Positions 1 to 61,136 of a DNA stretch of 61,136 bases are shown here, piece by piece. The notes beneath the pieces were generated by a model that saw nothing but the letters and a program-made list of their open reading frames with translations, searched no databases and had not been told where the DNA came from. The position numbers and the translations under genes were made by a program. Within the stretch, counting starts at the first letter, position 1. Every line of letters starts with the position of its first letter. Source of the stretch: Ignavibacteriota bacterium (GTDB taxonomy: Bacteria > Bacteroidota > Ignavibacteria > UBA10030); the NCBI GenBank assembly GCA_003162695.1, contig PMML01000023.1, forward strand, positions 32,287-93,422. Direction: 5' to 3'.

Positions 1-25
1 TTTATTCTCTTTCGGGTTGATCATG

Positions 26-41
26 CCGCCGCTTGCGGCGG
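26..41. other. GC-rich perfect hairpin downstream of asd
   Basis: CCGCCGC and GCGGCGG face each other across two bases, about 90 bases beyond the asd stop codon. It could end or stabilise the asd-lysA-M50 message, but there is no T-run on either side, so I do not call it a terminator. The rest of bases 1-128 shows no gene. Confidence 0.4.
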
Positions 42-128
42 GGAGCTTCATTGATTCTTAGTTTTTCCCCAACTTCAGCGCTGCGCACCATGCACTCAGA
101 ACTTTTTTCTCATCGCTTGAAATTCGCT

Positions 129-1121
129 TCAATGTCCCGCGATGAGCACTTCGGCGATTTGCACGGCATTGGTTGCTGCGCCTTTGCGGACATTGTCGGA
201 AACGATCCAGAGATTGATGCCGCTTGGAACGGAGTAATCTTTTCGTATTCGTCCTACGAAGACCTCGTTTTTACCGTACGCGTTGATTGCAAGCGGGTAC
301 ACATTGTTGCGCGGATCGTCCTGAACGATAATACCCGGAGCATTCTGTAAAATGCTTCGGACTTCTTCGGCTGTACACGGCTTTTCGAATTCCACATTCA
401 CGGCCTCGCTGTGTCCGCCGATCACCGGTACGCGTACCGTGGTTGCCGTGACCGGAATATTTTCTCCCATGATCTTGACGGTTTCCAGCATCATTTTTTG
501 TTCTTCCTTTGTATACCCGTTTTCGAGAAAAACATCGATATGAGGAAGAACGTTGTATGCAATAGCATGCGGAAATTTTTTAACCCGCACCGCTCGTTTT
601 GTCATTTCATCTTCGAGCTGGTCGACTCCCTTTTGCCCGGCACCGGTTACCGATTGATATGTCGATACGACCACGCGTTTGATACGGAAAACATCGTGAA
701 GCGGTTTAAGCGCGACGACCATCTGGATGGTGGAACAATTTGGGTTCGCAATAATGCCGTGATGCTTGAAAATATCGGACGGATTTACTTCCGGCACGAC
801 AAGGGGAACCTGTTCTTCCATACGGAACGCGCTGCTGTTGTCGATAACAACGGCCTTCTGCTCGACTGCCTTCGGTGCAAATTCGGTACTGATCGACGCA
901 CCGGCTGAAAAAAGAGCTATATCGACGCCGGAAAATTCTTCCGCTTTCAATTCCCTCACCGCAACGGATGTTCCGTTGAATTTTACTTCCTTACCCGCCG
1001 ACCGGGCGGAAGCGAGCGGGATAAGTTTTCCGACCGGGAATTTTCGTTCTTCCAGAACTTTGACCATCGTGCTTCCGACCAAACCCGTGGCACCGACAAC
1101 CGCTACCGTATAAAGTTTCAC
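129..1121 (-). CDS. asd: aspartate-semialdehyde dehydrogenase
   Basis: Reduces aspartyl phosphate to aspartate semialdehyde with NADPH, the branch point to lysine, threonine and methionine in the cytoplasm. The N-terminus has the nucleotide-binding GATGLVG loop. The catalytic cysteine lies in NPNCSTIQ (Cys129), and the active-site histidine in GGHSEAVNVEF. I chose the GTG at 1121 because AAGGAG lies just upstream and the product is then 330 aa, normal for the family. The longer ATG frame to 1184 would run into lysA. The gene follows the lysA stop by 16 bases, so the two are probably co-transcribed. The kinase feeding it (lysC) is at 55.7 kb on the other strand. Confidence 0.95.
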   Translation of the reverse strand: MKLYTVAVVGATGLVGSTMVKVLEERKFPVGKLIPLASARSAGKEVKFNGTSVAVRELKAEEFSGVDIALFSAGASISTEFAPKAVEQKAVVIDNSSAFRMEEQVPLVVPEVNPSDIFKHHGIIANPNCSTIQMVVALKPLHDVFRIKRVVVSTYQSVTGAGQKGVDQLEDEMTKRAVRVKKFPHAIAYNVLPHIDVFLENGYTKEEQKMMLETVKIMGENIPVTATTVRVPVIGGHSEAVNVEFEKPCTAEEVRSILQNAPGIIVQDDPRNNVYPLAINAYGKNEVFVGRIRKDYSVPSGINLWIVSDNVRKGAATNAVQIAEVLIAGH

Positions 1122-1137
1122 AACAGAACTCCTTGAG

Positions 1138-2406
1138 CTATATAAGTTCTTCGAATGTTTGCCGGGGGCGAATGACGCGCACACGCTCGCCGTTGACCAT
1201 CACCTCTGCCGGACGCAGACGTCCGTTGTAATTCGATGTATTGACAAAACCGTATGCTCCAGCCGTCAGTAAGGCAAGGACCTCGCCGGGACCGACCTTT
1301 GCAAGCATCCGGTCCTTTGCAAAAAAATCGCCGCTTTCGCAAATGGGGCCGACTACATCGACCTGCCGGTGTTCGTATGTATTGATTACCGCAGGAACAA
1401 TCTGATGATGAGCGCCGTAGAGACTCGGTCTCAATAAATCGTTCATTGCTCCGTCCACAACAACGAATTTTTTGGCAGAAGTTTCTTTTGTGTAGAGCAC
1501 TTTCGTTACAAACACACCCGCGTCCGCTATGAGCGACCGTCCCGGCTCGATCCAGACGGAACAGCCGGTTTCGAGCAATATCGGCAGAACTGCCTTTATA
1601 ATATCCGCCGGTGAGGGAATACCGGCGTGTGCTTGATCTTCGATGGGCAGCGCTTCATGTTGAAGGGCGTTGAAATATTTCACGCCGAATCCGCCTCCGA
1701 AATCGATATGACGGATCACGATTCCGGCTTCCCGCAATTTGCCGATCAGGCCTGCGACGCTGCGCGCCGTATCGACGAACGGTTCGACTTTAATAATTTG
1801 AGATCCGATATGAGTGTGAATGCCGATAATATCGATGGCCGGCAGGGTTGCTGCATAGCGGTACACTTCCAGCGCTTGAGTGTCTTCGATACCGAACTTG
1901 TTCGTGTGCAGTCCCGTTGTAATATACGGATGGCTTTGCGCATCGATATGCGGATTGATGCGGAATGAAATTCTCGCTCTCACGTTTGCACGCATCGCCA
2001 GACGGGAAATAGCCTGCAATTCCTGCACCGATTCTACGTTGAAGGCAAAAATATTCTTTTGCAGGGCGTATTCAATTTCATCATCGCGCTTACCGACGCC
2101 GGCAAATGCGGGTTTATTCGGAGAGAATCCCGCCTTGAGAGCAAGATACAGTTCGCCGGCAGAAACGATATCGGCTCCGGCTCCCTCTTCGGCAAAAATT
2201 TTCAGAATTGCCGGGTTGCTGTTCGCTTTCAGCGCATAACAAATTGTGTGGCCGGACTCCCCGAACGCCGCTTTGAGAGACCGGAAGTTCTTGATAATTT
2301 GATTTTTGCTGTACACATACAAGGGTGTGCCGTATTCTTCCGCCAGATCAATAAACGGAACTTCTTCGCACATCAGCATATTTTCTTTATAACAAATACT
2401 GCTCAT
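1138..2406 (-). CDS. lysA: diaminopimelate decarboxylase
   Basis: PLP enzyme that decarboxylates meso-diaminopimelate to lysine, the last step of lysine synthesis. Visible family signatures are YALKANSN with the PLP lysine (Lys60), the glycine-rich GGGFGVKY loop, EPGRSL, and the CESGDFF active-site segment donated across the dimer. The start at 2406 gives 422 aa and lies 13 bases beyond the stop of the upstream protease gene. An ATG at 2379 is a possible alternative, because neither start has a strong ribosome site. It forms a minus-strand unit with asd and the M50 gene. Confidence 0.95.
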   Translation of the reverse strand: MSSICYKENMLMCEEVPFIDLAEEYGTPLYVYSKNQIIKNFRSLKAAFGESGHTICYALKANSNPAILKIFAEEGAGADIVSAGELYLALKAGFSPNKPAFAGVGKRDDEIEYALQKNIFAFNVESVQELQAISRLAMRANVRARISFRINPHIDAQSHPYITTGLHTNKFGIEDTQALEVYRYAATLPAIDIIGIHTHIGSQIIKVEPFVDTARSVAGLIGKLREAGIVIRHIDFGGGFGVKYFNALQHEALPIEDQAHAGIPSPADIIKAVLPILLETGCSVWIEPGRSLIADAGVFVTKVLYTKETSAKKFVVVDGAMNDLLRPSLYGAHHQIVPAVINTYEHRQVDVVGPICESGDFFAKDRMLAKVGPGEVLALLTAGAYGFVNTSNYNGRLRPAEVMVNGERVRVIRPRQTFEELI

Positions 2407-2419
2407 AAAATGCCCGTCA

Positions 2420-3088
2420 TTAAAAACCGAAACAATGCAAGAGATACTCGTACGGCAGCTGCAGGACATAAACAATCGACATCATAAAATTCCGGAACGC
2501 CTGGACGTTAAGAAGCACGAGGACAATAAGGATTCCGGCAAAACCGAGCCGGCGGTATTTCTCGCCGATTTTTTCCGGAAGCAGCGAGCAAAGTACGTGC
2601 GAACCGTCAAGGGGCGGAACAGGAATCAAATTGAACACCGCAAGGAAAATATTGAGGGAAATTCCAGCTGCAAACATTTTCGTAATAAAAATAAACAAGG
2701 CGCTCTTAAAATCGCTTCCGGCAGCATTCAGCGGACCGCCGATCGACATGGTGAACACATAACCGAACACGCACAACAGGGCGACACCGAAATTAGACAG
2801 CGGGCCCATCAAAGATACGAGAATATCGTCCCGCCTGTAATTCTTAAAATTTGCCGGATTAATAGGAACCGGTTTTGCCCATGCGACCATAATCGGAATC
2901 TTTGTAAAAAAAGCCATAAGAGGAAGGACAATAGAACCGAAAAAATCGATATGCGGTATCGGGTTGAATGTCAGCCGGCCCATATCCCGCGCTGTAGGAT
3001 CCCCGAGGCGCAGGGCCATAAGGCCATGCGCAACTTCGTGCACAACAACCGAAAAAAACAAGATCGGCAGTATATAGAGATATTCCAC
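2420..3088 (-). CDS. site-2 protease family (M50) membrane metalloprotease
   Basis: Small intramembrane zinc protease of the M50 family, without PDZ domain. The HEVAHG zinc motif (His17, Glu18, His21) sits inside the first membrane helix, and the third metal ligand is in VPPLDGSHV (Asp161). Several hydrophobic segments follow, and NPIPHIDFFGS is typical of the compact bacterial group. I chose the GTG at 3088 because AAAGGA precedes it, giving 222 aa. The longer ATG frame to 3220 adds a charged stretch with no family match. The substrate is unknown. It leads the lysA-asd unit, probably by position rather than function. Confidence 0.88.
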   Translation of the reverse strand: MEYLYILPILFFSVVVHEVAHGLMALRLGDPTARDMGRLTFNPIPHIDFFGSIVLPLMAFFTKIPIMVAWAKPVPINPANFKNYRRDDILVSLMGPLSNFGVALLCVFGYVFTMSIGGPLNAAGSDFKSALFIFITKMFAAGISLNIFLAVFNLIPVPPLDGSHVLCSLLPEKIGEKYRRLGFAGILIVLVLLNVQAFRNFMMSIVYVLQLPYEYLLHCFGF

Positions 3089-3307
3089 GCAGATTCCTTT
3101 CAAAATAGAAAAATTCCCGTCGGCGACCTCATAAAAGCTGGGGAAAACGTTGCCAGCGGGACTTTCTCTCTCTTCTAATTTACAAAAAATCCGGTGGAAT
3201 TCAACCTTCTTTGCCCGCACATTTTATTTCTGTATTGCTTTTCCCCTCTTCGCTTCTCATATTTAAAAGCAATTTCAGTCTTTAATGGTCACCGAAAGTA
3301 TTCATTC

Positions 3308-3862
3308 ATGTTGAAAAATAAAATTATTCGACAATCCATCATCACGTGCTTTGCTGTTTTTTCCCTTGCAGCTGTACCCTGTGCGGCGCAAACACAGGAA
3401 CCTGTCCGGCATCCATGGTGGGTGAATATGGGAGGCGGGCCCGGATTTGTCGGCAGCGCCGGTACTATGACGGCGGGATTCGAGTATTCGGAACAACTCG
3501 ACGGCATGATTCTCTCCGGCCGGCTGCTGGGGTCGACCAATAAAAATCCGACCATACTCGAATACAGCCCCTCCGGTGTCGTTTATAAAATGGCGGAGTA
3601 TGCCGTCCTGTATGGACCTTCATATCGATACGGCAGCTATCTTATTTCCGGCGGTGCGGGAATCGGACTCGTACGGGCTATCTATGAAAACGACAATGCA
3701 GTAACCACGGGAAAAAATTCCAGTATCAGTCTTCCGCTTGAAGCGCAATGGTGCTGGCGGCCGACACACTTTGTCGGATGCGGTCTCTATGCATATGCCA
3801 GCTTGAATTTTGAAAAAACTTTTTCCGGCCTATGGTTTTTTGCCCAACTCGGGTTGTGGTGA
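3308..3862 (+). CDS. exported outer-membrane-type protein of unknown function
   Basis: I do not recognise a family. The 184-aa product begins with a typical signal peptide (MLKNKII, then a hydrophobic stretch ending at CAAQTQ). After that come short alternating glycine- and aromatic-rich segments, and it ends in FFAQLGLW, a pattern of small outer-membrane barrels that finish on an aromatic residue. The ATG at 3308 is chosen because the signal peptide starts there; the frame is open back to 3194 but that part is not protein-like. It is read divergently from the M50 gene and is followed after three bases by the LysE-type exporter, so the two are probably co-transcribed. Confidence 0.65.
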   Translation: MLKNKIIRQSIITCFAVFSLAAVPCAAQTQEPVRHPWWVNMGGGPGFVGSAGTMTAGFEYSEQLDGMILSGRLLGSTNKNPTILEYSPSGVVYKMAEYAVLYGPSYRYGSYLISGGAGIGLVRAIYENDNAVTTGKNSSISLPLEAQWCWRPTHFVGCGLYAYASLNFEKTFSGLWFFAQLGLW

Positions 3863-3865
3863 ACC

Positions 3866-4507
3866 ATGATTTTTAAGGTCTGGCTTGTTTTCTGTATTAC
3901 GAGCATCATTGCCTCAATGACCCCCGGTCCGGCGGTGCTCTTGATCACTTCGCAGGGAGCGCGTTCGGGTGTCCGGGGAAGTTTTTTCGGCGCAATCGGG
4001 ATTTGTACGGCCAATATTTTTTACTTTTTTCTTTCTTCCCTGGGACTGGCTGTCGCTCTGCACAACGCAGCATCGGTTTTTTTTATCGTAAAATTGTGCG
4101 GTGCAGGATATTTGATCGTCATCGGAGTTCAGAACTTTCTCTCTTCATTCAAAAATCCGGGATCGCTCGTCATGCCGGCGAGCGGACGGCCTGCGGAACA
4201 ACAGAACACATTTTTACAGGCATTTGCAACTCAGATTTCGAATCCCAAAGCGATTCTCTTTTTTACATCGCTGGTGCCGCAGTTTATTAATCCGGCCGGA
4301 AACATCCCTTTTCAATTTTCTCTTCTTGCAGCAACAGATGTGACTCCCGAGATTTTTATACTGACCGGATACGGGTGGCTGGGCGCCCGCGGAGGAAAAA
4401 TGATGCAGGACAATCCCTCTCTTGCCCGCTGGATCGACAGGGTCTCCGGAGCCATTCTTATTGCTATCGGTCTGCATCTTATTTTTTTCCAGGACTGGAA
4501 AATTTAG
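3866..4507 (+). CDS. LysE/RhtB-family amino-acid exporter
   Basis: Inner-membrane exporter of amino acids such as lysine, threonine or homoserine. The product is 213 aa with about six hydrophobic segments, the usual size. The conserved N-terminal motif SMTPGPAVLLI and the mid-protein ISNPKAILFF are both present. The start codon lies three bases after the previous stop, suggesting translational coupling. The nearby asd and lysA make a lysine or threonine-family substrate plausible, but the substrate cannot be read from sequence. Confidence 0.85.
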   Translation: MIFKVWLVFCITSIIASMTPGPAVLLITSQGARSGVRGSFFGAIGICTANIFYFFLSSLGLAVALHNAASVFFIVKLCGAGYLIVIGVQNFLSSFKNPGSLVMPASGRPAEQQNTFLQAFATQISNPKAILFFTSLVPQFINPAGNIPFQFSLLAATDVTPEIFILTGYGWLGARGGKMMQDNPSLARWIDRVSGAILIAIGLHLIFFQDWKI

Positions 4508-4844
4508 TGTCTTAGTTCAATGCTGGCGGTGCTGGAGTTCAAAAAAGTAGAGATGACTTGGAGTGTCCATGAAACAATAAATCAATCTTCAGACGTCTTC
4601 ATTCTGCTCTTCTGTCCGGGAAAAATAATTTCAAGTATCCAGGAGCTTGCTGCGAACTGTAAACATGGCATAGAGGGAAAAACCGCCTGGAAGCAGGATT
4701 TAACAGGAAAAGGACTAATTTCATTTAACCATATACGAAGAACCGCCCGCCAGGAAGCAATCGGCTCCGTTTTTCCGATCGGGCATGAATCTTCAATCTC
4801 TTTTTTGTAAATTAACAATTCTATAGAATATACAATTTAAAAAC
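4508..4844. other. intergenic region without recognised gene
   Basis: No credible gene. Short open frames exist on both strands but lack ribosome sites and look like no family. TTGTAA at 4805 and TATACA at 4829, 18 bases apart, may be the promoter of the next gene. If so, translation more likely begins at 4881 than at 4845. Confidence 0.4.
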
Positions 4845-7800
4845 ATGATGGGCGCGAAACGCATACACAGGCAGACACGAATGAAGTATTGGTTTGTATT
4901 TTATTTTTTATTTTGCAGCATACTTTTCGCTGCAACCCTTTTTGCCGACGATCAATATCCAATCAAAAAAGTTCTTATCGTTGCCGAAGGAACGTCGGAT
5001 ATTAAAAACATCGCAATGGGCGACGCCCGGCAGCTGGCGGATCTCATGGGTCATTTCTCCACTTCCGTTACATTAAAAGGGGTACACGATTACCGACTCG
5101 GTGAACTCAATAATTACGATTTTATTTTTTATGTCGGATTCAATCTCCACAATGAAGTTCCGGCAAAGTTCCTCGTCGATGTTATGACCGCCAAAAAACG
5201 GGTCATCTGGCTCAACACGGGAATGATCGAATTCTGCCGGCGCTACGATGTCAAGAAACGCTACGGCTTTACCGTTTCTGAAATCGATTCGACATCCATG
5301 TTCAATCAGGTTCGTGCAAACAATCATCTCTTCACCAAAGGCGAGCCGAAACTTCATCTCATCCATATTACAAACCCGGCGGCTGTCAGTGTGTCGGGAA
5401 CGGTGTACTCCACCTCGCGGGGAAAAAGTTCGCCGTACATCGTCACATCCGGCAATCTGACGTATATAGCCGATTCTCCGTTTGCCTTTGCAATTCCGGG
5501 GGATCATTACATCTATTTTGCCGATCTTTTGCATGATATTTTGGGTGAGCAGCATGAAGAGTCGCATTCCGCCATGATCCGCATCGAAGATATATCGGTT
5601 TTTGATAATCCGGATAAACTCCGGGAGATTGCCGATGTTTTTTCCCGCCACGGCATTCCGTTTATGGTCGGCGTTATTCCGTTTTTTGTCGATCCGGGTG
5701 AAGGCATACACCTGAGTCTTTCCGATAAGCCGGATTTAGTCGACGCGTTGCAGTACATGGTGCGCAATGGCGGCACGATTGTGATGCACGGGATCACACA
5801 TCAATATAAAGGAACGACCGCAACAGATTTTGAATTCTGGGACGACAACACCAACAGCACTATTCAGGGAGAAACGGAAGAAGCCGATGCGCATAAGATA
5901 GAATTGGGCATACAGGAATTCATGAAAAACGGCCTCTATCCTCTGGTGTGGGAAACGCCGCACTATACTGCATCGTTCAAGCTGTACAGGACTATTTCGA
6001 AATATTTCAGCACCGCATGTGAACAGCGGCTTTCAATTGAGGATGCAGATTTCAGTCAATTTTTTCCTTACATCATCAAGAAAGACCTCTTTGGACAAAC
6101 GATCTACCCGGAGAATCTCGGTTATGTTCCTCTCAATCCGGATAAAGACGAAAGCCGCAAATCGGTGCAGCAGTTGATTGACAACGCAAAAGCTGAAATG
6201 TACGTAAGGGACGGAGTCTCTACGGCATTCTTCCATTCGTTTCTGGATATTGAACTGCTGGAACAATTGATCGACGGTATACAGAATCTTGGATATACGT
6301 TTATGGATATGCGGGAACAGACCAACTGGGTACGCACAAAAGACCGGATTATACTCTCCGGCAGCCAGCAGTATACGATGAACCTCAAAGATCAATATTT
6401 AATGGAAGCGTACTATGATGAAAACGGCGAACTGAAGCAGCGCATGCTGAGCGAGAAACGCCTACTGGGTCCTGTGACAAAAAAAATAACGCTTGCCCCG
6501 GGAGAATTTTATCGTGCGGAAGCAACGGAATTTCGTGAAAAACCTGAGACATTTTTTCAGAAGATTGCCTCACAGGTTCAGCGCCTTTTTGAAAATTTTA
6601 CGGAAAAAGAGAATTCATGGCAGCCGGTGCGTCCTCTTCTGATGTGGAATTATTTTGCAAGGGGTGCATTCTTTCATGACCAGTCATCGTTTGCTTCCGT
6701 CTTTCAAAGCGTGAATGTGAGGCTCGATACCGCTTTCCTCGGCCAGCCGCTTTCACTGGCAAACTATAATCTTCTCATTATTCCCGCTGCCATAGCGGAT
6801 TCGCTCAATCCGGCAGCAATCGAAGAGGTACGAAAGTTCGTCAAGGACGGCGGCAATTTGATCCTCGATGCAAAGACCGATCTTGCGGGAGAATTCGGCA
6901 TTACCTATGCATCTTCCCGCATGGATGTGCGTCATATTCGTGATGAACTGTTCCCTGAAGAGCCGATTGCCTGGCGCAATGCCGAACTGGTTACTAAATT
7001 CGATGTGGATGATATCGACAAAGTTTTCTGTTACGATGAAGCGACCGACGCCCCGATGGTTATAGGTAAAAAAATAGAGAAAGGAAAAATTCTCTATATC
7101 AATTCCCTCTTCGATCCAATGACCGATCAGGGATATTCCCATTACCCGTTCCTTCTGGAATATATACGGCGATATTTTTCACTGCGCCCGTTTGTGCGGA
7201 GGGAACAGGTGGAAATGTATTTCGATCCGGGACTGCGTCATACGTACAGCGTCGAAAATCTTGTCCGCTCCTGGGTAAATAACGGTATCCGGATTATCCA
7301 TGTGGCAGGATGGCATCAATATCCCACTTATACGTACGATTATGCACGGCTGATCCGCCTTGCTCATGCCAACGGAATTCTCGTGTATGTGTGGCTGGAA
7401 CCGCCGCAGGTGAATCACAAGTTCTGGATAAACCATCCTGAATGGCGCGAGAAAAACATCAAAGGGGACGATGCAAAAGCCTCCTGGCGTTTTCCGATAG
7501 CACTGACCGATACCGGATGCGTTCGAGCTGTTATGCAGGAGTTCCGCTCGATTCTGGAAACATACGATTGGGACGGCGTTAATCTTGCGGAATTGTACTT
7601 TGAAGCCGGCCGCGGATTTGAAGACCCGCTTCTCTTTACTCCTGCACACCCGAGCGCAAAAAACGACCTCAAACGGCGTTACGGTATAACGCTGGCATCC
7701 GTTTTCGATTCGTTATCGCCTTCGTACTGGAAAAGAAATCCGGGTGTGCGCGAAGACATAACGGAGTATCGCGTACAAAGCCTTACAAAAGTGTATGAAT

Positions 7801-8825
7801 CGTTCCTTTCGCTTTTTCAGGAATATGAAATCCGAAAACCGGGTTTTCAGGTCGTTGTTACAGCAATGGACAGTTACAATTCGCCGAACCTGCGGGAGCA
7901 GCTCGGTGTGGACATGCAAAGCGTGCTCGCGCTTCAGCATCGATTCGGATTTATGCTGCAAATCGAAGATCCGCAATCTCTCTGGTCGACGGACCCGCAG
8001 CGCTACGCAAAAATCGGCGCGCAGTATCAGGCGCTCGTTTCCGATCCTGCCAAGCTCATGCTGGACCTCAACATCCTGAGCTTCCGTAATAAGGACGAAG
8101 TGCTTCCTTTCCCGACGCTTATACAGACCGGAACGGAAAGCTATCATCTTATTCATTCGGCTGCAAGCGGGGCAGTACGAACAACAATTTATTCGGAAGC
8201 TACGGTCAATCCGCAGGATCTGGCTTTCTTTTCGAATGCTCTGGCCTCCGCTTCTCGCTACCGATTGAAAGGCAATGAAATCGATTTTTCTTCGCCTTAT
8301 TCAACTACGCTGCGTCTGCCTGCAGCGATTCCGGAAATTTCTCTCGACGGTGCAACCGTCCTGCCATCCCGCGATAACCGGTATTTCATGCCGGCCGGCA
8401 GCCATCAAATCATTTTGCAGGCACAGGAAGCCGGAACGTTTTCTGCGAACAAATTGCAGCCCCGCGTAATGTCCTCGACAGGCAACATTACAACACTGGA
8501 GTACGGTTCGCGCGACATCATGTTTTCGTATGAATGCAGCGAACGGATGCTCATCGCGCTGAGCAATCTCCCGACGGCAATTACCGTAGACGACCTTTTT
8601 TATCCGTGTCACCCCATGCAGGGGAACGATTGTTTCTCTATCTTTCTTCCGCAGGGACGCCATAACGCCGTTATTACGACGGGGGATGCTTTTTCCTACG
8701 GCATCAGCATTACAAGCTTCTGGTCTTCAACGGCGATTGCCCTGTTCGCAGTAACGGCAGTTTCATTACTTGCGTTGATGTACGGTATCTTAAAAATTCT
8801 AAAACGCCGCGCTTCTGCATCTTGA
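4845..8825 (+). CDS. exported DUF2334-type deacetylase-like and glycosidase-like protein
   Basis: Large envelope protein of 1326 aa (numbering from 4845). A signal peptide occupies about residues 13-35; the internal ATG at 4881 (MKYWFVFY) may be the true start. Residues 240-490 resemble DUF2334, a relative of polysaccharide deacetylases, with candidate metal ligands in RIEDIS (Asp249), HGITH (His315, His319) and FFHSFLD (His464). Residues 595-780 look like a glutamine-amidotransferase-like domain of the kind found in glycosidases. Residues 785-1080 look like a TIM-barrel glycoside hydrolase, with acidic candidates in WDGVNLAELYFEAG (Asp910, Glu916, Glu920). A membrane helix near 1290-1318 anchors the C-terminus. 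It precedes a glycosyltransferase by 13 bases, so it probably modifies or trims a surface polysaccharide. The exact activities are inferred. Confidence 0.75.
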   Translation: MMGAKRIHRQTRMKYWFVFYFLFCSILFAATLFADDQYPIKKVLIVAEGTSDIKNIAMGDARQLADLMGHFSTSVTLKGVHDYRLGELNNYDFIFYVGFNLHNEVPAKFLVDVMTAKKRVIWLNTGMIEFCRRYDVKKRYGFTVSEIDSTSMFNQVRANNHLFTKGEPKLHLIHITNPAAVSVSGTVYSTSRGKSSPYIVTSGNLTYIADSPFAFAIPGDHYIYFADLLHDILGEQHEESHSAMIRIEDISVFDNPDKLREIADVFSRHGIPFMVGVIPFFVDPGEGIHLSLSDKPDLVDALQYMVRNGGTIVMHGITHQYKGTTATDFEFWDDNTNSTIQGETEEADAHKIELGIQEFMKNGLYPLVWETPHYTASFKLYRTISKYFSTACEQRLSIEDADFSQFFPYIIKKDLFGQTIYPENLGYVPLNPDKDESRKSVQQLIDNAKAEMYVRDGVSTAFFHSFLDIELLEQLIDGIQNLGYTFMDMREQTNWVRTKDRIILSGSQQYTMNLKDQYLMEAYYDENGELKQRMLSEKRLLGPVTKKITLAPGEFYRAEATEFREKPETFFQKIASQVQRLFENFTEKENSWQPVRPLLMWNYFARGAFFHDQSSFASVFQSVNVRLDTAFLGQPLSLANYNLLIIPAAIADSLNPAAIEEVRKFVKDGGNLILDAKTDLAGEFGITYASSRMDVRHIRDELFPEEPIAWRNAELVTKFDVDDIDKVFCYDEATDAPMVIGKKIEKGKILYINSLFDPMTDQGYSHYPFLLEYIRRYFSLRPFVRREQVEMYFDPGLRHTYSVENLVRSWVNNGIRIIHVAGWHQYPTYTYDYARLIRLAHANGILVYVWLEPPQVNHKFWINHPEWREKNIKGDDAKASWRFPIALTDTGCVRAVMQEFRSILETYDWDGVNLAELYFEAGRGFEDPLLFTPAHPSAKNDLKRRYGITLASVFDSLSPSYWKRNPGVREDITEYRVQSLTKVYESFLSLFQEYEIRKPGFQVVVTAMDSYNSPNLREQLGVDMQSVLALQHRFGFMLQIEDPQSLWSTDPQRYAKIGAQYQALVSDPAKLMLDLNILSFRNKDEVLPFPTLIQTGTESYHLIHSAASGAVRTTIYSEATVNPQDLAFFSNALASASRYRLKGNEIDFSSPYSTTLRLPAAIPEISLDGATVLPSRDNRYFMPAGSHQIILQAQEAGTFSANKLQPRVMSSTGNITTLEYGSRDIMFSYECSERMLIALSNLPTAITVDDLFYPCHPMQGNDCFSIFLPQGRHNAVITTGDAFSYGISITSFWSSTAIALFAVTAVSLLALMYGILKILKRRASAS

Positions 8826-8838
8826 AAGGTTTATAACC

Positions 8839-10113
8839 ATGTCTCTTCTCGAACTTGATTTGAGTTTTCTTTTTGTTGTTGCCGTTATTCTTATCTGGTT
8901 TACCATTGCGTATCAGTTTATCCTTACAATTTTCGGCTATATCAATTATGTGAAAGCGATGAAGGAACAAAAGGAGATCGACAAACAGTCGTTCGATTAT
9001 CCTTCCTGCTCTATTCTTATTCCCGCGCATAACGAAGAGAAGGTTATCGGCAGAACGATCGAGTCCATGTTAAATCTGGAATATCCCAAAGACAAACTGA
9101 AGATCATTATCATCAACGATGGTTCCGCCGATGGCACGAAAGAAATCATTCAAAGATATGCAGCGCAGGACGCGCGCGTTGTTCTTTTCGATGTTCCGAA
9201 AGGCCTGGGCGGAAAGGGAAAATCGCGAGCGCTGAATTTCGGCATGAAAGTGGCGTCTTCGGACATTATCGCCATTTACGATGCGGACAATACGCCGGAT
9301 CCGAGGTCCCTTCGCTACCTTACCGCACAGCTTCTTCTTCATAAAAATCTCGGTGCGGTCATCGGAAAATTCCGAACGGTCAATAAAAAGGCAAACCTTT
9401 TAACACGATTCATCAACATCGAGACACTGAGTTTTCAATCGATGCTGCAAGCGGGACGCTGGCAGATGCACAACATTGCGACGCTTCCCGGGACGAATTA
9501 CGTTATCTGGCGGCATTTGCTCGAAGAACTCAACGGCTGGGACGAAGAAGCGCTCACGGAAGATTCGGAAATGAGCATCCGTTTGTATGAAGCCGGCTAC
9601 AAGATTAAATTTATTCCGTATGCAGTGACCTATGAACAGGAACCGCAGGAATGGAAGGTCTGGATAGGTCAGCGGCTGCGATGGGTACGCGGCAATAATT
9701 ATGTCGTTTCAAAATTCTGGAAAAAAATCCCGCATTTTAAAAGCAAACGGCTTGCTTTCGATCTGCTGTATACGCTTTCGCTTTATTATGTCTATTTTAT
9801 TGCCGTTGTCTTCTCCGATGTTTTGTTCATTATCAGTCTTTTGCACATCGTCAGCATTTCGCTTCCCGGGCCGTACACGTTTGTCTGGATTACATCGATT
9901 TTCCTCTTCGTCTTCGAACTGGTATTAACGATCTCTTATGACGATGAAGACAAATTGGAAAATATCGGATTGGTCCTGCTGATGTACTTTTCGTACTGCC
10001 AGTTGTGGATTTATATCGTCATCAAGGCATGGTACCAGGACTATATTAAAAGGGAAAAGCGGACATGGGACAAAACAGTCCGGTTCGACGTTCCTGTCCG
10101 GCCGCCGCAGTAG
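8839..10113 (+). CDS. membrane family-2 glycosyltransferase, PgaC/BcsA-like
   Basis: Processive polysaccharide synthase candidate of 424 aa. One membrane helix (about residues 11-33) precedes a cytoplasmic GT-A domain. All key motifs are present in order: INDGS (Asp94), the DAD metal site (148-150), TED (240-242) and QRLRW (278-282). The last is the mark of processive synthases such as cellulose, hyaluronan and poly-N-acetylglucosamine synthases. Further membrane helices lie at about 310-405. There is no PilZ domain and no fused second synthase subunit. AAAGG precedes the ATG. With the upstream exported protein it makes a two-gene synthesis and modification unit comparable in logic to PgaB-PgaC. 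The sugar is unknown. Confidence 0.88.
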   Translation: MSLLELDLSFLFVVAVILIWFTIAYQFILTIFGYINYVKAMKEQKEIDKQSFDYPSCSILIPAHNEEKVIGRTIESMLNLEYPKDKLKIIIINDGSADGTKEIIQRYAAQDARVVLFDVPKGLGGKGKSRALNFGMKVASSDIIAIYDADNTPDPRSLRYLTAQLLLHKNLGAVIGKFRTVNKKANLLTRFINIETLSFQSMLQAGRWQMHNIATLPGTNYVIWRHLLEELNGWDEEALTEDSEMSIRLYEAGYKIKFIPYAVTYEQEPQEWKVWIGQRLRWVRGNNYVVSKFWKKIPHFKSKRLAFDLLYTLSLYYVYFIAVVFSDVLFIISLLHIVSISLPGPYTFVWITSIFLFVFELVLTISYDDEDKLENIGLVLLMYFSYCQLWIYIVIKAWYQDYIKREKRTWDKTVRFDVPVRPPQ

Positions 10114-10247
10114 CAATTGTTTAAAAAAATCATTTGCGGTCTTGCAGAAGCAAGGTTTGATCGTTAGATTACACGAAAGAAAAAACGGCATAGTCCGGCG
10201 GAATTTACATTTGTTTTCTGAAACCACAAGCGACCGAGGGTGAGAGT

Positions 10248-10988
10248 ATGGCGGACGGCAATCAGGACGAACCGATTCGTATCCGGGCTAAATTTCATTT
10301 CGACGGGGGAGTAGAAAAAGTATTCAACGTCGCACTCCATCCTAAAACTCTGGAACTTATCGTTCCGGAAATACCGAGTCTTCCCGATTGGACATATTTG
10401 CAATACCAGAAATGCATCAACTGCCCGCTGCCGGATACGGTCGTGCGATGCCCGATCGCGGTCAACATTTCCCGCCTCATTGAAGAATTCAAAAATTTTA
10501 CATCGTATGAAAAGACCTGGATCGTCGTTGAAACCGTAGAACGAACCTACGGCCAGGAGACAAGCATCCAGAACGGATTGAGTTCGCTGCTCGGGATTTA
10601 TATGGTCGCAAGCGGCTGCCCGATTATGGACAACCTCCGGCCTATGGTACGGTTTCATTTGCCGTTCGCAACGACGCTGGAAACGACATACCGTTCGGTA
10701 TCGATGTACCTTATAGCGCAGTATTTCCGCAGCAGACGCGGACTTTCGGCGGATTGGAAGCTGGAAAAGCTCGACGATTTATACAAAAAAATTGCAAAAG
10801 TAAACAAAGGCCTGTGGGGCAGACTATCCAAAGCATCGACGCTCGATGCCAATACGAACGCTATCGTGATGCTGAACACGTTCGGCGATGCAATCCGGTT
10901 TTCCATGAAAAAGGACTTTGAAGAGTTTATTCCCTACTTCGAAAAATATTTGCACGACGATCCTCCGGAGAATTTTCCGTTCTTTTGA
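10248..10988 (+). CDS. uncharacterised protein with CxxC plus third cysteine (DUF6901-like)
   Basis: Cytosolic-looking 246-aa protein with no signal peptide or membrane helix. From memory it resembles the family listed as DUF6901, whose hallmark is a cysteine cluster like the KCINCPL and VVRCPIAVN segments here (about residues 63-81). It is followed by a GLSSLLGIYMVASGCP stretch and a conserved RFHLPFATTLETTYRSVSMYL region. The cysteines suggest a metal or redox site, but no function is known to me. It lies 134 bases after the glycosyltransferase and just before the histidine kinase, so its operon partner is unclear. Confidence 0.7.
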   Translation: MADGNQDEPIRIRAKFHFDGGVEKVFNVALHPKTLELIVPEIPSLPDWTYLQYQKCINCPLPDTVVRCPIAVNISRLIEEFKNFTSYEKTWIVVETVERTYGQETSIQNGLSSLLGIYMVASGCPIMDNLRPMVRFHLPFATTLETTYRSVSMYLIAQYFRSRRGLSADWKLEKLDDLYKKIAKVNKGLWGRLSKASTLDANTNAIVMLNTFGDAIRFSMKKDFEEFIPYFEKYLHDDPPENFPFF

Positions 10989-11118
10989 ATGCCGGTCAAG
11001 AATGTATTTAAAAGTTTTTTGTGTTTTTTCCCCCTGCGCAGGCGTTCATCCATCGTATTCTTTTCGTTTCACCTTTATTTTTGTGTTTCTAAAACAATGT
11101 AAGTATCTTTCATGCGTT

Positions 11119-14100
11119 ATGAAGCAAATTATACACAACTCAGTTCTCCTGATTATTTTCACCATCAGCATTCCTCTTTTTGCTTTTGCTCAGTCGCAGG
11201 ATATTAAATTCAAACAGATTTCAAGCCGCGAATTCAGTCCTATCGTTCAGGATCATGAGGGATATCTCTGGTTCGGTGCAACGGACGGCCTCTATCGCTT
11301 TGATGGATATGAGTATCGCGGTTTTATCAACGATCCGTCGGATTCTGCTTCTCTGTCTTCCAATTGGGTGCACAATATTCTCGTTGACCGTAACGGATAT
11401 GTCTGGATTGGCACAGAAAACGGCGGCTTAAATCGATACGATCCGCGAACGGAAAAATTTTCTTCCTTCATCCATGATCCGCGCAATCCGAAAAGTTTAT
11501 CGGATAATAATATTGCCGCTCTCTGCGAAGACGCAACAGGCGCTCTTTGGATTGGTACGGAGAAAGGCGGATTATGCCGCATGGATGCTTCCGGAAACGG
11601 CTTTGTTGCTTTTAAGAGCGATTCTAATATTTCAACAACGCTCAATAGTAATTATATCTATTCGATTCTTGAAGATTCCTGCGGTGATCTCTGGGTAGGT
11701 ACATCGACAGGTCTGTGCCGCTTGTGTAAAGAGAAGCGGGCAGCGGGGGAATTTATTCGTTACCGCCGCGACTCTCACAAACCGGGGAGTATCGGCGGGC
11801 CGGTATTTTCCCTCTATGAAGATCATCGGAAAAATCTCTGGTGCGGAACCATTGATGCCGGGTTATGCAAATACAATCGAGAAGCCGATAATTTTACAAC
11901 CTATCATTATTCCAAGGCAAAAGGAAGCATCAGTGATAACAATATTACCTGTATGCACGAAGACCGTTCCGGAAGAATGTGGATCGGAACCCAGAATGGA
12001 GGAATCAACATCTTCGATCCGGTTAAAAATGAATTTTACAGTTATAAACATGATGAAAACAATGCAGAAAGCATTTACGATAATTTTGTTGAGACTATTT
12101 GTGAGGACAATACGGGAACAATGTGGTTCGGCACGTATGGCGGGGTTTCAAGCTATGACAACAACAAAAAGGAATTCATCGGTTTTCGCCATCAGGCAAA
12201 CGATCCGTCGAGCTTAAGCAATAATATTGTCTCTGATCTCTGGCAGGATGCCAATGGCGGCATCTGGGCGGGAACACACGGCGGCGGTCTTAATTATCTT
12301 CCGTTCGGTTCGAATCAGTTCAAACACTTCCGGCATACGCCAAAGGATCCCGGGAGTTTGAACAGTGATTTTATTCTTTGTATTTCCGGAAACGGCAATA
12401 ATGTACTGTGGATCGGTACACGAGATCAAGGATTAAATAAATTTGACATACACACAGGGAAAAGTGCCGAGTTTCTTCATGATCCCGGCGACCCGGCAAG
12501 TATCAGCGGAAATTGCATCATTGCATTGGATGAAGACAGGGACGGAGATTTATGGATCGGTACCAATTACAACGGTTTGGACAGGATGGATCGGACGAAC
12601 GGCAAATTCATTCATTACCGATACCGCAAGGATGACAGTACTTCCATCAGCAGCGATCGTATTATGGCAATTCTTGAAGACCATAGCGGATATTTGTGGG
12701 TGGGTACATTGGGAGACGGCTTGAATCGGTTTGACCGCAAAACAGAAACATTTACTCATTATTATTATAAAAAAGGCGATTCACGGAGCCTTGTCAATAA
12801 TGATGTCACGGTTTTGTGTGAAGATTCCCGCGGAGTCCTTTGGGTCGGTACACTTGGCGGTATTTCACGCTATGATGCAGCGGCAAACAGCTTCACTTCC
12901 TTCACAAAACAAGACGGCCTTGTCGATAACAATATTGGGACAATTATTTCAGACAGGAAAAAAAATCTTTGGATCACGACCAATAACGGCTTATCGAAGT
13001 TTGATCCGTCCACCGGGAAGTTCAGGAATTTCGAAAAAGCAGACGGATTGCCGACTGCGGATTTCAATCAGGAGTCCGGTTGTCTTCGAAAAGACGGGCG
13101 AATGTTTTTTGGAGGGGATCCGGGCATTGTCGCATTTCATCCCGACAGCATTCATGAAAACAGTTTCATCCCGCCGGTTGTCCTTACGCGTTTTATGGTT
13201 CTTGAGCAGCCGATGCAAATTCCGTCCGGTATACAGGCGGGCGACGAAATTGTTCTTTCGTATGATCAGAATTTTTTCTCGTTTGAATTTGCCGCTCTCT
13301 CGTATACCGCGCCTGAAAAAAATACGTTTCGGTACATGCTGGAAGGGATTGATGAAAAATGGGTTTCCAGCGGCACGCGGCATTATGCAGCATATACGCA
13401 TTTAAGTCCGGGGAATTATGTTTTTCGCGTTCAGGGCAGCAACAATGACGGGGTGTGGAATACACACGGTGCATCGATTGCTGTTCGCATCGTTCCTCCG
13501 TTTTGGGGCACCTGGTGGTTCCGTACGATGTACATTTTCTTGTCTTTCTTAAGCATAGTGTCTGTCGTTTACTGGCGGATCAATTATCTCAGGCGCCGTA
13601 CAGAAGAACAACAGAAAGTGTCGCAGCAGCTCATCGAGTTTCAGGAAAATGAGCGCAAACGAATAGGCACCAGCCTGCACGACAGTCTGGGTCAGAATCT
13701 TCTCGTGATGAAAAATCTTGCTGTCCTGGGATCTGAGGCAAATAAACGGAACAAATCATCGGATGAACAACTTGGTGAAATTTCTTCCCTTGCATCCCAA
13801 ACACTCGCAGAGGTTCGTGAAATTTCATACAATCTGCGGCCGTATCATCTCGATCAATTGGGATTGACTGGCGCTTTGCAGTCGATCATTTCCCGAATCA
13901 AAGCGTCATCGCAAATTACATTCATGGAAGACCTGGACAATGTTGACAATCTTTTCCCAAAACAGCAGGATATCAATATTTTTCGGATTGTGCAGGAGTC
14001 CATTAACAATATTATTAAACATTCGCATGCTACAAGTGCAGTCATAGGAGTCAGGCGTGAAAAAGATGCCGTCATTATAACTGTCTCGGATAACGGTATC

Positions 14101-14247
14101 GGGTTTGACCGCAATTTTCGCGGGTTTGGCCTGACGAGTATTGCCGAAAGAGTGCGCATTCTTGGCGGATCGCTTGCCATAAAATCAAATCCGGGAGAAG
14201 GTACGGCTCTCAACGCAACAATTCCTATCGGGAAAACCTTATCATGA
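11119..14247 (+). CDS. double-propeller sensor histidine kinase (NarX/DesK-type kinase domain)
   Basis: Membrane sensor of 1042 aa. The start at 11119 gives a clear signal peptide (MKQIIHN to AFAQSQ); the frame is open further upstream but unlike protein. About residues 30-700 hold some fourteen repeats of the two-component-propeller type (for example GYLWFGATDGLYRFD, DLWIGTNYNGLDRMD), enough for two seven-bladed propellers in the periplasm. A Y_Y_Y domain follows (about 710-790), then one membrane helix (about 797-820). Next come a HisKA_3 domain with the phosphorylated His854 in GTSLHDSLGQN, and a HATPase domain with SDNGIGFD. The stop codon overlaps the start of the response regulator. This architecture often senses carbohydrates, but the ligand here is unknown. 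Confidence 0.92.
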   Translation: MKQIIHNSVLLIIFTISIPLFAFAQSQDIKFKQISSREFSPIVQDHEGYLWFGATDGLYRFDGYEYRGFINDPSDSASLSSNWVHNILVDRNGYVWIGTENGGLNRYDPRTEKFSSFIHDPRNPKSLSDNNIAALCEDATGALWIGTEKGGLCRMDASGNGFVAFKSDSNISTTLNSNYIYSILEDSCGDLWVGTSTGLCRLCKEKRAAGEFIRYRRDSHKPGSIGGPVFSLYEDHRKNLWCGTIDAGLCKYNREADNFTTYHYSKAKGSISDNNITCMHEDRSGRMWIGTQNGGINIFDPVKNEFYSYKHDENNAESIYDNFVETICEDNTGTMWFGTYGGVSSYDNNKKEFIGFRHQANDPSSLSNNIVSDLWQDANGGIWAGTHGGGLNYLPFGSNQFKHFRHTPKDPGSLNSDFILCISGNGNNVLWIGTRDQGLNKFDIHTGKSAEFLHDPGDPASISGNCIIALDEDRDGDLWIGTNYNGLDRMDRTNGKFIHYRYRKDDSTSISSDRIMAILEDHSGYLWVGTLGDGLNRFDRKTETFTHYYYKKGDSRSLVNNDVTVLCEDSRGVLWVGTLGGISRYDAAANSFTSFTKQDGLVDNNIGTIISDRKKNLWITTNNGLSKFDPSTGKFRNFEKADGLPTADFNQESGCLRKDGRMFFGGDPGIVAFHPDSIHENSFIPPVVLTRFMVLEQPMQIPSGIQAGDEIVLSYDQNFFSFEFAALSYTAPEKNTFRYMLEGIDEKWVSSGTRHYAAYTHLSPGNYVFRVQGSNNDGVWNTHGASIAVRIVPPFWGTWWFRTMYIFLSFLSIVSVVYWRINYLRRRTEEQQKVSQQLIEFQENERKRIGTSLHDSLGQNLLVMKNLAVLGSEANKRNKSSDEQLGEISSLASQTLAEVREISYNLRPYHLDQLGLTGALQSIISRIKASSQITFMEDLDNVDNLFPKQQDINIFRIVQESINNIIKHSHATSAVIGVRREKDAVIITVSDNGIGFDRNFRGFGLTSIAERVRILGGSLAIKSNPGEGTALNATIPIGKTLS

Positions 14248-14897
14248 AAAAACCCATTACGCTTATTATTGCCGATGACCATCCTGTCTTCAGAAAGGGA
14301 CTGTTCGTTCTCATTGAAGCAGATCCGTCCATCGTTCTTCTCGGAGAGGCAGGAAACGGCGAAGCCGCTCTTTCTCTCATTGAAGAAAAAAAACCGGACG
14401 TGGCGCTTCTCGATATAGCAATGCCGCAGATGACCGGACTACAGGTTGCAAAGATTGTTCAGGAACGCGGTTTACCGGTTAAACTCGCAATACTAACGAT
14501 GAATGCCGATGAAGAGCTGTTCAATGAAGCAATGGACCTGGGTGTCATCGGCTACATTCTTAAAGAAAACGCTGTCGGCGATGTGATGAACAGCATTCAG
14601 GCAGTGGCGCAAGGGCAGTATTATATTTCGCCTTCCATTTCCGGACTTCTCTTTAAAAGGTCGCAAAAAAAGCAAAATGCACTTCAGAAGACGCCGGAAC
14701 TTGCCGATCTCACTCCAACAGAGCTGCGTATCCTTAAGCTTATTGCAGGCAATAAAACCAGCAAAGAAATAGCCGTTGATTTTTGTATCAGTCCAAAAAC
14801 CGTCGAGAATCACAGAGCAAATATTGCAGATAAGCTTAAACTACGCGGTAATAACGCCCTTCTTAGATTCGCATTGGAACACAAGTCGCTTTTGTAG
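14244..14897 (+). CDS. NarL/LuxR-family response regulator
   Basis: DNA-binding partner of the preceding kinase; the four-base ATGA overlap couples their translation. The receiver domain (1-120) has the acidic pair Asp11-Asp12, the phosphate acceptor Asp57 in ALLDIAMPQ, and a conserved lysine in YILKEN. The LuxR-type helix-turn-helix (about 150-215) contains LTPTELRILKLIA and SPKTVENHRANIADKL. Length 217 aa is standard. The targets are unknown; a hairpin-like CCCC/GGGG segment at about 14913-14932 lies after the stop. Confidence 0.94.
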   Translation: MKKPITLIIADDHPVFRKGLFVLIEADPSIVLLGEAGNGEAALSLIEEKKPDVALLDIAMPQMTGLQVAKIVQERGLPVKLAILTMNADEELFNEAMDLGVIGYILKENAVGDVMNSIQAVAQGQYYISPSISGLLFKRSQKKQNALQKTPELADLTPTELRILKLIAGNKTSKEIAVDFCISPKTVENHRANIADKLKLRGNNALLRFALEHKSLL

Positions 14898-15018
14898 CCT
14901 CATGGATGAAAACCCCTTTATGGAATAGGGGTGATTCCGGAACATTTTAGGTTGTTCTCACCTATTTCTCTGCTGCCCACTTCTCTTTACCTTGTTTATA
15001 ACAATTGAGGTGAAACTT

Positions 15019-15384
15019 ATGATGACAGTACTTATAGTTGAAAATAACGAACGGATGCGCCGCGCAATAGTCAGTACTCTCGCATCCCAGCATATCAAAT
15101 GCATAGAATGTGATGACGGCGAAAGAGCTCTTGATCTCTATTATCAAATTCGGCCTGCATGGGTATTGATGGATATTCTTATGCCGGGCATGAACGGATT
15201 TGAAGCAACGAAAAAAATTGTTGCAAAGTATCCCGAGGCCCGTGTAGCAATGGTGACCGATTATAACGATGTCGAATTTCGTGATGCTGCACGCCGTTCA
15301 GGCGCAACGGCGTATATTCTTAAGGAGGAATTGGTGCAGTTAAGAGAAAAAATCGTACAAACAGCCGGTGCGGAGAAGTTTTGA
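15019..15384 (+). CDS. stand-alone receiver-domain protein
   Basis: A 121-aa response-regulator receiver with no output domain. The phosphate acceptor is Asp52 in WVLMDILMPGMNG, a threonine lies in AMVTDY, and a lysine in YILKEE. The metal-binding acidic pair is unusual: Glu8-Asn9 where Asp-Asp or Glu-Asp is normal. That may weaken magnesium binding, so phosphorylation is uncertain. GAGGTG upstream supports the ATG at 15019; ATG 15022 is equally possible. It lies 121 bases after the NarL-type regulator and may act as a phosphate sink or protein-interaction partner for the same kinase. Confidence 0.85.
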   Translation: MMTVLIVENNERMRRAIVSTLASQHIKCIECDDGERALDLYYQIRPAWVLMDILMPGMNGFEATKKIVAKYPEARVAMVTDYNDVEFRDAARRSGATAYILKEELVQLREKIVQTAGAEKF

Positions 15385-15840
15385 AAACAACATATTTTGT
15401 TTTTCAGGCGTACAACTGCGGACGCGCAAAGATTATTGCAGATCATGCCCGGCGTTGCACAGCGGACCAGCGGATGGGGATCGGTACGGAAGGCGATTCA
15501 TACTTCACAGGGGACTCACAGCCCGGGCTTCCTTCGGCTTTTTGGATTTAAGTTTACGGCCGGCCGGATAAGTTTTTTCCATGAGTACCTGGATCTGACG
15601 GAAATAATTATCGAACCGGCGTTCATCTCTTCCTTTATGCAGCATCGATACTTTTATGTGACAGCGTTTTATCTGTTTTAATTTCAAATCACAAACAAAC
15701 CGTTTTTGTTCTCTAACCCGCTCATTCCATTAATGGTACAGCTTTTGAAAAGGCCGGCATTTGGATAGTACCAACTTTTTTGCTTATATTTCCCAAGGCA
15801 ATAAATCACACTCAAAAATATCCACCAAACGGAGGGTACC
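15385..15840. other. intergenic region without recognised gene
   Basis: Between the lone receiver and the DUF6588-like gene. Overlapping short frames on both strands (15397-15681 plus, 15505-15687 minus) have no family match or ribosome site. The palindromic word AGCCCGGGCT lies near 15520. It may be decayed coding DNA, but I cannot identify a parent gene. Confidence 0.3.
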
Positions 15841-16788
15841 ATGAAGATTTATCAGAAAACAATTCTCACTGTTCTTTTTCTATGTGTCTGTTTCGGTGCC
15901 AATCGAATTCAGGCGCAGGATTTGCAGCAGCAATTGGAGAACTTAAATTCGCAATTAGTTGGCGGATATACGAGCCCGCTCCTTGGAAACTGGGCAAACG
16001 ATTTGAATTCAGGTATTTATCACACTGCTGCAGTGCACAGTGTTCTCGGTTTTGACCTGAACGTCAATCTCGCCCTGGCGCATGTTTCCGGCGGCGATAA
16101 AACGTTTCAATTCACTATGCGAGAGCCGGTTAATGTTAACGGAGTTCTGTATCCAGCCAATACGCTGATTACCGCATCAACAGCTGTCGGTCCCAAAAAT
16201 GCGACTGTTCTTACCACTGTGAACGGATTGCCAATCATGACGATTCCGCCAGGATATGATCTTCCCTATGTTCCGCTGCCGATGCCGCAGTTGTCTCTCG
16301 GGCTGCCGTTCGGAATCGAAGTCATGGCCCGATATATGCCGACAGTCTCCGCCGGCAGCGAAGGAAAATTCAACTCCTCCGGATTCGGCGCCCGGTACAG
16401 CATCGATCAATGGATTCCGATGTGCCCCGTCAATATTGCCGTACACTTCATGACGCAGAAACTCAATTTCAAATCGAAGAGTGATACAAGTATTTTTTCC
16501 GGCAAAGGTACTGCATACGGCTTGGAAGTAAGCAAGAAGCTTGCTATACTTACACTTTACGCCGGCTTCCAAATTGAAAGTTCGAGCATGACGGTCAACG
16601 ATTATTTATATACCAATCAATCGACGGGCTTATCATATACACTTCAAGGATTTACAGTAAACGGAAGCAACAAGTCCCGGTTTACAGTCGGTCTAGATTT
16701 TTCGCTCTTGATTTTCGATATTCAGGCAGATTATAGTTTCGCTTCCACGCCGGTTGCAACTCTCGGCGCTGGTTTCTCTTTCCGATAG
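15841..16788 (+). CDS. DUF6588-like exported beta-barrel protein
   Basis: A 315-aa exported protein with signal peptide (MKIYQKT to IQAQDL). The opening after the signal, a short Gln/Leu-rich helix then GGYTSPLLGNWANDLNSGIYHTA in two steps and VHSVLGFDLNVNLALA, matches my memory of DUF6588, common in Ignavibacteria and Bacteroidota. The remainder alternates as in an outer-membrane barrel and ends VATLGAGFSFR. The ribosome site GGAGGG is clear. It stands alone, closed by two terminators. Function unknown; possibly a surface or transport barrel. Confidence 0.75.
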   Translation: MKIYQKTILTVLFLCVCFGANRIQAQDLQQQLENLNSQLVGGYTSPLLGNWANDLNSGIYHTAAVHSVLGFDLNVNLALAHVSGGDKTFQFTMREPVNVNGVLYPANTLITASTAVGPKNATVLTTVNGLPIMTIPPGYDLPYVPLPMPQLSLGLPFGIEVMARYMPTVSAGSEGKFNSSGFGARYSIDQWIPMCPVNIAVHFMTQKLNFKSKSDTSIFSGKGTAYGLEVSKKLAILTLYAGFQIESSSMTVNDYLYTNQSTGLSYTLQGFTVNGSNKSRFTVGLDFSLLIFDIQADYSFASTPVATLGAGFSFR

Positions 16789-16821
16789 CGAAGAATATTC
16801 CGTTTTTTGTAATATTTTGAG

Positions 16822-16851
16822 GGCTGAATCCTAAAAAGGTTCAGCCTTTTT
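16822..16851 (+). terminator. rho-independent terminator
   Basis: GGCTGAA (16822-16828) pairs with TTCAGCC (16840-16846) and is followed at once by a T-run. It ends the DUF6588-like gene. Confidence 0.85.
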
Positions 16852-16887
16852 ATTTCTGCCGAAAATTCCGTATCTTAAAATATGAAA

Positions 16888-16927
16888 GCCTCAGGATGAG
16901 CATCACAGCTGAGGCATTTTTGTTTTT
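16888..16927 (+). terminator. second rho-independent terminator
   Basis: GCCTCAG (16888-16894) pairs with CTGAGGC (16909-16915), followed by ATTTTTGTTTTTT. Together with the one 40 bases before, it insulates typA from upstream transcription. Confidence 0.75.
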
Positions 16928-17002
16928 TATCGGTAATCGTTTTTACGGTTCCCTTTTAAGAGATGAAAGACACTATTTTCGTGAGAGTATATAAGAGGGA
17001 CG

Positions 17003-18853
17003 ATGTATAATTCAGCACACATTCGCAATATAGCCATTATCGCACATGTCGATCACGGCAAGACGACGCTTGTCGATTATATGCTCCGGCAGACCGGAAC
17101 ATTCCGTGCCAATCAGGATCTTGTAACACGCGTCATGGATTCCAACGATATCGAACGCGAGCGGGGCATTACCATTCTGGCAAAAAACACAGCTGTGTTT
17201 TATAAAAAACATTCGGACGGCGTTCTCTATAAAATCAATATTGTCGACACACCGGGTCACTCCGATTTTTCCGGTGAGGTCGAACGAACGCTTAAAATGG
17301 TTGACGGCGTTTTATTATTAGTCGATGCGGCTGAAGGTCCGCTGCCCGGAACGAAGTTTGTCCTGAAAAAATCTCTCGAACTCGATCTTCACCCAATTGT
17401 CATTATTAATAAAATCGACCGCAAGGATGCGCGTGCGCATGAAGTGCTGGATGAAGTTTTTGAACTTTTCCTGTCGCTTGGCGCCACCGACAAGCAGCTC
17501 GATTTTCCGACGATTTACTGTGTCGCCAAACAGGGCATAGCAAAACGCGAACTTGAAGATGAAAGCACAAATCTGGAGCCGCTGTTCGAAGCCATTCTTG
17601 CCAGAGTTCCGCCCCCTTCCGGCGATATTGCGGGTCCATTCCAGATGCTCGTGACAACGATTGATTACAACGATTATCTGGGTCGTTTGGGTATCGGACG
17701 CATTTCGCGCGGGATCATCAAGATGGGTTCCCCGATGAAAATCGTACACCGGGACGGCGTTGTTGACGACGCACGCGTTACAAAAATTTATACGTTTCAG
17801 GGATTGAAGCGGATGGAGGTCGAAGAGGCCGTTACAGGCGATATCATAGCTCTTGCCGGTATGGAAGATGTCGATATCGGCGAGACGATTGCCGATGCCG
17901 CGGATCCGGCGCCGATGGCGTTCGTTTCCATTGAGGAGCCGACACTGTCAATGAATTTTGTCGTCAACAATTCCCCCTTTGCCGGATTGGAAGGTAAATA
18001 CGTTACAACCCGTCATCTGGGCGAACGCCTGACGAAGGAGCTTCGCTCCAATGTCAGCCTGCGTGTAGAACTGACCGACTCTCCGGATGTGTTCAAGGTC
18101 AGCGGCCGCGGCGAACTGCACCTCGGTGTTTTGATCGAAACCATGCGGAGGGAAGGATACGAGTTTCAGGTGTCGCGGCCGGAAGTCATATTGAAACGTA
18201 TAGCCGATGTGACCTGCGAACCGGTCGAACAGGTGATTATCGATGTGCCGGATGAATTCGTCGGCGTGGTAATGGAAAACATCGGCCAGCGCAAAGGCGC
18301 TTTAAAAAGTATGATTCAGAACATGGGCAATACACGTCTTGAATTTCTGGTTCCTGCACGCGGGCTCATCGGTTTCCGTTCGGAGTTTATGACGCAGACC
18401 AAAGGTACCGGCATTCTGCATCATAATTTCCATGGGTACGAACCGTATAAAGGAGATCTCAGTACGCGGTCGCGCGGTGCGCTTATTGCGCTGGAAGACG
18501 GCATGTCGGTCGCTTACGGAATGTGGAAGCTGCAGGAAAGAAGCACGTTCTTTATCGAACCGGGAGTTCACGTGTATGCGGGCATGATTGTCGGCGAAAA
18601 TTCGCGGGAGTACGATATGGTGGTCAATGTATGCAAATCCAAGCAGCTGACCAATATGCGCGCTTCCGGATCGGATGAAGCAGTACGGCTGGAACCGCCG
18701 AGAGTTCTTACGCTCGAACAGGCGACGGAATGGATCTCCGACGACGAGCTTGTTGAAGTGACACCGAAATCGATACGCCTTAGAAAAAGATATCTCGATC
18801 ATAACGACCGCAACCGCATGTCAAAGAAAAAAGTGGAAGCGATAGAAGAATAG
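17003..18853 (+). CDS. typA: ribosome-associated GTPase TypA/BipA
   Basis: Translational GTPase that binds the 70S ribosome and helps 50S assembly and stress growth. The GTPase motifs are AHVDHGKT, DTPGHSDF and NKIDRKDA near the N-terminus. The elongation-factor beta-barrel, domain III and V regions follow, with the TypA-specific C-terminal part (RGALIALEDGMSVAYGMWKLQERS). Length 616 aa is typical. AGAGGG precedes the ATG. It is monocistronic, preceded by tandem terminators and followed by a 341-base gap. Confidence 0.97.
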   Translation: MYNSAHIRNIAIIAHVDHGKTTLVDYMLRQTGTFRANQDLVTRVMDSNDIERERGITILAKNTAVFYKKHSDGVLYKINIVDTPGHSDFSGEVERTLKMVDGVLLLVDAAEGPLPGTKFVLKKSLELDLHPIVIINKIDRKDARAHEVLDEVFELFLSLGATDKQLDFPTIYCVAKQGIAKRELEDESTNLEPLFEAILARVPPPSGDIAGPFQMLVTTIDYNDYLGRLGIGRISRGIIKMGSPMKIVHRDGVVDDARVTKIYTFQGLKRMEVEEAVTGDIIALAGMEDVDIGETIADAADPAPMAFVSIEEPTLSMNFVVNNSPFAGLEGKYVTTRHLGERLTKELRSNVSLRVELTDSPDVFKVSGRGELHLGVLIETMRREGYEFQVSRPEVILKRIADVTCEPVEQVIIDVPDEFVGVVMENIGQRKGALKSMIQNMGNTRLEFLVPARGLIGFRSEFMTQTKGTGILHHNFHGYEPYKGDLSTRSRGALIALEDGMSVAYGMWKLQERSTFFIEPGVHVYAGMIVGENSREYDMVVNVCKSKQLTNMRASGSDEAVRLEPPRVLTLEQATEWISDDELVEVTPKSIRLRKRYLDHNDRNRMSKKKVEAIEE

Positions 18854-19194
18854 CAAAACGTATTCAGATTATTTTTCCAGACTGAAAGTATAAATCGTTC
18901 TGAATCCCATTTGTATTGCTTTCGCCGGGAATTTTCAGATTCGTTTTCTATCGAAAACGAAAACACTCCTGGCACAGAGGGAATCCAAAGTCAACGACGG
19001 CTGCAGATCTTCCTATCCTTGTTTATAACATTCTACATTTTCAATTCTTCATTCTGAATTCTTCAATCTGAATTCTGCAGTGGAACCATCCTTTTTATGC
19101 CGCTGTTGTTCCTTTAGAACACACAAAAGTGGAAGTCTCTTGAGTTCATTTTGCAAATTCTCGAATTCAAATTATCATCTGAGGGAAAACAGCC
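18854..19194. other. intergenic region with heptad array
   Basis: No gene seen. TTCAG and CTGAA around 18875-18896 could form a weak hairpin after typA. The region also holds the heptanucleotide array at 19029-19077, and GAGGG upstream of the acs start. Confidence 0.45.
19029..19077. repeat. degenerate heptanucleotide tandem array (7 units)
   Basis: Seven consecutive 7-base units: CATTCTA, CATTTTC, AATTCTT, CATTCTG, AATTCTT, CAATCTG, AATTCTG. The period holds throughout while the sequence drifts. Similar 7-base arrays of unrelated sequence lie at four other intergenic sites in this window. Confidence 0.75.
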
Positions 19195-21087
19195 ATGGCA
19201 AACAAAACACTGAAAGGCGAAATATTTTATCCATCGGATGAAGTGCTGGCTTCGGCGCGCGTTCGGGACTGGGAAAAAATCCGGTCGGAAGCTGAGCACG
19301 ACCTGCAGGGTTTTTGGGCAAAGGAAGCAGCCGAGCTGCACTGGTTTGCGCCGTGGGAAAAAGTCTTAGATGATTCTAAGAAGCCGTTTTATCAATGGTT
19401 TACAGGCGGCAAGACCAACATCGCTTACAATTGCCTTGACCGCCATATAAAAACAGCGCACCGGAATAAACTTGCATTAATGTGGGAAGGTGAAAAGGGA
19501 GAATTTCAGTCGTTCTCCTACTATGCTTTATGGCGCGAGACATGCAAGTTTGCCAATGTGCTGCGGAGTCTTGGAGTGCAAAAAGGGGACCGCGTGACGC
19601 TGTACATGGGACGCATCCCGGAACTGGTCATCGGCATGCTTGCCTGTGCAAGAATCGGTGCGGTTCATTCGGTTGTTTACGGCGGGTTTACAGTCGAGGC
19701 GCTGCACGAACGGCTGGAGGACAGTCAATCAAAAGTGCTTATCGTTGCAGACGGTGCATACCAGCGCGGGAAAACCGTTCCGCTTAAATCCATTGCCGAC
19801 GATGCGCTTCAGCGCGCCGCAACAGTCGAAAGCGTGCTCGTTGTCAAACGCACCGGCGAACCGGTTCCCATGGAACCGGGACGCGACATGTGGCTTCACG
19901 AATTGATGAACCTGCCGATTGCCAACAACCAATCCAGTGTAGAAATTGTCGATGCGGAAGACCCGCTTTTTCTTTTGTACACATCAGGCACAACCGGCCG
20001 GCCGAAAGCCATTCTTCATACGCACGGCGGATATATGGTGGGGACGTATTCCACATTTAAATATGTCTTCGATATTCAGGAAGAGGACCGCTACTGGTGC
20101 GCAGCAGATCCGGGCTGGATTACCGGGCACAGCTATATCGTTTACGGTCCGCTGTTGAACGGTGCGACATCGTTTATGTACGAAGGCGCGCCGACATTTC
20201 CGTTCCCCAACCGCTGGTGGCAGATGATCGAGCGGTATGGAATTAATATTTTATATACAGCCCCGACGGCGATCCGCGGATTGATGCGTTTCGGCGAAGC
20301 ATGGCCGAACCGTCACGATCTTTCATCGCTCCGCTTGCTCGGGTCCGTCGGAGAACCGATTAATCCGGAGGCGTGGAAATGGTATCACCGTGTCATCGGC
20401 AAAGGACGGTGTCCGATTATGGATACATGGTGGCAGACTGAGACTGGCATGTTTATGGTAACGCCGGCGCCGGCTGTTCCGCTGAAACCGGGATCCGGTA
20501 CGCGACCGTTTCCGGGGGTGGAAATGGATATACTGAACGAAGATGGAAAACCGGTTGCAGCGAATGAAGAGGGATATTTAGTTATTAAGACGCCGTGGCC
20601 GGCAATGATGCGAACGATTTACAATGACCCGGACAGATATGTCAGTCAATACTGGAGCAAATTTCCGGGATATTATTTGACAGGCGATTCCGCGCGCCGA
20701 GATGAGGACGGGTACTATTGGATTATCGGACGCGTAGACGATGTGATTAAAGTCTCCGGCTACCGTCTGGGAACGGCGGAAATCGAAAGTGCGTTAGTCA
20801 GCCATCCTGCTGTTGCAGAAGCCGCGGCAATCGGACTTCCGCACGAGATCAAAGGGAATGCCATACACACGTACGTTATACTCAAAGCGGGTATAGAGAA
20901 GACCGAAAAATTATTGGAAGAACTGCGCGCGCATGTTTCACACGAGATGGGACCCATTGCAAAACCCGAGCAGATTACATTTGTCGATTCGCTTCCCAAA
21001 ACGCGAAGCGGAAAAATCATGCGCCGCGTACTCAAAGCGCGGGCGCTGGGCCAGGAGCCGAAAGACATCATGACGCTGGAAGACTAA
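19195..21087 (+). CDS. acs: acetyl-CoA synthetase (AMP-forming)
   Basis: Activates acetate to acetyl-CoA through acetyl-AMP. The 630-aa protein has the adenylation-family motif YTSGTTGRPK, the DTWWQTETG segment with the tryptophan that keeps the acyl pocket small, and GYYLTGDSARRDEDGYYWIIGRVDD. The catalytic lysine lies in PKTRSGKIMRRV (Lys607), the residue controlled by reversible acetylation in homologues. Length and motifs fit Acs rather than propionyl-CoA ligase. GAGGG lies upstream of the ATG. It appears monocistronic, between two heptad arrays. I see no acetyltransferase or deacetylase gene nearby. Confidence 0.95.
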   Translation: MANKTLKGEIFYPSDEVLASARVRDWEKIRSEAEHDLQGFWAKEAAELHWFAPWEKVLDDSKKPFYQWFTGGKTNIAYNCLDRHIKTAHRNKLALMWEGEKGEFQSFSYYALWRETCKFANVLRSLGVQKGDRVTLYMGRIPELVIGMLACARIGAVHSVVYGGFTVEALHERLEDSQSKVLIVADGAYQRGKTVPLKSIADDALQRAATVESVLVVKRTGEPVPMEPGRDMWLHELMNLPIANNQSSVEIVDAEDPLFLLYTSGTTGRPKAILHTHGGYMVGTYSTFKYVFDIQEEDRYWCAADPGWITGHSYIVYGPLLNGATSFMYEGAPTFPFPNRWWQMIERYGINILYTAPTAIRGLMRFGEAWPNRHDLSSLRLLGSVGEPINPEAWKWYHRVIGKGRCPIMDTWWQTETGMFMVTPAPAVPLKPGSGTRPFPGVEMDILNEDGKPVAANEEGYLVIKTPWPAMMRTIYNDPDRYVSQYWSKFPGYYLTGDSARRDEDGYYWIIGRVDDVIKVSGYRLGTAEIESALVSHPAVAEAAAIGLPHEIKGNAIHTYVILKAGIEKTEKLLEELRAHVSHEMGPIAKPEQITFVDSLPKTRSGKIMRRVLKARALGQEPKDIMTLED

Positions 21088-21090
21088 AAG

Positions 21091-21125
21091 ATGGTTAAAA
21101 GTAAATGGCAAATGGTAAATGGTAG
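21091..21125. repeat. heptanucleotide tandem array, left of RHS remnant (5 units)
   Basis: Units ATGGTTA, AAAGTAA, ATGGCAA, ATGGTAA, ATGGTAG start three bases after the acs stop. The same heptamer type appears inverted at 21901-21928, so the two arrays bracket the RHS pseudogene. Confidence 0.75.
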
Positions 21126-21195
21126 CCGGAGGCCTGAGAATGTTATTACGCGTCAGCGTAATTCAATTTAGAGAACAGCAAATATATAATTGGTC

Positions 21196-21874
21196 GACAC
21201 CTTGAAAAGGTGGCATCAGAAATGTATCGTATTTTCAGTAGAGGATTTTATTGGGACTTGCTCCGAGTCCCACAGCATCTACCATGAACCTCAACCGGTT
21301 GGCTTTATCATGCATATATTTCGATGTTCCTTCGTCGGGATCTACCTTCTGTGTCATACGACCCAGAAAATCATACGTGTATTTGGTAACAAAGCCGTTG
21401 GGAGAGACGACGCTGTCGGGCTGACCCAGCATGGTATATCTCGATCGTGTTCTGACCGTATCTGTTCCGCAATAGTTATACGATTCAAGAACACGGCCGA
21501 GCCTGTCGGTGCATTTTCTTGAGGCTGTTTGCGGATTGATGCTCGTTGTATATTGCCGTGTTCTCCGCATACGTGCAAACCTGATTACCGCCTGATAGAG
21601 CCTGGCCGTAGGTATGGGTGATATATTCATTGGACGATGTACAACCGACAGGTTTTACAGTAATGACACGGGAAAGAGGGTTCAACTCGTAGAGAGTTTC
21701 CGTATATGGATTTGCTCCGCAGCGGCTAACGGCATGTGATGCATAGGAAGCATCATACGTGCGGCTTGTATTCCATGAATACGTCCGCCATGAATGATAT
21801 TGTCTGCCTGATGCGTCGTATTCAAGCGCGGAAATAAGATCATTTGCAACATCCCATGCATGGGACTGAAGCGT
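21196..21874 (-). pseudogene. RHS/YD-repeat protein remnant
   Basis: The minus strand carries a broken piece of a large RHS-repeat protein. Reading begins directly after a stop at 21875 with SHAWDVANDLISALEYDASG, typical of RHS cores. It runs in one frame to about 21560, then continues in another frame with YD-type repeats (TDRLGRVLESYNY, KYTYDFLGRMTQKVDPDEGT, NRLRFMVDAVGLGASPNKILY). An in-frame TGA at 21235 follows, with KYD right after it, so it stands where these repeats usually have a tryptophan. It is therefore truncated at both ends, frameshifted and carries a nonsense codon. RHS proteins are toxin carriers or surface repeats, commonly lost and rearranged. Confidence 0.85.
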
Positions 21875-21900
21875 TCATTTTAAAATACACTAAATTACAA

Positions 21901-21928
21901 CTATTTACCATTTACTCTTTACCGTTAT
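21901..21928. repeat. heptanucleotide tandem array, right of RHS remnant (4 units)
   Basis: Units CTATTTA, CCATTTA, CTCTTTA, CCGTTAT. The reverse complement (TAAATGG-type) matches the array at 21091-21125, so the two form diverged inverted repeats around the RHS remnant. Confidence 0.7.
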
Positions 21929-22017
21929 TTTAATAGCTTATACTCACCCTGATCGTTGCAGGAATTCTGCCGTGATCGGGGTAAAGTGTTTTCATTTATA
22001 TCAAAGAATGTGTCGGT

Positions 22018-25000
22018 GTGGATAGAATAAAAAGCATACTCACCGAGAGCGAACCGTTCCAGTCGTTGTTCCGTGCGCTGCATGGCGTAACGACATCGCA
22101 GCCGATAACTGTTGCCGGCATCAGCGGTTCGCTGCTCGCATTTGCAGCGGCAGGTGTTTTTGAACAGCACGGCAGGCAGACGGTTCTTCTTGTTCCGGAC
22201 AAAGACCGGGCGGAACAGCTGCGTGACGACTGCTCAATACTTCTCGGTGAACGCATGGTTCATCTCTACGCATCCACTCAGGCGCATCGTTCGGTTCAAT
22301 TGGATATTTCCGCTCCGATTGCACAGGTGGAAGCGCTGCGCGCACTCTCGCGAAAAGAAACGATTCTTCTTATTGCATCAGTCGAAGCACTGACCGGAAA
22401 AATTCCGCCGCTGAAAGATTTTTCCTCCCGCACAATCGATATCGCAGCAGGTCATGACTATCCGTTTGAAGAACTGCTTGAACGTCTTGCAAAACTTGGT
22501 TTTGAGAAAAAGGACTTTGTCGAAGAGTACGGCGATTATGCACTCCGCGGAGGTATTATCGATATTTTTCCTTTTATCGGAGAACATCCGCTCCGTTTTG
22601 AGTTCTGGGGAAACACCGTCGAATCGATAAGGGAATTCGATGCGGTCTCCCAGCGTTCGATTCGGGAATTGCAGTCTGCAAGCATCGTCGCCGATCTTCA
22701 TGCAGGTCAATTTAAAGACGAAACCGCTGAAACGGGCGGCAGCCCCGATGCACTGCAGAATCCGCAGGCATCGCTGTTCGATTACCTTCAAACGGATGCT
22801 TTGTTCATAATCGAAGAACCCGATTTCTGCCGAAAAGAAGCGGAAGAGTTGAATGACGAAGGAATCCGCGATCTCCTCGGATGGGACGATATCGAAAAAC
22901 ACATGCAGCATTTTCCATGCATTATCCATTCGCAAATCAGCGTCCCCGCTCAGGATACGACGATAAATTTCAATTCTACTCCGCAGCCGCCAACTGCCGG
23001 AAGCGTTAAACGGCTTATCGAACATATCCGGTCATTCGAAGAAAAAAAATATTCCGTTTATCTTGACTGCGATTCGAAAGATGAAAGCACGCGGCTTTCC
23101 GAACTGCTCGAAGAAGAGCTGACCTCTCCTGATAGCGAGCCCGGCACAGCAATGCGCGATTGGGAAAATGCAGTGCAGGCTGATGCGTATTTACCGGCGT
23201 ATCAATTCGTTACGGAAGGATTGCATTCCGGTTTTGTTTTCCATTCTGCACGGATTGTCGTTTTTACGGAACATGAAATTTTCGGCAGGTTAAAGAGACG
23301 CGGGACATCGAAAAGAAAAAAATTCAAAGGCATATCGCAGAAGGAACTCCAGCAGCTACGCCGCGGGGACTTCGTGGTTCATCAGGATTACGGCATCGGA
23401 AAATTTGCCGGGCTCCAAAAAATATCGGTCCGCGGCGTCGAAACTGAGGTTATGAAGCTTCTCTATGAAGGGACGGATTCCCTGTATGTTAATCTGAACT
23501 TTATCAACCGTGTTCAGAAATATTCCTCCCAGGAGGGACATACTCCGAAATTAAGCCGCATCGGAGGGCCTGAATGGGAACGGCTGAAAAACCGTGCAAG
23601 GAAGAAAATCAAGGATATTGCACGCGACCTGATTAAGCTTTACGCGCGCCGCAAGCATGAAGAAGGATTTGCCTTCGCACCGGATGTCCACTGGCAGAAG
23701 GAGATGGAAGCTTCATTTATGTACGAAGACACGCCGGATCAGGCGAAGGCGACGACCGACGTGAAGCACGATATGGAAGATTCTTCGCCGATGGACCGTC
23801 TGATTTGCGGCGATGTCGGGTTCGGAAAAACCGAAGTCGCCGTACGTGCTGCATTCAAGGCCGTAATGAACGGCAAACAGGCCGCGGTGCTGGTGCCGAC
23901 AACGATATTGGCGCAGCAGCATTACCAGACTTTTTCCGATCGTGTCGGACGATATTCCGTCCGGGTGGATTGCCTCAATCGATTCCGGACAAAAAAGGAG
24001 CAGTCGGAAATTCTGGAAGCGTTGAAAAACGGCAGTATCGACATCATCATCGGCACTCACCGGCTGCTGTCGAAGGACGTCGCCTTTAAAAATATCGGCC
24101 TGCTGGTCATCGATGAAGAACACCGTTTCGGCGTCGGCGCCAAGGAAAAACTTCGCCAGATGCGCGCGACCGTAGATACGCTGACACTGACGGCAACACC
24201 TATTCCCCGCACGCTTCAATTCTCACTTATGGGAGCACGCGACCTTTCGCTTATTACGACACCGCCGCGCAACCGCCTTCCCATTCATACGGAAATCGCG
24301 GAATTTAATGTTCAGCTGATGCGCGAAGCAATTATGAAGGAACTGCACCGGGGCGGTCAGGTTTACTTCGTACATGACCGGATACAAAATATCGATATCA
24401 TTCAAAGCGTGCTGCAGGAGAATATTCCGAAAGCCCGGTTCCATATCGCGCATGGACAGATGAAAGGACATGAACTCGAAAAAGCGATGCTCGATTTTCT
24501 GGAAAAAAAATTCGATGTACTGCTGTGCACAAAAATTATCGAATCCGGCATCGACATCCCGAGCGTCAACACCATTATTATTAACCGTGCCGACCGTTTC
24601 GGCATGGCGGAATTGTATCAGCTGCGCGGCCGCGTCGGGAGATCCAACATTCAGGCATACGCCTATCTTTTAACGCCGCCGCTTTCCAGTCTCCCGCGTC
24701 CGACACTCCGCCGTCTGCAGGCGATTCAGGAATTTACGGAGCTCGGTTCGGGATTCAATCTGGCCATGCGCGATCTTGAAATTCGCGGAGCCGGTAATTT
24801 GCTCGGGGGAGAACAGTCGGGATTTATACTGGAGATGGGATTTGAAATGTACCAGCGAGTTGTGGAAGATGCCGTGCGGGAACTGAAAGAGGAAGAATTC
24901 TCTGATTTGATCGATACGACGCAGAGGGAACATCCGCTCAAAAAAACCGAATCCGTGGTCGAGACGGATTGCGAGGCATTGATACCGGAGTTGTATGTGG

Positions 25001-25428
25001 AATCGGATGCGGAACGTCTCGATATCTACCGCCGTCTCTACCGGTTCGAGTCCCTGAGCGACTGCACGGCGATGCGTCAGGAACTCACGGACCGCTTTGG
25101 AGAATATCCGGAGGAAGTAGAGCATCTCTTTTGTTTGATAGAATTGAAAATTCTCGCTTCTTCCATGCACGTGACAAAAGTCGAACTTTTGCAATCGACG
25201 CTTAAATTGTTTTTCCCGCCGCCTGAAGAAAAATCATTTTATGAAGGGGATCTTGCACCATTCCAGCGTTATGCGCGCCGCATGCAGGAAGCTAAAGCCA
25301 TACCTTCCCGGTTAAAGCAGGAAGGGAAACAAATGTTTCTCGAACTCCGGCTGCCGAAAACGGAAAACGAAAAAGACCGTCTTGCACGAGTTCGTCAGTA
25401 TCTTGATTTTTTGAACCTCCCCGAATAG
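22018..25428 (+). CDS. mfd: transcription-repair coupling factor
   Basis: Removes stalled RNA polymerase from damaged DNA and recruits UvrA. The 1136-aa protein shows the UvrB-like N-terminal region (about 1-400) and the RNA-polymerase interaction domain (GDFVVHQDYGIGKFAGL, near 450). The RecG-like translocase follows, with Walker A GDVGFGKTE (about 598-606), DEEH (near 699) and motif VI region QLRGRVGRS. The C-terminal TRCF domain (YVESDAERLDIYRRL) is present. The reading frame begins with GTG at 22018, with no clear ribosome site. Length is normal. It lies beyond the RHS remnant and is probably transcribed alone. Confidence 0.95.
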   Translation: MDRIKSILTESEPFQSLFRALHGVTTSQPITVAGISGSLLAFAAAGVFEQHGRQTVLLVPDKDRAEQLRDDCSILLGERMVHLYASTQAHRSVQLDISAPIAQVEALRALSRKETILLIASVEALTGKIPPLKDFSSRTIDIAAGHDYPFEELLERLAKLGFEKKDFVEEYGDYALRGGIIDIFPFIGEHPLRFEFWGNTVESIREFDAVSQRSIRELQSASIVADLHAGQFKDETAETGGSPDALQNPQASLFDYLQTDALFIIEEPDFCRKEAEELNDEGIRDLLGWDDIEKHMQHFPCIIHSQISVPAQDTTINFNSTPQPPTAGSVKRLIEHIRSFEEKKYSVYLDCDSKDESTRLSELLEEELTSPDSEPGTAMRDWENAVQADAYLPAYQFVTEGLHSGFVFHSARIVVFTEHEIFGRLKRRGTSKRKKFKGISQKELQQLRRGDFVVHQDYGIGKFAGLQKISVRGVETEVMKLLYEGTDSLYVNLNFINRVQKYSSQEGHTPKLSRIGGPEWERLKNRARKKIKDIARDLIKLYARRKHEEGFAFAPDVHWQKEMEASFMYEDTPDQAKATTDVKHDMEDSSPMDRLICGDVGFGKTEVAVRAAFKAVMNGKQAAVLVPTTILAQQHYQTFSDRVGRYSVRVDCLNRFRTKKEQSEILEALKNGSIDIIIGTHRLLSKDVAFKNIGLLVIDEEHRFGVGAKEKLRQMRATVDTLTLTATPIPRTLQFSLMGARDLSLITTPPRNRLPIHTEIAEFNVQLMREAIMKELHRGGQVYFVHDRIQNIDIIQSVLQENIPKARFHIAHGQMKGHELEKAMLDFLEKKFDVLLCTKIIESGIDIPSVNTIIINRADRFGMAELYQLRGRVGRSNIQAYAYLLTPPLSSLPRPTLRRLQAIQEFTELGSGFNLAMRDLEIRGAGNLLGGEQSGFILEMGFEMYQRVVEDAVRELKEEEFSDLIDTTQREHPLKKTESVVETDCEALIPELYVESDAERLDIYRRLYRFESLSDCTAMRQELTDRFGEYPEEVEHLFCLIELKILASSMHVTKVELLQSTLKLFFPPPEEKSFYEGDLAPFQRYARRMQEAKAIPSRLKQEGKQMFLELRLPKTENEKDRLARVRQYLDFLNLPE

Positions 25429-25491
25429 CCCGTTTCACTCGATTGTCTTTATAATTTGTTAGACAAACTGAATAAAAAACCTTATTAATGC

Positions 25492-25521
25492 TTGACTTTA
25501 CGAATATATGCCTTATATTAT
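25492..25521 (+). promoter_or_regulatory. sigma-70-type promoter of glnB
   Basis: TTGACT at 25492 and TATATT at 25514 are 16 bases apart (TATTAT at 25516 gives 18). An imperfect palindrome CCTTATATTATAAGG covers the -10 and could bind a repressor. The glnB start lies about 60 bases downstream. Confidence 0.6.
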
Positions 25522-25579
25522 AAGGTGTAGTCAATTATACACGGTAATTATTAAGCTATCATCGAACGGCGGACTTACT

Positions 25580-25918
25580 ATGAAACAAATTGAAGCGGTT
25601 ATACGACCCCATAAACTCGATGCTGTGCGTGAAGCACTCATCGACAACGGAATCACCGGCATGACCATTGAAGAAGTTCGGGGGTTCGGGCGGCAAAAGG
25701 GGCATAAGCTGATGTACCGGGGATCCGAATATCATGTCGATTTTATGCCGAAAATAAAATTAGTCATGGTTGTTGTCGATTCGCTTGTGGATCGCATCGT
25801 TTCGACCATCACACAAACGGCGAAAACCGGAACGATCGGCGACGGAAAGATTTTTATTACACCCGTTGAGGAAGTAGTTCGGGTACGAACCGAAGAATCC
25901 GGAGAGTGTGCTCTTTAA
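25580..25918 (+). CDS. glnB: nitrogen regulatory protein P-II
   Basis: Trimeric cytosolic signal protein that reads 2-oxoglutarate, ATP/ADP and often glutamine. The 112-aa product starts at ATG 25580 (MKQIEAVIRPHKLD). It keeps the T-loop with the uridylylation tyrosine in GSEYHVDFMPK (equivalent to Tyr51) and the C-terminal GKIFITPVEEVVRVRT. The internal frame extension to 25508 is not needed. It is monocistronic and not next to amtB, so an ammonium-channel role is less likely than control of glutamine synthetase or other enzymes. glnA lies 2 kb away on the other strand. Confidence 0.95.
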   Translation: MKQIEAVIRPHKLDAVREALIDNGITGMTIEEVRGFGRQKGHKLMYRGSEYHVDFMPKIKLVMVVVDSLVDRIVSTITQTAKTGTIGDGKIFITPVEEVVRVRTEESGECAL

Positions 25919-25954
25919 GGAAAAGTCTATACGATTCCCCCACGCGCTAACGCT

Positions 25955-26005
25955 GAAGCCCATATTCGACTCAACCCTTCCCACCTCAAACAGAATATGG
26001 GCTTC
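25955..26005. repeat. inverted repeat after glnB
   Basis: A perfect 13-base stem: GAAGCCCATATTC (25955-25967) and GAATATGGGCTTC (25993-26005). It may act as a terminator for glnB or the facing transporter gene, but it lacks a T-run. Its right arm is part of the direct repeat at 25986-26014. Confidence 0.7.
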
Positions 26006-26014
26006 GCATTTGTA
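25986..26014. repeat. 29-base direct repeat, copy 1
   Basis: A 29-base sequence beginning TCAAACAGAATATGGG, identical to 26097-26125, with 82 bases between the copies. Confidence 0.85.
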
Positions 26015-26096
26015 CTCTGCGAATATTCCACAAATTACTATGAATGAAGTATAGAAACATGTTTTCACATGTTACATTGATATGCTACGCGACCCG

Positions 26097-26125
26097 TCAA
26101 ACAGAATATGGGCTTCGCATTTGTA
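26097..26125. repeat. 29-base direct repeat, copy 2
   Basis: Second identical copy, ending 16 bases before the end of the transporter gene. With the inverted partial copy at 25955-25967 it makes three related segments in one intergenic region. Confidence 0.85.
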
Positions 26126-26141
26126 ATCGTCTTGATAACAA

Positions 26142-27581
26142 CTATGAACGGAAGAAAAGAAACCAGACGAGCGCATAGATAGGAAGCAGCACCGGCAGTG
26201 AATAGCGGACAATATAACCGAAGAAGCCCGGACATTTAACCTTTGAATGTTCCGCAATCGACTTGATCATAAAATTCGGTCCGTTGCCGATATATGTCAT
26301 AGCTCCAAAAAATACCGCACCGGCCGATATGGCTTGAACATACTTCCACGTGTCGGCAGTTATGGCAAGAGCCGAGGGCAGCAACGGATTCGGAAAACCT
26401 CCGCTTCCGGACGGAATCAAGCCGAGCATAAGATACATGTGATGAATGTTGTCGACGTTTGCACCGTGAATTCCAAAAGCTGCGGTAAGGAAATTCAAAT
26501 ATGCCGGCGCATTGTCCAGAATGCTGGAAAGAATCCCGGTTCCCCAGTAATATTGTCCCGGTGTTGTCATGTTGAGTTTTGCCGCATTGAGCTCCAGCCA
26601 GTCGAGCGCAGGAATCATCGTCGCAAAAATGCCGGCAAAAAGAACCGCCACTTCTATGATCGGATGAAAATTAAATTCGTTTTTTTCGTGTATCTCTTTC
26701 TTTGTCGTAAAGTACGATCCAATCGCCGCAGCCCACATAACTGCTTCCCGCAGGAGCAAGGGCGCCGGCGGACCGATAAAAATCGCTCCTATGATAATGA
26801 AAAGAAAAACGACATTATGGAGTCCCGATACTTCCGGCTCGTCAAGTTCTGCCGCCTGATGCTGAACGGCTTTCGGTTGTTGGTGAAAGAAATACAAATC
26901 GATAAAATAGAAGACGATGAGTACGAGAGCTGCCGTAAGGAACCAAATCGATGCAACGCGGGTAGTAATCCAGAAGAAAGGGACGCCCTTGAGAAATCCG
27001 AGAAACAGCGGCGGGTCGCCTATAGGAGTCAATGCGCCTCCGATGTTCCCGACAAGAAAAATAAAAAACACGATATGATACCCTTGAATGCGGTACCGGT
27101 TCACTCGCAGGAAGGGACGGATCAGAATCATCGAAGCTCCTGTCGTTCCCAGTATATTGGAAAGCACAGCTCCGGTTGCAAGCAAAGCAACATTGCCCGC
27201 CGGGGTTGTTTTTCCGGGAATCTTCACATGAATGCCGCCCGCTACGACAAATAAAGAACCGATAAGTGAAATAAAACCGATATATTCGTACGATGCCAGG
27301 AACAAACGCGGTATGCTGTCGAGCGCTGCGGTATAATAGAGCGCTACAATAAAAATGAGAGCACACACGACAAACATATAATATTTTTCCCACCATGCCT
27401 TATGAAGAAACGGCATCAGGGCGATAGCGAAAAGCAAAAGGAAAAATGGAAGTATAAACCACGGATTGACCGGAACAATCCTGATGCAGTCGAAGGCGCC
27501 GGCGCACAAATTATAGATCAGAATCAAAACAAGAGCGGCGGTAATGGAAGATACGAATGTGCGGTGTGAATATTTTTTCAT
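26142..27581 (-). CDS. sodium:proton antiporter / ArsB-NhaD-CitT-type membrane transporter
   Basis: Integral membrane protein of 479 aa with about twelve hydrophobic segments. NILGTTGASMILIRPF, GNIGGALTPIGDPPLFLGFLKG and ILSSILDNAPAYLNF are typical of the ion-transporter superfamily that includes NhaD antiporters and citrate transporters. Many genomes annotate close relatives as sodium:proton antiporters. The two half-site motifs (G-T-T-G-A-S and L-D-N-A-P) are intact, so it should be functional, but the ion is not readable. It faces glnB across the repeat region and is transcribed alone. Confidence 0.85.
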   Translation of the reverse strand: MKKYSHRTFVSSITAALVLILIYNLCAGAFDCIRIVPVNPWFILPFFLLLFAIALMPFLHKAWWEKYYMFVVCALIFIVALYYTAALDSIPRLFLASYEYIGFISLIGSLFVVAGGIHVKIPGKTTPAGNVALLATGAVLSNILGTTGASMILIRPFLRVNRYRIQGYHIVFFIFLVGNIGGALTPIGDPPLFLGFLKGVPFFWITTRVASIWFLTAALVLIVFYFIDLYFFHQQPKAVQHQAAELDEPEVSGLHNVVFLFIIIGAIFIGPPAPLLLREAVMWAAAIGSYFTTKKEIHEKNEFNFHPIIEVAVLFAGIFATMIPALDWLELNAAKLNMTTPGQYYWGTGILSSILDNAPAYLNFLTAAFGIHGANVDNIHHMYLMLGLIPSGSGGFPNPLLPSALAITADTWKYVQAISAGAVFFGAMTYIGNGPNFMIKSIAEHSKVKCPGFFGYIVRYSLPVLLPIYALVWFLFFRS

Positions 27582-27603
27582 CGTCTATTTTTTCTGTGGT
27601 TTC

Positions 27604-27624
27604 TCATTGTCAATTGTCAATTGA
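27604..27624. repeat. heptanucleotide tandem array (3 units)
   Basis: Units TCATTGT, CAATTGT, CAATTGA between the transporter and glnA. The rest of 27582-27772 shows no gene or clear terminator. Confidence 0.55.
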
Positions 27625-27772
27625 AAGGATAGAAAAAATGAAGACAATCATCAACCTGGACTTTTCACAAATCGAAAAATAATCAAGAACTCTTTTTTCC
27701 CTGACTTACCGGCAAACGCTCAGGTTCGTGCAATGCGAGCGGACAGGATAAAACAGCGATGGAACCGGCAGA

Positions 27773-29122
27773 TTAATAAATCGGCAGGTACGTGTTGAGT
27801 TCCCACGGTGTCACTTCCAGCCGGTAATCATCCCACTCCTGACGTTTTGCGCTGATGAAACGTTCGGAAATGTGCGCGCCGAGAGCAGTCCGTATCACGG
27901 TATCTTTTTCCAATTCCAGAATGGCCTCAGCCAGCGATCCCGGAAGTACGCTTAATACGGATCCCTTTTTCTCGTTCAACTCGATATAAATATTTTCTTC
28001 AGTTGCATCGGGTACGGGCAGCTCGCGGCGTATGCCGTCCAATCCGGCAGCGAGCATTGCGGCAAATGCCAGATAAGGATTGCAACTCGGGTCCGGGCAG
28101 CGCAGTTCAAGCCGGGTCGATGCGCTGGAATGGACGCGCGGAATGCGTATGAGAGCGGAACGGTTCACACGTCCCCAGCCGATGCTCACAGGGGCTTCGT
28201 AACCTTTCACCAAGCGCTTATATGAATTAACCAGCGGCGCCAGGACCGCACACATTCCGCGTGCATGGGCAAGCTGACCGGCAATGAAATGTTTGGCGAT
28301 CTTGGAAAGGCCGTGCGAATCTCCGGGGTCGGAAAAAGCATTAGAACTGTTTGCTTTGTAGCTTAAGCTTTGATGTATGTGCATCCCGCTTCCGCTGAGC
28401 TGGCGGGCGGGTTTCGGCATGAAGGTTGCGTATAATCCCTGCTGCTGTGCGAGAATTTTCAATATCACGCGGAAGGAAACTATATTATCCGCCGTTTTAA
28501 GGGCATTGGAATACCGGAAATCGATTTCATGCTGTCCCGTTGCAACTTCATGGTGCATCGCTTCCGTTTCTATGCTGAACGACGTCAATGCATCCGTCAT
28601 TTGCCGCCACAATCCCGACGCTACAAGATCTGTCGGCTGGTCAAAATAGCCCGCGCTGTCCTGCGGGCGGACCGGTATCAAGCTGCCGTCGGCATTGTGC
28701 TTTAAAAGAAAAAATTCCAATTCCGGTCCTGTGTTATAGGTCAGTCCCATTTTTTCCGCTTCATTCATAACGGAAGCAAGAACAGCCCGCGGGTCTCCCA
28801 GAAACGGATTTCCGTCGGGTGTAAAAACGTTGCAAATAAGACGGGCTGTCGCTTCCTCCGCACTCAGCCACGGCAGGACGGCAAATGTTTTCGGATCCGG
28901 CACCAAATACATATCGCTTTCAGCAATGCGTGCAAACCCTTCGATTGAAGAACCGTCGAACCAAATTCCGTGATTCAATGCAGCAGCAAATTCGCTTTTC
29001 GGTATGGTGACGATTTTTACCGAACCGTTGATATCGGTAAACTGCAGATCGATAAATTTTATTTTGTGTTCTTCGGCAAGAGCCAGAAGTTCGTCGGATG
29101 TCTGAATTGATGGAGTGGTCAT
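27773..29122 (-). CDS. glnA: glutamine synthetase type I
   Basis: Makes glutamine from glutamate, ammonia and ATP. The 449-aa protein has the metal and substrate segments GPELEFFLL, HHEVATGQHEIDFRY, GSGMHIHQSL and GRVNRSALIRIPR, and the conserved PDPSCNPYLAFAAMLAAGLDGI. In place of the adenylylation motif NLYDLP it has ENIYIEL, as in the shorter GSI-alpha enzymes, so control by adenylyltransferase is unlikely. The ATG at 29122 overlaps the stop of the upstream Ser/Thr kinase gene (ATGA), so the two are translationally coupled. That makes this start nearly certain although the frame is open to 29221. Enzyme control by P-II, feedback or phosphorylation is possible. Confidence 0.95.
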   Translation of the reverse strand: MTTPSIQTSDELLALAEEHKIKFIDLQFTDINGSVKIVTIPKSEFAAALNHGIWFDGSSIEGFARIAESDMYLVPDPKTFAVLPWLSAEEATARLICNVFTPDGNPFLGDPRAVLASVMNEAEKMGLTYNTGPELEFFLLKHNADGSLIPVRPQDSAGYFDQPTDLVASGLWRQMTDALTSFSIETEAMHHEVATGQHEIDFRYSNALKTADNIVSFRVILKILAQQQGLYATFMPKPARQLSGSGMHIHQSLSYKANSSNAFSDPGDSHGLSKIAKHFIAGQLAHARGMCAVLAPLVNSYKRLVKGYEAPVSIGWGRVNRSALIRIPRVHSSASTRLELRCPDPSCNPYLAFAAMLAAGLDGIRRELPVPDATEENIYIELNEKKGSVLSVLPGSLAEAILELEKDTVIRTALGAHISERFISAKRQEWDDYRLEVTPWELNTYLPIY

Positions 29123-30108
29123 TTTGGTCGCACCGATTGCAGGATGACTGCTAAGATGATAAGGGCAAGCAGGATAAACACAGCTATGCCGACTGGTTTG
29201 AGGAGAGGAAAACGTTCCCACAGAGAAAGAGCTTTCGGAGTGCGGGATTTTTCCAGGATTGAAATATCGACATCGTTAAGATTATCAAGATCATGAATGA
29301 ACGCATGCAAATCGCTGTAACGGTCTTTCGGATCTCGTTCCAAACAGCGCATAACGACTGCCGCCAGTTGAGGCGTAATATTCGGTTGTTCGCGGTCCAA
29401 ACGCGGTATGACGGCGTGAAGGTGCTGGGACATAACAACCATCGTATTGTCTCCCGAGAACGGGACCCGCCCGGTGAGCAATTCGAAAAACATAATTCCC
29501 ACTGCGTACAAATCCGTACGCTGATCTCCGCGCTGTCCTTCAATTTGTTCCGGCGCCATGTAATCCGGCGTACCGGCTGTGCTGCTCAGATTTGCATACG
29601 TTACACGGTAGGATTTCTTTGTCAGCGCCAGTCCGAAATCCAGAATAATAGGCTGGCCTTCATCGGTGATAAGAATATTCTCAGGTTTGAGATCCCGATG
29701 AATAATTCCATGATCATGACAATGCGCGATACCGTCGGCTATTTTCCGAATAAGCTGAACAGCCTGATCGGGCGGAACCGGAGCTGCAGACTGAACAAAG
29801 TCCCGCATCGATTTGCCGATAACGAGTTCGGTCACCAAATACGGTGTACTGTTGTAACGGCCCGAACCGAGTCCCAACTGGATAGACGGATGCCGGAGCG
29901 TTTCCATGACTTCAAGTTCGCGCTGGAACCGTTCAAACTGTGCCGGGTCGCCGATACTCATTTTATCGGGAATTTTCAGGACTACTTCTTTGCTGGACAA
30001 AAGATCGTATGCTTTATAGACATCGCTCATACCGCCTTGAGCTATATGTCCAAGAATCTGAAAATGATCAAATTGATCGCCAATTTGCAGCATTGGTGGT
30101 CTTATCAT
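29119..30108 (-). CDS. Hanks-type Ser/Thr protein kinase with C-terminal membrane anchor
   Basis: A 329-aa eukaryotic-like kinase. It has the glycine loop (GHIAQGGMSDVYKA), catalytic Lys45, HRDLKPEN (Asp139, Asn144), DFG (157-159), an activation loop with several Ser/Thr, and APE (185-187). A single membrane helix lies at about 305-325 with only a few residues beyond, so there is no extracellular PASTA or other sensor. Its stop codon overlaps the glnA start, and a PP2C phosphatase lies upstream on the same strand. The catalytic set is complete, so an active kinase is expected. Its target is unknown; glutamine synthetase is the obvious candidate from position. Confidence 0.93.
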   Translation of the reverse strand: MIRPPMLQIGDQFDHFQILGHIAQGGMSDVYKAYDLLSSKEVVLKIPDKMSIGDPAQFERFQRELEVMETLRHPSIQLGLGSGRYNSTPYLVTELVIGKSMRDFVQSAAPVPPDQAVQLIRKIADGIAHCHDHGIIHRDLKPENILITDEGQPIILDFGLALTKKSYRVTYANLSSTAGTPDYMAPEQIEGQRGDQRTDLYAVGIMFFELLTGRVPFSGDNTMVVMSQHLHAVIPRLDREQPNITPQLAAVVMRCLERDPKDRYSDLHAFIHDLDNLNDVDISILEKSRTPKALSLWERFPLLKPVGIAVFILLALIILAVILQSVRPK

Positions 30109-30191
30109 TATAATTTCCGCATGTCGTTTTTATTTAATCTATATGTATGCAACATAACGCTTCCGCCTCTTTATAAGAGAGGTCAATAGTC

Positions 30192-30214
30192 TGCATCCCC
30201 AAGGGGTTGATGCA
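30192..30214. other. inverted repeat between phosphatase and kinase genes
   Basis: TGCATCCCC and GGGGTTGATGCA can pair with two unpaired bases on one arm. It lies in the 207-base gap upstream of the kinase start and downstream of the PP2C stop, without a T-run. It may be an operator, a processing site or a weak terminator. Confidence 0.4.
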
Positions 30215-30315
30215 TAAGTTTATTATAGGACACTTCCCTAACGTGAGCATAATAAAATATTGAATGAAAAGCAAAAAAGCCGAATACGCACATAAAGCGA
30301 TAACAATGATTGTTT

Positions 30316-31167
30316 TTAGCTTTCATGATTTCTTCTTCCCGAGATTTGCCGGATGAAACGGGAAAGCATTGTTGAACTCTTCGCCGTACTGTGATCTGTC
30401 TGGTGCGCCAAATGACGAAGAGAAAGAGTTATAACAGAAACATTATCGTCGCTCTCCCGCTCGAGAGCCAAATCAAGAATCTTCTTCGAGAGCAGTGCTG
30501 GGTCGTGTGTTTCCGAGGCCATTTGTCCGAATTCTTCATCATCGATAACCGACCATATCCCGTCCGTACAAAAAATAAATTTATCTCCAGCCTGCACCTG
30601 TACCTCAAAAATATCAGGCTGAATAAAGAGATTCAGTCCAAGGCATTTATTCAGGACAGACCGCTGGTTATGCGTACGAACCTTATCGGGAGACAGAAGG
30701 TGCATACGTACCAGCTCACCGACGCGTGTGTGATCATTGGTCAGGCATCGGGCCGTGTTTTCTCGAATCAAATAAACACGGCTGTCGCCGACATGTGCTA
30801 TATGAAGCGTGCGTCCGACTAAATTTGCAGCGGTGAGAGTCGTTCCCATCCGCCCGGTGCTCATTCGCTGCGCAGCCTGATAGACGCTGAGATTTGCATT
30901 TTGAATGCCGATTTTCAATTTTTGCGGCACTGCAGCATCGGCAGCGTCATAAAAAGTCTCGTAAAAAGTAGATAAAGCCAATGTACTGGCAATGCCGCCG
31001 TGAGCAAGGCCGCCCATACCGTCGGCAATGGCATAAAGATGACCGAAAGCTGCCGTATATTGATCGTCCGGGTTGCAGAGCCATACCGCATCCTGATTGT
31101 CTTCGCGTACCTTGCCGGCATCGCTCAAACTGTGAGCTTCTATTTCTGTTGCTTTGAGAGCAGTCAT
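30316..31167 (-). CDS. PP2C-family protein serine/threonine phosphatase
   Basis: Cytosolic metal-dependent phosphatase of 283 aa, the usual partner of Hanks-type kinases. The metal-binding aspartates sit in GKVREDNQD, AIADGMGG, FIFCTDGIW and ESDDNVSVI, and HVGDSRVYL is also typical. The start at ATG 31167 follows a good GGAAGGG site, so the longer frame to 31191 is not used. The gene comes just after the terminator of the permease gene, so it probably begins a unit with the kinase and glnA, though 207 bases separate it from the kinase. A role reversing that kinase is inferred. Confidence 0.92.
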   Translation of the reverse strand: MTALKATEIEAHSLSDAGKVREDNQDAVWLCNPDDQYTAAFGHLYAIADGMGGLAHGGIASTLALSTFYETFYDAADAAVPQKLKIGIQNANLSVYQAAQRMSTGRMGTTLTAANLVGRTLHIAHVGDSRVYLIRENTARCLTNDHTRVGELVRMHLLSPDKVRTHNQRSVLNKCLGLNLFIQPDIFEVQVQAGDKFIFCTDGIWSVIDDEEFGQMASETHDPALLSKKILDLALERESDDNVSVITLSLRHLAHQTDHSTAKSSTMLSRFIRQISGRRNHES

Positions 31168-31177
31168 CAACCCTTCC

Positions 31178-31221
31178 AAAAAAATACACAAGGGGAGAGA
31201 GACCGAAACACGGCTCTCCCC
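31178..31221 (-). terminator. rho-independent terminator of the permease gene
   Basis: On the minus strand GGGGAGAG pairs with CTCTCCCC around an inner CCG/CGG, followed after seven bases by a run of seven T. A second hairpin, TCTGTGAT/ATCACAGA (31234-31255), lies just before it. It sits immediately ahead of the PP2C ribosome site and separates the two transcripts. Confidence 0.75.
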
Positions 31222-31258
31222 CCGATTCTTACATCTGTGATTTTGTCATCACAGAATC

Positions 31259-32773
31259 TTACTTTGCTGTTGATGGTAAAATCGCTTTACCGGTTCTTTT
31301 ACTGGTCACTACAAAATATACCAGGCTGACAGCTCCCCAGCCTCCGGTTATCCAGAGCGCCATTTGAGTTGCATCGGCCGAGACACCGGGTGTACCCAGA
31401 CCGATCCAAACCACACCGACCAGCAATCCGATGTTTCCGATGAGACCCAAAAATGGTATCGTGGCATGTTTTATCTTATGGAATTCTTCGCGGCCGACGA
31501 ATGTGACGAATGTAAGAAAGCAAATGAGCGCGTACAAAGCAAATGTTCCGATATTGGAAGCCAATGTAATACCGGTAAGCGCTGTAACATTCAGCACGCC
31601 GATGCTGCCGATAATTGCGGATACGGCAACAAGAATCCATACTCCCATATGCGGAGTAGCGTGCTTGCTGTGGAGAGCGCCAAGAACGCCGGGCATTTCT
31701 TTATCCTGCGCCATTGCAAAACTGACGCGCACCGCGGTATTCATAGCGGCAAGTGTGGTTCCTAAAACCGCTAAAGCTACGGTAATAGCGATGACGATCA
31801 TTAATGCAAATCCATTGCCGCCGAGCATTGCATCGCCGATGAGACGCGTCAGATCGCCGATCGGCGCTCCCGATGCGGCTGCTGCATCCATTCCCGTCAG
31901 TTTGCTTCCGTCTGCACCGACGAAAACCAACTTTTCGCATATCGCATAATTTGCCGCAAAGTATTCGAATAAATATGCAAAGAGTCCTTGTATGATGAGG
32001 GATAAAATAACGCCGCGCGGTATATCCCGCTTGGGATTAATTGCTTCCCCGGCGAGAGACGTGGAAGATTCGAATCCGACCAAAATCAAAATAGCGATGG
32101 TGGATTGAAACAGCATTGCCGGCAAGCTGTGGGGAAATACGATCGAAAAAGAGCTCGGATGCGCCCATTGTGTTGCATGCAGCGGATTAAGCATGCGGAA
32201 AGAAATCGCTAAAACGCTGAATCCGATCAATGATATCAATTGAATGACATTGATGGCAATGGCGACGTTGGTCGATCCGCTGATGCCGCGTACGGCAATG
32301 AAGCCGACTATAATAGAAAATGCAACCGCAATCCCGATTTGACCCGGAATGGAAAGGTTGATGTTGAATTGTCCCAAAATGTAAGTGACGAGAATTGCCA
32401 TCATAGCAACCATCACGCCGGGATAAACCCAATAGAATAAGTGAGCGGCCCATCCGGTGAGGAATTTTGAGATACGCGCATAGCGTTGATGCGAGGCTTT
32501 ATTGCGGTCGAGGAATGCTTTCTCGGCAAAGTAATACGATCCACCCGCTCCTGCTTCCGGGTACCTGCGTGCCAATTCGGAAAATGCAATTGCTGTAAGG
32601 AATGCTACGATTAAAGCGGCTACAATTCCTGTCCACATATCTGTTGCGCCGCCGTTATTGGAAGCTTGTATTTGATATGTAATCCAAAGAAATGCGCCGG
32701 GCGCTATGAGCGCCATAGCATTGACGGTAACTCCCGTCAGGCCGAGGGTCTTTTTCATTTCTGTGTTTGCCAT
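31259..32773 (-). CDS. APC-family amino-acid permease
   Basis: Inner-membrane amino-acid transporter of 504 aa with about twelve hydrophobic segments. Family features include the first-helix stretch LIAPGAFLW, ELARRYPEAGAGGSYYFAE and GFESSTSLAGEAINPKRDIPRGV. GGAGAACTT precedes the ATG. It is the second gene of a porin-permease unit, 50 bases after the porin-like gene, so uptake across both membranes may be combined. The substrate is not readable; neighbouring glnA makes glutamate or another nitrogen compound plausible but unproven. Confidence 0.9.
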   Translation of the reverse strand: MANTEMKKTLGLTGVTVNAMALIAPGAFLWITYQIQASNNGGATDMWTGIVAALIVAFLTAIAFSELARRYPEAGAGGSYYFAEKAFLDRNKASHQRYARISKFLTGWAAHLFYWVYPGVMVAMMAILVTYILGQFNINLSIPGQIGIAVAFSIIVGFIAVRGISGSTNVAIAINVIQLISLIGFSVLAISFRMLNPLHATQWAHPSSFSIVFPHSLPAMLFQSTIAILILVGFESSTSLAGEAINPKRDIPRGVILSLIIQGLFAYLFEYFAANYAICEKLVFVGADGSKLTGMDAAAASGAPIGDLTRLIGDAMLGGNGFALMIVIAITVALAVLGTTLAAMNTAVRVSFAMAQDKEMPGVLGALHSKHATPHMGVWILVAVSAIIGSIGVLNVTALTGITLASNIGTFALYALICFLTFVTFVGREEFHKIKHATIPFLGLIGNIGLLVGVVWIGLGTPGVSADATQMALWITGGWGAVSLVYFVVTSKRTGKAILPSTAK

Positions 32774-32823
32774 AAGTTCTCCAAATTATTTTGAGAATGT
32801 TTTAATTTTTTAATCGGGTATTT

Positions 32824-33879
32824 TTAGAAAGTTACCACGAGACCAACCGTAAAGGTCAGCTGACTTTTTTCCGTGCCCGGTAAATTTTTATCGTATGCCG
32901 GATTCAGAGCCATATCGTCTCTGAATTCGCCGCGGATCAGCATCTGGTTGAACAGCTTATGTTCGAGCGTCAGCGTTACTTCTTTGTATGTGTTCGCAAT
33001 AGTCGTCGTATAGCCCAATGGATCGTTGTAAACTTCGGCGCGGACAGCGACAGCGGAAAGCGTATCGACAGTGTATCTTCCGTAAAGCGCCACGCCTTTC
33101 CAGGTCATAAGACCGAAGGAAGTGCCCGCTTCGCCGTAATCGCCGTTTGCCGCAAGCGAAATTTTATCGCCCAGCGTTTGAGTGAGGATGATATCGTACA
33201 CATTGCGCGCGCCGATTTCTATTGGAGTAAGATTCTCATGTCCCCACATGGTGTTCAGGATAATTCCAGTCGAGGCGGTCGCCGCATAGTTTATCTGGGC
33301 GCCGATCGATTTCGATCCATTGTTATCGATATTGGAATTCCATCCGTTGACGAGATGGAGCGTCGCCGTCAGATTGCTCATAACAGGGTAGCTGAACCGC
33401 ATACCGGTATGATAATAAGGAATAGCATAGGCGAACAGGTACGATCGGCTGTAATTCCAGTTGTCCTTCGATTCGATCACTTCATTTCCCATGTGCGTAA
33501 CGAACTTGCCCGCATCCACGGTCAGGCCGCTTCCGATAGGAAGGACGGCTGTAACGTATGCCTGCTGTAAAATGGACAGGGTCGAAGTGCTCGCAGGCTG
33601 AACGATATCGTTCGTCGTGCCGTAATCGAGATCCATTCGGAATCCGATCGGCGATGCAGCCGAAGCAGCTCTTTGAATGACGAGTTCGGCCTGGCTTAAT
33701 GTGAACGAATTTGCGTTGATATCGAAATTCCGGAGTTCATTTTTGTAGGTAACCGGTGATGCGAAATTATAACTGTAATAGGCATCGATAAGGCCGCTGT
33801 AGGTTACCGGCTGAGCATTGCCGGCCAGAACAAACAAAGAGAGCGCAAGCGCTGTGAAAATTGATATTCTTGATTTCAT
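32824..33879 (-). CDS. porin-like outer-membrane beta-barrel protein (BBP2/OmpL-like)
   Basis: A 351-aa exported protein with a signal peptide ending near GNAQP. Alternating aromatic and polar stretches follow (YSGLIDAYYSYNF, FTLSQAELVIQRA, GFRMDLDYG), and it ends LTFTVGLVVTF with a terminal phenylalanine, the outer-membrane insertion signal. The opening GLIDAYYSYNF is characteristic of the putative beta-barrel porin 2 family (OmpL-like). AAAGGATCT lies before the ATG. It probably passes a small solute to the co-transcribed APC permease. A candidate promoter far upstream would give a leader of about 455 bases. Confidence 0.85.
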   Translation of the reverse strand: MKSRISIFTALALSLFVLAGNAQPVTYSGLIDAYYSYNFASPVTYKNELRNFDINANSFTLSQAELVIQRAASAASPIGFRMDLDYGTTNDIVQPASTSTLSILQQAYVTAVLPIGSGLTVDAGKFVTHMGNEVIESKDNWNYSRSYLFAYAIPYYHTGMRFSYPVMSNLTATLHLVNGWNSNIDNNGSKSIGAQINYAATASTGIILNTMWGHENLTPIEIGARNVYDIILTQTLGDKISLAANGDYGEAGTSFGLMTWKGVALYGRYTVDTLSAVAVRAEVYNDPLGYTTTIANTYKEVTLTLEHKLFNQMLIRGEFRDDMALNPAYDKNLPGTEKSQLTFTVGLVVTF

Positions 33880-34571
33880 TCTTCAGATCCTTTCAAATAG
33901 TGAATTAAAAAATATTGACTGAATTCTCTGCGACAGTGCTCTACGGTTTCGTTTGGGCTTCCGGCCTCCTTTCTTCATTTCTCTTGCTCTATCAAAAATA
34001 AGTGTGTGTATATTTCCGGTATTCTTTTTCGGACGTAAAGGAAAGCGGCTGCAGCCGCCGGCTGTCTTTTTCGGAAAATATGGAGGAACTCCTTTTCCGG
34101 TGTGAAATTTCGCTCTCTGTCTCGAACGCGCCCGCTGCCGTTCGCGCCAGGAGGAACTTTATTGACAGCCGTTTCCTGCCCGATACTTTTCTGGACAATG
34201 ACCGGTCTTTGATACACCTGATCGCACTTGTTATGTTTTTTAAGAACTTTTCGAGCATTTCAGCTGTTTTTGCTGGCGGCTCGGATGCTTAGTAACTAAG
34301 GCGTTATTGAATAAATACCTTAATAATTAAGCTAAACTAACTATATGGTATTATATAATTAGGTAATTGTCAAGAGGGACAGACAATATTTTTACATTTT
34401 TGCAGGATTTTTTTTGTTCCCTTTCCGGAAAATTCCTTTTTTCCCTTTTTTCCTGGGGAGAAAAACGGATTCACATGTATTCTTAAAAAATTTTCACGCA
34501 GTGTTTTTCGGTTATAAATTTCATCCCTTCACGTATCCACATACTCTTTGAAGTATTCTTTGACCGGGCAC
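33880..34571. other. divergent regulatory region between porin and ilv cluster
   Basis: No convincing gene. It holds a 14-base palindrome GCGGCTGCAGCCGC (34045-34058) flanked by two direct copies of CTTTTTCGGA (34024 and 34066). It also holds AT-rich DNA near 34310-34360 and the porin-side promoter candidate. Two minus-strand frames (33975-34217 and 33992-34258) overlap here but look unlike known proteins. Confidence 0.5.
34345..34373 (-). promoter_or_regulatory. candidate promoter toward the porin-permease unit
   Basis: On the minus strand TTGACA (34373-34368) and TACCAT (34350-34345) are 17 bases apart. The downstream leader to the porin gene would be about 455 bases. Confidence 0.5.
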
Positions 34572-34600
34572 TTGACAAAATCAATTGTTTTTCTTACTGT
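34572..34600 (+). promoter_or_regulatory. sigma-70-type promoter of the ilv cluster
   Basis: A perfect TTGACA (34572-34577), 17-base spacer and TACTGT (34595-34600). Transcription should begin near 34607, about 20 bases before the leader reading frame. Confidence 0.7.
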
Positions 34601-34627
34601 ATATATAGATTTGTTTACCGAGGTAAA

Positions 34628-34768
34628 GTGAAACAGAACCCTATTATAGTCGAATCCACAGCAATCAGCAGCGTAGGTACGTTGCCGATACGTCCGGTTT
34701 CTGTACTCACTACACTCCCAACCCTTACTCTTGGCCTCCTTATTATTAGCCTGCTTCTTGTAGGCTAA
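34628..34768 (+). CDS. branched-chain/threonine leader peptide of the ilv cluster
   Basis: A 46-codon frame beginning GTG with GAGGT three bases before it, and ending TAA. By count, 21 of 46 residues are Leu, Ile or Val and six are Thr. The end is the densest part: LTTLPTLTL then GLLIISLLLVG. These are products of the genes that follow, as in the E. coli ilvL and thrL leaders. The frame begins about 20 bases after the predicted transcription start. Its last codons overlap the first arm of a pairing switch that reaches the ilvD start. A short spacing to the ribosome site and an antisense frame here are the main doubts. Its job would be to sense charged tRNA by ribosome stalling, not to act as a protein. 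Confidence 0.6.
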   Translation: MKQNPIIVESTAISSVGTLPIRPVSVLTTLPTLTLGLLIISLLLVG

Positions 34769-34887
34769 GGATACGCCAGAGGCCAGCGAAGCATACCAAA
34801 GTATTTTCATTCTCAATCGGTTTTCGCAGCGTTCGCCTCTGGCAGGTGAAACGATATTGTTATTTTGAAAGGGACGAACGATGCGAA
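34732..34887 (+). promoter_or_regulatory. attenuator-like RNA switch overlapping the ilvD start
   Basis: Four segments can pair in competing ways. Segment 1 TGGCCTC (34732-34738, inside the leader codons) pairs with segment 2 GAGGCCA (34779-34785). Segment 2 can instead use GCCAGAGGC (34775-34783) to pair with GCCTCTGGC (34835-34843), with an inner helix GCGAA (34786-34790) to TTCGC (34823-34827). If segment 3 is free, TTCGCAGCGTTCG (34823-34835) pairs with CGAACGATGCGAA (34875-34887) across the ilvD ATG, with one mismatch in 13. The word GCGAAGC occurs in both segments 2 and 4, so they compete for the same partner. A hairpin TTAGCCT/AGGCTAA (34746-34768) covers the leader stop codon. No T-run is seen, so control of translation is likelier than an intrinsic terminator. 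Confidence 0.6.
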
Positions 34888-36551
34888 GCGATGCTGTCAA
34901 AAAAGGTTTTGAAAAAGCCCCTCACAGGGCGCTCCTGCGCGCTGTCGGGTTAAAAGAAGAAGATTTCAAAAAACCCTTTGTTGCCGTTGTCAATTCCTAT
35001 GTCGATATCGTGCCCGGCCATGTTCACCTGCAGGCATTCGGCAAAATCGTGAAAGAAGCCGTCCGTGCCGCTGGCGCTGTTCCGTTCGAGTTCAATACTA
35101 TTGCCGTCGACGACGGCATCGCCATGGGGCACGGCGGAATGAAATACAGTCTTCCTTCCCGTGAACTCATTGCCGACTGCGTAGAGACCATGATCGAAGC
35201 ACACCAGTTCGACGGAATGGTCTGTATTCCAAATTGCGATAAAATCGTGCCCGGTATGATTATGGCCGCTTTGCGGACCAATATTCCGGCGATCTTTGTT
35301 TCCGGCGGCGCAATGAAAGCCGGCAGAATGCCCGACGGCCAGGCGGCGGATTTGATTTCCGTCTTCGAAGGGGTCGGCGCGTTCAAGGCCGGAAAAATCG
35401 ACGAGCAGCGGCTGAAAATGCTGGAGCAGTACGCGTGCCCGACCTGCGGATCGTGCTCGGGACTCTTTACGGCCAACTCAATGAATTGTCTCCTGGAAGT
35501 TTTCGGATTGGCGCTTCCGTATAACGGCACCGCTCTTGCCGAAACACCCGAACGAAATTCACTTGCGCAGCAGGCCGGCCGGCGAATTGTAGAGCTCATC
35601 GAACAAAATGTCTGCCCGCGCGATCTCTTTACAAAGGATGCTGTCGACGACGCTTTTGCGCTCGATGTCGCAATGGGAGGAAGCACAAACACAGTGCTGC
35701 ATACGCTCGCTTTCTGCAGAGAAGCGGGAATCGATTACCCTCTGAGCCGGATCAACAGCGTTGCGGATAGAATTCCGCACCTTTCGAAAATCAGCCCGTC
35801 CGGGCCGTGGCATATCGAAGACCTGCACCGCGCAGGAGGGATCCCTGCTCTTTTAAAAGAGATATCGCGCAAAGGGGATAACCTGCTGCATCTGGACCGT
35901 GCGACCGTGAGCGGAAAAACATTGCGGAACATCGTCAACGATGCGGAAACTGCGGACCATGAAGTCATTCGAACGGTCGAAAATTCCCATTCGGCAACCG
36001 GCGGATTGGCAATCCTTTTCGGCAATCTTGCTCCCGAAGGAGGAGTGATAAAAACTGCCGGCGTTACCGCCAATCAGCGCAAGCACAGCGGCCCGTCAAA
36101 AATTTACGAAAGCCAGGAAGAAGCTCAAGCCGGCATCATGGCAGGACAGGTCACGGCCGGAGATGTTGTCGTCATCCGGTACGAAGGCCCGCGCGGCGGT
36201 CCCGGCATGCAGGAAATGCTTTCGCCGACATCGGCGATTATGGGAATGGGGCTCGGAGAGAAGGTCGCACTCATCACGGACGGAAGATTTTCCGGCGGCA
36301 CCCGCGGTGTATGTATCGGTCATATATCTCCGGAAGCGGCGGCACACGGACCGATTGCCGCACTGCGTCAGGGAGACATTATCGATATTGATCTGGATGC
36401 ACGCACTATAAACGTCCGCCTGAGCGATCAAGAAATTCGTGCCCGCATCGAGGCTCTTCCGCCTCATGAGGTACGCACGAACAGCCAGTGGCTGCGCAGG
36501 TATGCGCATTTTGTTACCAGCGCCAGCACCGGTGCGGTTTTAAAAAGCTGA
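34881..36551 (+). CDS. ilvD: dihydroxy-acid dehydratase
   Basis: Fe-S enzyme that dehydrates dihydroxy acids to the 2-keto acid precursors of valine and isoleucine. The 556-aa protein keeps [20 protein letters not shown], the cluster cysteines in CIPNCDK and [18 protein letters not shown], and [20 protein letters not shown]. Family length is normal. AAAGGGA precedes the ATG. It is the first enzyme gene after the leader peptide, and its start codon lies inside the predicted pairing switch, so it is the direct target of any translational control. Confidence 0.97.
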
Positions 36552-36634
36552 CATGAAAACGAAGTATCAAACAGGAACATCAAGCACGCATCCTTATTGG
36601 TACGAAAGAAACATACGGGCAGAAGCCTCGATTG

Positions 36635-36742
36635 ATGAGCGGAGCCGAAATATTTATCCGGAGCCTCGAAGCGGAAGGAGTCGATGTACTTTTCGGCTAT
36701 CCCGGAGCCGCAACGATCGCTATTTATGATGTCCTCTACGGC
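36635..36742 (+). pseudogene. duplicated 5-prime fragment of ilvB
   Basis: Encodes MSGAEIFIRSLEAEG and continues like the start of IlvB; 27 of 36 residues match the same region of the intact gene (codons from about 36905). It stops resembling IlvB before the thiamine-binding glutamate segment. It is in frame with ilvB, so a start at 36632 or 36635 would yield a 666-aa fusion. A typical IlvB begins at 36860, so I read this as the diverged remnant of a second copy. The intervening DNA is Ser/Glu/Asn-rich and unlike either. Confidence 0.7.
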
Positions 36743-36859
36743 ATCGCTGCCGGGAAGAATGTTGTCATCGAAAAGGAAGAATCGGAATCAACTGACGAAC
36801 AGATTCAAACAGCCGGTCAAGTAAATTCGTTATCATGGAACAATACAAGGAACAACACA

Positions 36860-38632
36860 ATGACCACGACAAAAGCACACGACAAACAGCCGCCCAAACA
36901 AATTTCCGGCGCTGAAATCTTCGTACGCAGCCTGACGGAAGAAAAAGTCGAAGTGCTCTTCGGCTATCCCGGCGGTGCGACCATCGGCATTTACGACGTT
37001 CTCCATGACATCACGAACATCAAACATATCCTGACGCGTCACGAGCAGGGTGCAACGCATGCTGCAGAGGGATATGCAAAAGCAACCGGCAAGCCGGGCG
37101 TCGTCCTTGTCACTTCCGGTCCCGGCGCCACCAATACGGTGACCGGTATTGCGGATGCGTATATGGATTCCATTCCGATTGTCGTGTTTACGGGTCAGGT
37201 AGCAACAAAACTGATCGGCAACGATGCGTTTCAGGAAGCGGATATTGTCGGCATAACGCGTCCCATCACCAAGCATAATTTTTTAGTCAAAGACGTCCGC
37301 GACCTCGCACGCACGATCAAAGAAGCGTTCTATATAGCTACCAGCGGCCGTCCCGGTCCTGTACTCGTCGATTTGCCGAAAGACGTTATGGCGCAAAAGA
37401 CCGTCTTTGAATATCCGAAAACAATCTCCATGCGGAGCTACAACCCCACGGTTGAAGGCAACATAAAACAAATTAAAAAAGCGGCGGATGTCATCAATAC
37501 GGCCAGGCGTCCGGTCCTTTATGTCGGCGGCGGCGTTATCAGCAGTAATGCCGCGCACGAACTGCGCGCTCTTGCCGATAAGCTTCAATGTCCGGTCACC
37601 ACAACGCTGCACGGACTCGGCTCCTATCCGGAGCAAAATAAACTTTCTCTCGGCATGCTCGGCATGCACGGAACGTGGTATTCCAATTATGCCGTTCATT
37701 ACTGCGATGTTCTCATTGCCGTCGGTGCGCGCTTCGATGACCGCGTGACCGGCAAGGTCGACGCGTTTGCAGCCGAAGCAAAAAAAATTCATATCGATAT
37801 AGATCCGTCTGCTATCAGTAAAAACGTTCCGGTCGACGTTCCTATCGTCGGCGACATCAAACATGTTCTTCGCCATTTGCTGCAGTACGTCAAGCCGCTC
37901 GATACGCTGGATTGGATCAAGACCATCGACCAGTGGAAGCTCGAGCATCCGCTGCGGTACAGGCACGACGACAAACTGCGCGCGCAGCATGTCATACACA
38001 AGTTGGGTGAAATGACCAAGGGAGACGCCATCGTCGTGACCGACGTCGGGCAGCAGCAAATGTGGACCGCGCAATTTTTCCGCTGGCAGCATCCGCGGAC
38101 GCATTTGACGTCGGGAGGGCTCGGAACGATGGGCTTTTCGCTCCCTGCTTCCATGGGAGTCGCATTCGGACGCAGCGATCTGCCCATTATTTCCATCAGC
38201 GGCGACGGCGGTATTCAGATGAATTCCCAGGAACTTGCAACGATCTCACAGCATAATTTGCCCATAAAAATCTTTATCTTGAATAACGGTTTTCTCGGTA
38301 TGGTGCGGCAGTGGCAGGAATTGTTCTGGCGAAAACGTTATTCCCATACGGAGATGAAAAGCCCGGACTTTGTCAAGCTCGCCGATGCGTACGGTATTCC
38401 GGCGCTGCGCGCTTCCACGCCTGCGGAAGCTGAGGCCGCCATACAGACGGCGCTCGATCATAACTCCGGACCAATTCTTGTCGAGTTCGTCGTCGAAAAA
38501 GAAGAGAACGTCTATCCGATGATACCGGCCGCACAAACGGTGAACGAAATGCTCGACAACCCGGAACCGATTTCCGAAACGAGCAAAGGGCCTCATGTGC
38601 AGCAAAATATCATCATTCATACAAAAGGCTAA
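36860..38632 (+). CDS. ilvB: acetolactate synthase large subunit
   Basis: Thiamine-diphosphate enzyme that condenses pyruvate with pyruvate or 2-ketobutyrate, the first common step of valine and isoleucine synthesis. The 590-aa product has the catalytic glutamate segment RHEQGATHAAEGYA, the FAD-region GARFDDRVTGK, and the thiamine motif GDGGIQMNSQEL ending in ILNNGFLGMVRQWQ. The ATG at 36860, with AAGGA before it, gives the usual length. A longer in-frame version would include the duplicated fragment upstream. It pairs with IlvN 16 bases downstream. Confidence 0.95.
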   Translation: MTTTKAHDKQPPKQISGAEIFVRSLTEEKVEVLFGYPGGATIGIYDVLHDITNIKHILTRHEQGATHAAEGYAKATGKPGVVLVTSGPGATNTVTGIADAYMDSIPIVVFTGQVATKLIGNDAFQEADIVGITRPITKHNFLVKDVRDLARTIKEAFYIATSGRPGPVLVDLPKDVMAQKTVFEYPKTISMRSYNPTVEGNIKQIKKAADVINTARRPVLYVGGGVISSNAAHELRALADKLQCPVTTTLHGLGSYPEQNKLSLGMLGMHGTWYSNYAVHYCDVLIAVGARFDDRVTGKVDAFAAEAKKIHIDIDPSAISKNVPVDVPIVGDIKHVLRHLLQYVKPLDTLDWIKTIDQWKLEHPLRYRHDDKLRAQHVIHKLGEMTKGDAIVVTDVGQQQMWTAQFFRWQHPRTHLTSGGLGTMGFSLPASMGVAFGRSDLPIISISGDGGIQMNSQELATISQHNLPIKIFILNNGFLGMVRQWQELFWRKRYSHTEMKSPDFVKLADAYGIPALRASTPAEAEAAIQTALDHNSGPILVEFVVEKEENVYPMIPAAQTVNEMLDNPEPISETSKGPHVQQNIIIHTKG

Positions 38633-38648
38633 TCGCGAAGGAGAACCT

Positions 38649-39191
38649 ATGACACCAACAACAACATCGGCCGGCGGCGCAGTCAAAGTTGCCGATGAAC
38701 AATTAAAGCAGCACACGGTCAGCCTTTTAGTGGAGAATCGTTTCGGCACTCTCAACCGCATTGCAGGTATGTTCTCGGCAAAAGGATACAATATCGACAG
38801 TCTTACCGTCGGACCGACGGAAGACCCGGACGTTTCGCGCATGACCATCGTCACGCGCGCCGACGATCAGATTATGGAACAGATCACGAAACAGCTGAAC
38901 AAGCTCATCGATGTCGTGAAGGTCATTGATTTGACATTCGAGAGTTTTGTCGAACGCGAGCTTGCTCTTGTAAAAGTATCGTCGACTACGACAACGCGTC
39001 CGGAGGTTCTGCAGATCGCAGAAATTTTCCGCGCGAAAGTCGTGGATGTCAGCCCCCGCACGTTAACGCTGGAAGCGACGGGCAGCCAGCAAAAAGTGGA
39101 CGCTATTGTCAATATGCTTAAACCGTTCGGCATCAAAGAAGTCGCCCGAACGGGGCGCGTTGCAATGAAACGTGAATACCAAGTGGAATGA
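38649..39191 (+). CDS. ilvN: acetolactate synthase small (regulatory) subunit
   Basis: ACT-domain subunit that activates IlvB and confers valine feedback. The 180-aa protein has the N-terminal ACT domain (HTVSLLVENRFGTLNRIAG, then FSAKGYNIDSLTVGPTEDP) and the second ferredoxin-like half (LALVKVSS to REYQVE), so it is the long IlvH-like form. AAGGAGAACCT stands before the ATG at 38649, which overrules the longer frame from 38595. Confidence 0.96.
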   Translation: MTPTTTSAGGAVKVADEQLKQHTVSLLVENRFGTLNRIAGMFSAKGYNIDSLTVGPTEDPDVSRMTIVTRADDQIMEQITKQLNKLIDVVKVIDLTFESFVERELALVKVSSTTTTRPEVLQIAEIFRAKVVDVSPRTLTLEATGSQQKVDAIVNMLKPFGIKEVARTGRVAMKREYQVE

Positions 39192-39239
39192 TAATGCTCC
39201 CTGCAAATATTTGAACAACAAAAAGATAAGAAGCTTTCA

Positions 39240-42200
39240 ATGGACACAGAACAAAAAAAACAATTTCCGCTGTACGATTCCCGGAATGAACATGATGCCT
39301 GCGGTATCGGATTTATCGTAAACATTCGCGGCGAGAAATCGCACGATATCATAACAAAAGGCATCCAAATTCTCATCAATCTCACACATCGAGGCGCATG
39401 CGGCTGCGATCCGGAGACCGGCGACGGTGCAGGCGTGACGATACAAATTCCGCACAAATTCTTTGTCAAGGAATGCGCCAGAATCGGCATCGCTCTGCCG
39501 GATGAGGGGAAGTACGGAGTGGGAATGGTTTTCCTTCCTGTCGAAGCTCCTGCACGCCTGCAATTCGAAGGCGTCATAGAACGCACGATCGAGGAGGAAG
39601 GATTGTCTCTGCTGGGCTGGCGCGATACGCCGGTCGGCGGGAATGCGATCGGACGCATTGCACGGGCTTCCCAGCCGTATATCGAACAGGTTTTTGTCGG
39701 TGCACCGCAGTCCATAACACAGGAAGTGTTCGAACGCAGGTTGTACGTCGTCCGCAAAAGGGTCGAGTCTGAAATTGCAAAATCCGAATTGAAAGAAAAA
39801 GATTTTTTCTACATTCCATCGCTTTCATCGCAGACCATCGTGTACAAAGGTCTCCTTTTGGCTCCGCAGATTACGCAATTTTACAGCGATCTTTCGGATC
39901 CGGACGCCGTCAGCGCATTATGTCTCGTGCATCAAAGATTTTCCACCAACACGCTTCCCAACTGGCAGCTGGCGCATCCGTTCCGGTACATCTGCCACAA
40001 CGGAGAAATCAACACTCTGCGCGGAAATATCAACTGGATGAATGCGCGCCAATCGATACTTCGTTCCGATCTTTTCGGAGACGATATCAAAAAAATATTT
40101 CCCATTATCCAGCCGGGCGGAAGCGATTCCGCTTCTCTGGATAATGCCGTCGAACTTCTCTACCTTGCGGGCCGCAGCATCCCGCACGCTCTGGCTATGC
40201 TGATTCCGGAAGCATGGGATCATGACACGAGCCTTTCTCCGGAGAAACGCGCGTTTTATGAATATCATGCATCGCTTATGGAACCGTGGGACGGTCCCGC
40301 TGCCGTTGCCTTTACAGACGGCCATGTGGTCGGTACGACACTGGACCGCAACGGTCTGCGTCCCACCCGTTATGTGGAGACGCACGACGGCTATTTTATA
40401 CTCGCTTCGGAAGTCGGCGTCCTGCCCATCGATCCGAAGAATGTAAAAATGAAAGGATGTCTTGAGCCGGGAAAGATGCTGCTCGTCGATCTGAATCAAA
40501 AACGGGTCATTCTGGATGATGAAATCAAGGAAAAATTGAGTTCACGGCAGCCGTATGCGGAATGGATGAAGGGAAATCAGCTGACGCTCGATCAGCTTCC
40601 CGATCCGCCCCGTGTCTATGCTTTCAATCCTGCGGATATCATTCAGCGGCAGCGCTTGTTCGGTTACACTGAAGAAGACATGAAAATCATACTTTCGCCG
40701 ATGGCTGTGAACGGCGAAGAACCGCTCGGTTCCATGGGAGCCGATACGCCGCTTGCCTGTCTTTCCGACAAGCCGCAGTCGATGTTCAATTATTTTAAGC
40801 AGCTTTTTGCGCAGGTGACCAACCCGCCGATCGATCCGATCCGGGAAGAACTTGTCATGTCGCTGACAAGTTATATCGGCACGGAACGCAATATTCTGGA
40901 AGAGACGCCGCAGCACTGTCACACATTGAAACTGATGCACCCGATCGTGACAAACCGCGATCTGGAAAAACTCCGCCGTGTTTCCTGGGGCGATTTTCTC
41001 GCCACAACTCTTCCGATGTTGTTCCGCGTTCACGGCGGCGAAAAAGAAATGGAACGCGCACTCGACGGCCTTTGCCGCCGCGCATCGCTCGCCATACAGA
41101 ACGGATATTCCATTATTATCCTGTCGGACCGCGGATCGGATGAAGAATATGCTCCGATTCCGAGCCTGCTTGCCCTGACCGCCGTGCACAATTATCTGGT
41201 GCGCGAAGAAACCCGGACACAGGCGGCTCTCGTTGTGGAATCCGGCGAGCCGCGCGAGATTATGCATTACGCTTTATTGATCGGTTACGGAGCAAGCGCC
41301 GTCAATCCGTACTTAGCAATCGAAACGATAGAAGATCTGGTCAACAAAGGACGGCTTCCAGAGGGGCTGGATGTCGATCATGCATTGAAAAATTATAAAA
41401 AAGCCATCGGCAAAGGTTTGCTGAAAGTATTCTCCAAGATGGGAATTTCCACGCTCCAGAGCTACCGGGGAGCGCAGATTTTCGAAGCAATCGGGTTGAA
41501 CAAATCCATTGTCCAAAAATATTTTACTGGAACAGCATCGCGTGTCGAAGGCATCGGCCTCGATGTTCTTGTGGAAGAAGCCCGGATGAAGCATGAATAT
41601 GCCATGAAGGGCATCACGGAAGCCGATACGGAGCTCGATCTCGGCGGTAATTATCAGTACCGCGCGGGCGGCGAGCGCCACCTGATCAATCCTGTGACCG
41701 TCACAAAATTGCAGGAGTCGGTGCGCGGCAATAATTACGAAACTTTTAAAGAATTTTCGAAAGCCATGGACGATCTGAACCGGGCGAACTTTACGCTCCG
41801 CGGGCTGATGGAATTCAAAGAGGGCGCAAAGAGTATTCCGATAGATGAGGTCGAGCCGGTAAAAAATATAGTCTCCCGGTTCTCCACCGGCGCGATGTCG
41901 TACGGCTCTATCAGCAAGGAAGCGCACGAAACGCTTGCTATTGCCATGAACCGCATCGGCGGCAAATCCAACACCGGCGAAGGCGGAGAAGAAGAAGAGC
42001 GTTTCCACCGTGATGCGAACGGCAATTTACGCCGGAGTGCGGTCAAGCAGGTAGCATCGGGCCGCTTCGGCGTTACAGCGCATTACCTGATGAATGCGGA
42101 CGAGATTCAGATTAAAATCGCCCAGGGAGCTAAACCGGGCGAAGGCGGTCAGCTGCCGGGTCATAAAGTCGATGCGATCATCGCGAAAACGCGCCATTCG

Positions 42201-43796
42201 ATTCCGGGCGTCGGACTTATTTCTCCGCCGCCGCATCACGATATTTATTCCATCGAGGATCTTGCGCAGTTGATCTACGACTTAAAGAGCGTCAATCCGG
42301 CCGCGCGAATTTCCGTCAAACTCGTTTCGGAGGTCGGCGTCGGAACGGTTGCCGCGGGCGTTGCAAAAGCGCATGCGGATATGATTCTTATCAGCGGTTA
42401 TGACGGCGGCACCGGCGCTTCGCCCCAGACCTCAATCAAGCATGCAGGCATACCCTGGGAACTGGGACTTGCGGAAACGCAGCAGGTGCTTGTCATGAAC
42501 GATCTGCGCAGCCGTGTCCGTTTGCAGACGGACGGAAAGCTTTCGACCGGACGCGATGTTGTTATTGCAGCGCTGCTTGGAGCGGAGGAATTCGGGTTCT
42601 CAACCGTGCCGCTCCTGTCGATGGGATGCATTATGATGCGCAAGTGTCATCTCAACACCTGCCCGGTCGGTATTGCAACACAGGACGAAAAGCTGCGGAA
42701 AAAATTTACGGGAACACCGGAAAACGTCATCAATTATTTTTTCTTCGTGGCTCAAGAAATTCGCGAAATTATGGCGCAACTCGGATTCCGTACGATGGAC
42801 GAAATGATCGGCCGTGCCGATGTGCTTTTTATGCGAAACGCAGGCGGACATTGGAAGGCAAAGGGAATCGACCTGTCCTCCATACTTCATTTGCCGACGG
42901 TGCCGCTGCGGATCGGCCGCCGGTGCCTGATCGCACAGGATCACGGGTTGAGCCAGGCGCTCGATTATGAATTGATTGAAAAAGCAAAGCCGGCTCTGGA
43001 AAATAAAACCCGCGTGGAATTTTCCCTTCCCATACGCAATGTGCACCGTACGGTCGGCGCCATGCTAAGCGGAGAAATAGCCAAACGGCACGGCTCCGCC
43101 GGTTTGCCGGACGATACGATCAATATCAATTTCACCGGTTCTGCCGGACAGAGTTTCGGATCGTTCCTCGCAAGAGGTGTGACGATTCGTCTCGAAGGCG
43201 ACGCAAACGATTATGTCGGAAAAGGACTCTCGGGCGGACGGCTGATCGTCTATCCGCCGAAAGATTCCGGATTCGTGCCGGAAGAAAATACGATTGTCGG
43301 AAATGTCGTGCTCTACGGCGCAACGAGCGGCGAAGCGTTCTTTAACGGAAAAGCGGGCGAGCGGTTTGCCGTGCGCAATTCCGGAGCGACTGCGGTTGTC
43401 GAGTCTGTCGGCGCTCACGGATGCGAATACATGACGAACGGAATAGTCGTCGTGCTCGGTAAAACTGGAAAAAACTTTGCCGCAGGCATGTCCGGCGGAT
43501 TCGCCTTCGTTCTGGACGAAAACGGCGAGTTTGCTGCCAGGATGTGCAATACATCGATCGTGGATCTTGAGCCGATGACCGAGCAGGATGCGGAAATGGT
43601 CCGGAAGCTTGTCATCAAGCATGTGGATCTTACCGAAAGCCGGCGCGGAACGGCCGTTCTCGAACATTGGAAAGAACTGGTTCCGAAATTTGTTAAAATA
43701 TTCCCGCACGATTACAAACGTGTGCTCGGCGCCGGATGGAAGCCGAAGGAAAATGTGAAGCCCGTTAGTGAAGCAAAGGAGGTTGTCCATGGGTAA
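39240..43796 (+). CDS. gltB: glutamate synthase large subunit
   Basis: Takes the amide of glutamine and makes glutamate from 2-oxoglutarate. The 1518-aa protein starts with a 20-residue propeptide before the nucleophile Cys21 in HDACGIGF. The glutaminase domain is followed by the central domain, the FMN-binding barrel ([35 protein letters not shown]) and the 3Fe-4S cysteines in [15 protein letters not shown] (about 1130-1141). The C-terminal beta-helix has glycine-rich repeats. Its stop overlaps the gltD start by eight bases. Within this cluster it supplies the amino donor for branched-chain and other transamination. Confidence 0.97.
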
Positions 43797-45219
43797 ACCG
43801 ACCGGATTTTTGGAGTTTGAACGCGAAACGCCGGCACGCCGTCCTGTTATGGAACGCGTACAGGATTGGCACGATGTCTATATCGAATTCCCCGAACAAA
43901 AAGTTCAGACACAGGGAGCGCGCTGTATGGACTGCGGTATCCCGTTTTGTCATACCGGATGCCCTCTCAACAACGTCATTCCGCAATGGAACGATCTTGC
44001 ATTCCGCGGCAGGTGGAAAGAAGCGATCCGCATATTGCATTCGACGAATAATTTTCCGGAGTTCACGGGACGCGTCTGCCCCGCACCGTGCGAAACGGCC
44101 TGCGTTCTCGGCATCATCGAGCCGGCTGTGTCGATCAAGGCGATCGAGAAATCGATCATCGATTATGCATTTAAACAGGGATGGATTCGTCCCGAGCCGC
44201 CGCGGAAGCGGACAGGCAAAACAGTCGCGGTGATCGGATCCGGCCCCGCCGGACTGGCAGCTGCACAGCAATTGAACCGTGCAGGTCACCACGTGACCGT
44301 GTACGAAAAAAGCGATCGTCTCGGAGGGCTACTGCGGTACGGCATACCGGATTTCAAGCTGGAAAAGCAATTGATCGACCGCCGCATCGAACAGATGCAG
44401 GCGGAAGGAATCGTTTTTGCCACGCGCGCGCATGTGGGCGTGAATATTGCCGCGGATGAACTGCGCCGCTCGTACAACGCCATGCTGCTTTGCGGCGGGT
44501 CCGAAGCGCCGCGGAATCTTCCCGTTCCCGGCAGGGAATTGAAGGGTGTGCATTATGCGCTGGAATTCCTGCCGCAGCAAAACCGCCGCATTGCAGGAGA
44601 TAAAATCGACCCGGTGCAGGAAATCCTTGCGGCCGGAAAACACGTTGTCATTATCGGCGGCGGCGATACCGGAGCGGACTGCCTGGGCACGAGCCTGCGG
44701 CAAAAAGCGAAATCGGTTCGCCAATTCGAGATCATGCCCAAACCGCCCGGCGACCGTTCGCCTTCGACTCCCTGGCCGATGTGGCCTCTTCAACTGCGCA
44801 CGGAAAGTTCGCACGAAGAAGGCGGTACACGCGAATGGGCTGTAGCCACGACGCGTTTCGAGGGCGACGCACAGGGCAATGTGAAAAAACTTCATGCCGT
44901 TCATGTCGGCCCGGCGCCGAAGTTCGAACCGGTTTCCGGAACCGATTTCAGCGTCGACGCGGATTTGGTTCTCATCGCAATGGGTTTTACGGGTCCCGTT
45001 AAAACGGGAATGCTGGAAGGTCTCGGTGTTGCGCTCGACAACCGCGGCAACATTGCATGCGATGACCGTTATATGAGTTCCGTACCGGGCGTGTTTGCGG
45101 CCGGCGATATGCGCCGCGGACAATCGCTCGTTGTCTGGGCCATTGCCGAAGGGCGCAAAGCGGCTGCAGCGGTCAATGCATATTTGGCGGATCCCGTGCA
45201 GCATTTTATAAATCAATGA
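43789..45219 (+). CDS. gltD: glutamate synthase small subunit
   Basis: Flavoprotein that passes NAD(P)H electrons to the large subunit. The 476-aa product has the N-terminal cluster cysteines ([17 protein letters not shown] and [12 protein letters not shown]) and two nucleotide folds: the FAD loop [17 protein letters not shown] and the NAD(P)H loop [11 protein letters not shown]. It closes with [26 protein letters not shown] precedes the ATG at 43789; the longer frame from 43768 lies inside gltB. The two genes are translationally coupled. Confidence 0.96.
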
Positions 45220-45258
45220 TTGTAAAATACAAGAATAGATCATCAGGAGACATACGAT

Positions 45259-46314
45259 ATGGCAACAATTAATTTCGGCGGTGTGAAAGAAGAAGTCGTT
45301 ACACGCGATGAATTTCCGCTTTCCAAAGCGCAGGAAGTTTTAAAGAACGAAGTGGTCGCAATTATCGGCTACGGGCCGCAGGGGTACGGACAATCGCTCA
45401 ACATGCGCGACAACGGCATCAATGTCATCATCGGACAGCGCAAAGGCGGCAAAGGCTGGAAGGATGCCGTTACCGACGGATGGGTCGAAGGGAAAAACCT
45501 TTTTGAAAACATCGAGGAAGCGATTCAAAAAGCGACGATCGTTCAGTATCTCCTTTCCGATGCCGGTCAGAAAGCGCAATGGCCTCTGGTCCAGAAATAT
45601 TTAAAGAAAGGACAGGCGTTGTATTTCTCGCATGGATTTTCAATCGTCTTCAAAGAACAGACCGGTATTATTCCTCCGAAGGACGTGGACGTGGTCCTCG
45701 TGGCTCCGAAAGGAAGCGGGCGTACGGTCCGGACGAATTTTCTTGCCGGCAGCGGCATCAATTCAAGTTTTGCAATTTTCCAGGACGCCACCGGCAAGGC
45801 GCGGACACGCACGATTGCGTGCGGGATTGCGATCGGTTCCGGCTATCTTTTCCCGACAACGTTCGAAAAAGAGGTGTTGTCCGATCTCGTCGGCGAACGC
45901 GGAGTGCTGATGGGCGCGATTGCGGGCCTGATGAAGGCGCAATACGATGTTCTTCGTTCGATGGGGCATTCCCCGAGCGAGGCGTTCAACGAAACGGTGG
46001 AAGAAGCCACGCAAAGTCTCTATCCGCTGGTCGGAAAAAACGGCATGGACTGGATGTTCGCCGCTTGCAGCACGACGGCGCAGCGCGGTGCTCTGGACTG
46101 GTCTAAAAAATTCGAAGCGGTCAATAAGCCGCTCTTCGAACTTCTGTACCGGGATGTGAAGGAAGGCGTGGAAACCGCCCGCGTCTTAAATACGTGCAGC
46201 GCGTCCGATTACCGCGAGAAGCTGGATGCGGAACTCGCGCTCTGGCACGAATCTGAAATGTGGAAAACCGGCGAAGCGGTTCGTTCGCTCCGTCCGGAAA
46301 ACTGGAAAAAATAA
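45259..46314 (+). CDS. ilvC: ketol-acid reductoisomerase, fungal/Bacteroidota-type
   Basis: Converts acetolactate and acetohydroxybutyrate to dihydroxy acids with NADPH. The 351-aa enzyme has the Rossmann loop GYGPQGYGQSLNMRDNG and a knotted C-terminal domain carrying the catalytic acids in the NETVEEATQSLYPL region. Stretches such as GSGRTVRTNFLAGSGINSS and GHSPSEAFNETVEEA resemble fungal Ilv5 more than E. coli or Bacillus IlvC, as is known for Bacteroidota. The fungal mitochondrial targeting part is absent. It sits between gltD and cimA, short intergenic gaps on both sides. Confidence 0.96.
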   Translation: MATINFGGVKEEVVTRDEFPLSKAQEVLKNEVVAIIGYGPQGYGQSLNMRDNGINVIIGQRKGGKGWKDAVTDGWVEGKNLFENIEEAIQKATIVQYLLSDAGQKAQWPLVQKYLKKGQALYFSHGFSIVFKEQTGIIPPKDVDVVLVAPKGSGRTVRTNFLAGSGINSSFAIFQDATGKARTRTIACGIAIGSGYLFPTTFEKEVLSDLVGERGVLMGAIAGLMKAQYDVLRSMGHSPSEAFNETVEEATQSLYPLVGKNGMDWMFAACSTTAQRGALDWSKKFEAVNKPLFELLYRDVKEGVETARVLNTCSASDYREKLDAELALWHESEMWKTGEAVRSLRPENWKK

Positions 46315-46368
46315 CGGCAGTAGTCCGCAAATTATTTTTCAGATGTTTTATATCTTTTACAGGTTGTT

Positions 46369-47967
46369 ATGGAACAAATTTCAATATACGATACCACGCT
46401 CCGCGACGGGACGCAGAGCGAAAGCATCAGTTTCTCCGTTGAGGACAAACTGAAAGTTGTCCAGTGCCTTGACGAGTTCGGCGTTCAGTATGTCGAAGGC
46501 GGCTGGCCCGGTTCGAATCCGCGCGATATCGAATTCTTCCGCCGTGCGCGTTCGCTTCAATTGAAACATGCGAAAATTTCCGCATTCGGCAGTACGCGCC
46601 GCGCTAAGAACAAAGCGCAGGACGACTTGAACCTCCGTGCTCTGATCGAAGCGGAAACGCCGGTTGTCACCATTTTCGGAAAATCATGGCTTCTCCATGT
46701 ATTCTCTGCGCTTCAGATCAGCGAACAGGAAAATCTCGATCTCATCGAAGATTCGGTCGCTTTTCTCGTTTCGCACGGACGCGAAGTCATTTATGACGCG
46801 GAACATTTCTTCGACGGTTATAAACAGAGTCCGGAGTATGCCGTTAAGTCTCTTCAAGCGGCAAAACGTGCCGGTGCGTCGAGGCTGGTCCTGTGCGATA
46901 CGAACGGCGGAACGCTGACACTCGAACTTTCTGAAATCGTTAAAAGTATGTGCCGGGAATTTCCGGGACTCATCGGCATCCATACGCACAACGACAGCGA
47001 ACTGGCGGTTGCAAATTCTCTTGCTGCTGTGATCAGCGGCGCACTTCAGGTGCAGGGAACCATCAACGGCTACGGCGAACGCTGCGGCAATGCGAACTTG
47101 TGTTCGATTATTCCGAACCTGCAGCTGAAAATGGGATACGCGTGTATTCCTCCGGACCAGATTGTGCATTTGACGGATGTTTCCCGGTACGTCGCAGATC
47201 TCGCCAATTTGCAGCAGCCGAAATATCTTGCCTTTGTCGGCCTGAGTGCGTTTGCGCATAAGGGAGGCGTTCATGTCAGCGCCGTGATGAAAGATCCGGT
47301 GATGTACGAACATTTGAATCCGGAAAGCATCGGCAACAGCCGCCGCGTACTCGTCTCCGACCTTTCCGGACGCAGCAACGTCATGTACAAGGCAAAAGCG
47401 CTCGGCATCGATCTGGACGAACGATCGGAAGAAATGCAGAGGATCGTCGAGAGCATCAAGGAAAAAGAATTTTATGGATATCATTACGAAGATGCGGATG
47501 GATCGCTTGAGCTGCTGATAAAACAACAATTGAGCGGCTGGCAGGAATTTTTTGAACTCGGCGGCTTTAAAGTGATTATTCACAAAGACTCCGATGAAGC
47601 AAACACGGTTTCCGAAGCGATTATCAAAGTAAAAGTCGGCGATGAAATCGAGTACACCGCTTCCGACGGCAATGGTCCCGTCAATGCGCTCGATTCCGCG
47701 CTTCGCAAAGCGCTGGAAAAATTTTATCCGCAGGTACGGGACATGGTTCTTGTCGATTACAAAGTGCGTGTTCTTGACGGGCAGGACGGCACGAGCGCAA
47801 AAGTACGTGTGCTCATCACGACGCGCAATGCACATTCATCGTGGAATACAGTCGGCGTTTCTCCCAACCTTATCGAAGCGAGCTGGAAGGCGCTCGTAGA
47901 CAGTGTCTATTATTATTTAACCAAAGTTTCTCCGCAAGAACAAAAAAAGAAAGTCGAAACCTTATGA
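46369..47967 (+). CDS. cimA: (R)-citramalate synthase
   Basis: Condenses pyruvate and acetyl-CoA to citramalate, which LeuCD and LeuB turn into 2-ketobutyrate for isoleucine. The 532-aa protein starts with the shared [12 protein letters not shown] motif and the HMGL-like barrel, includes [13 protein letters not shown] and [14 protein letters not shown], and ends with a LeuA dimerisation domain. [11 protein letters not shown] near the start is typical of CimA rather than LeuA. The ATG has only a weak AGG site. The stop overlaps the aroF start (ATGA). No threonine dehydratase is in the window, which fits the citramalate route. Confidence 0.93.
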
Positions 47968-48998
47968 TTATCGTAATGAAGGATGGGGCATCCAAACAGC
48001 AAATAGAACATGTATTCGACAAAGTAAAGGAGCTCGGATTTCGGGTTCATCCGATCTACGGCGAACTCCGCACCGTCATCGCCTGCGTGGGCGACGAACG
48101 CGGCAAGTACCGGCTGCAGGCGCTCGATGTGCTCGACGGCGTTGAGAACGTCGTTCCCATACTCAAACCGTTTAAACTTGCAAGCCGCGAATGGCATGCA
48201 TCGCGTTCCAGCATCACGATCCCGGCGCCGAACGGCGGGGATCCCGTCGTTTTCGGCAGCGGCCATTTTGTGGTCATGGCAGGCCCGTGCGCCGTGGAAA
48301 CGCGCGAACAAATTTTGTTAAGCGCCGAACAGGTCAAAAAAGCCGGTGCGCGCGTTCTTCGCGGAGGAGCTTTCAAGCCGCGTACATCGCCGTATTCGTT
48401 CCAGGGATTGGAAGAAGAAGGATTGAAACTTCTTGCGGAAGCGCGGGAAAAATCCGGACTGCTCATCGTCACGGAAGTGATAACGCCGACCGATGTTCCG
48501 CTTATCGCCGAATACGCGGATATTATGCAGATCGGCGCGCGCAACATGCAGAATTTCGCCCTCCTGAAAGAGGCAGGCAAACATAAGAAGCCCGTCCTTC
48601 TGAAGCGGGGAATGTCCAGCACGCTCAAAGAATTGCTGATGTCGGCGGAATACATTATGGCGCAGGGAAACGATCAGGTTATACTCTGCGAACGGGGCAT
48701 CCGCACGTTCGAAGATTACACGCGCAACACATGCGATATTTCCGCCGTGCCGGCGCTTAAAGAATTGAGTCATTTGCCGGTCGTTGTGGATCCGAGTCAC
48801 GGCACGGGCATCCGCAGTTTAGTCACGCCGGTTGCAAAAGCCGCCGTCGCTGTCGGAGCCGACGGGTTGATTATAGAAACACATCCGCATCCGGAGGAGG
48901 CATTTTCCGACGGGGCACAGTCGCTTACACCGGAACAATTCGCTTCACTGATGGATGCGGTTCGAACATTAGCTCAAACAGAAAAAAGAATCGTTTAG
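47964..48998 (+). CDS. aroF: 3-deoxy-7-phosphoheptulonate synthase (DAHP synthase)
   Basis: First step of aromatic synthesis, joining phosphoenolpyruvate and erythrose 4-phosphate. The 344-aa protein belongs to the type with an N-terminal ferredoxin-like domain (about 1-70), as in Thermotoga. The barrel contains [34 protein letters not shown] and [10 protein letters not shown]. The ATG at 47964 overlaps the cimA stop by four bases, so it is co-translated; the longer frame within cimA is not used. Its presence in a branched-chain cluster suggests balancing of phosphoenolpyruvate and pyruvate use, which is inference. Confidence 0.95.
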
Positions 48999-49009
48999 GA
49001 GAACACACC

Positions 49010-50569
49010 ATGGAAAACCGCGTTTTCGTTTTTGACACGACACTCCGCGACGGCGAACAATCGCCCGGCTGCAGCATGAATATGGAGGAAAAACTCCGCC
49101 TTGCACGTCAGCTCGAAAGTCTCCGGGTGGATGTGATCGAAGCGGGATTTCCGATTTCCTCCGTCGGCGACTTTGAAGCGGTGCAGGCGATTGCCCGGCA
49201 GGTGCGGTCATGCACGATCGCCGGCCTTGCTCGCTGCGTCAAAGCGGATATCGACCGCGCCTGGGAAGCAATCCGGGAAACGGCAAAACCGCGGATTCAT
49301 GTCTTTCTTGCGACTTCCGATCTGCATTTGAAATATAAATTGAAAAAAACACGCGAACAGGTTTTGGAAGAAGCGGTATCGGCGGTACGGCATGCAAAAT
49401 CTTTAGCTCCCGAAGTTGAATTTTCCTGCGAAGACGCTTCCCGTACCGATATCGAATATTTGTGCAAAGTTGTCGAAGCGGCGATCGAGGCGGGTGCAGC
49501 CATCATCAACCTGCCCGATACCGTCGGTTATGCAGTACCAGACGAATACGGCGCGATGTTCAAAGAAGTCCGCCGGCGCGTTCCGAACATCGGAAAGGCG
49601 ATGCTCAGTTCGCATTGCCACAACGACCTCGGACTTGCGGTCGCAAATTCCATTGCGGCGATACAAAACGGCGTTCGCCAGATAGAATGCACGGTCAACG
49701 GCATCGGCGAACGTGCCGGAAATGCATCGCTGGAAGAAATCGTTATGGCGATTAAAACACGCCATGAGCTTTTGGGCGTCACGACGAATGTCAACAACGA
49801 GGAACTCATCAAGACAAGCAGACTTTTGAGCAGTTTGACCGGCATGGTCGTGCAGCGCAATAAAGCTATCGTCGGTGCGAATGCATTTGCGCACGAAGCC
49901 GGCATTCATCAGGACGGCATTCTGAAAAGTCCGATTACATACGAAATTATGACTCCGCAATCGGTCGGCATTAAACATACGCAGTTGATTCTGGGCAAGC
50001 ATTCCGGGCGGCATGCACTTAAGCAGCGCTATGCGGAACTCGGATACCAGCTGTCCGATGCCGAACTGCAGAGTGCATATCAATTGTTCTGCGCTATTGC
50101 AGACAAGAAAAAAGAAATCTTCGACGACGACCTGGAAGCCATTCTGGAAACCGGCACTCAGACAACGGAAGAAGAATATCAGCTCGTCAATCTTCAGATC
50201 ACGAGCGGAACGAATCTTCGCCCGACGGCAACCGTCGAGCTGAGGCGGAATACGGAAACCTTTGTCGATTCGGCAACCGGAGACGGACCGGTTGACGCTT
50301 CCTGCCGTGCAATTGAGCGCATGACGGGACTCAATGGGAAACTGACCGAATATTCCATCAAAGCCGTTCATTCCGGTCACGATGCAATCGGTGAAGTTTT
50401 TATGCGCGTGGAATTCGACGGGCTGCTGTATAACGGCCGCGCGGCAAATACGGACGTCGTTGCCGGAAGTGCGCAGGCATATCTGGAAGCTTTGAACAGA
50501 GCCGTCGCTTCGAAAAAGAGAAAAGACCTGCAGAAGGCAGAAACCGTCGTCGACCGATCTGCAGTCTAA
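49010..50569 (+). CDS. leuA: 2-isopropylmalate synthase
   Basis: First committed step to leucine, joining acetyl-CoA and 2-ketoisovalerate. The 519-aa protein carries FDTTLRDGEQSPGCSMN, SSHCHNDLGLAVANSIAA, CTVNGIGERAGNASLEE and the flexible linker GKHSGRHALKQR. A C-terminal regulatory domain (ITSGTNLRPTATVEL to GSAQAYLEAL) should bind leucine for feedback. GGAGAACACACC stands before the ATG, 11 bases after aroF. It is clearly distinct from the neighbouring cimA, with which it shares the fold. Confidence 0.96.
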   Translation: MENRVFVFDTTLRDGEQSPGCSMNMEEKLRLARQLESLRVDVIEAGFPISSVGDFEAVQAIARQVRSCTIAGLARCVKADIDRAWEAIRETAKPRIHVFLATSDLHLKYKLKKTREQVLEEAVSAVRHAKSLAPEVEFSCEDASRTDIEYLCKVVEAAIEAGAAIINLPDTVGYAVPDEYGAMFKEVRRRVPNIGKAMLSSHCHNDLGLAVANSIAAIQNGVRQIECTVNGIGERAGNASLEEIVMAIKTRHELLGVTTNVNNEELIKTSRLLSSLTGMVVQRNKAIVGANAFAHEAGIHQDGILKSPITYEIMTPQSVGIKHTQLILGKHSGRHALKQRYAELGYQLSDAELQSAYQLFCAIADKKKEIFDDDLEAILETGTQTTEEEYQLVNLQITSGTNLRPTATVELRRNTETFVDSATGDGPVDASCRAIERMTGLNGKLTEYSIKAVHSGHDAIGEVFMRVEFDGLLYNGRAANTDVVAGSAQAYLEALNRAVASKKRKDLQKAETVVDRSAV

Positions 50570-50646
50570 CGGTAATTTCGCGCAGATAGAAAACATTGGA
50601 GCTCTTATAATTTTTTTTAATGGAAAGACTAAAACGGATCAATTTT

Positions 50647-52065
50647 ATGCCACAAACATCAGCACCATCGACATTGTTTCAAAAAGTATGGAACCGCCAC
50701 GTCATTGCGCAGGAACCGGAGTCTCCCGCAGTTCTTTATATCGACCTGCATCTAATTCATGAAGTCACGTCGCCGCAGGCGTTCGAGGGTCTGCGGAAAC
50801 GAGGATTGAAACTCCGCCGCCCCGATCGAACGGTCGGAACGATGGATCATAGCATCCCGACATTCGATATCGCGCTTCCCATTGCGGATGAACTTGCGGC
50901 AAAACAAATTCATCAGCTTGAAATCAACGCGCAGGAATTCGGCTTTCAGCTGTATGATAAGAATCACCGCCGCCGCGGCATCGTTCACGTGATCGGACCG
51001 GAACTCGGATTGACGCAGCCCGGCATGACCATCGTCTGCGGGGACAGTCACACTGCAACGCATGGCGCTTTCGGCGCGCTTGCTTTCGGCATCGGCACGA
51101 GCGAGGTGGAACACGTGCTCGCAACGCAATGTCTCCTTCAGCGTCTGCCGAAGACGATGGAAGTCCGGATCGAGGGAAAACTATCCGACGGCGTCACGGC
51201 AAAGGATGTAATACTATTCCTGCTTGCAAAGATCGGAGTCGGCGGCGGGACGGGTCACGTGATCGAATATACCGGATCCACCGTTCGTTCGCTGTCGATG
51301 GAAGAACGCATGACCGTATGCAATATGTCTATCGAAGGCGGCGCGCGCGCAGGCATGATGGCTCCGGACGATACGACATTCGAATTTTTAGCCGGCCGCG
51401 AATTCGCCCCGAAAGGCGCGGCATGGGACAAAGCGCTTACGTACTGGAAAACCCTTCCGACCGACAGCGGCGCTGCATACGACCGCACGGTCGATCTCGA
51501 CGTTTCCGAACTCGGGCCGATGCTCACATTCGGAACGAATCCCGGCATGGGACTGTCCGTGAACGGTACCGTACCGATGCCGGAAAGCATGGCCAGTGAA
51601 ACGGACCGTCAAACGCTGAAAAAAGCGCTTGCGTATATGGGATTGAATCCGGGCGAGAAGCTTGCCGGAAAAGCGATCGATGTGGTTTTTATCGGAAGCT
51701 GTACAAATTCCCGTATTTCCGATCTCCGGGAAGCTGCGCGCGTTTTCCGCGGGCGGAAAGTTTCACCGAATGTCCGCACGCTTGTTGTGCCCGGTTCGCA
51801 GGAAATCAAGCGGCAGGCCGAATCGGAAGGACTGGATAAAATATTCAAACAAGCCGGCGCCGAATGGCGCGAGTCCGGATGCTCGATGTGCATAGCGATG
51901 AACGGCGATGAAATCAAAGCCGGGCAGTACGCCGTTTCCACGAGCAACCGCAACTTCGAAGGCCGTCAGGGCAAGGGCGGGCGTACGCTGCTTGCTTCGC
52001 CTCTGACCGCAGCGGCTGCGGCCGTAACCGGAAAAATTACCGATGTCCGAACTTTGCTGAAATAA
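50647..52065 (+). CDS. leuC: isopropylmalate isomerase large subunit
   Basis: Aconitase-family enzyme that isomerises 2-isopropylmalate, and citramalate in the isoleucine route. The 472-aa product has [20 protein letters not shown] and the 4Fe-4S cysteines in GSCTNSR and [10 protein letters not shown]. The ATG at 50647 gives a usual N-terminus ([12 protein letters not shown]); an in-frame ATG at 50620 is possible but has no better ribosome site. It forms a complex with LeuD, whose gene starts 11 bases downstream. Confidence 0.95.
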
Positions 52066-52075
52066 GGAATTTACA

Positions 52076-52666
52076 ATGGCACAATTTAAAACATTAAAAT
52101 CGAAAGTTATTCCGCTGCTCATCGACAATATCGATACGGATCAGATTCTTCCGGCGCGATTTTTAAAGATTACGGATAAAAACGGGCTTTCGGAAAAACT
52201 GTTTACCGACTGGCGTTACAACGCGGACGGATCACCGAAACCGGATTTTCCGCTCAACCAGCCGCAGCATCGCGGATCGAAAATATTACTTGCCGGAGAT
52301 AATTTCGGCTGCGGCTCTTCGCGCGAGCATGCCCCTTGGTCGCTGGTAGCATTCGGACTTCGTGCAGTAATCAGCACGTCGTTCGCGGATATTTTCCGGA
52401 ACAATTCCATAAAGAACGGACTGCTTCCGGTCATTCTTTCCGCAGCCGAGCATAAGCAGTTGATTGCCGAGGCCGCTGCCGATCCGGGAGCGGAGATTTT
52501 TATCGATCTTGAAAAGCAGACGATTGTTTTTCCGTCGGGAGCGAAAGCTTCGTTTCCGATCGATTCGTTTTCAAAATTCTGTCTCTTGAACGACGTGGAC
52601 GAGCTGGAATATCTCCGCCGCTTCGGCAAGCAGGCGGAAGCCTACGAAGCACAAAACGCTTTTTAA
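52076..52666 (+). CDS. leuD: isopropylmalate isomerase small subunit
   Basis: Swivelling domain that completes the LeuCD active site. The 196-aa protein has the substrate loop IDNIDTDQILPARFLK, GDNFGCGSSREHAPWSL and ADIFRNNSIKNGLLPV, all diagnostic. AAGGA precedes the ATG. The gene is followed 16 bases later by proC, which lies inside the leucine genes rather than after them. Confidence 0.96.
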   Translation: MAQFKTLKSKVIPLLIDNIDTDQILPARFLKITDKNGLSEKLFTDWRYNADGSPKPDFPLNQPQHRGSKILLAGDNFGCGSSREHAPWSLVAFGLRAVISTSFADIFRNNSIKNGLLPVILSAAEHKQLIAEAAADPGAEIFIDLEKQTIVFPSGAKASFPIDSFSKFCLLNDVDELEYLRRFGKQAEAYEAQNAF

Positions 52667-52681
52667 AGGGAGGATCTGCAG

Positions 52682-53554
52682 ATGCAGAAAAAAAAACTAG
52701 AGGTGTACCACGAGCATGAGGAACATCATATCGATCGTTCCATAGCGATCATCGGCTCCGGCAATATGGGCTCCGCGCTGCTGAAAGGAATCATTCACGC
52801 AAAGCTCGCCCCTCCGAAAAAAATCACTGCATGCGATATCAACGAAGCAAAACTCAAGATACTCGCAAACGAATGGAAAATAAAGACAACGACCGATATA
52901 CAGGCAGCCGTTCAGGCGTCCGACATCGTACTGCTCTGCGTCAAACCGCAGACGCTGTCAAAAGCATTGCAGGCGATTAAAAGCGTTATTCGTTCCGACC
53001 AGCTCGTCATTTCCATTGTTGCCGGCATGCGCATTGCATATATCCAGCAAATGCTCGGCGAGCGGATTGCCATTGTCCGCACGATGCCGAACATCGCTGC
53101 AACGGTCGATGAAGGTGCGGCGGCGCTGGCATTCGGCGAACACGTTTCTCCTGCACAGCAAAAAATTGCGATCTCGATTTTCGAGGCGGTAGGCGATGTC
53201 GTTACGGTTTCGGAAGAACAGCTCGACGCGGTGACCGGATTAAGCGGCAGCGGGCCTGCATACATCTATATGGTTATCGAAGCTTTGATCGACGGCGGAG
53301 TGAAAATGGGATTGTCGCGGGAAATTTCCACGAAACTTTCCGTCCAGACCGTGCTCGGATCCGCAACACTCGTAAAAAAATCCGGACTGCATCCGGCGAT
53401 TTTAAGGGATCAGGTGACAACTCCCGGCGGAACGACAATTAACGCAATACACGAACTGGAATCGCACGGCTTGCGCTCGATGCTGATCGATGCTGTGGCA
53501 ATTGCCACAAAACGGTCGGAAGAGCTGAGCAAAATCATGAATAAAGTATCGTAA
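52682..53554 (+). CDS. proC: pyrroline-5-carboxylate reductase
   Basis: Reduces pyrroline-5-carboxylate to proline. The 290-aa enzyme has the nucleotide loop IIGSGNMGSALLKG, CVKPQTL, the active-site stretch SGSGPAYIYMVIEAL and TTPGGTTINAIHELE. An N-terminal extension of about 18 polar residues (MQKKKLEVYHEHEEHH) is unusual and of unknown use. GGGAGG precedes the ATG. Placement between leuD and leuB is odd for a proline gene; proline derives from glutamate, so it may follow the gltBD output. Confidence 0.95.
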   Translation: MQKKKLEVYHEHEEHHIDRSIAIIGSGNMGSALLKGIIHAKLAPPKKITACDINEAKLKILANEWKIKTTTDIQAAVQASDIVLLCVKPQTLSKALQAIKSVIRSDQLVISIVAGMRIAYIQQMLGERIAIVRTMPNIAATVDEGAAALAFGEHVSPAQQKIAISIFEAVGDVVTVSEEQLDAVTGLSGSGPAYIYMVIEALIDGGVKMGLSREISTKLSVQTVLGSATLVKKSGLHPAILRDQVTTPGGTTINAIHELESHGLRSMLIDAVAIATKRSEELSKIMNKVS

Positions 53555-53579
53555 CGAGTTGTAACGAAAAGGAATTTCA

Positions 53580-54638
53580 TTGAAAGCGAATATCGTCATA
53601 TTGCCCGGCGACGGAATCGGTCCGGAAGTGACCGGGGCTGCTGTCCGGGTTCTTGAACATATCGGGAAAAAACAAAAACATGCGTTTTCGTTTACATCGC
53701 ACCTGATCGGCGGAATTTCCATCGATGCGCACGGCGTATCGCTGACCGATGAGACTCTGGCAGCATGCAAAACGTCCGATGCCGTTCTGCTCGGCGCAGT
53801 CGGCGGTCCCAAATGGGACAACCCGCTTGGAAAGGTACGTCCGGAGCAGGGTTTGCTCGCCCTTCGCAAGGGACTCGCACTTTATGCAAACCTCCGTCCC
53901 GTCAAGACCTATCCCGCTTTGCTCAATGCATCTCCTTTAAAACCTGAATTTTTACATGAAGTCGATATGATCGTCGTTCGTGAATTGACCGGCGGTTTGT
54001 ATTTCGGCGAACCGAAAGGCCGAAAAGAAATCGACGGGCATGTTCACGCCGTGGACACGCTGGAATATGCGGATTATGAAATTGAACGCATCGTCGAGCT
54101 TGCGTTCCAGCTTGCCGGACCGCGGCGCAAAAAAGTCACCTCGGTGGATAAAGCCAACGTACTGGAAAGTTCTCGCTTATGGCGTCAAATAACCACGGAG
54201 ATCGGAAAAAAAAATTCCTCCATCGCGCTCGAGCATATGCTGGTCGATACGGCTGCAATGCGTGTGATCACGTCGCCGAAGTTGTTCGATGTCATCGTAA
54301 CGGAAAACATGTTCGGCGATATTTTAACCGATGAAGCGTCAGTGCTTGCTGGTTCGATGGGCATGCTTCCGTCGGCATCGCTCGGACTGAAAGGTCCCGG
54401 CGTGTACGAACCGATTCACGGTTCCGCTCCGGATATTGCGGGCAAAGGCATCGCCAATCCGGTCGGCACGATTTTAAGCGCAGCGCTCCTGCTCCGGTAT
54501 TCATTAAAATTAGAAGAGGAAGCGCTGGCAATCGAAAAAGCGGTCGAATCTGCGATTGCGGCCGGCTGCAGAACACGCGACCTCGGCGGAGAACTTTCCA
54601 CCGATGCGATGCGGGATGAAATTCTTTCACGTCTTTAA
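53580..54638 (+). CDS. leuB: 3-isopropylmalate dehydrogenase
   Basis: Oxidises and decarboxylates 3-isopropylmalate to the leucine keto acid, and serves the citramalate branch. The 352-aa enzyme has LPGDGIGPEVTGAAV, the substrate segment RELTGGLYFGEPKG, the catalytic lysine region VDKANVLESSRLW and ENMFGDILTDEAS, and ends in the NAD-binding part GSAPDIAGKGIANP. The start is TTG at 53580, preceded by AAGGA at a good distance; no ATG or GTG fits the N-terminus. It follows proC by 25 bases. Confidence 0.95.
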   Translation: MKANIVILPGDGIGPEVTGAAVRVLEHIGKKQKHAFSFTSHLIGGISIDAHGVSLTDETLAACKTSDAVLLGAVGGPKWDNPLGKVRPEQGLLALRKGLALYANLRPVKTYPALLNASPLKPEFLHEVDMIVVRELTGGLYFGEPKGRKEIDGHVHAVDTLEYADYEIERIVELAFQLAGPRRKKVTSVDKANVLESSRLWRQITTEIGKKNSSIALEHMLVDTAAMRVITSPKLFDVIVTENMFGDILTDEASVLAGSMGMLPSASLGLKGPGVYEPIHGSAPDIAGKGIANPVGTILSAALLLRYSLKLEEEALAIEKAVESAIAAGCRTRDLGGELSTDAMRDEILSRL

Positions 54639-54647
54639 AAGAAAAGA

Positions 54648-55793
54648 ATGGAAACGAACGTGACTTCCATACCTATAGTTTTGATCGGAATCGGCAACGT
54701 CGGGCGCGCCGTATTGCGGCAGATACTCGATGTCCGCAAGCACTATGCCGAACGCACGGGTCTTTATCTTCAGCCGGTCTGCGTCTCCGACAGTACCGGC
54801 GTTATGTACAACCCGGATGGACTTTCGGAAGATGTTCTGCAGTCTATTTTACGCGCTCGCTCGCAAAGCCGGCGCATCGTCACTCTGCCGGGAGCGCAGC
54901 AAAAAGAATCCGTGCAGGAGATGCTGAAGCCCGGAACGATCATCGTGGATGTAACCGCATCGGGCGAAATGCTGAAACTTTTTCGCACGGGACTCGAGCA
55001 CGGATGCAGCATCGTGCTTGCCAACAAGAAACCGGTCGCAGCCCATTGGGAAGATGTCCATTGGCTGTTCGATCATCCGAACGTCCGCTATGAAGCCACG
55101 GTCGGCGCCGGACTGCCGGTGATATCGACATTGCGCCAGCTGCGTGAAACAGGCGACCGCATTACGGCTGTCGAAGGGTGCATGAGCGGGACGCTCGGAT
55201 TTCTGTGCGCTGAGATCGAACGCGGCGTTGCATATTCCACTGCCGTGAGGGAAGCCAAATCCCTCGGATATACGGAACCGGATCCGCGCGACGATCTGAG
55301 CGGTCAGGATGTTGCGCGCAAAGCATTGATTCTTGCACGCACAGCCGGATGGCCGCTGGAACCGGAAGCGATCGAGGTCGAGCCAATGTTCCCGCAGTCC
55401 CTTTCTTCCGTCGATGTGGAAGATTTTATGGAAGCAACGGTTAAATTAGACAGTATGTACGGATCCGAGAATCAGGAAGCGCAGGCAAACGGAAATGTGC
55501 TTCGGTACATTGCGCGCGTCAGTCCCACAGGAGGCAAGGTCGGACTTGTTGCCGTTCCGCGGGAATCCGCGTGGGGCGCACTCCGCGGTTCCGCAAACTT
55601 TATCGCATTTTCAACGATGCGGTACGATGCTATTCCGCTTGTGGTATCGGGACCCGGCGCCGGCGCGGAAGTCACGGCTGCAGGTGTTCTGGGTGATATT
55701 ATGAGTCTCATTAATGCTGAACGAAAGGTAGAACATGAAGCTGGTGGTAATGAAATTCGGCGGAACCTCGGTGGGTTCTATCGAATCAATTGA
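54648..55793 (+). CDS. hom: homoserine dehydrogenase
   Basis: Reduces aspartate semialdehyde to homoserine, the entry to threonine and methionine. The 381-aa protein has the Rossmann loop IGIGNVGRAVL, ANKKPVA, GAGLPVISTLRQL, GCMSGTLGFL and the catalytic region GYTEPDPRDDLSGQDVARKAL. There is no C-terminal ACT domain, so threonine feedback by that route is unlikely. The last 20 codons overlap lysC in another frame by 59 bases. Family members usually end near GVLGDIMSLI, so the tail beyond that is extra and may not matter. Confidence 0.94.
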   Translation: METNVTSIPIVLIGIGNVGRAVLRQILDVRKHYAERTGLYLQPVCVSDSTGVMYNPDGLSEDVLQSILRARSQSRRIVTLPGAQQKESVQEMLKPGTIIVDVTASGEMLKLFRTGLEHGCSIVLANKKPVAAHWEDVHWLFDHPNVRYEATVGAGLPVISTLRQLRETGDRITAVEGCMSGTLGFLCAEIERGVAYSTAVREAKSLGYTEPDPRDDLSGQDVARKALILARTAGWPLEPEAIEVEPMFPQSLSSVDVEDFMEATVKLDSMYGSENQEAQANGNVLRYIARVSPTGGKVGLVAVPRESAWGALRGSANFIAFSTMRYDAIPLVVSGPGAGAEVTAAGVLGDIMSLINAERKVEHEAGGNEIRRNLGGFYRIN

Positions 55794-57141
55794 TCAATCA
55801 ACGAATATAATTGTCGAACAATCGAAAAACTGGGAGGCTGTTGCTGTTGTCGTTTCCGCTATGACCGGGGTTACCGATGCGCTTATATGCGGAGCGGAAA
55901 CCGCAGCCGGCGGCGATGAAGAAACGTATAAATCCATTGCAGCCACGCTCTTAGCCCGCCATCGGGAAGTCATCGAAAAACTCGTCGCTCAGGAAGAACA
56001 GGCGGAAATTCTTGCCGTTATCACTGGATTTATAGGCGAATTTTCCAATCTCTGCAGCGCAGTTTCCACTCTCGGGGAAATTACACCGCGCGCCATGGAC
56101 ACAATCGTCTCGTTCGGTGAACGCATGAACGCACCCGTTATTGCCGCAGTGCTCCGGAAAAAAGGAATCGCTAGCGCATCCGTATCGGCAAAAAATCTTA
56201 TTGTTACGGACAGTAATTTTCAAAAAGCCATGCCGATGATGGACGAAACGCGCGCGCAGACGCAAAAAGTCCTCCTTCCGCTTTTGGAAAAAAAGACCGT
56301 TCCGGTCATCACGGGATTTATCGGCGCCAACAAAGCAGGCAGCATTACGACGCTCGGACGCGGCGGAAGTGATTACAGCGGAGCGCTGATAGGAACATCG
56401 CTCGACGCGAGCGAAGTATGGATCTGGACCGATGTGGACGGCGTCATGACCACAGATCCTCGCATTGTCAAAGACGCGCATGTCATTCCGATATTATCGG
56501 CAAACGAAATCAGCGAGCTGGCATATTTCGGCGCCAAAGTTCTGCATCCGAAAACCATCTGGCCGGTTATCGAACGCGATATTCCGCTCTGGGTCAAGAA
56601 TACGTTCAACCCGAAATTTCCAGGTACGAAAATCATTCGCGAACCGGAAGCGGCGGAGGGGAGAGTCAAGGCGGTCACGATTATTAAAAAACTCAGTCTT
56701 GTTACCGTCGAAGGACGCGGTATGATGGGAGTCCCCGGCATTGCCGCCCGTACCTTTGCCTGTGTGGCGCGTCAAAAAGCGAGCGTTCTCATGATTTCCC
56801 AGGCATCGTCGGAACAATCGATTTGTTTTGTTATCCCTACGGACAGCGTGCCGAAGGTTATTAAAGAACTTGAAACGGAATTTGCACTCGAACTCGATCA
56901 CGCGGATATCAACCGGGTCTGGTCGATGGACAATATCGTTATTGTAACGGTAGTCGGAACCGCTATCCGCAGTACGTCCGGACTTGCATCCAAAATCTTC
57001 GGAGCTCTGGGCGCAGCTAAAATCAATATTATCGCAATTGCGCAAGGTTCCTCCGAGTACAGCATTTCCGTGATTGTAAATGCCGACGCCGGCGACGCGG
57101 CTGTGCGTCAGATACATGCGGAAGTGATTAATCATAATTAA
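55735..57141 (+). CDS. lysC: aspartate kinase
   Basis: Phosphorylates aspartate, the first step to lysine, threonine and methionine. The 468-aa protein opens with KFGGTSVGS, includes SFGERMNAPVIAAVLRKKG, the GRGGSDYSGALIG loop and WTDVDGVMTTDPRIV, and ends with two ACT domains for feedback (about 310-460). It is monofunctional, but lies directly after hom and overlaps it by 59 bases. AAAGG precedes the ATG at 55735; ATG 55750 is possible and also overlaps. The next step (asd) is encoded at the left end of the window. Confidence 0.95.
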   Translation: MKLVVMKFGGTSVGSIESIDQSTNIIVEQSKNWEAVAVVVSAMTGVTDALICGAETAAGGDEETYKSIAATLLARHREVIEKLVAQEEQAEILAVITGFIGEFSNLCSAVSTLGEITPRAMDTIVSFGERMNAPVIAAVLRKKGIASASVSAKNLIVTDSNFQKAMPMMDETRAQTQKVLLPLLEKKTVPVITGFIGANKAGSITTLGRGGSDYSGALIGTSLDASEVWIWTDVDGVMTTDPRIVKDAHVIPILSANEISELAYFGAKVLHPKTIWPVIERDIPLWVKNTFNPKFPGTKIIREPEAAEGRVKAVTIIKKLSLVTVEGRGMMGVPGIAARTFACVARQKASVLMISQASSEQSICFVIPTDSVPKVIKELETEFALELDHADINRVWSMDNIVIVTVVGTAIRSTSGLASKIFGALGAAKINIIAIAQGSSEYSISVIVNADAGDAAVRQIHAEVINHN

Positions 57142-57216
57142 GATATCACTGCGCAACATATTATAGACAGTATTAATAGCATAGAATAAAATTTTCATCC
57201 CCGAGTGACCTCGTCA

Positions 57217-57247
57217 GCCTACTGCGTGACTTTGCCGGCAGTCAGGC
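57217..57247. other. hairpin between lysC and the HAD-like gene
   Basis: GCCT plus ACTGC (57217-57225) pair with GCAGT, a bulged C, and AGGC (57238-57247). A run of seven T begins 27 bases later. It may be a weak terminator or processing site that sets off the threonine genes from the rest. Confidence 0.4.
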
Positions 57248-57296
57248 CGCTAAAATCAAACGGGAATGATAGTCTTTTTTTAACAATACAACTTTT

Positions 57297-58442
57297 ATGA
57301 AACTTTACGGACGAACATCCATTTCCGAATTTCTGGGCGACTTTATCGTCTATCGCAATCTTGTTCCGGTCGATCCGCGCTTGCCGGCGCTTTCGGAAAT
57401 TGCAAAACGCATCGGCATACCGAAAAACGTCATTCCCCGCAAGTACGAGAAAGTCTACGGTCAGGTTATTGTTGAACTTCTTTCGTCCGCACGTACTTTG
57501 ATCGGATCGAATAAGGAAATCAGGCGGCTGATTTATCTCGGCGATACGAAGATGAACGACACGACCGCGTTCTTGAACATATGCGCTGCCGGAAATTTTG
57601 AAGGCATGGCTTTTATCGGAGATGAGAATTCGGCTCCTTCTAAGATCGAAGAAGCAAAGGAAGGCAATTGCATCGTCTGCTCCGCCAACCGGTGGTCGCT
57701 TCTGTCCGAATTCGACCGGCTGTGCCGGTCACGGGGATTTATCGCCGACGAACAAACCGCGGTCATTTCCGATATCGACAAGACCATACTTGGAGCGCGC
57801 GGCCGCAACGATGCAGTTATCGATCGTGTACGCGTCGATGCTGTGGAGCGCATTATCAGCGAAAAAATGACCGGCCGGTTCAACCATCATGCGTTTCAAA
57901 CCGCATACGATATGCTTAAAAAGCCGGAATATCATACTTTTACTGCGGATAATCAGGACTATCTGGTCTATCTCTGCCTGGCCGTGGGAAGCGGAGTAAC
58001 GTCGCTGGATTCCCTTACAGCGAAAATAAAAACGGGTGCGGTAAAAAGTTTTCAGGAATTTATCTTTCAGGTGGAAAAAAATGTTGCAGCCCTGCCGGCG
58101 GATATGCGGGCGATTCATAACGAAGTGTACGAATTCGTCAGGGCAGGAGATCCGACGCCGTTTAAAACTTTCCGTACGAACGAATTCAAATTGACCGTCG
58201 AGCGAATGGGACATGCAGAGGACGATATGCCGGTTCCGGAACTTCTGCAAACCGAAATTCTTCTGACGGAAGAAGTCCGGGATTTTATATTAAACAGGAA
58301 ATTGCAGGGTTCCATTGTGTTCGGACTCTCGGACAAACCGGATGAAGCATCGCTTCCGACCGGCGATCTTGCCGTTCGCGGATTTTTACCGATCCATCAA
58401 ATTATTACGCTTTCAGTAGGACAAGAACTAGGAAAAGAATGA
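57297..58442 (+). CDS. HAD-like protein of unknown function in the threonine operon
   Basis: A 381-aa cytosolic protein I do not recognise as a named family. It carries two haloacid-dehalogenase-like signatures in reverse of the usual order. YLGDTKMNDTTAFL (about 80-92) resembles motif IV with the acidic pair Asp83 and Asp88. SDIDKTILG (about 158-166) resembles motif I with Asp159, Asp161 and Thr163. A further GLSDKPDEA lies near 343-351. This suggests a permuted or two-part HAD fold with phosphatase or phosphotransferase chemistry. The stop overlaps the next gene by four bases (ATGA), so it is translated with the alternative homoserine kinase. A role in homoserine or phosphohomoserine metabolism is plausible from position only. 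Confidence 0.75.
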   Translation: MKLYGRTSISEFLGDFIVYRNLVPVDPRLPALSEIAKRIGIPKNVIPRKYEKVYGQVIVELLSSARTLIGSNKEIRRLIYLGDTKMNDTTAFLNICAAGNFEGMAFIGDENSAPSKIEEAKEGNCIVCSANRWSLLSEFDRLCRSRGFIADEQTAVISDIDKTILGARGRNDAVIDRVRVDAVERIISEKMTGRFNHHAFQTAYDMLKKPEYHTFTADNQDYLVYLCLAVGSGVTSLDSLTAKIKTGAVKSFQEFIFQVEKNVAALPADMRAIHNEVYEFVRAGDPTPFKTFRTNEFKLTVERMGHAEDDMPVPELLQTEILLTEEVRDFILNRKLQGSIVFGLSDKPDEASLPTGDLAVRGFLPIHQIITLSVGQELGKE

Positions 58443-59647
58443 AAAAATACGTCATCGTCGTTCCGGATGGAGCGGCGGATTATCCGATAGCGGAATTAGG
58501 CGGTAAGACAATTTTTGAAGCTGCAGAAACACCGAACTTAGACAGCATCGCAATTGGCGGAATGCTCGGATTGAGCAAAACCGTTCCTGCATCCTTACAG
58601 CCCGGCAGTGATGTCGCCATGATGGCGGTACTCGGTTACGATCCGCACAAATATTATACCGGCAGAGCGCCCATCGAAGCAGCCGCGCAGGGCATCGAGG
58701 TCTCGCCGAGCGATTGGATTTTCCGCTGCAATCTTGTGACCATCCAGAACGAAACCATGGCCGATCACAGTGCGGGACATATCTCCAGCGAAGAAGGAAA
58801 AGTTTTTATCGACGCGCTGAATGCATCATTCGGCAATGAACAAATAACGTTCTATCCCGGAGTCGGATACAGGCATCTGCTTGTGGTCAAGGGACTGGAT
58901 TTCGACGGCACGACGACGCAGCCGCCGCACGACATGATAGGAAAAAGCATTGAAAGCATTCTGCCGAAAGGAAAAAATGCGGAATTTTTGATCGATCTCA
59001 TACGCAAAAGCAGATCGCTGGTCGAAAATCATGAAATCAATAGAGAACGCAAGAAGCTCGGAAAAAATCCTGCCAGCTCCATCTGGCTCTGGGGGCAGGG
59101 ACGGAAAGCGGTTCTGGATTCGTTTGAAAAAAAATACGGACTCAAAGGGGCGGCAATCACGGCGGTCGACTTAGTTAAAGGACTGGCAAAACTGATCGAT
59201 TTCGATTTTATCAAGGTCGAGGGTGCAACCGGATATTTCGACACGAATTACAAAGCAAAAGGAATTGCAGCAATCGAAGCGCTCCGCAAGTATGACGTCG
59301 TTCTGGTTCATGTGGAAGCTACGGACGAAGCGGGGCATGAAGGAAAAGCTGAAGTAAAGAAAAAAGCTCTGGAATCGATCGATGCTCAGATTATCGGTCC
59401 GGTTCTTATGGAATTAAAAAAATATTCCGACTGGCGGATCCTGGTCATGCCGGATCACCCCACGCCCGTTTCCACAAAGGGACATGTCGGCGATCCGATT
59501 CCGTTTGCCATCGGCGGCAGCGATATCGCTCCCGGCGCAAGACTTCCCTTCAGCGAATCCAACGCAGCAAAGACAGGAATTATATTCGATCCAGGATATG
59601 AACTTATGAAAGCGTTCTTAGTTCCCACCAGAGGTGGGCAAGCGTAA
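58439..59647 (+). CDS. proposed alternative homoserine kinase (ApgM-like)
   Basis: A 402-aa member of the alkaline-phosphatase superfamily close to archaeal-type, cofactor-independent phosphoglycerate mutase. Visible features are VVPDGAADYP (first metal site), TVPASLQPGSDVAMMAVLGYDP with the likely active-site serine, VHVEATDEAGHEG and VMPDHPTP (later metal sites). Members of this subgroup found in threonine operons have been proposed as the missing homoserine kinase (a TIGRFAM entry of that type exists, from memory). Here hom and thrC are present while no GHMP-type thrB is visible, which supports that reading. It is coupled to the upstream HAD-like gene. A plain phosphoglycerate mutase role remains possible. 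Confidence 0.8.
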   Translation: MKKYVIVVPDGAADYPIAELGGKTIFEAAETPNLDSIAIGGMLGLSKTVPASLQPGSDVAMMAVLGYDPHKYYTGRAPIEAAAQGIEVSPSDWIFRCNLVTIQNETMADHSAGHISSEEGKVFIDALNASFGNEQITFYPGVGYRHLLVVKGLDFDGTTTQPPHDMIGKSIESILPKGKNAEFLIDLIRKSRSLVENHEINRERKKLGKNPASSIWLWGQGRKAVLDSFEKKYGLKGAAITAVDLVKGLAKLIDFDFIKVEGATGYFDTNYKAKGIAAIEALRKYDVVLVHVEATDEAGHEGKAEVKKKALESIDAQIIGPVLMELKKYSDWRILVMPDHPTPVSTKGHVGDPIPFAIGGSDIAPGARLPFSESNAAKTGIIFDPGYELMKAFLVPTRGGQA

Positions 59648-59670
59648 TGCGTAGTGCTGAAATTAAAAAC

Positions 59671-61037
<1,367 letters not shown>

Positions 61038-61136
61038 TTTTTATCCGTTGTCGAAATTAAAATTTTTTCTTCTGTTTTTCTGTAGCCGCGGGCGGCATGT
61101 TTACCCACCGTCTTTTTGGCGGGTCCCGGAAGTATT

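Follow-up and report, generated by a model that had tools for sequence, protein, structure and literature searches.

A candidate circularly permuted HAD-type homoserine phosphotransferase of Chloroflexota threonine operons, with a copy beside thrB2 in an Ignavibacteriota bacterium

The phosphorylation of homoserine is a recognised weak point in the reconstruction of threonine synthesis: among 148 diverse prokaryotes, GapMind gave homoserine kinase low confidence in 29, and just 15 of those 29 have TIGR02535 (PMC7311316), and Price et al. noted that novel homoserine kinases are still to be discovered, Desulfovibrio having one that is shikimate-kinase-like (PMC5764234). The ApgM-like protein described by TIGR02535 is itself a proposed homoserine kinase, and its name here, ThrB2, is taken from PMC9026213. 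A HAD protein can also do the work, since ThrH uses phosphoserine to phosphorylate homoserine, presumably via a phospho-enzyme, and has no ATP-dependent kinase activity (PMC1079889).

The gene described here, gene X, is one of the final genes of the window (i.e., the whole stretch of 61,136 nucleotides that was analysed), which form a threonine block, hom-lysC-X-thrB2-thrC, with all genes on the plus strand:

54648..55793, plus strand: hom, homoserine dehydrogenase, assigned by Pfam/NCBIfam; the nearest hom found is that of Chloroflexi locus L020, at 48% identity
55735..57141, plus strand: lysC, aspartate kinase, assigned by Pfam/NCBIfam; 71% identity to relative G001
57142..57296, plus strand: the 155 bp that separate lysC from X; one sigma-70-like site (57164-57192), at chance level
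57297..58442, plus strand: gene X, 381 aa, ATG to TGA; permuted HAD-like, candidate homoserine phosphotransferase
58430..58437, plus strand: Shine-Dalgarno-like AGGAAAAG for thrB2, within X and just 5' of the thrB2 ATG, by direct reading
58439..59647, plus strand: thrB2, 402 aa, ApgM-like proposed homoserine kinase; TIGR02535 524.6 bits, cut-off 446.3
59718..61037, plus strand: thrC, threonine synthase; TIGR00260 206.8 bits, cut-off 167.1

The reading frame of X, its position between lysC (155 bp upstream) and thrC, and the ATGA at 58439-58442, which is the last four bases of X and includes the start of thrB2, are all as described in the initial annotation, as is the placement of GDTKMND (residues 82-88) before SDIDKTI (from residue 158). 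The gap between lysC and X had no Rfam match, and X itself had zero matches in Pfam, nothing close to any cut-off in NCBIfam, and no match to TIGR02137 (ThrH), TIGR00191 (GHMP ThrB) or TIGR00938 (APH-type ThrB). If both listed starts are used, the hom and lysC reading frames overlap by 59 bp (55735-55793), an overlap that a later in-frame lysC ATG (MKFGGTSVG) would reduce. Far upstream, the window also holds a 1326-aa ORF (4845-8825) with a DUF2334 domain at residues 243-478 and no Pfam match over the rest.

As a bare query, the window X retrieved nothing from Pfam, NCBIfam, the PDB, plasmids, viral contigs or a first scan of genome contigs. Homologues emerged from a scan in which patterns were forced onto the motif stretches via a synthetic alignment, the synthetic rows being used solely to choose the patterns. 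This motif-directed scan produced seven X loci with 33-50% identity, five labelled Chloroflexi/Anaerolineaceae, one from the unassigned bacterium CSMAG_1350 and one from Bacterium BMS3Bbin03 (L026). A profile made from the seven was then run against 400 Chloroflexota genomes, of which 29 carry X (a count that leaves out G735, a thirtieth, weak fragment), and against 82 genomes from the phylum to which BMS3Bbin03 belongs, of which 2 do. In all there are 35 homologues, 29-50% identical to the window X, and the family to which they belong is unnamed and mainly found in Chloroflexota. X was detectable in none of 60 relatives of the window genome, and the weak matches in 395 genomes of its own phylum were judged to be chance, the search being a single-sequence query by which distant copies could be missed.

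Conservation was counted over 36 sequences (the window X and its 35 homologues), and the sites that bear on the nature of the protein are these:

57435..57443, plus strand: PRK, residues 47-49, with a motif III-like Lys; R48 and K49 invariant; aligns to the region around the motif III Lys in E. coli HADs
57540..57560, plus strand: GDTKMND, residues 82-88, motif IV-like; G82, D83 and D88 invariant in the 36
57771..57824, plus strand: DIDKTILGARGRNDAVID, residues 159-176, motif I-like plus family signature; D159 presumed nucleophile, D161 presumed acid/base
57948..57959, plus strand: DNQD, residues 218-221, in the helical cap; invariant residues, presumed substrate site, helical in the model
58149..58163, plus strand: DPTPF, residues 285-289, in the cap; almost invariant residues
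58329..58340, plus strand: SDKP, residues 345-348, motif II-like; S345 invariant in the 36; aligns to TNKP/motif II of E. coli Gph

Two of these, PRK (III-like) and the SDKP site read as LSDKP at 344-348 (II-like), add to those noticed earlier. Residues R48, K49, G82, D83, D88, D159, D161, K162, S345, D346, K347 and P348 are invariant in all 36 sequences and T163 is kept in 35, and given this invariance the motif pattern is judged to exceed chance. Each of the HAD hallmarks is found in X, i.e., DxDx[TV], an S/T after a hydrophobic strand, a K/R and a GDxxxD-type acidic motif, but in the linear order III-IV-I-cap-II as against the standard I-II-III-IV. Because the linear order is III-IV-I-II while the cyclic order is kept, we label X as circularly permuted HAD-like and not as an ordinary HAD; read cyclically, its sequence is that of a putative HAD that has a large C1 cap and has been opened at the junction of motifs II and III. 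The AlphaFold2 model (mean pLDDT 92.3, pTM 0.89) has strands beside motifs I, II and IV and an all-helical stretch of ~160 residues from motif I to motif II, within which fall the conserved clusters D218-D221 and D285-R293.

That X is a permuted HAD, as the initial annotation had ventured, is very probable, and the proposal draws on motif conservation, on the extent of a Pfam match and on two tests of segment order. PF00702 matches one homologue, L026 (E 0.0014, below the gathering score), over residues 152-348, beginning at the motif I strand and ending at model position 126 of 191; such a limitation to the region of motifs I-II is what a permutation predicts, the motif III/IV part having moved to the N-terminal side. 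Re-ordering the X-family sequences did not lengthen the PF00702 match in a Pfam search. In global hhalign comparisons of core segments with eight E. coli HADs (Gph, HxpA, HxpB, YjjG, YieH, YqaB, YrfG and YcjU), the canonical order I-II-III/IV scored 25.5 and placed all four motifs in register, whereas the native order reached 20.3 and none of the remaining four exceeded 20.1. The motif sites of X thus align best to classical HADs when canonically re-ordered, and circular permutation is therefore the best reading, albeit from a modest test. A scan of cut points had its maximum at residue 156, in the motif I strand, and since other cuts (96-124 and 339-355) score nearly equal, the core-segment test is supportive and not proof; full-length-profile hhalign of the X family against the E. 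coli HADs was weak in either order.

In structure comparison, the confident whole model, with its strands beside motifs I, II and IV, had no significant HAD match, Foldseek and VIA-align returning assorted Rossmann folds with no HAD among the matches listed, and both are sequential aligners, which handicap a permuted protein. The fragment 148-381, whose model (mean pLDDT 75.9) is poorer than the whole, repeatedly retrieved HAD chains at low Z (1qyi 4.4, 2go7 3.6, 2hsz 3.5, 3ddh 3.4), and further low-scoring HAD chains for the fragment from residue 148 were 8h5s, 2hi0 and 4uat. Of these chains, 1qyi resembles X in its length (380) and has a long aligned range. Profile searches of the PDB with the X family gave nothing in native or re-ordered form, and in NCBIfam there was a weak HAD-IIIC match in the family. 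An IS1380 transposase match to one family member (NCBIfam, E 1.4e-4) was taken as chance. Among titles and abstracts, no published permuted HAD was found.

The gene neighbourhood of X in Chloroflexota points to threonine synthesis, with asd directly 5' of X in 27 of 29 loci. The order is lysC-asd-X-thrC in L023 and L024 and hom-lysC-asd-X-thrC, without thrB, in L020, where every step from aspartate to threonine is covered except homoserine kinase and X is in that place; X lies away from threonine genes in BMS3Bbin03 and in G846. Being tied to the pathway (asd, lysC, hom, thrC) and in the homoserine kinase slot, X is likelier an alternative to the ApgM-type kinase than its helper. Another Chloroflexota genome, G494, which has neither ThrB nor X, carries a ThrH (HSK-PSP) gene adjoining thrC (contig C43, 41570-43289; L078), which suggests that a HAD enzyme is able to occupy the kinase position.

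An association with loss of GHMP-type thrB, raised in the initial annotation, was borne out: ThrB (presence taken as TIGR00191 at E<=1e-10) was found in 0 of 29 Chloroflexota genomes with X as against 302 of 371 without it. Fisher's test gave 5e-20, uncorrected for relatedness, and 4e-7 for the nine genomes of group A alone; these counts are of genomes, whose completeness is not established, and not of evolutionary events, and because the genomes are related they overstate independence. ThrB2, by TIGR02535 over its cut-off, was present in none of 35 other X genomes tested and in 10 of 25 tested genomes that have neither X nor ThrB, and from these presence patterns it follows that in Chloroflexota the three (X, ThrB and ThrB2) stand in for each other. 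Of the 35 X genomes, 34 have a detectable thrC, which is over cut-off in 32. Ten X genomes with thrC (G439-443, G445, G581, G806, G812 and G827) have no candidate among the four families searched, ThrB, ThrB2, APH-type and ThrH. Counting against X as a homoserine phosphotransferase, G629 has X and ThrH together, the one X genome in which ThrH was found. Separately, the Chloroflexota genomes G479, G488, G515, G523, G547, G555 and G595 have thrC over cut-off, no X, ThrB or ThrB2, and at most a weak APH match, and in them the homoserine kinase gap appears to be still open (ThrH was examined in G479 and G488).

The window genome has X and ThrB2 both, with no ThrB over cut-off, and its X probably has a different history from its neighbours. 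In relative G001 lysC, thrB2 and thrC follow in unbroken succession, and the window genes are 71% (lysC), 63-71% (thrB2) and 82-89% (thrC) identical to those of relatives, while the window X is 50% identical to that of Chloroflexi L020 and nests in a mostly Chloroflexota clade (95/92), its exact place in the tree being unsure because of long branches. Since lysC, thrB2 and thrC are of the host's own family whereas X groups with mostly Chloroflexota sequences and was not found in the 60 relatives, X was most likely acquired; its sequence relationships point to horizontal transfer from a Chloroflexota-like source and insertion between inherited lysC and thrB2. The GC content of X (0.488, with 0.50-0.51 in the next genes) is barely distinct, and thus the acquisition was not very recent or X has been ameliorated. 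Because ThrB2 is present too, X is dispensable as sole enzyme in this genome. The window hom is also nearer to that of L020 (48%) than to its counterpart in thrB2-bearing relatives, where hom is fused to lysC (35-39%, full length), and by this likeness it may have been transferred in the way that X was. In the relative G028 (L013, reverse strand), two small unrelated ORFs separate the hom part from thrB2, so that insertion 5' of thrB2 has happened repeatedly.

As X occurs in Chloroflexota threonine operons, and solely in genomes without the usual homoserine kinase, it may be the missing enzyme. The reading we favour, with reservations, is that the X family are circularly permuted HAD phosphotransferases supplying O-phosphohomoserine to threonine synthase, and that the window X is an acquired copy that coexists with ThrB2. 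What the computation establishes is the gene with its motifs, its distribution and its neighbours; we infer substrate, donor and activity from gene neighbourhood, phyletic pattern and the ThrH precedent, and most likely O-phosphohomoserine would be made through phospho-Asp159. In this scheme a donor would phosphorylate Asp159 of motif I, giving a phospho-aspartate, with Asp161 as the acid/base and the phosphate held by Ser345 (II), Lys49 (III) and, with Mg2+, Asp83/Asp88 (IV). Homoserine would bind to the helical cap, the ~160 residues that separate motif I from motif II and include the conserved DNQD and DPTPF, so that the homoserine hydroxyl, instead of water, would attack the phospho-aspartate. 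By analogy to ThrH the candidate donor is phosphoserine; otherwise PEP, acetyl phosphate or ATP might serve.

Other readings of X differ in how much of this they dispute. Most radically, X might be a non-HAD protein of another Rossmann-like fold whose motif likeness is coincidental, as the whole-model searches by Foldseek and VIA-align and the empty PDB profile searches in both orders would allow; we think this improbable in view of motif sites invariant in 36 sequences, a segment-order test that favours the canonical HAD order, the weak PF00702 and HAD-IIIC matches, and the HAD chains, each at low Z, listed for the fragment from motif I to the C-terminus. Less probable still is that X serves ThrB2 as an accessory, or as a subunit that donates phosphoryl groups, and is translationally coupled to it. 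The ATGA overlap and internal Shine-Dalgarno-like site speak for such a coupling, and BT2402, a TIGR02535 protein, alone failed to complement E. coli thrB (GapMind, PMC7311316). Among 36 X genomes, however, the two occur together in the window genome only, and seven close relatives carry ThrB2 without X. The regular partnership with an ApgM-type kinase suggested in the initial annotation therefore did not hold, TIGR02535 being absent from 35 of 35 other X genomes tested and X from the seven relatives with an ApgM-type gene, and it was dropped.

The remaining alternatives accept a HAD and assign homoserine to another enzyme. HAD enzymes are in their majority phosphatases, and the tight linkage of X is with asd, so that X could be a phosphatase of the aspartate/threonine branch that trims or regulates flux, its substrate being O-phosphohomoserine, aspartyl phosphate or phosphoserine, while homoserine is phosphorylated by something else. 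ThrH, too, has phosphatase activity (PMC1079889). A phosphatase would leave unexplained both the exclusion of ThrB and ThrB2 and the ten thrC-bearing genomes in which none of the four families searched offers an alternative to X, and we regard this role as unlikely. Somewhat more weight, although the case is still doubtful, attaches to a divergent APH-type protein as the homoserine kinase of ~20 larger, probably Chloroflexus-like genomes, in which X would have another role and the link of X to ThrB loss would arise partly from shared ancestry. These genomes form a single branch of the X tree (100/100), and most of them, nearly the whole clade, carry such a protein (~335 aa; G457, G497, G506, G531, G539, G563, G579 and G643 are among the carriers), whose best match in the two genomes scanned is homoserine kinase. 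The match, at 119-123 bits, is far under the curated cut-off of 271, and APH-type ThrB (TIGR00938) exceeded that cut-off in 0 of 52 genomes tested; the APH loci that were read (L074-L077) have no recognisable threonine genes adjoining; and in the other group, eleven genomes with X lack any APH match at E<=1e-5 and still lack ThrB.

A homoserine phosphotransferase thus remains our preferred reading, and X is a concrete candidate for the recognised homoserine kinase gap. By a narrow balance of the evidence, it would be an undescribed, permuted HAD-type enzyme and a further independent solution that closes the gap for part of Chloroflexota. That the family is still unnamed would be explained by its permuted motifs escaping sequential sequence and fold searches. 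With ThrH of Pseudomonas aeruginosa (TIGR02137) it has in common the HAD motif residues and the proposed product, O-phosphohomoserine, but X differs in its III-IV-I-II order, its 381 aa as against ~200, its large helical cap and its want of a TIGR02137 match. The C1-cap HAD phosphatases and mutases of E. coli (Gph, HxpA, HxpB, YjjG, YieH, YqaB, YrfG and YcjU) share the motifs of X in register once these are re-ordered, whereas in native order there is no significant match of sequence or fold. GHMP ThrB (TIGR00191) would carry out the same proposed reaction, is unrelated in sequence, and within the 400-genome sample never occurs with X in one Chloroflexota genome. ThrB2 (TIGR02535), like X, is a proposed ThrB replacement with a threonine-operon context and is exclusive with ThrB (PMC9026213); unlike X, it belongs to the metalloenzyme/phosphoglycerate mutase family, is unrelated in sequence, and outside the window genome is exclusive with X.
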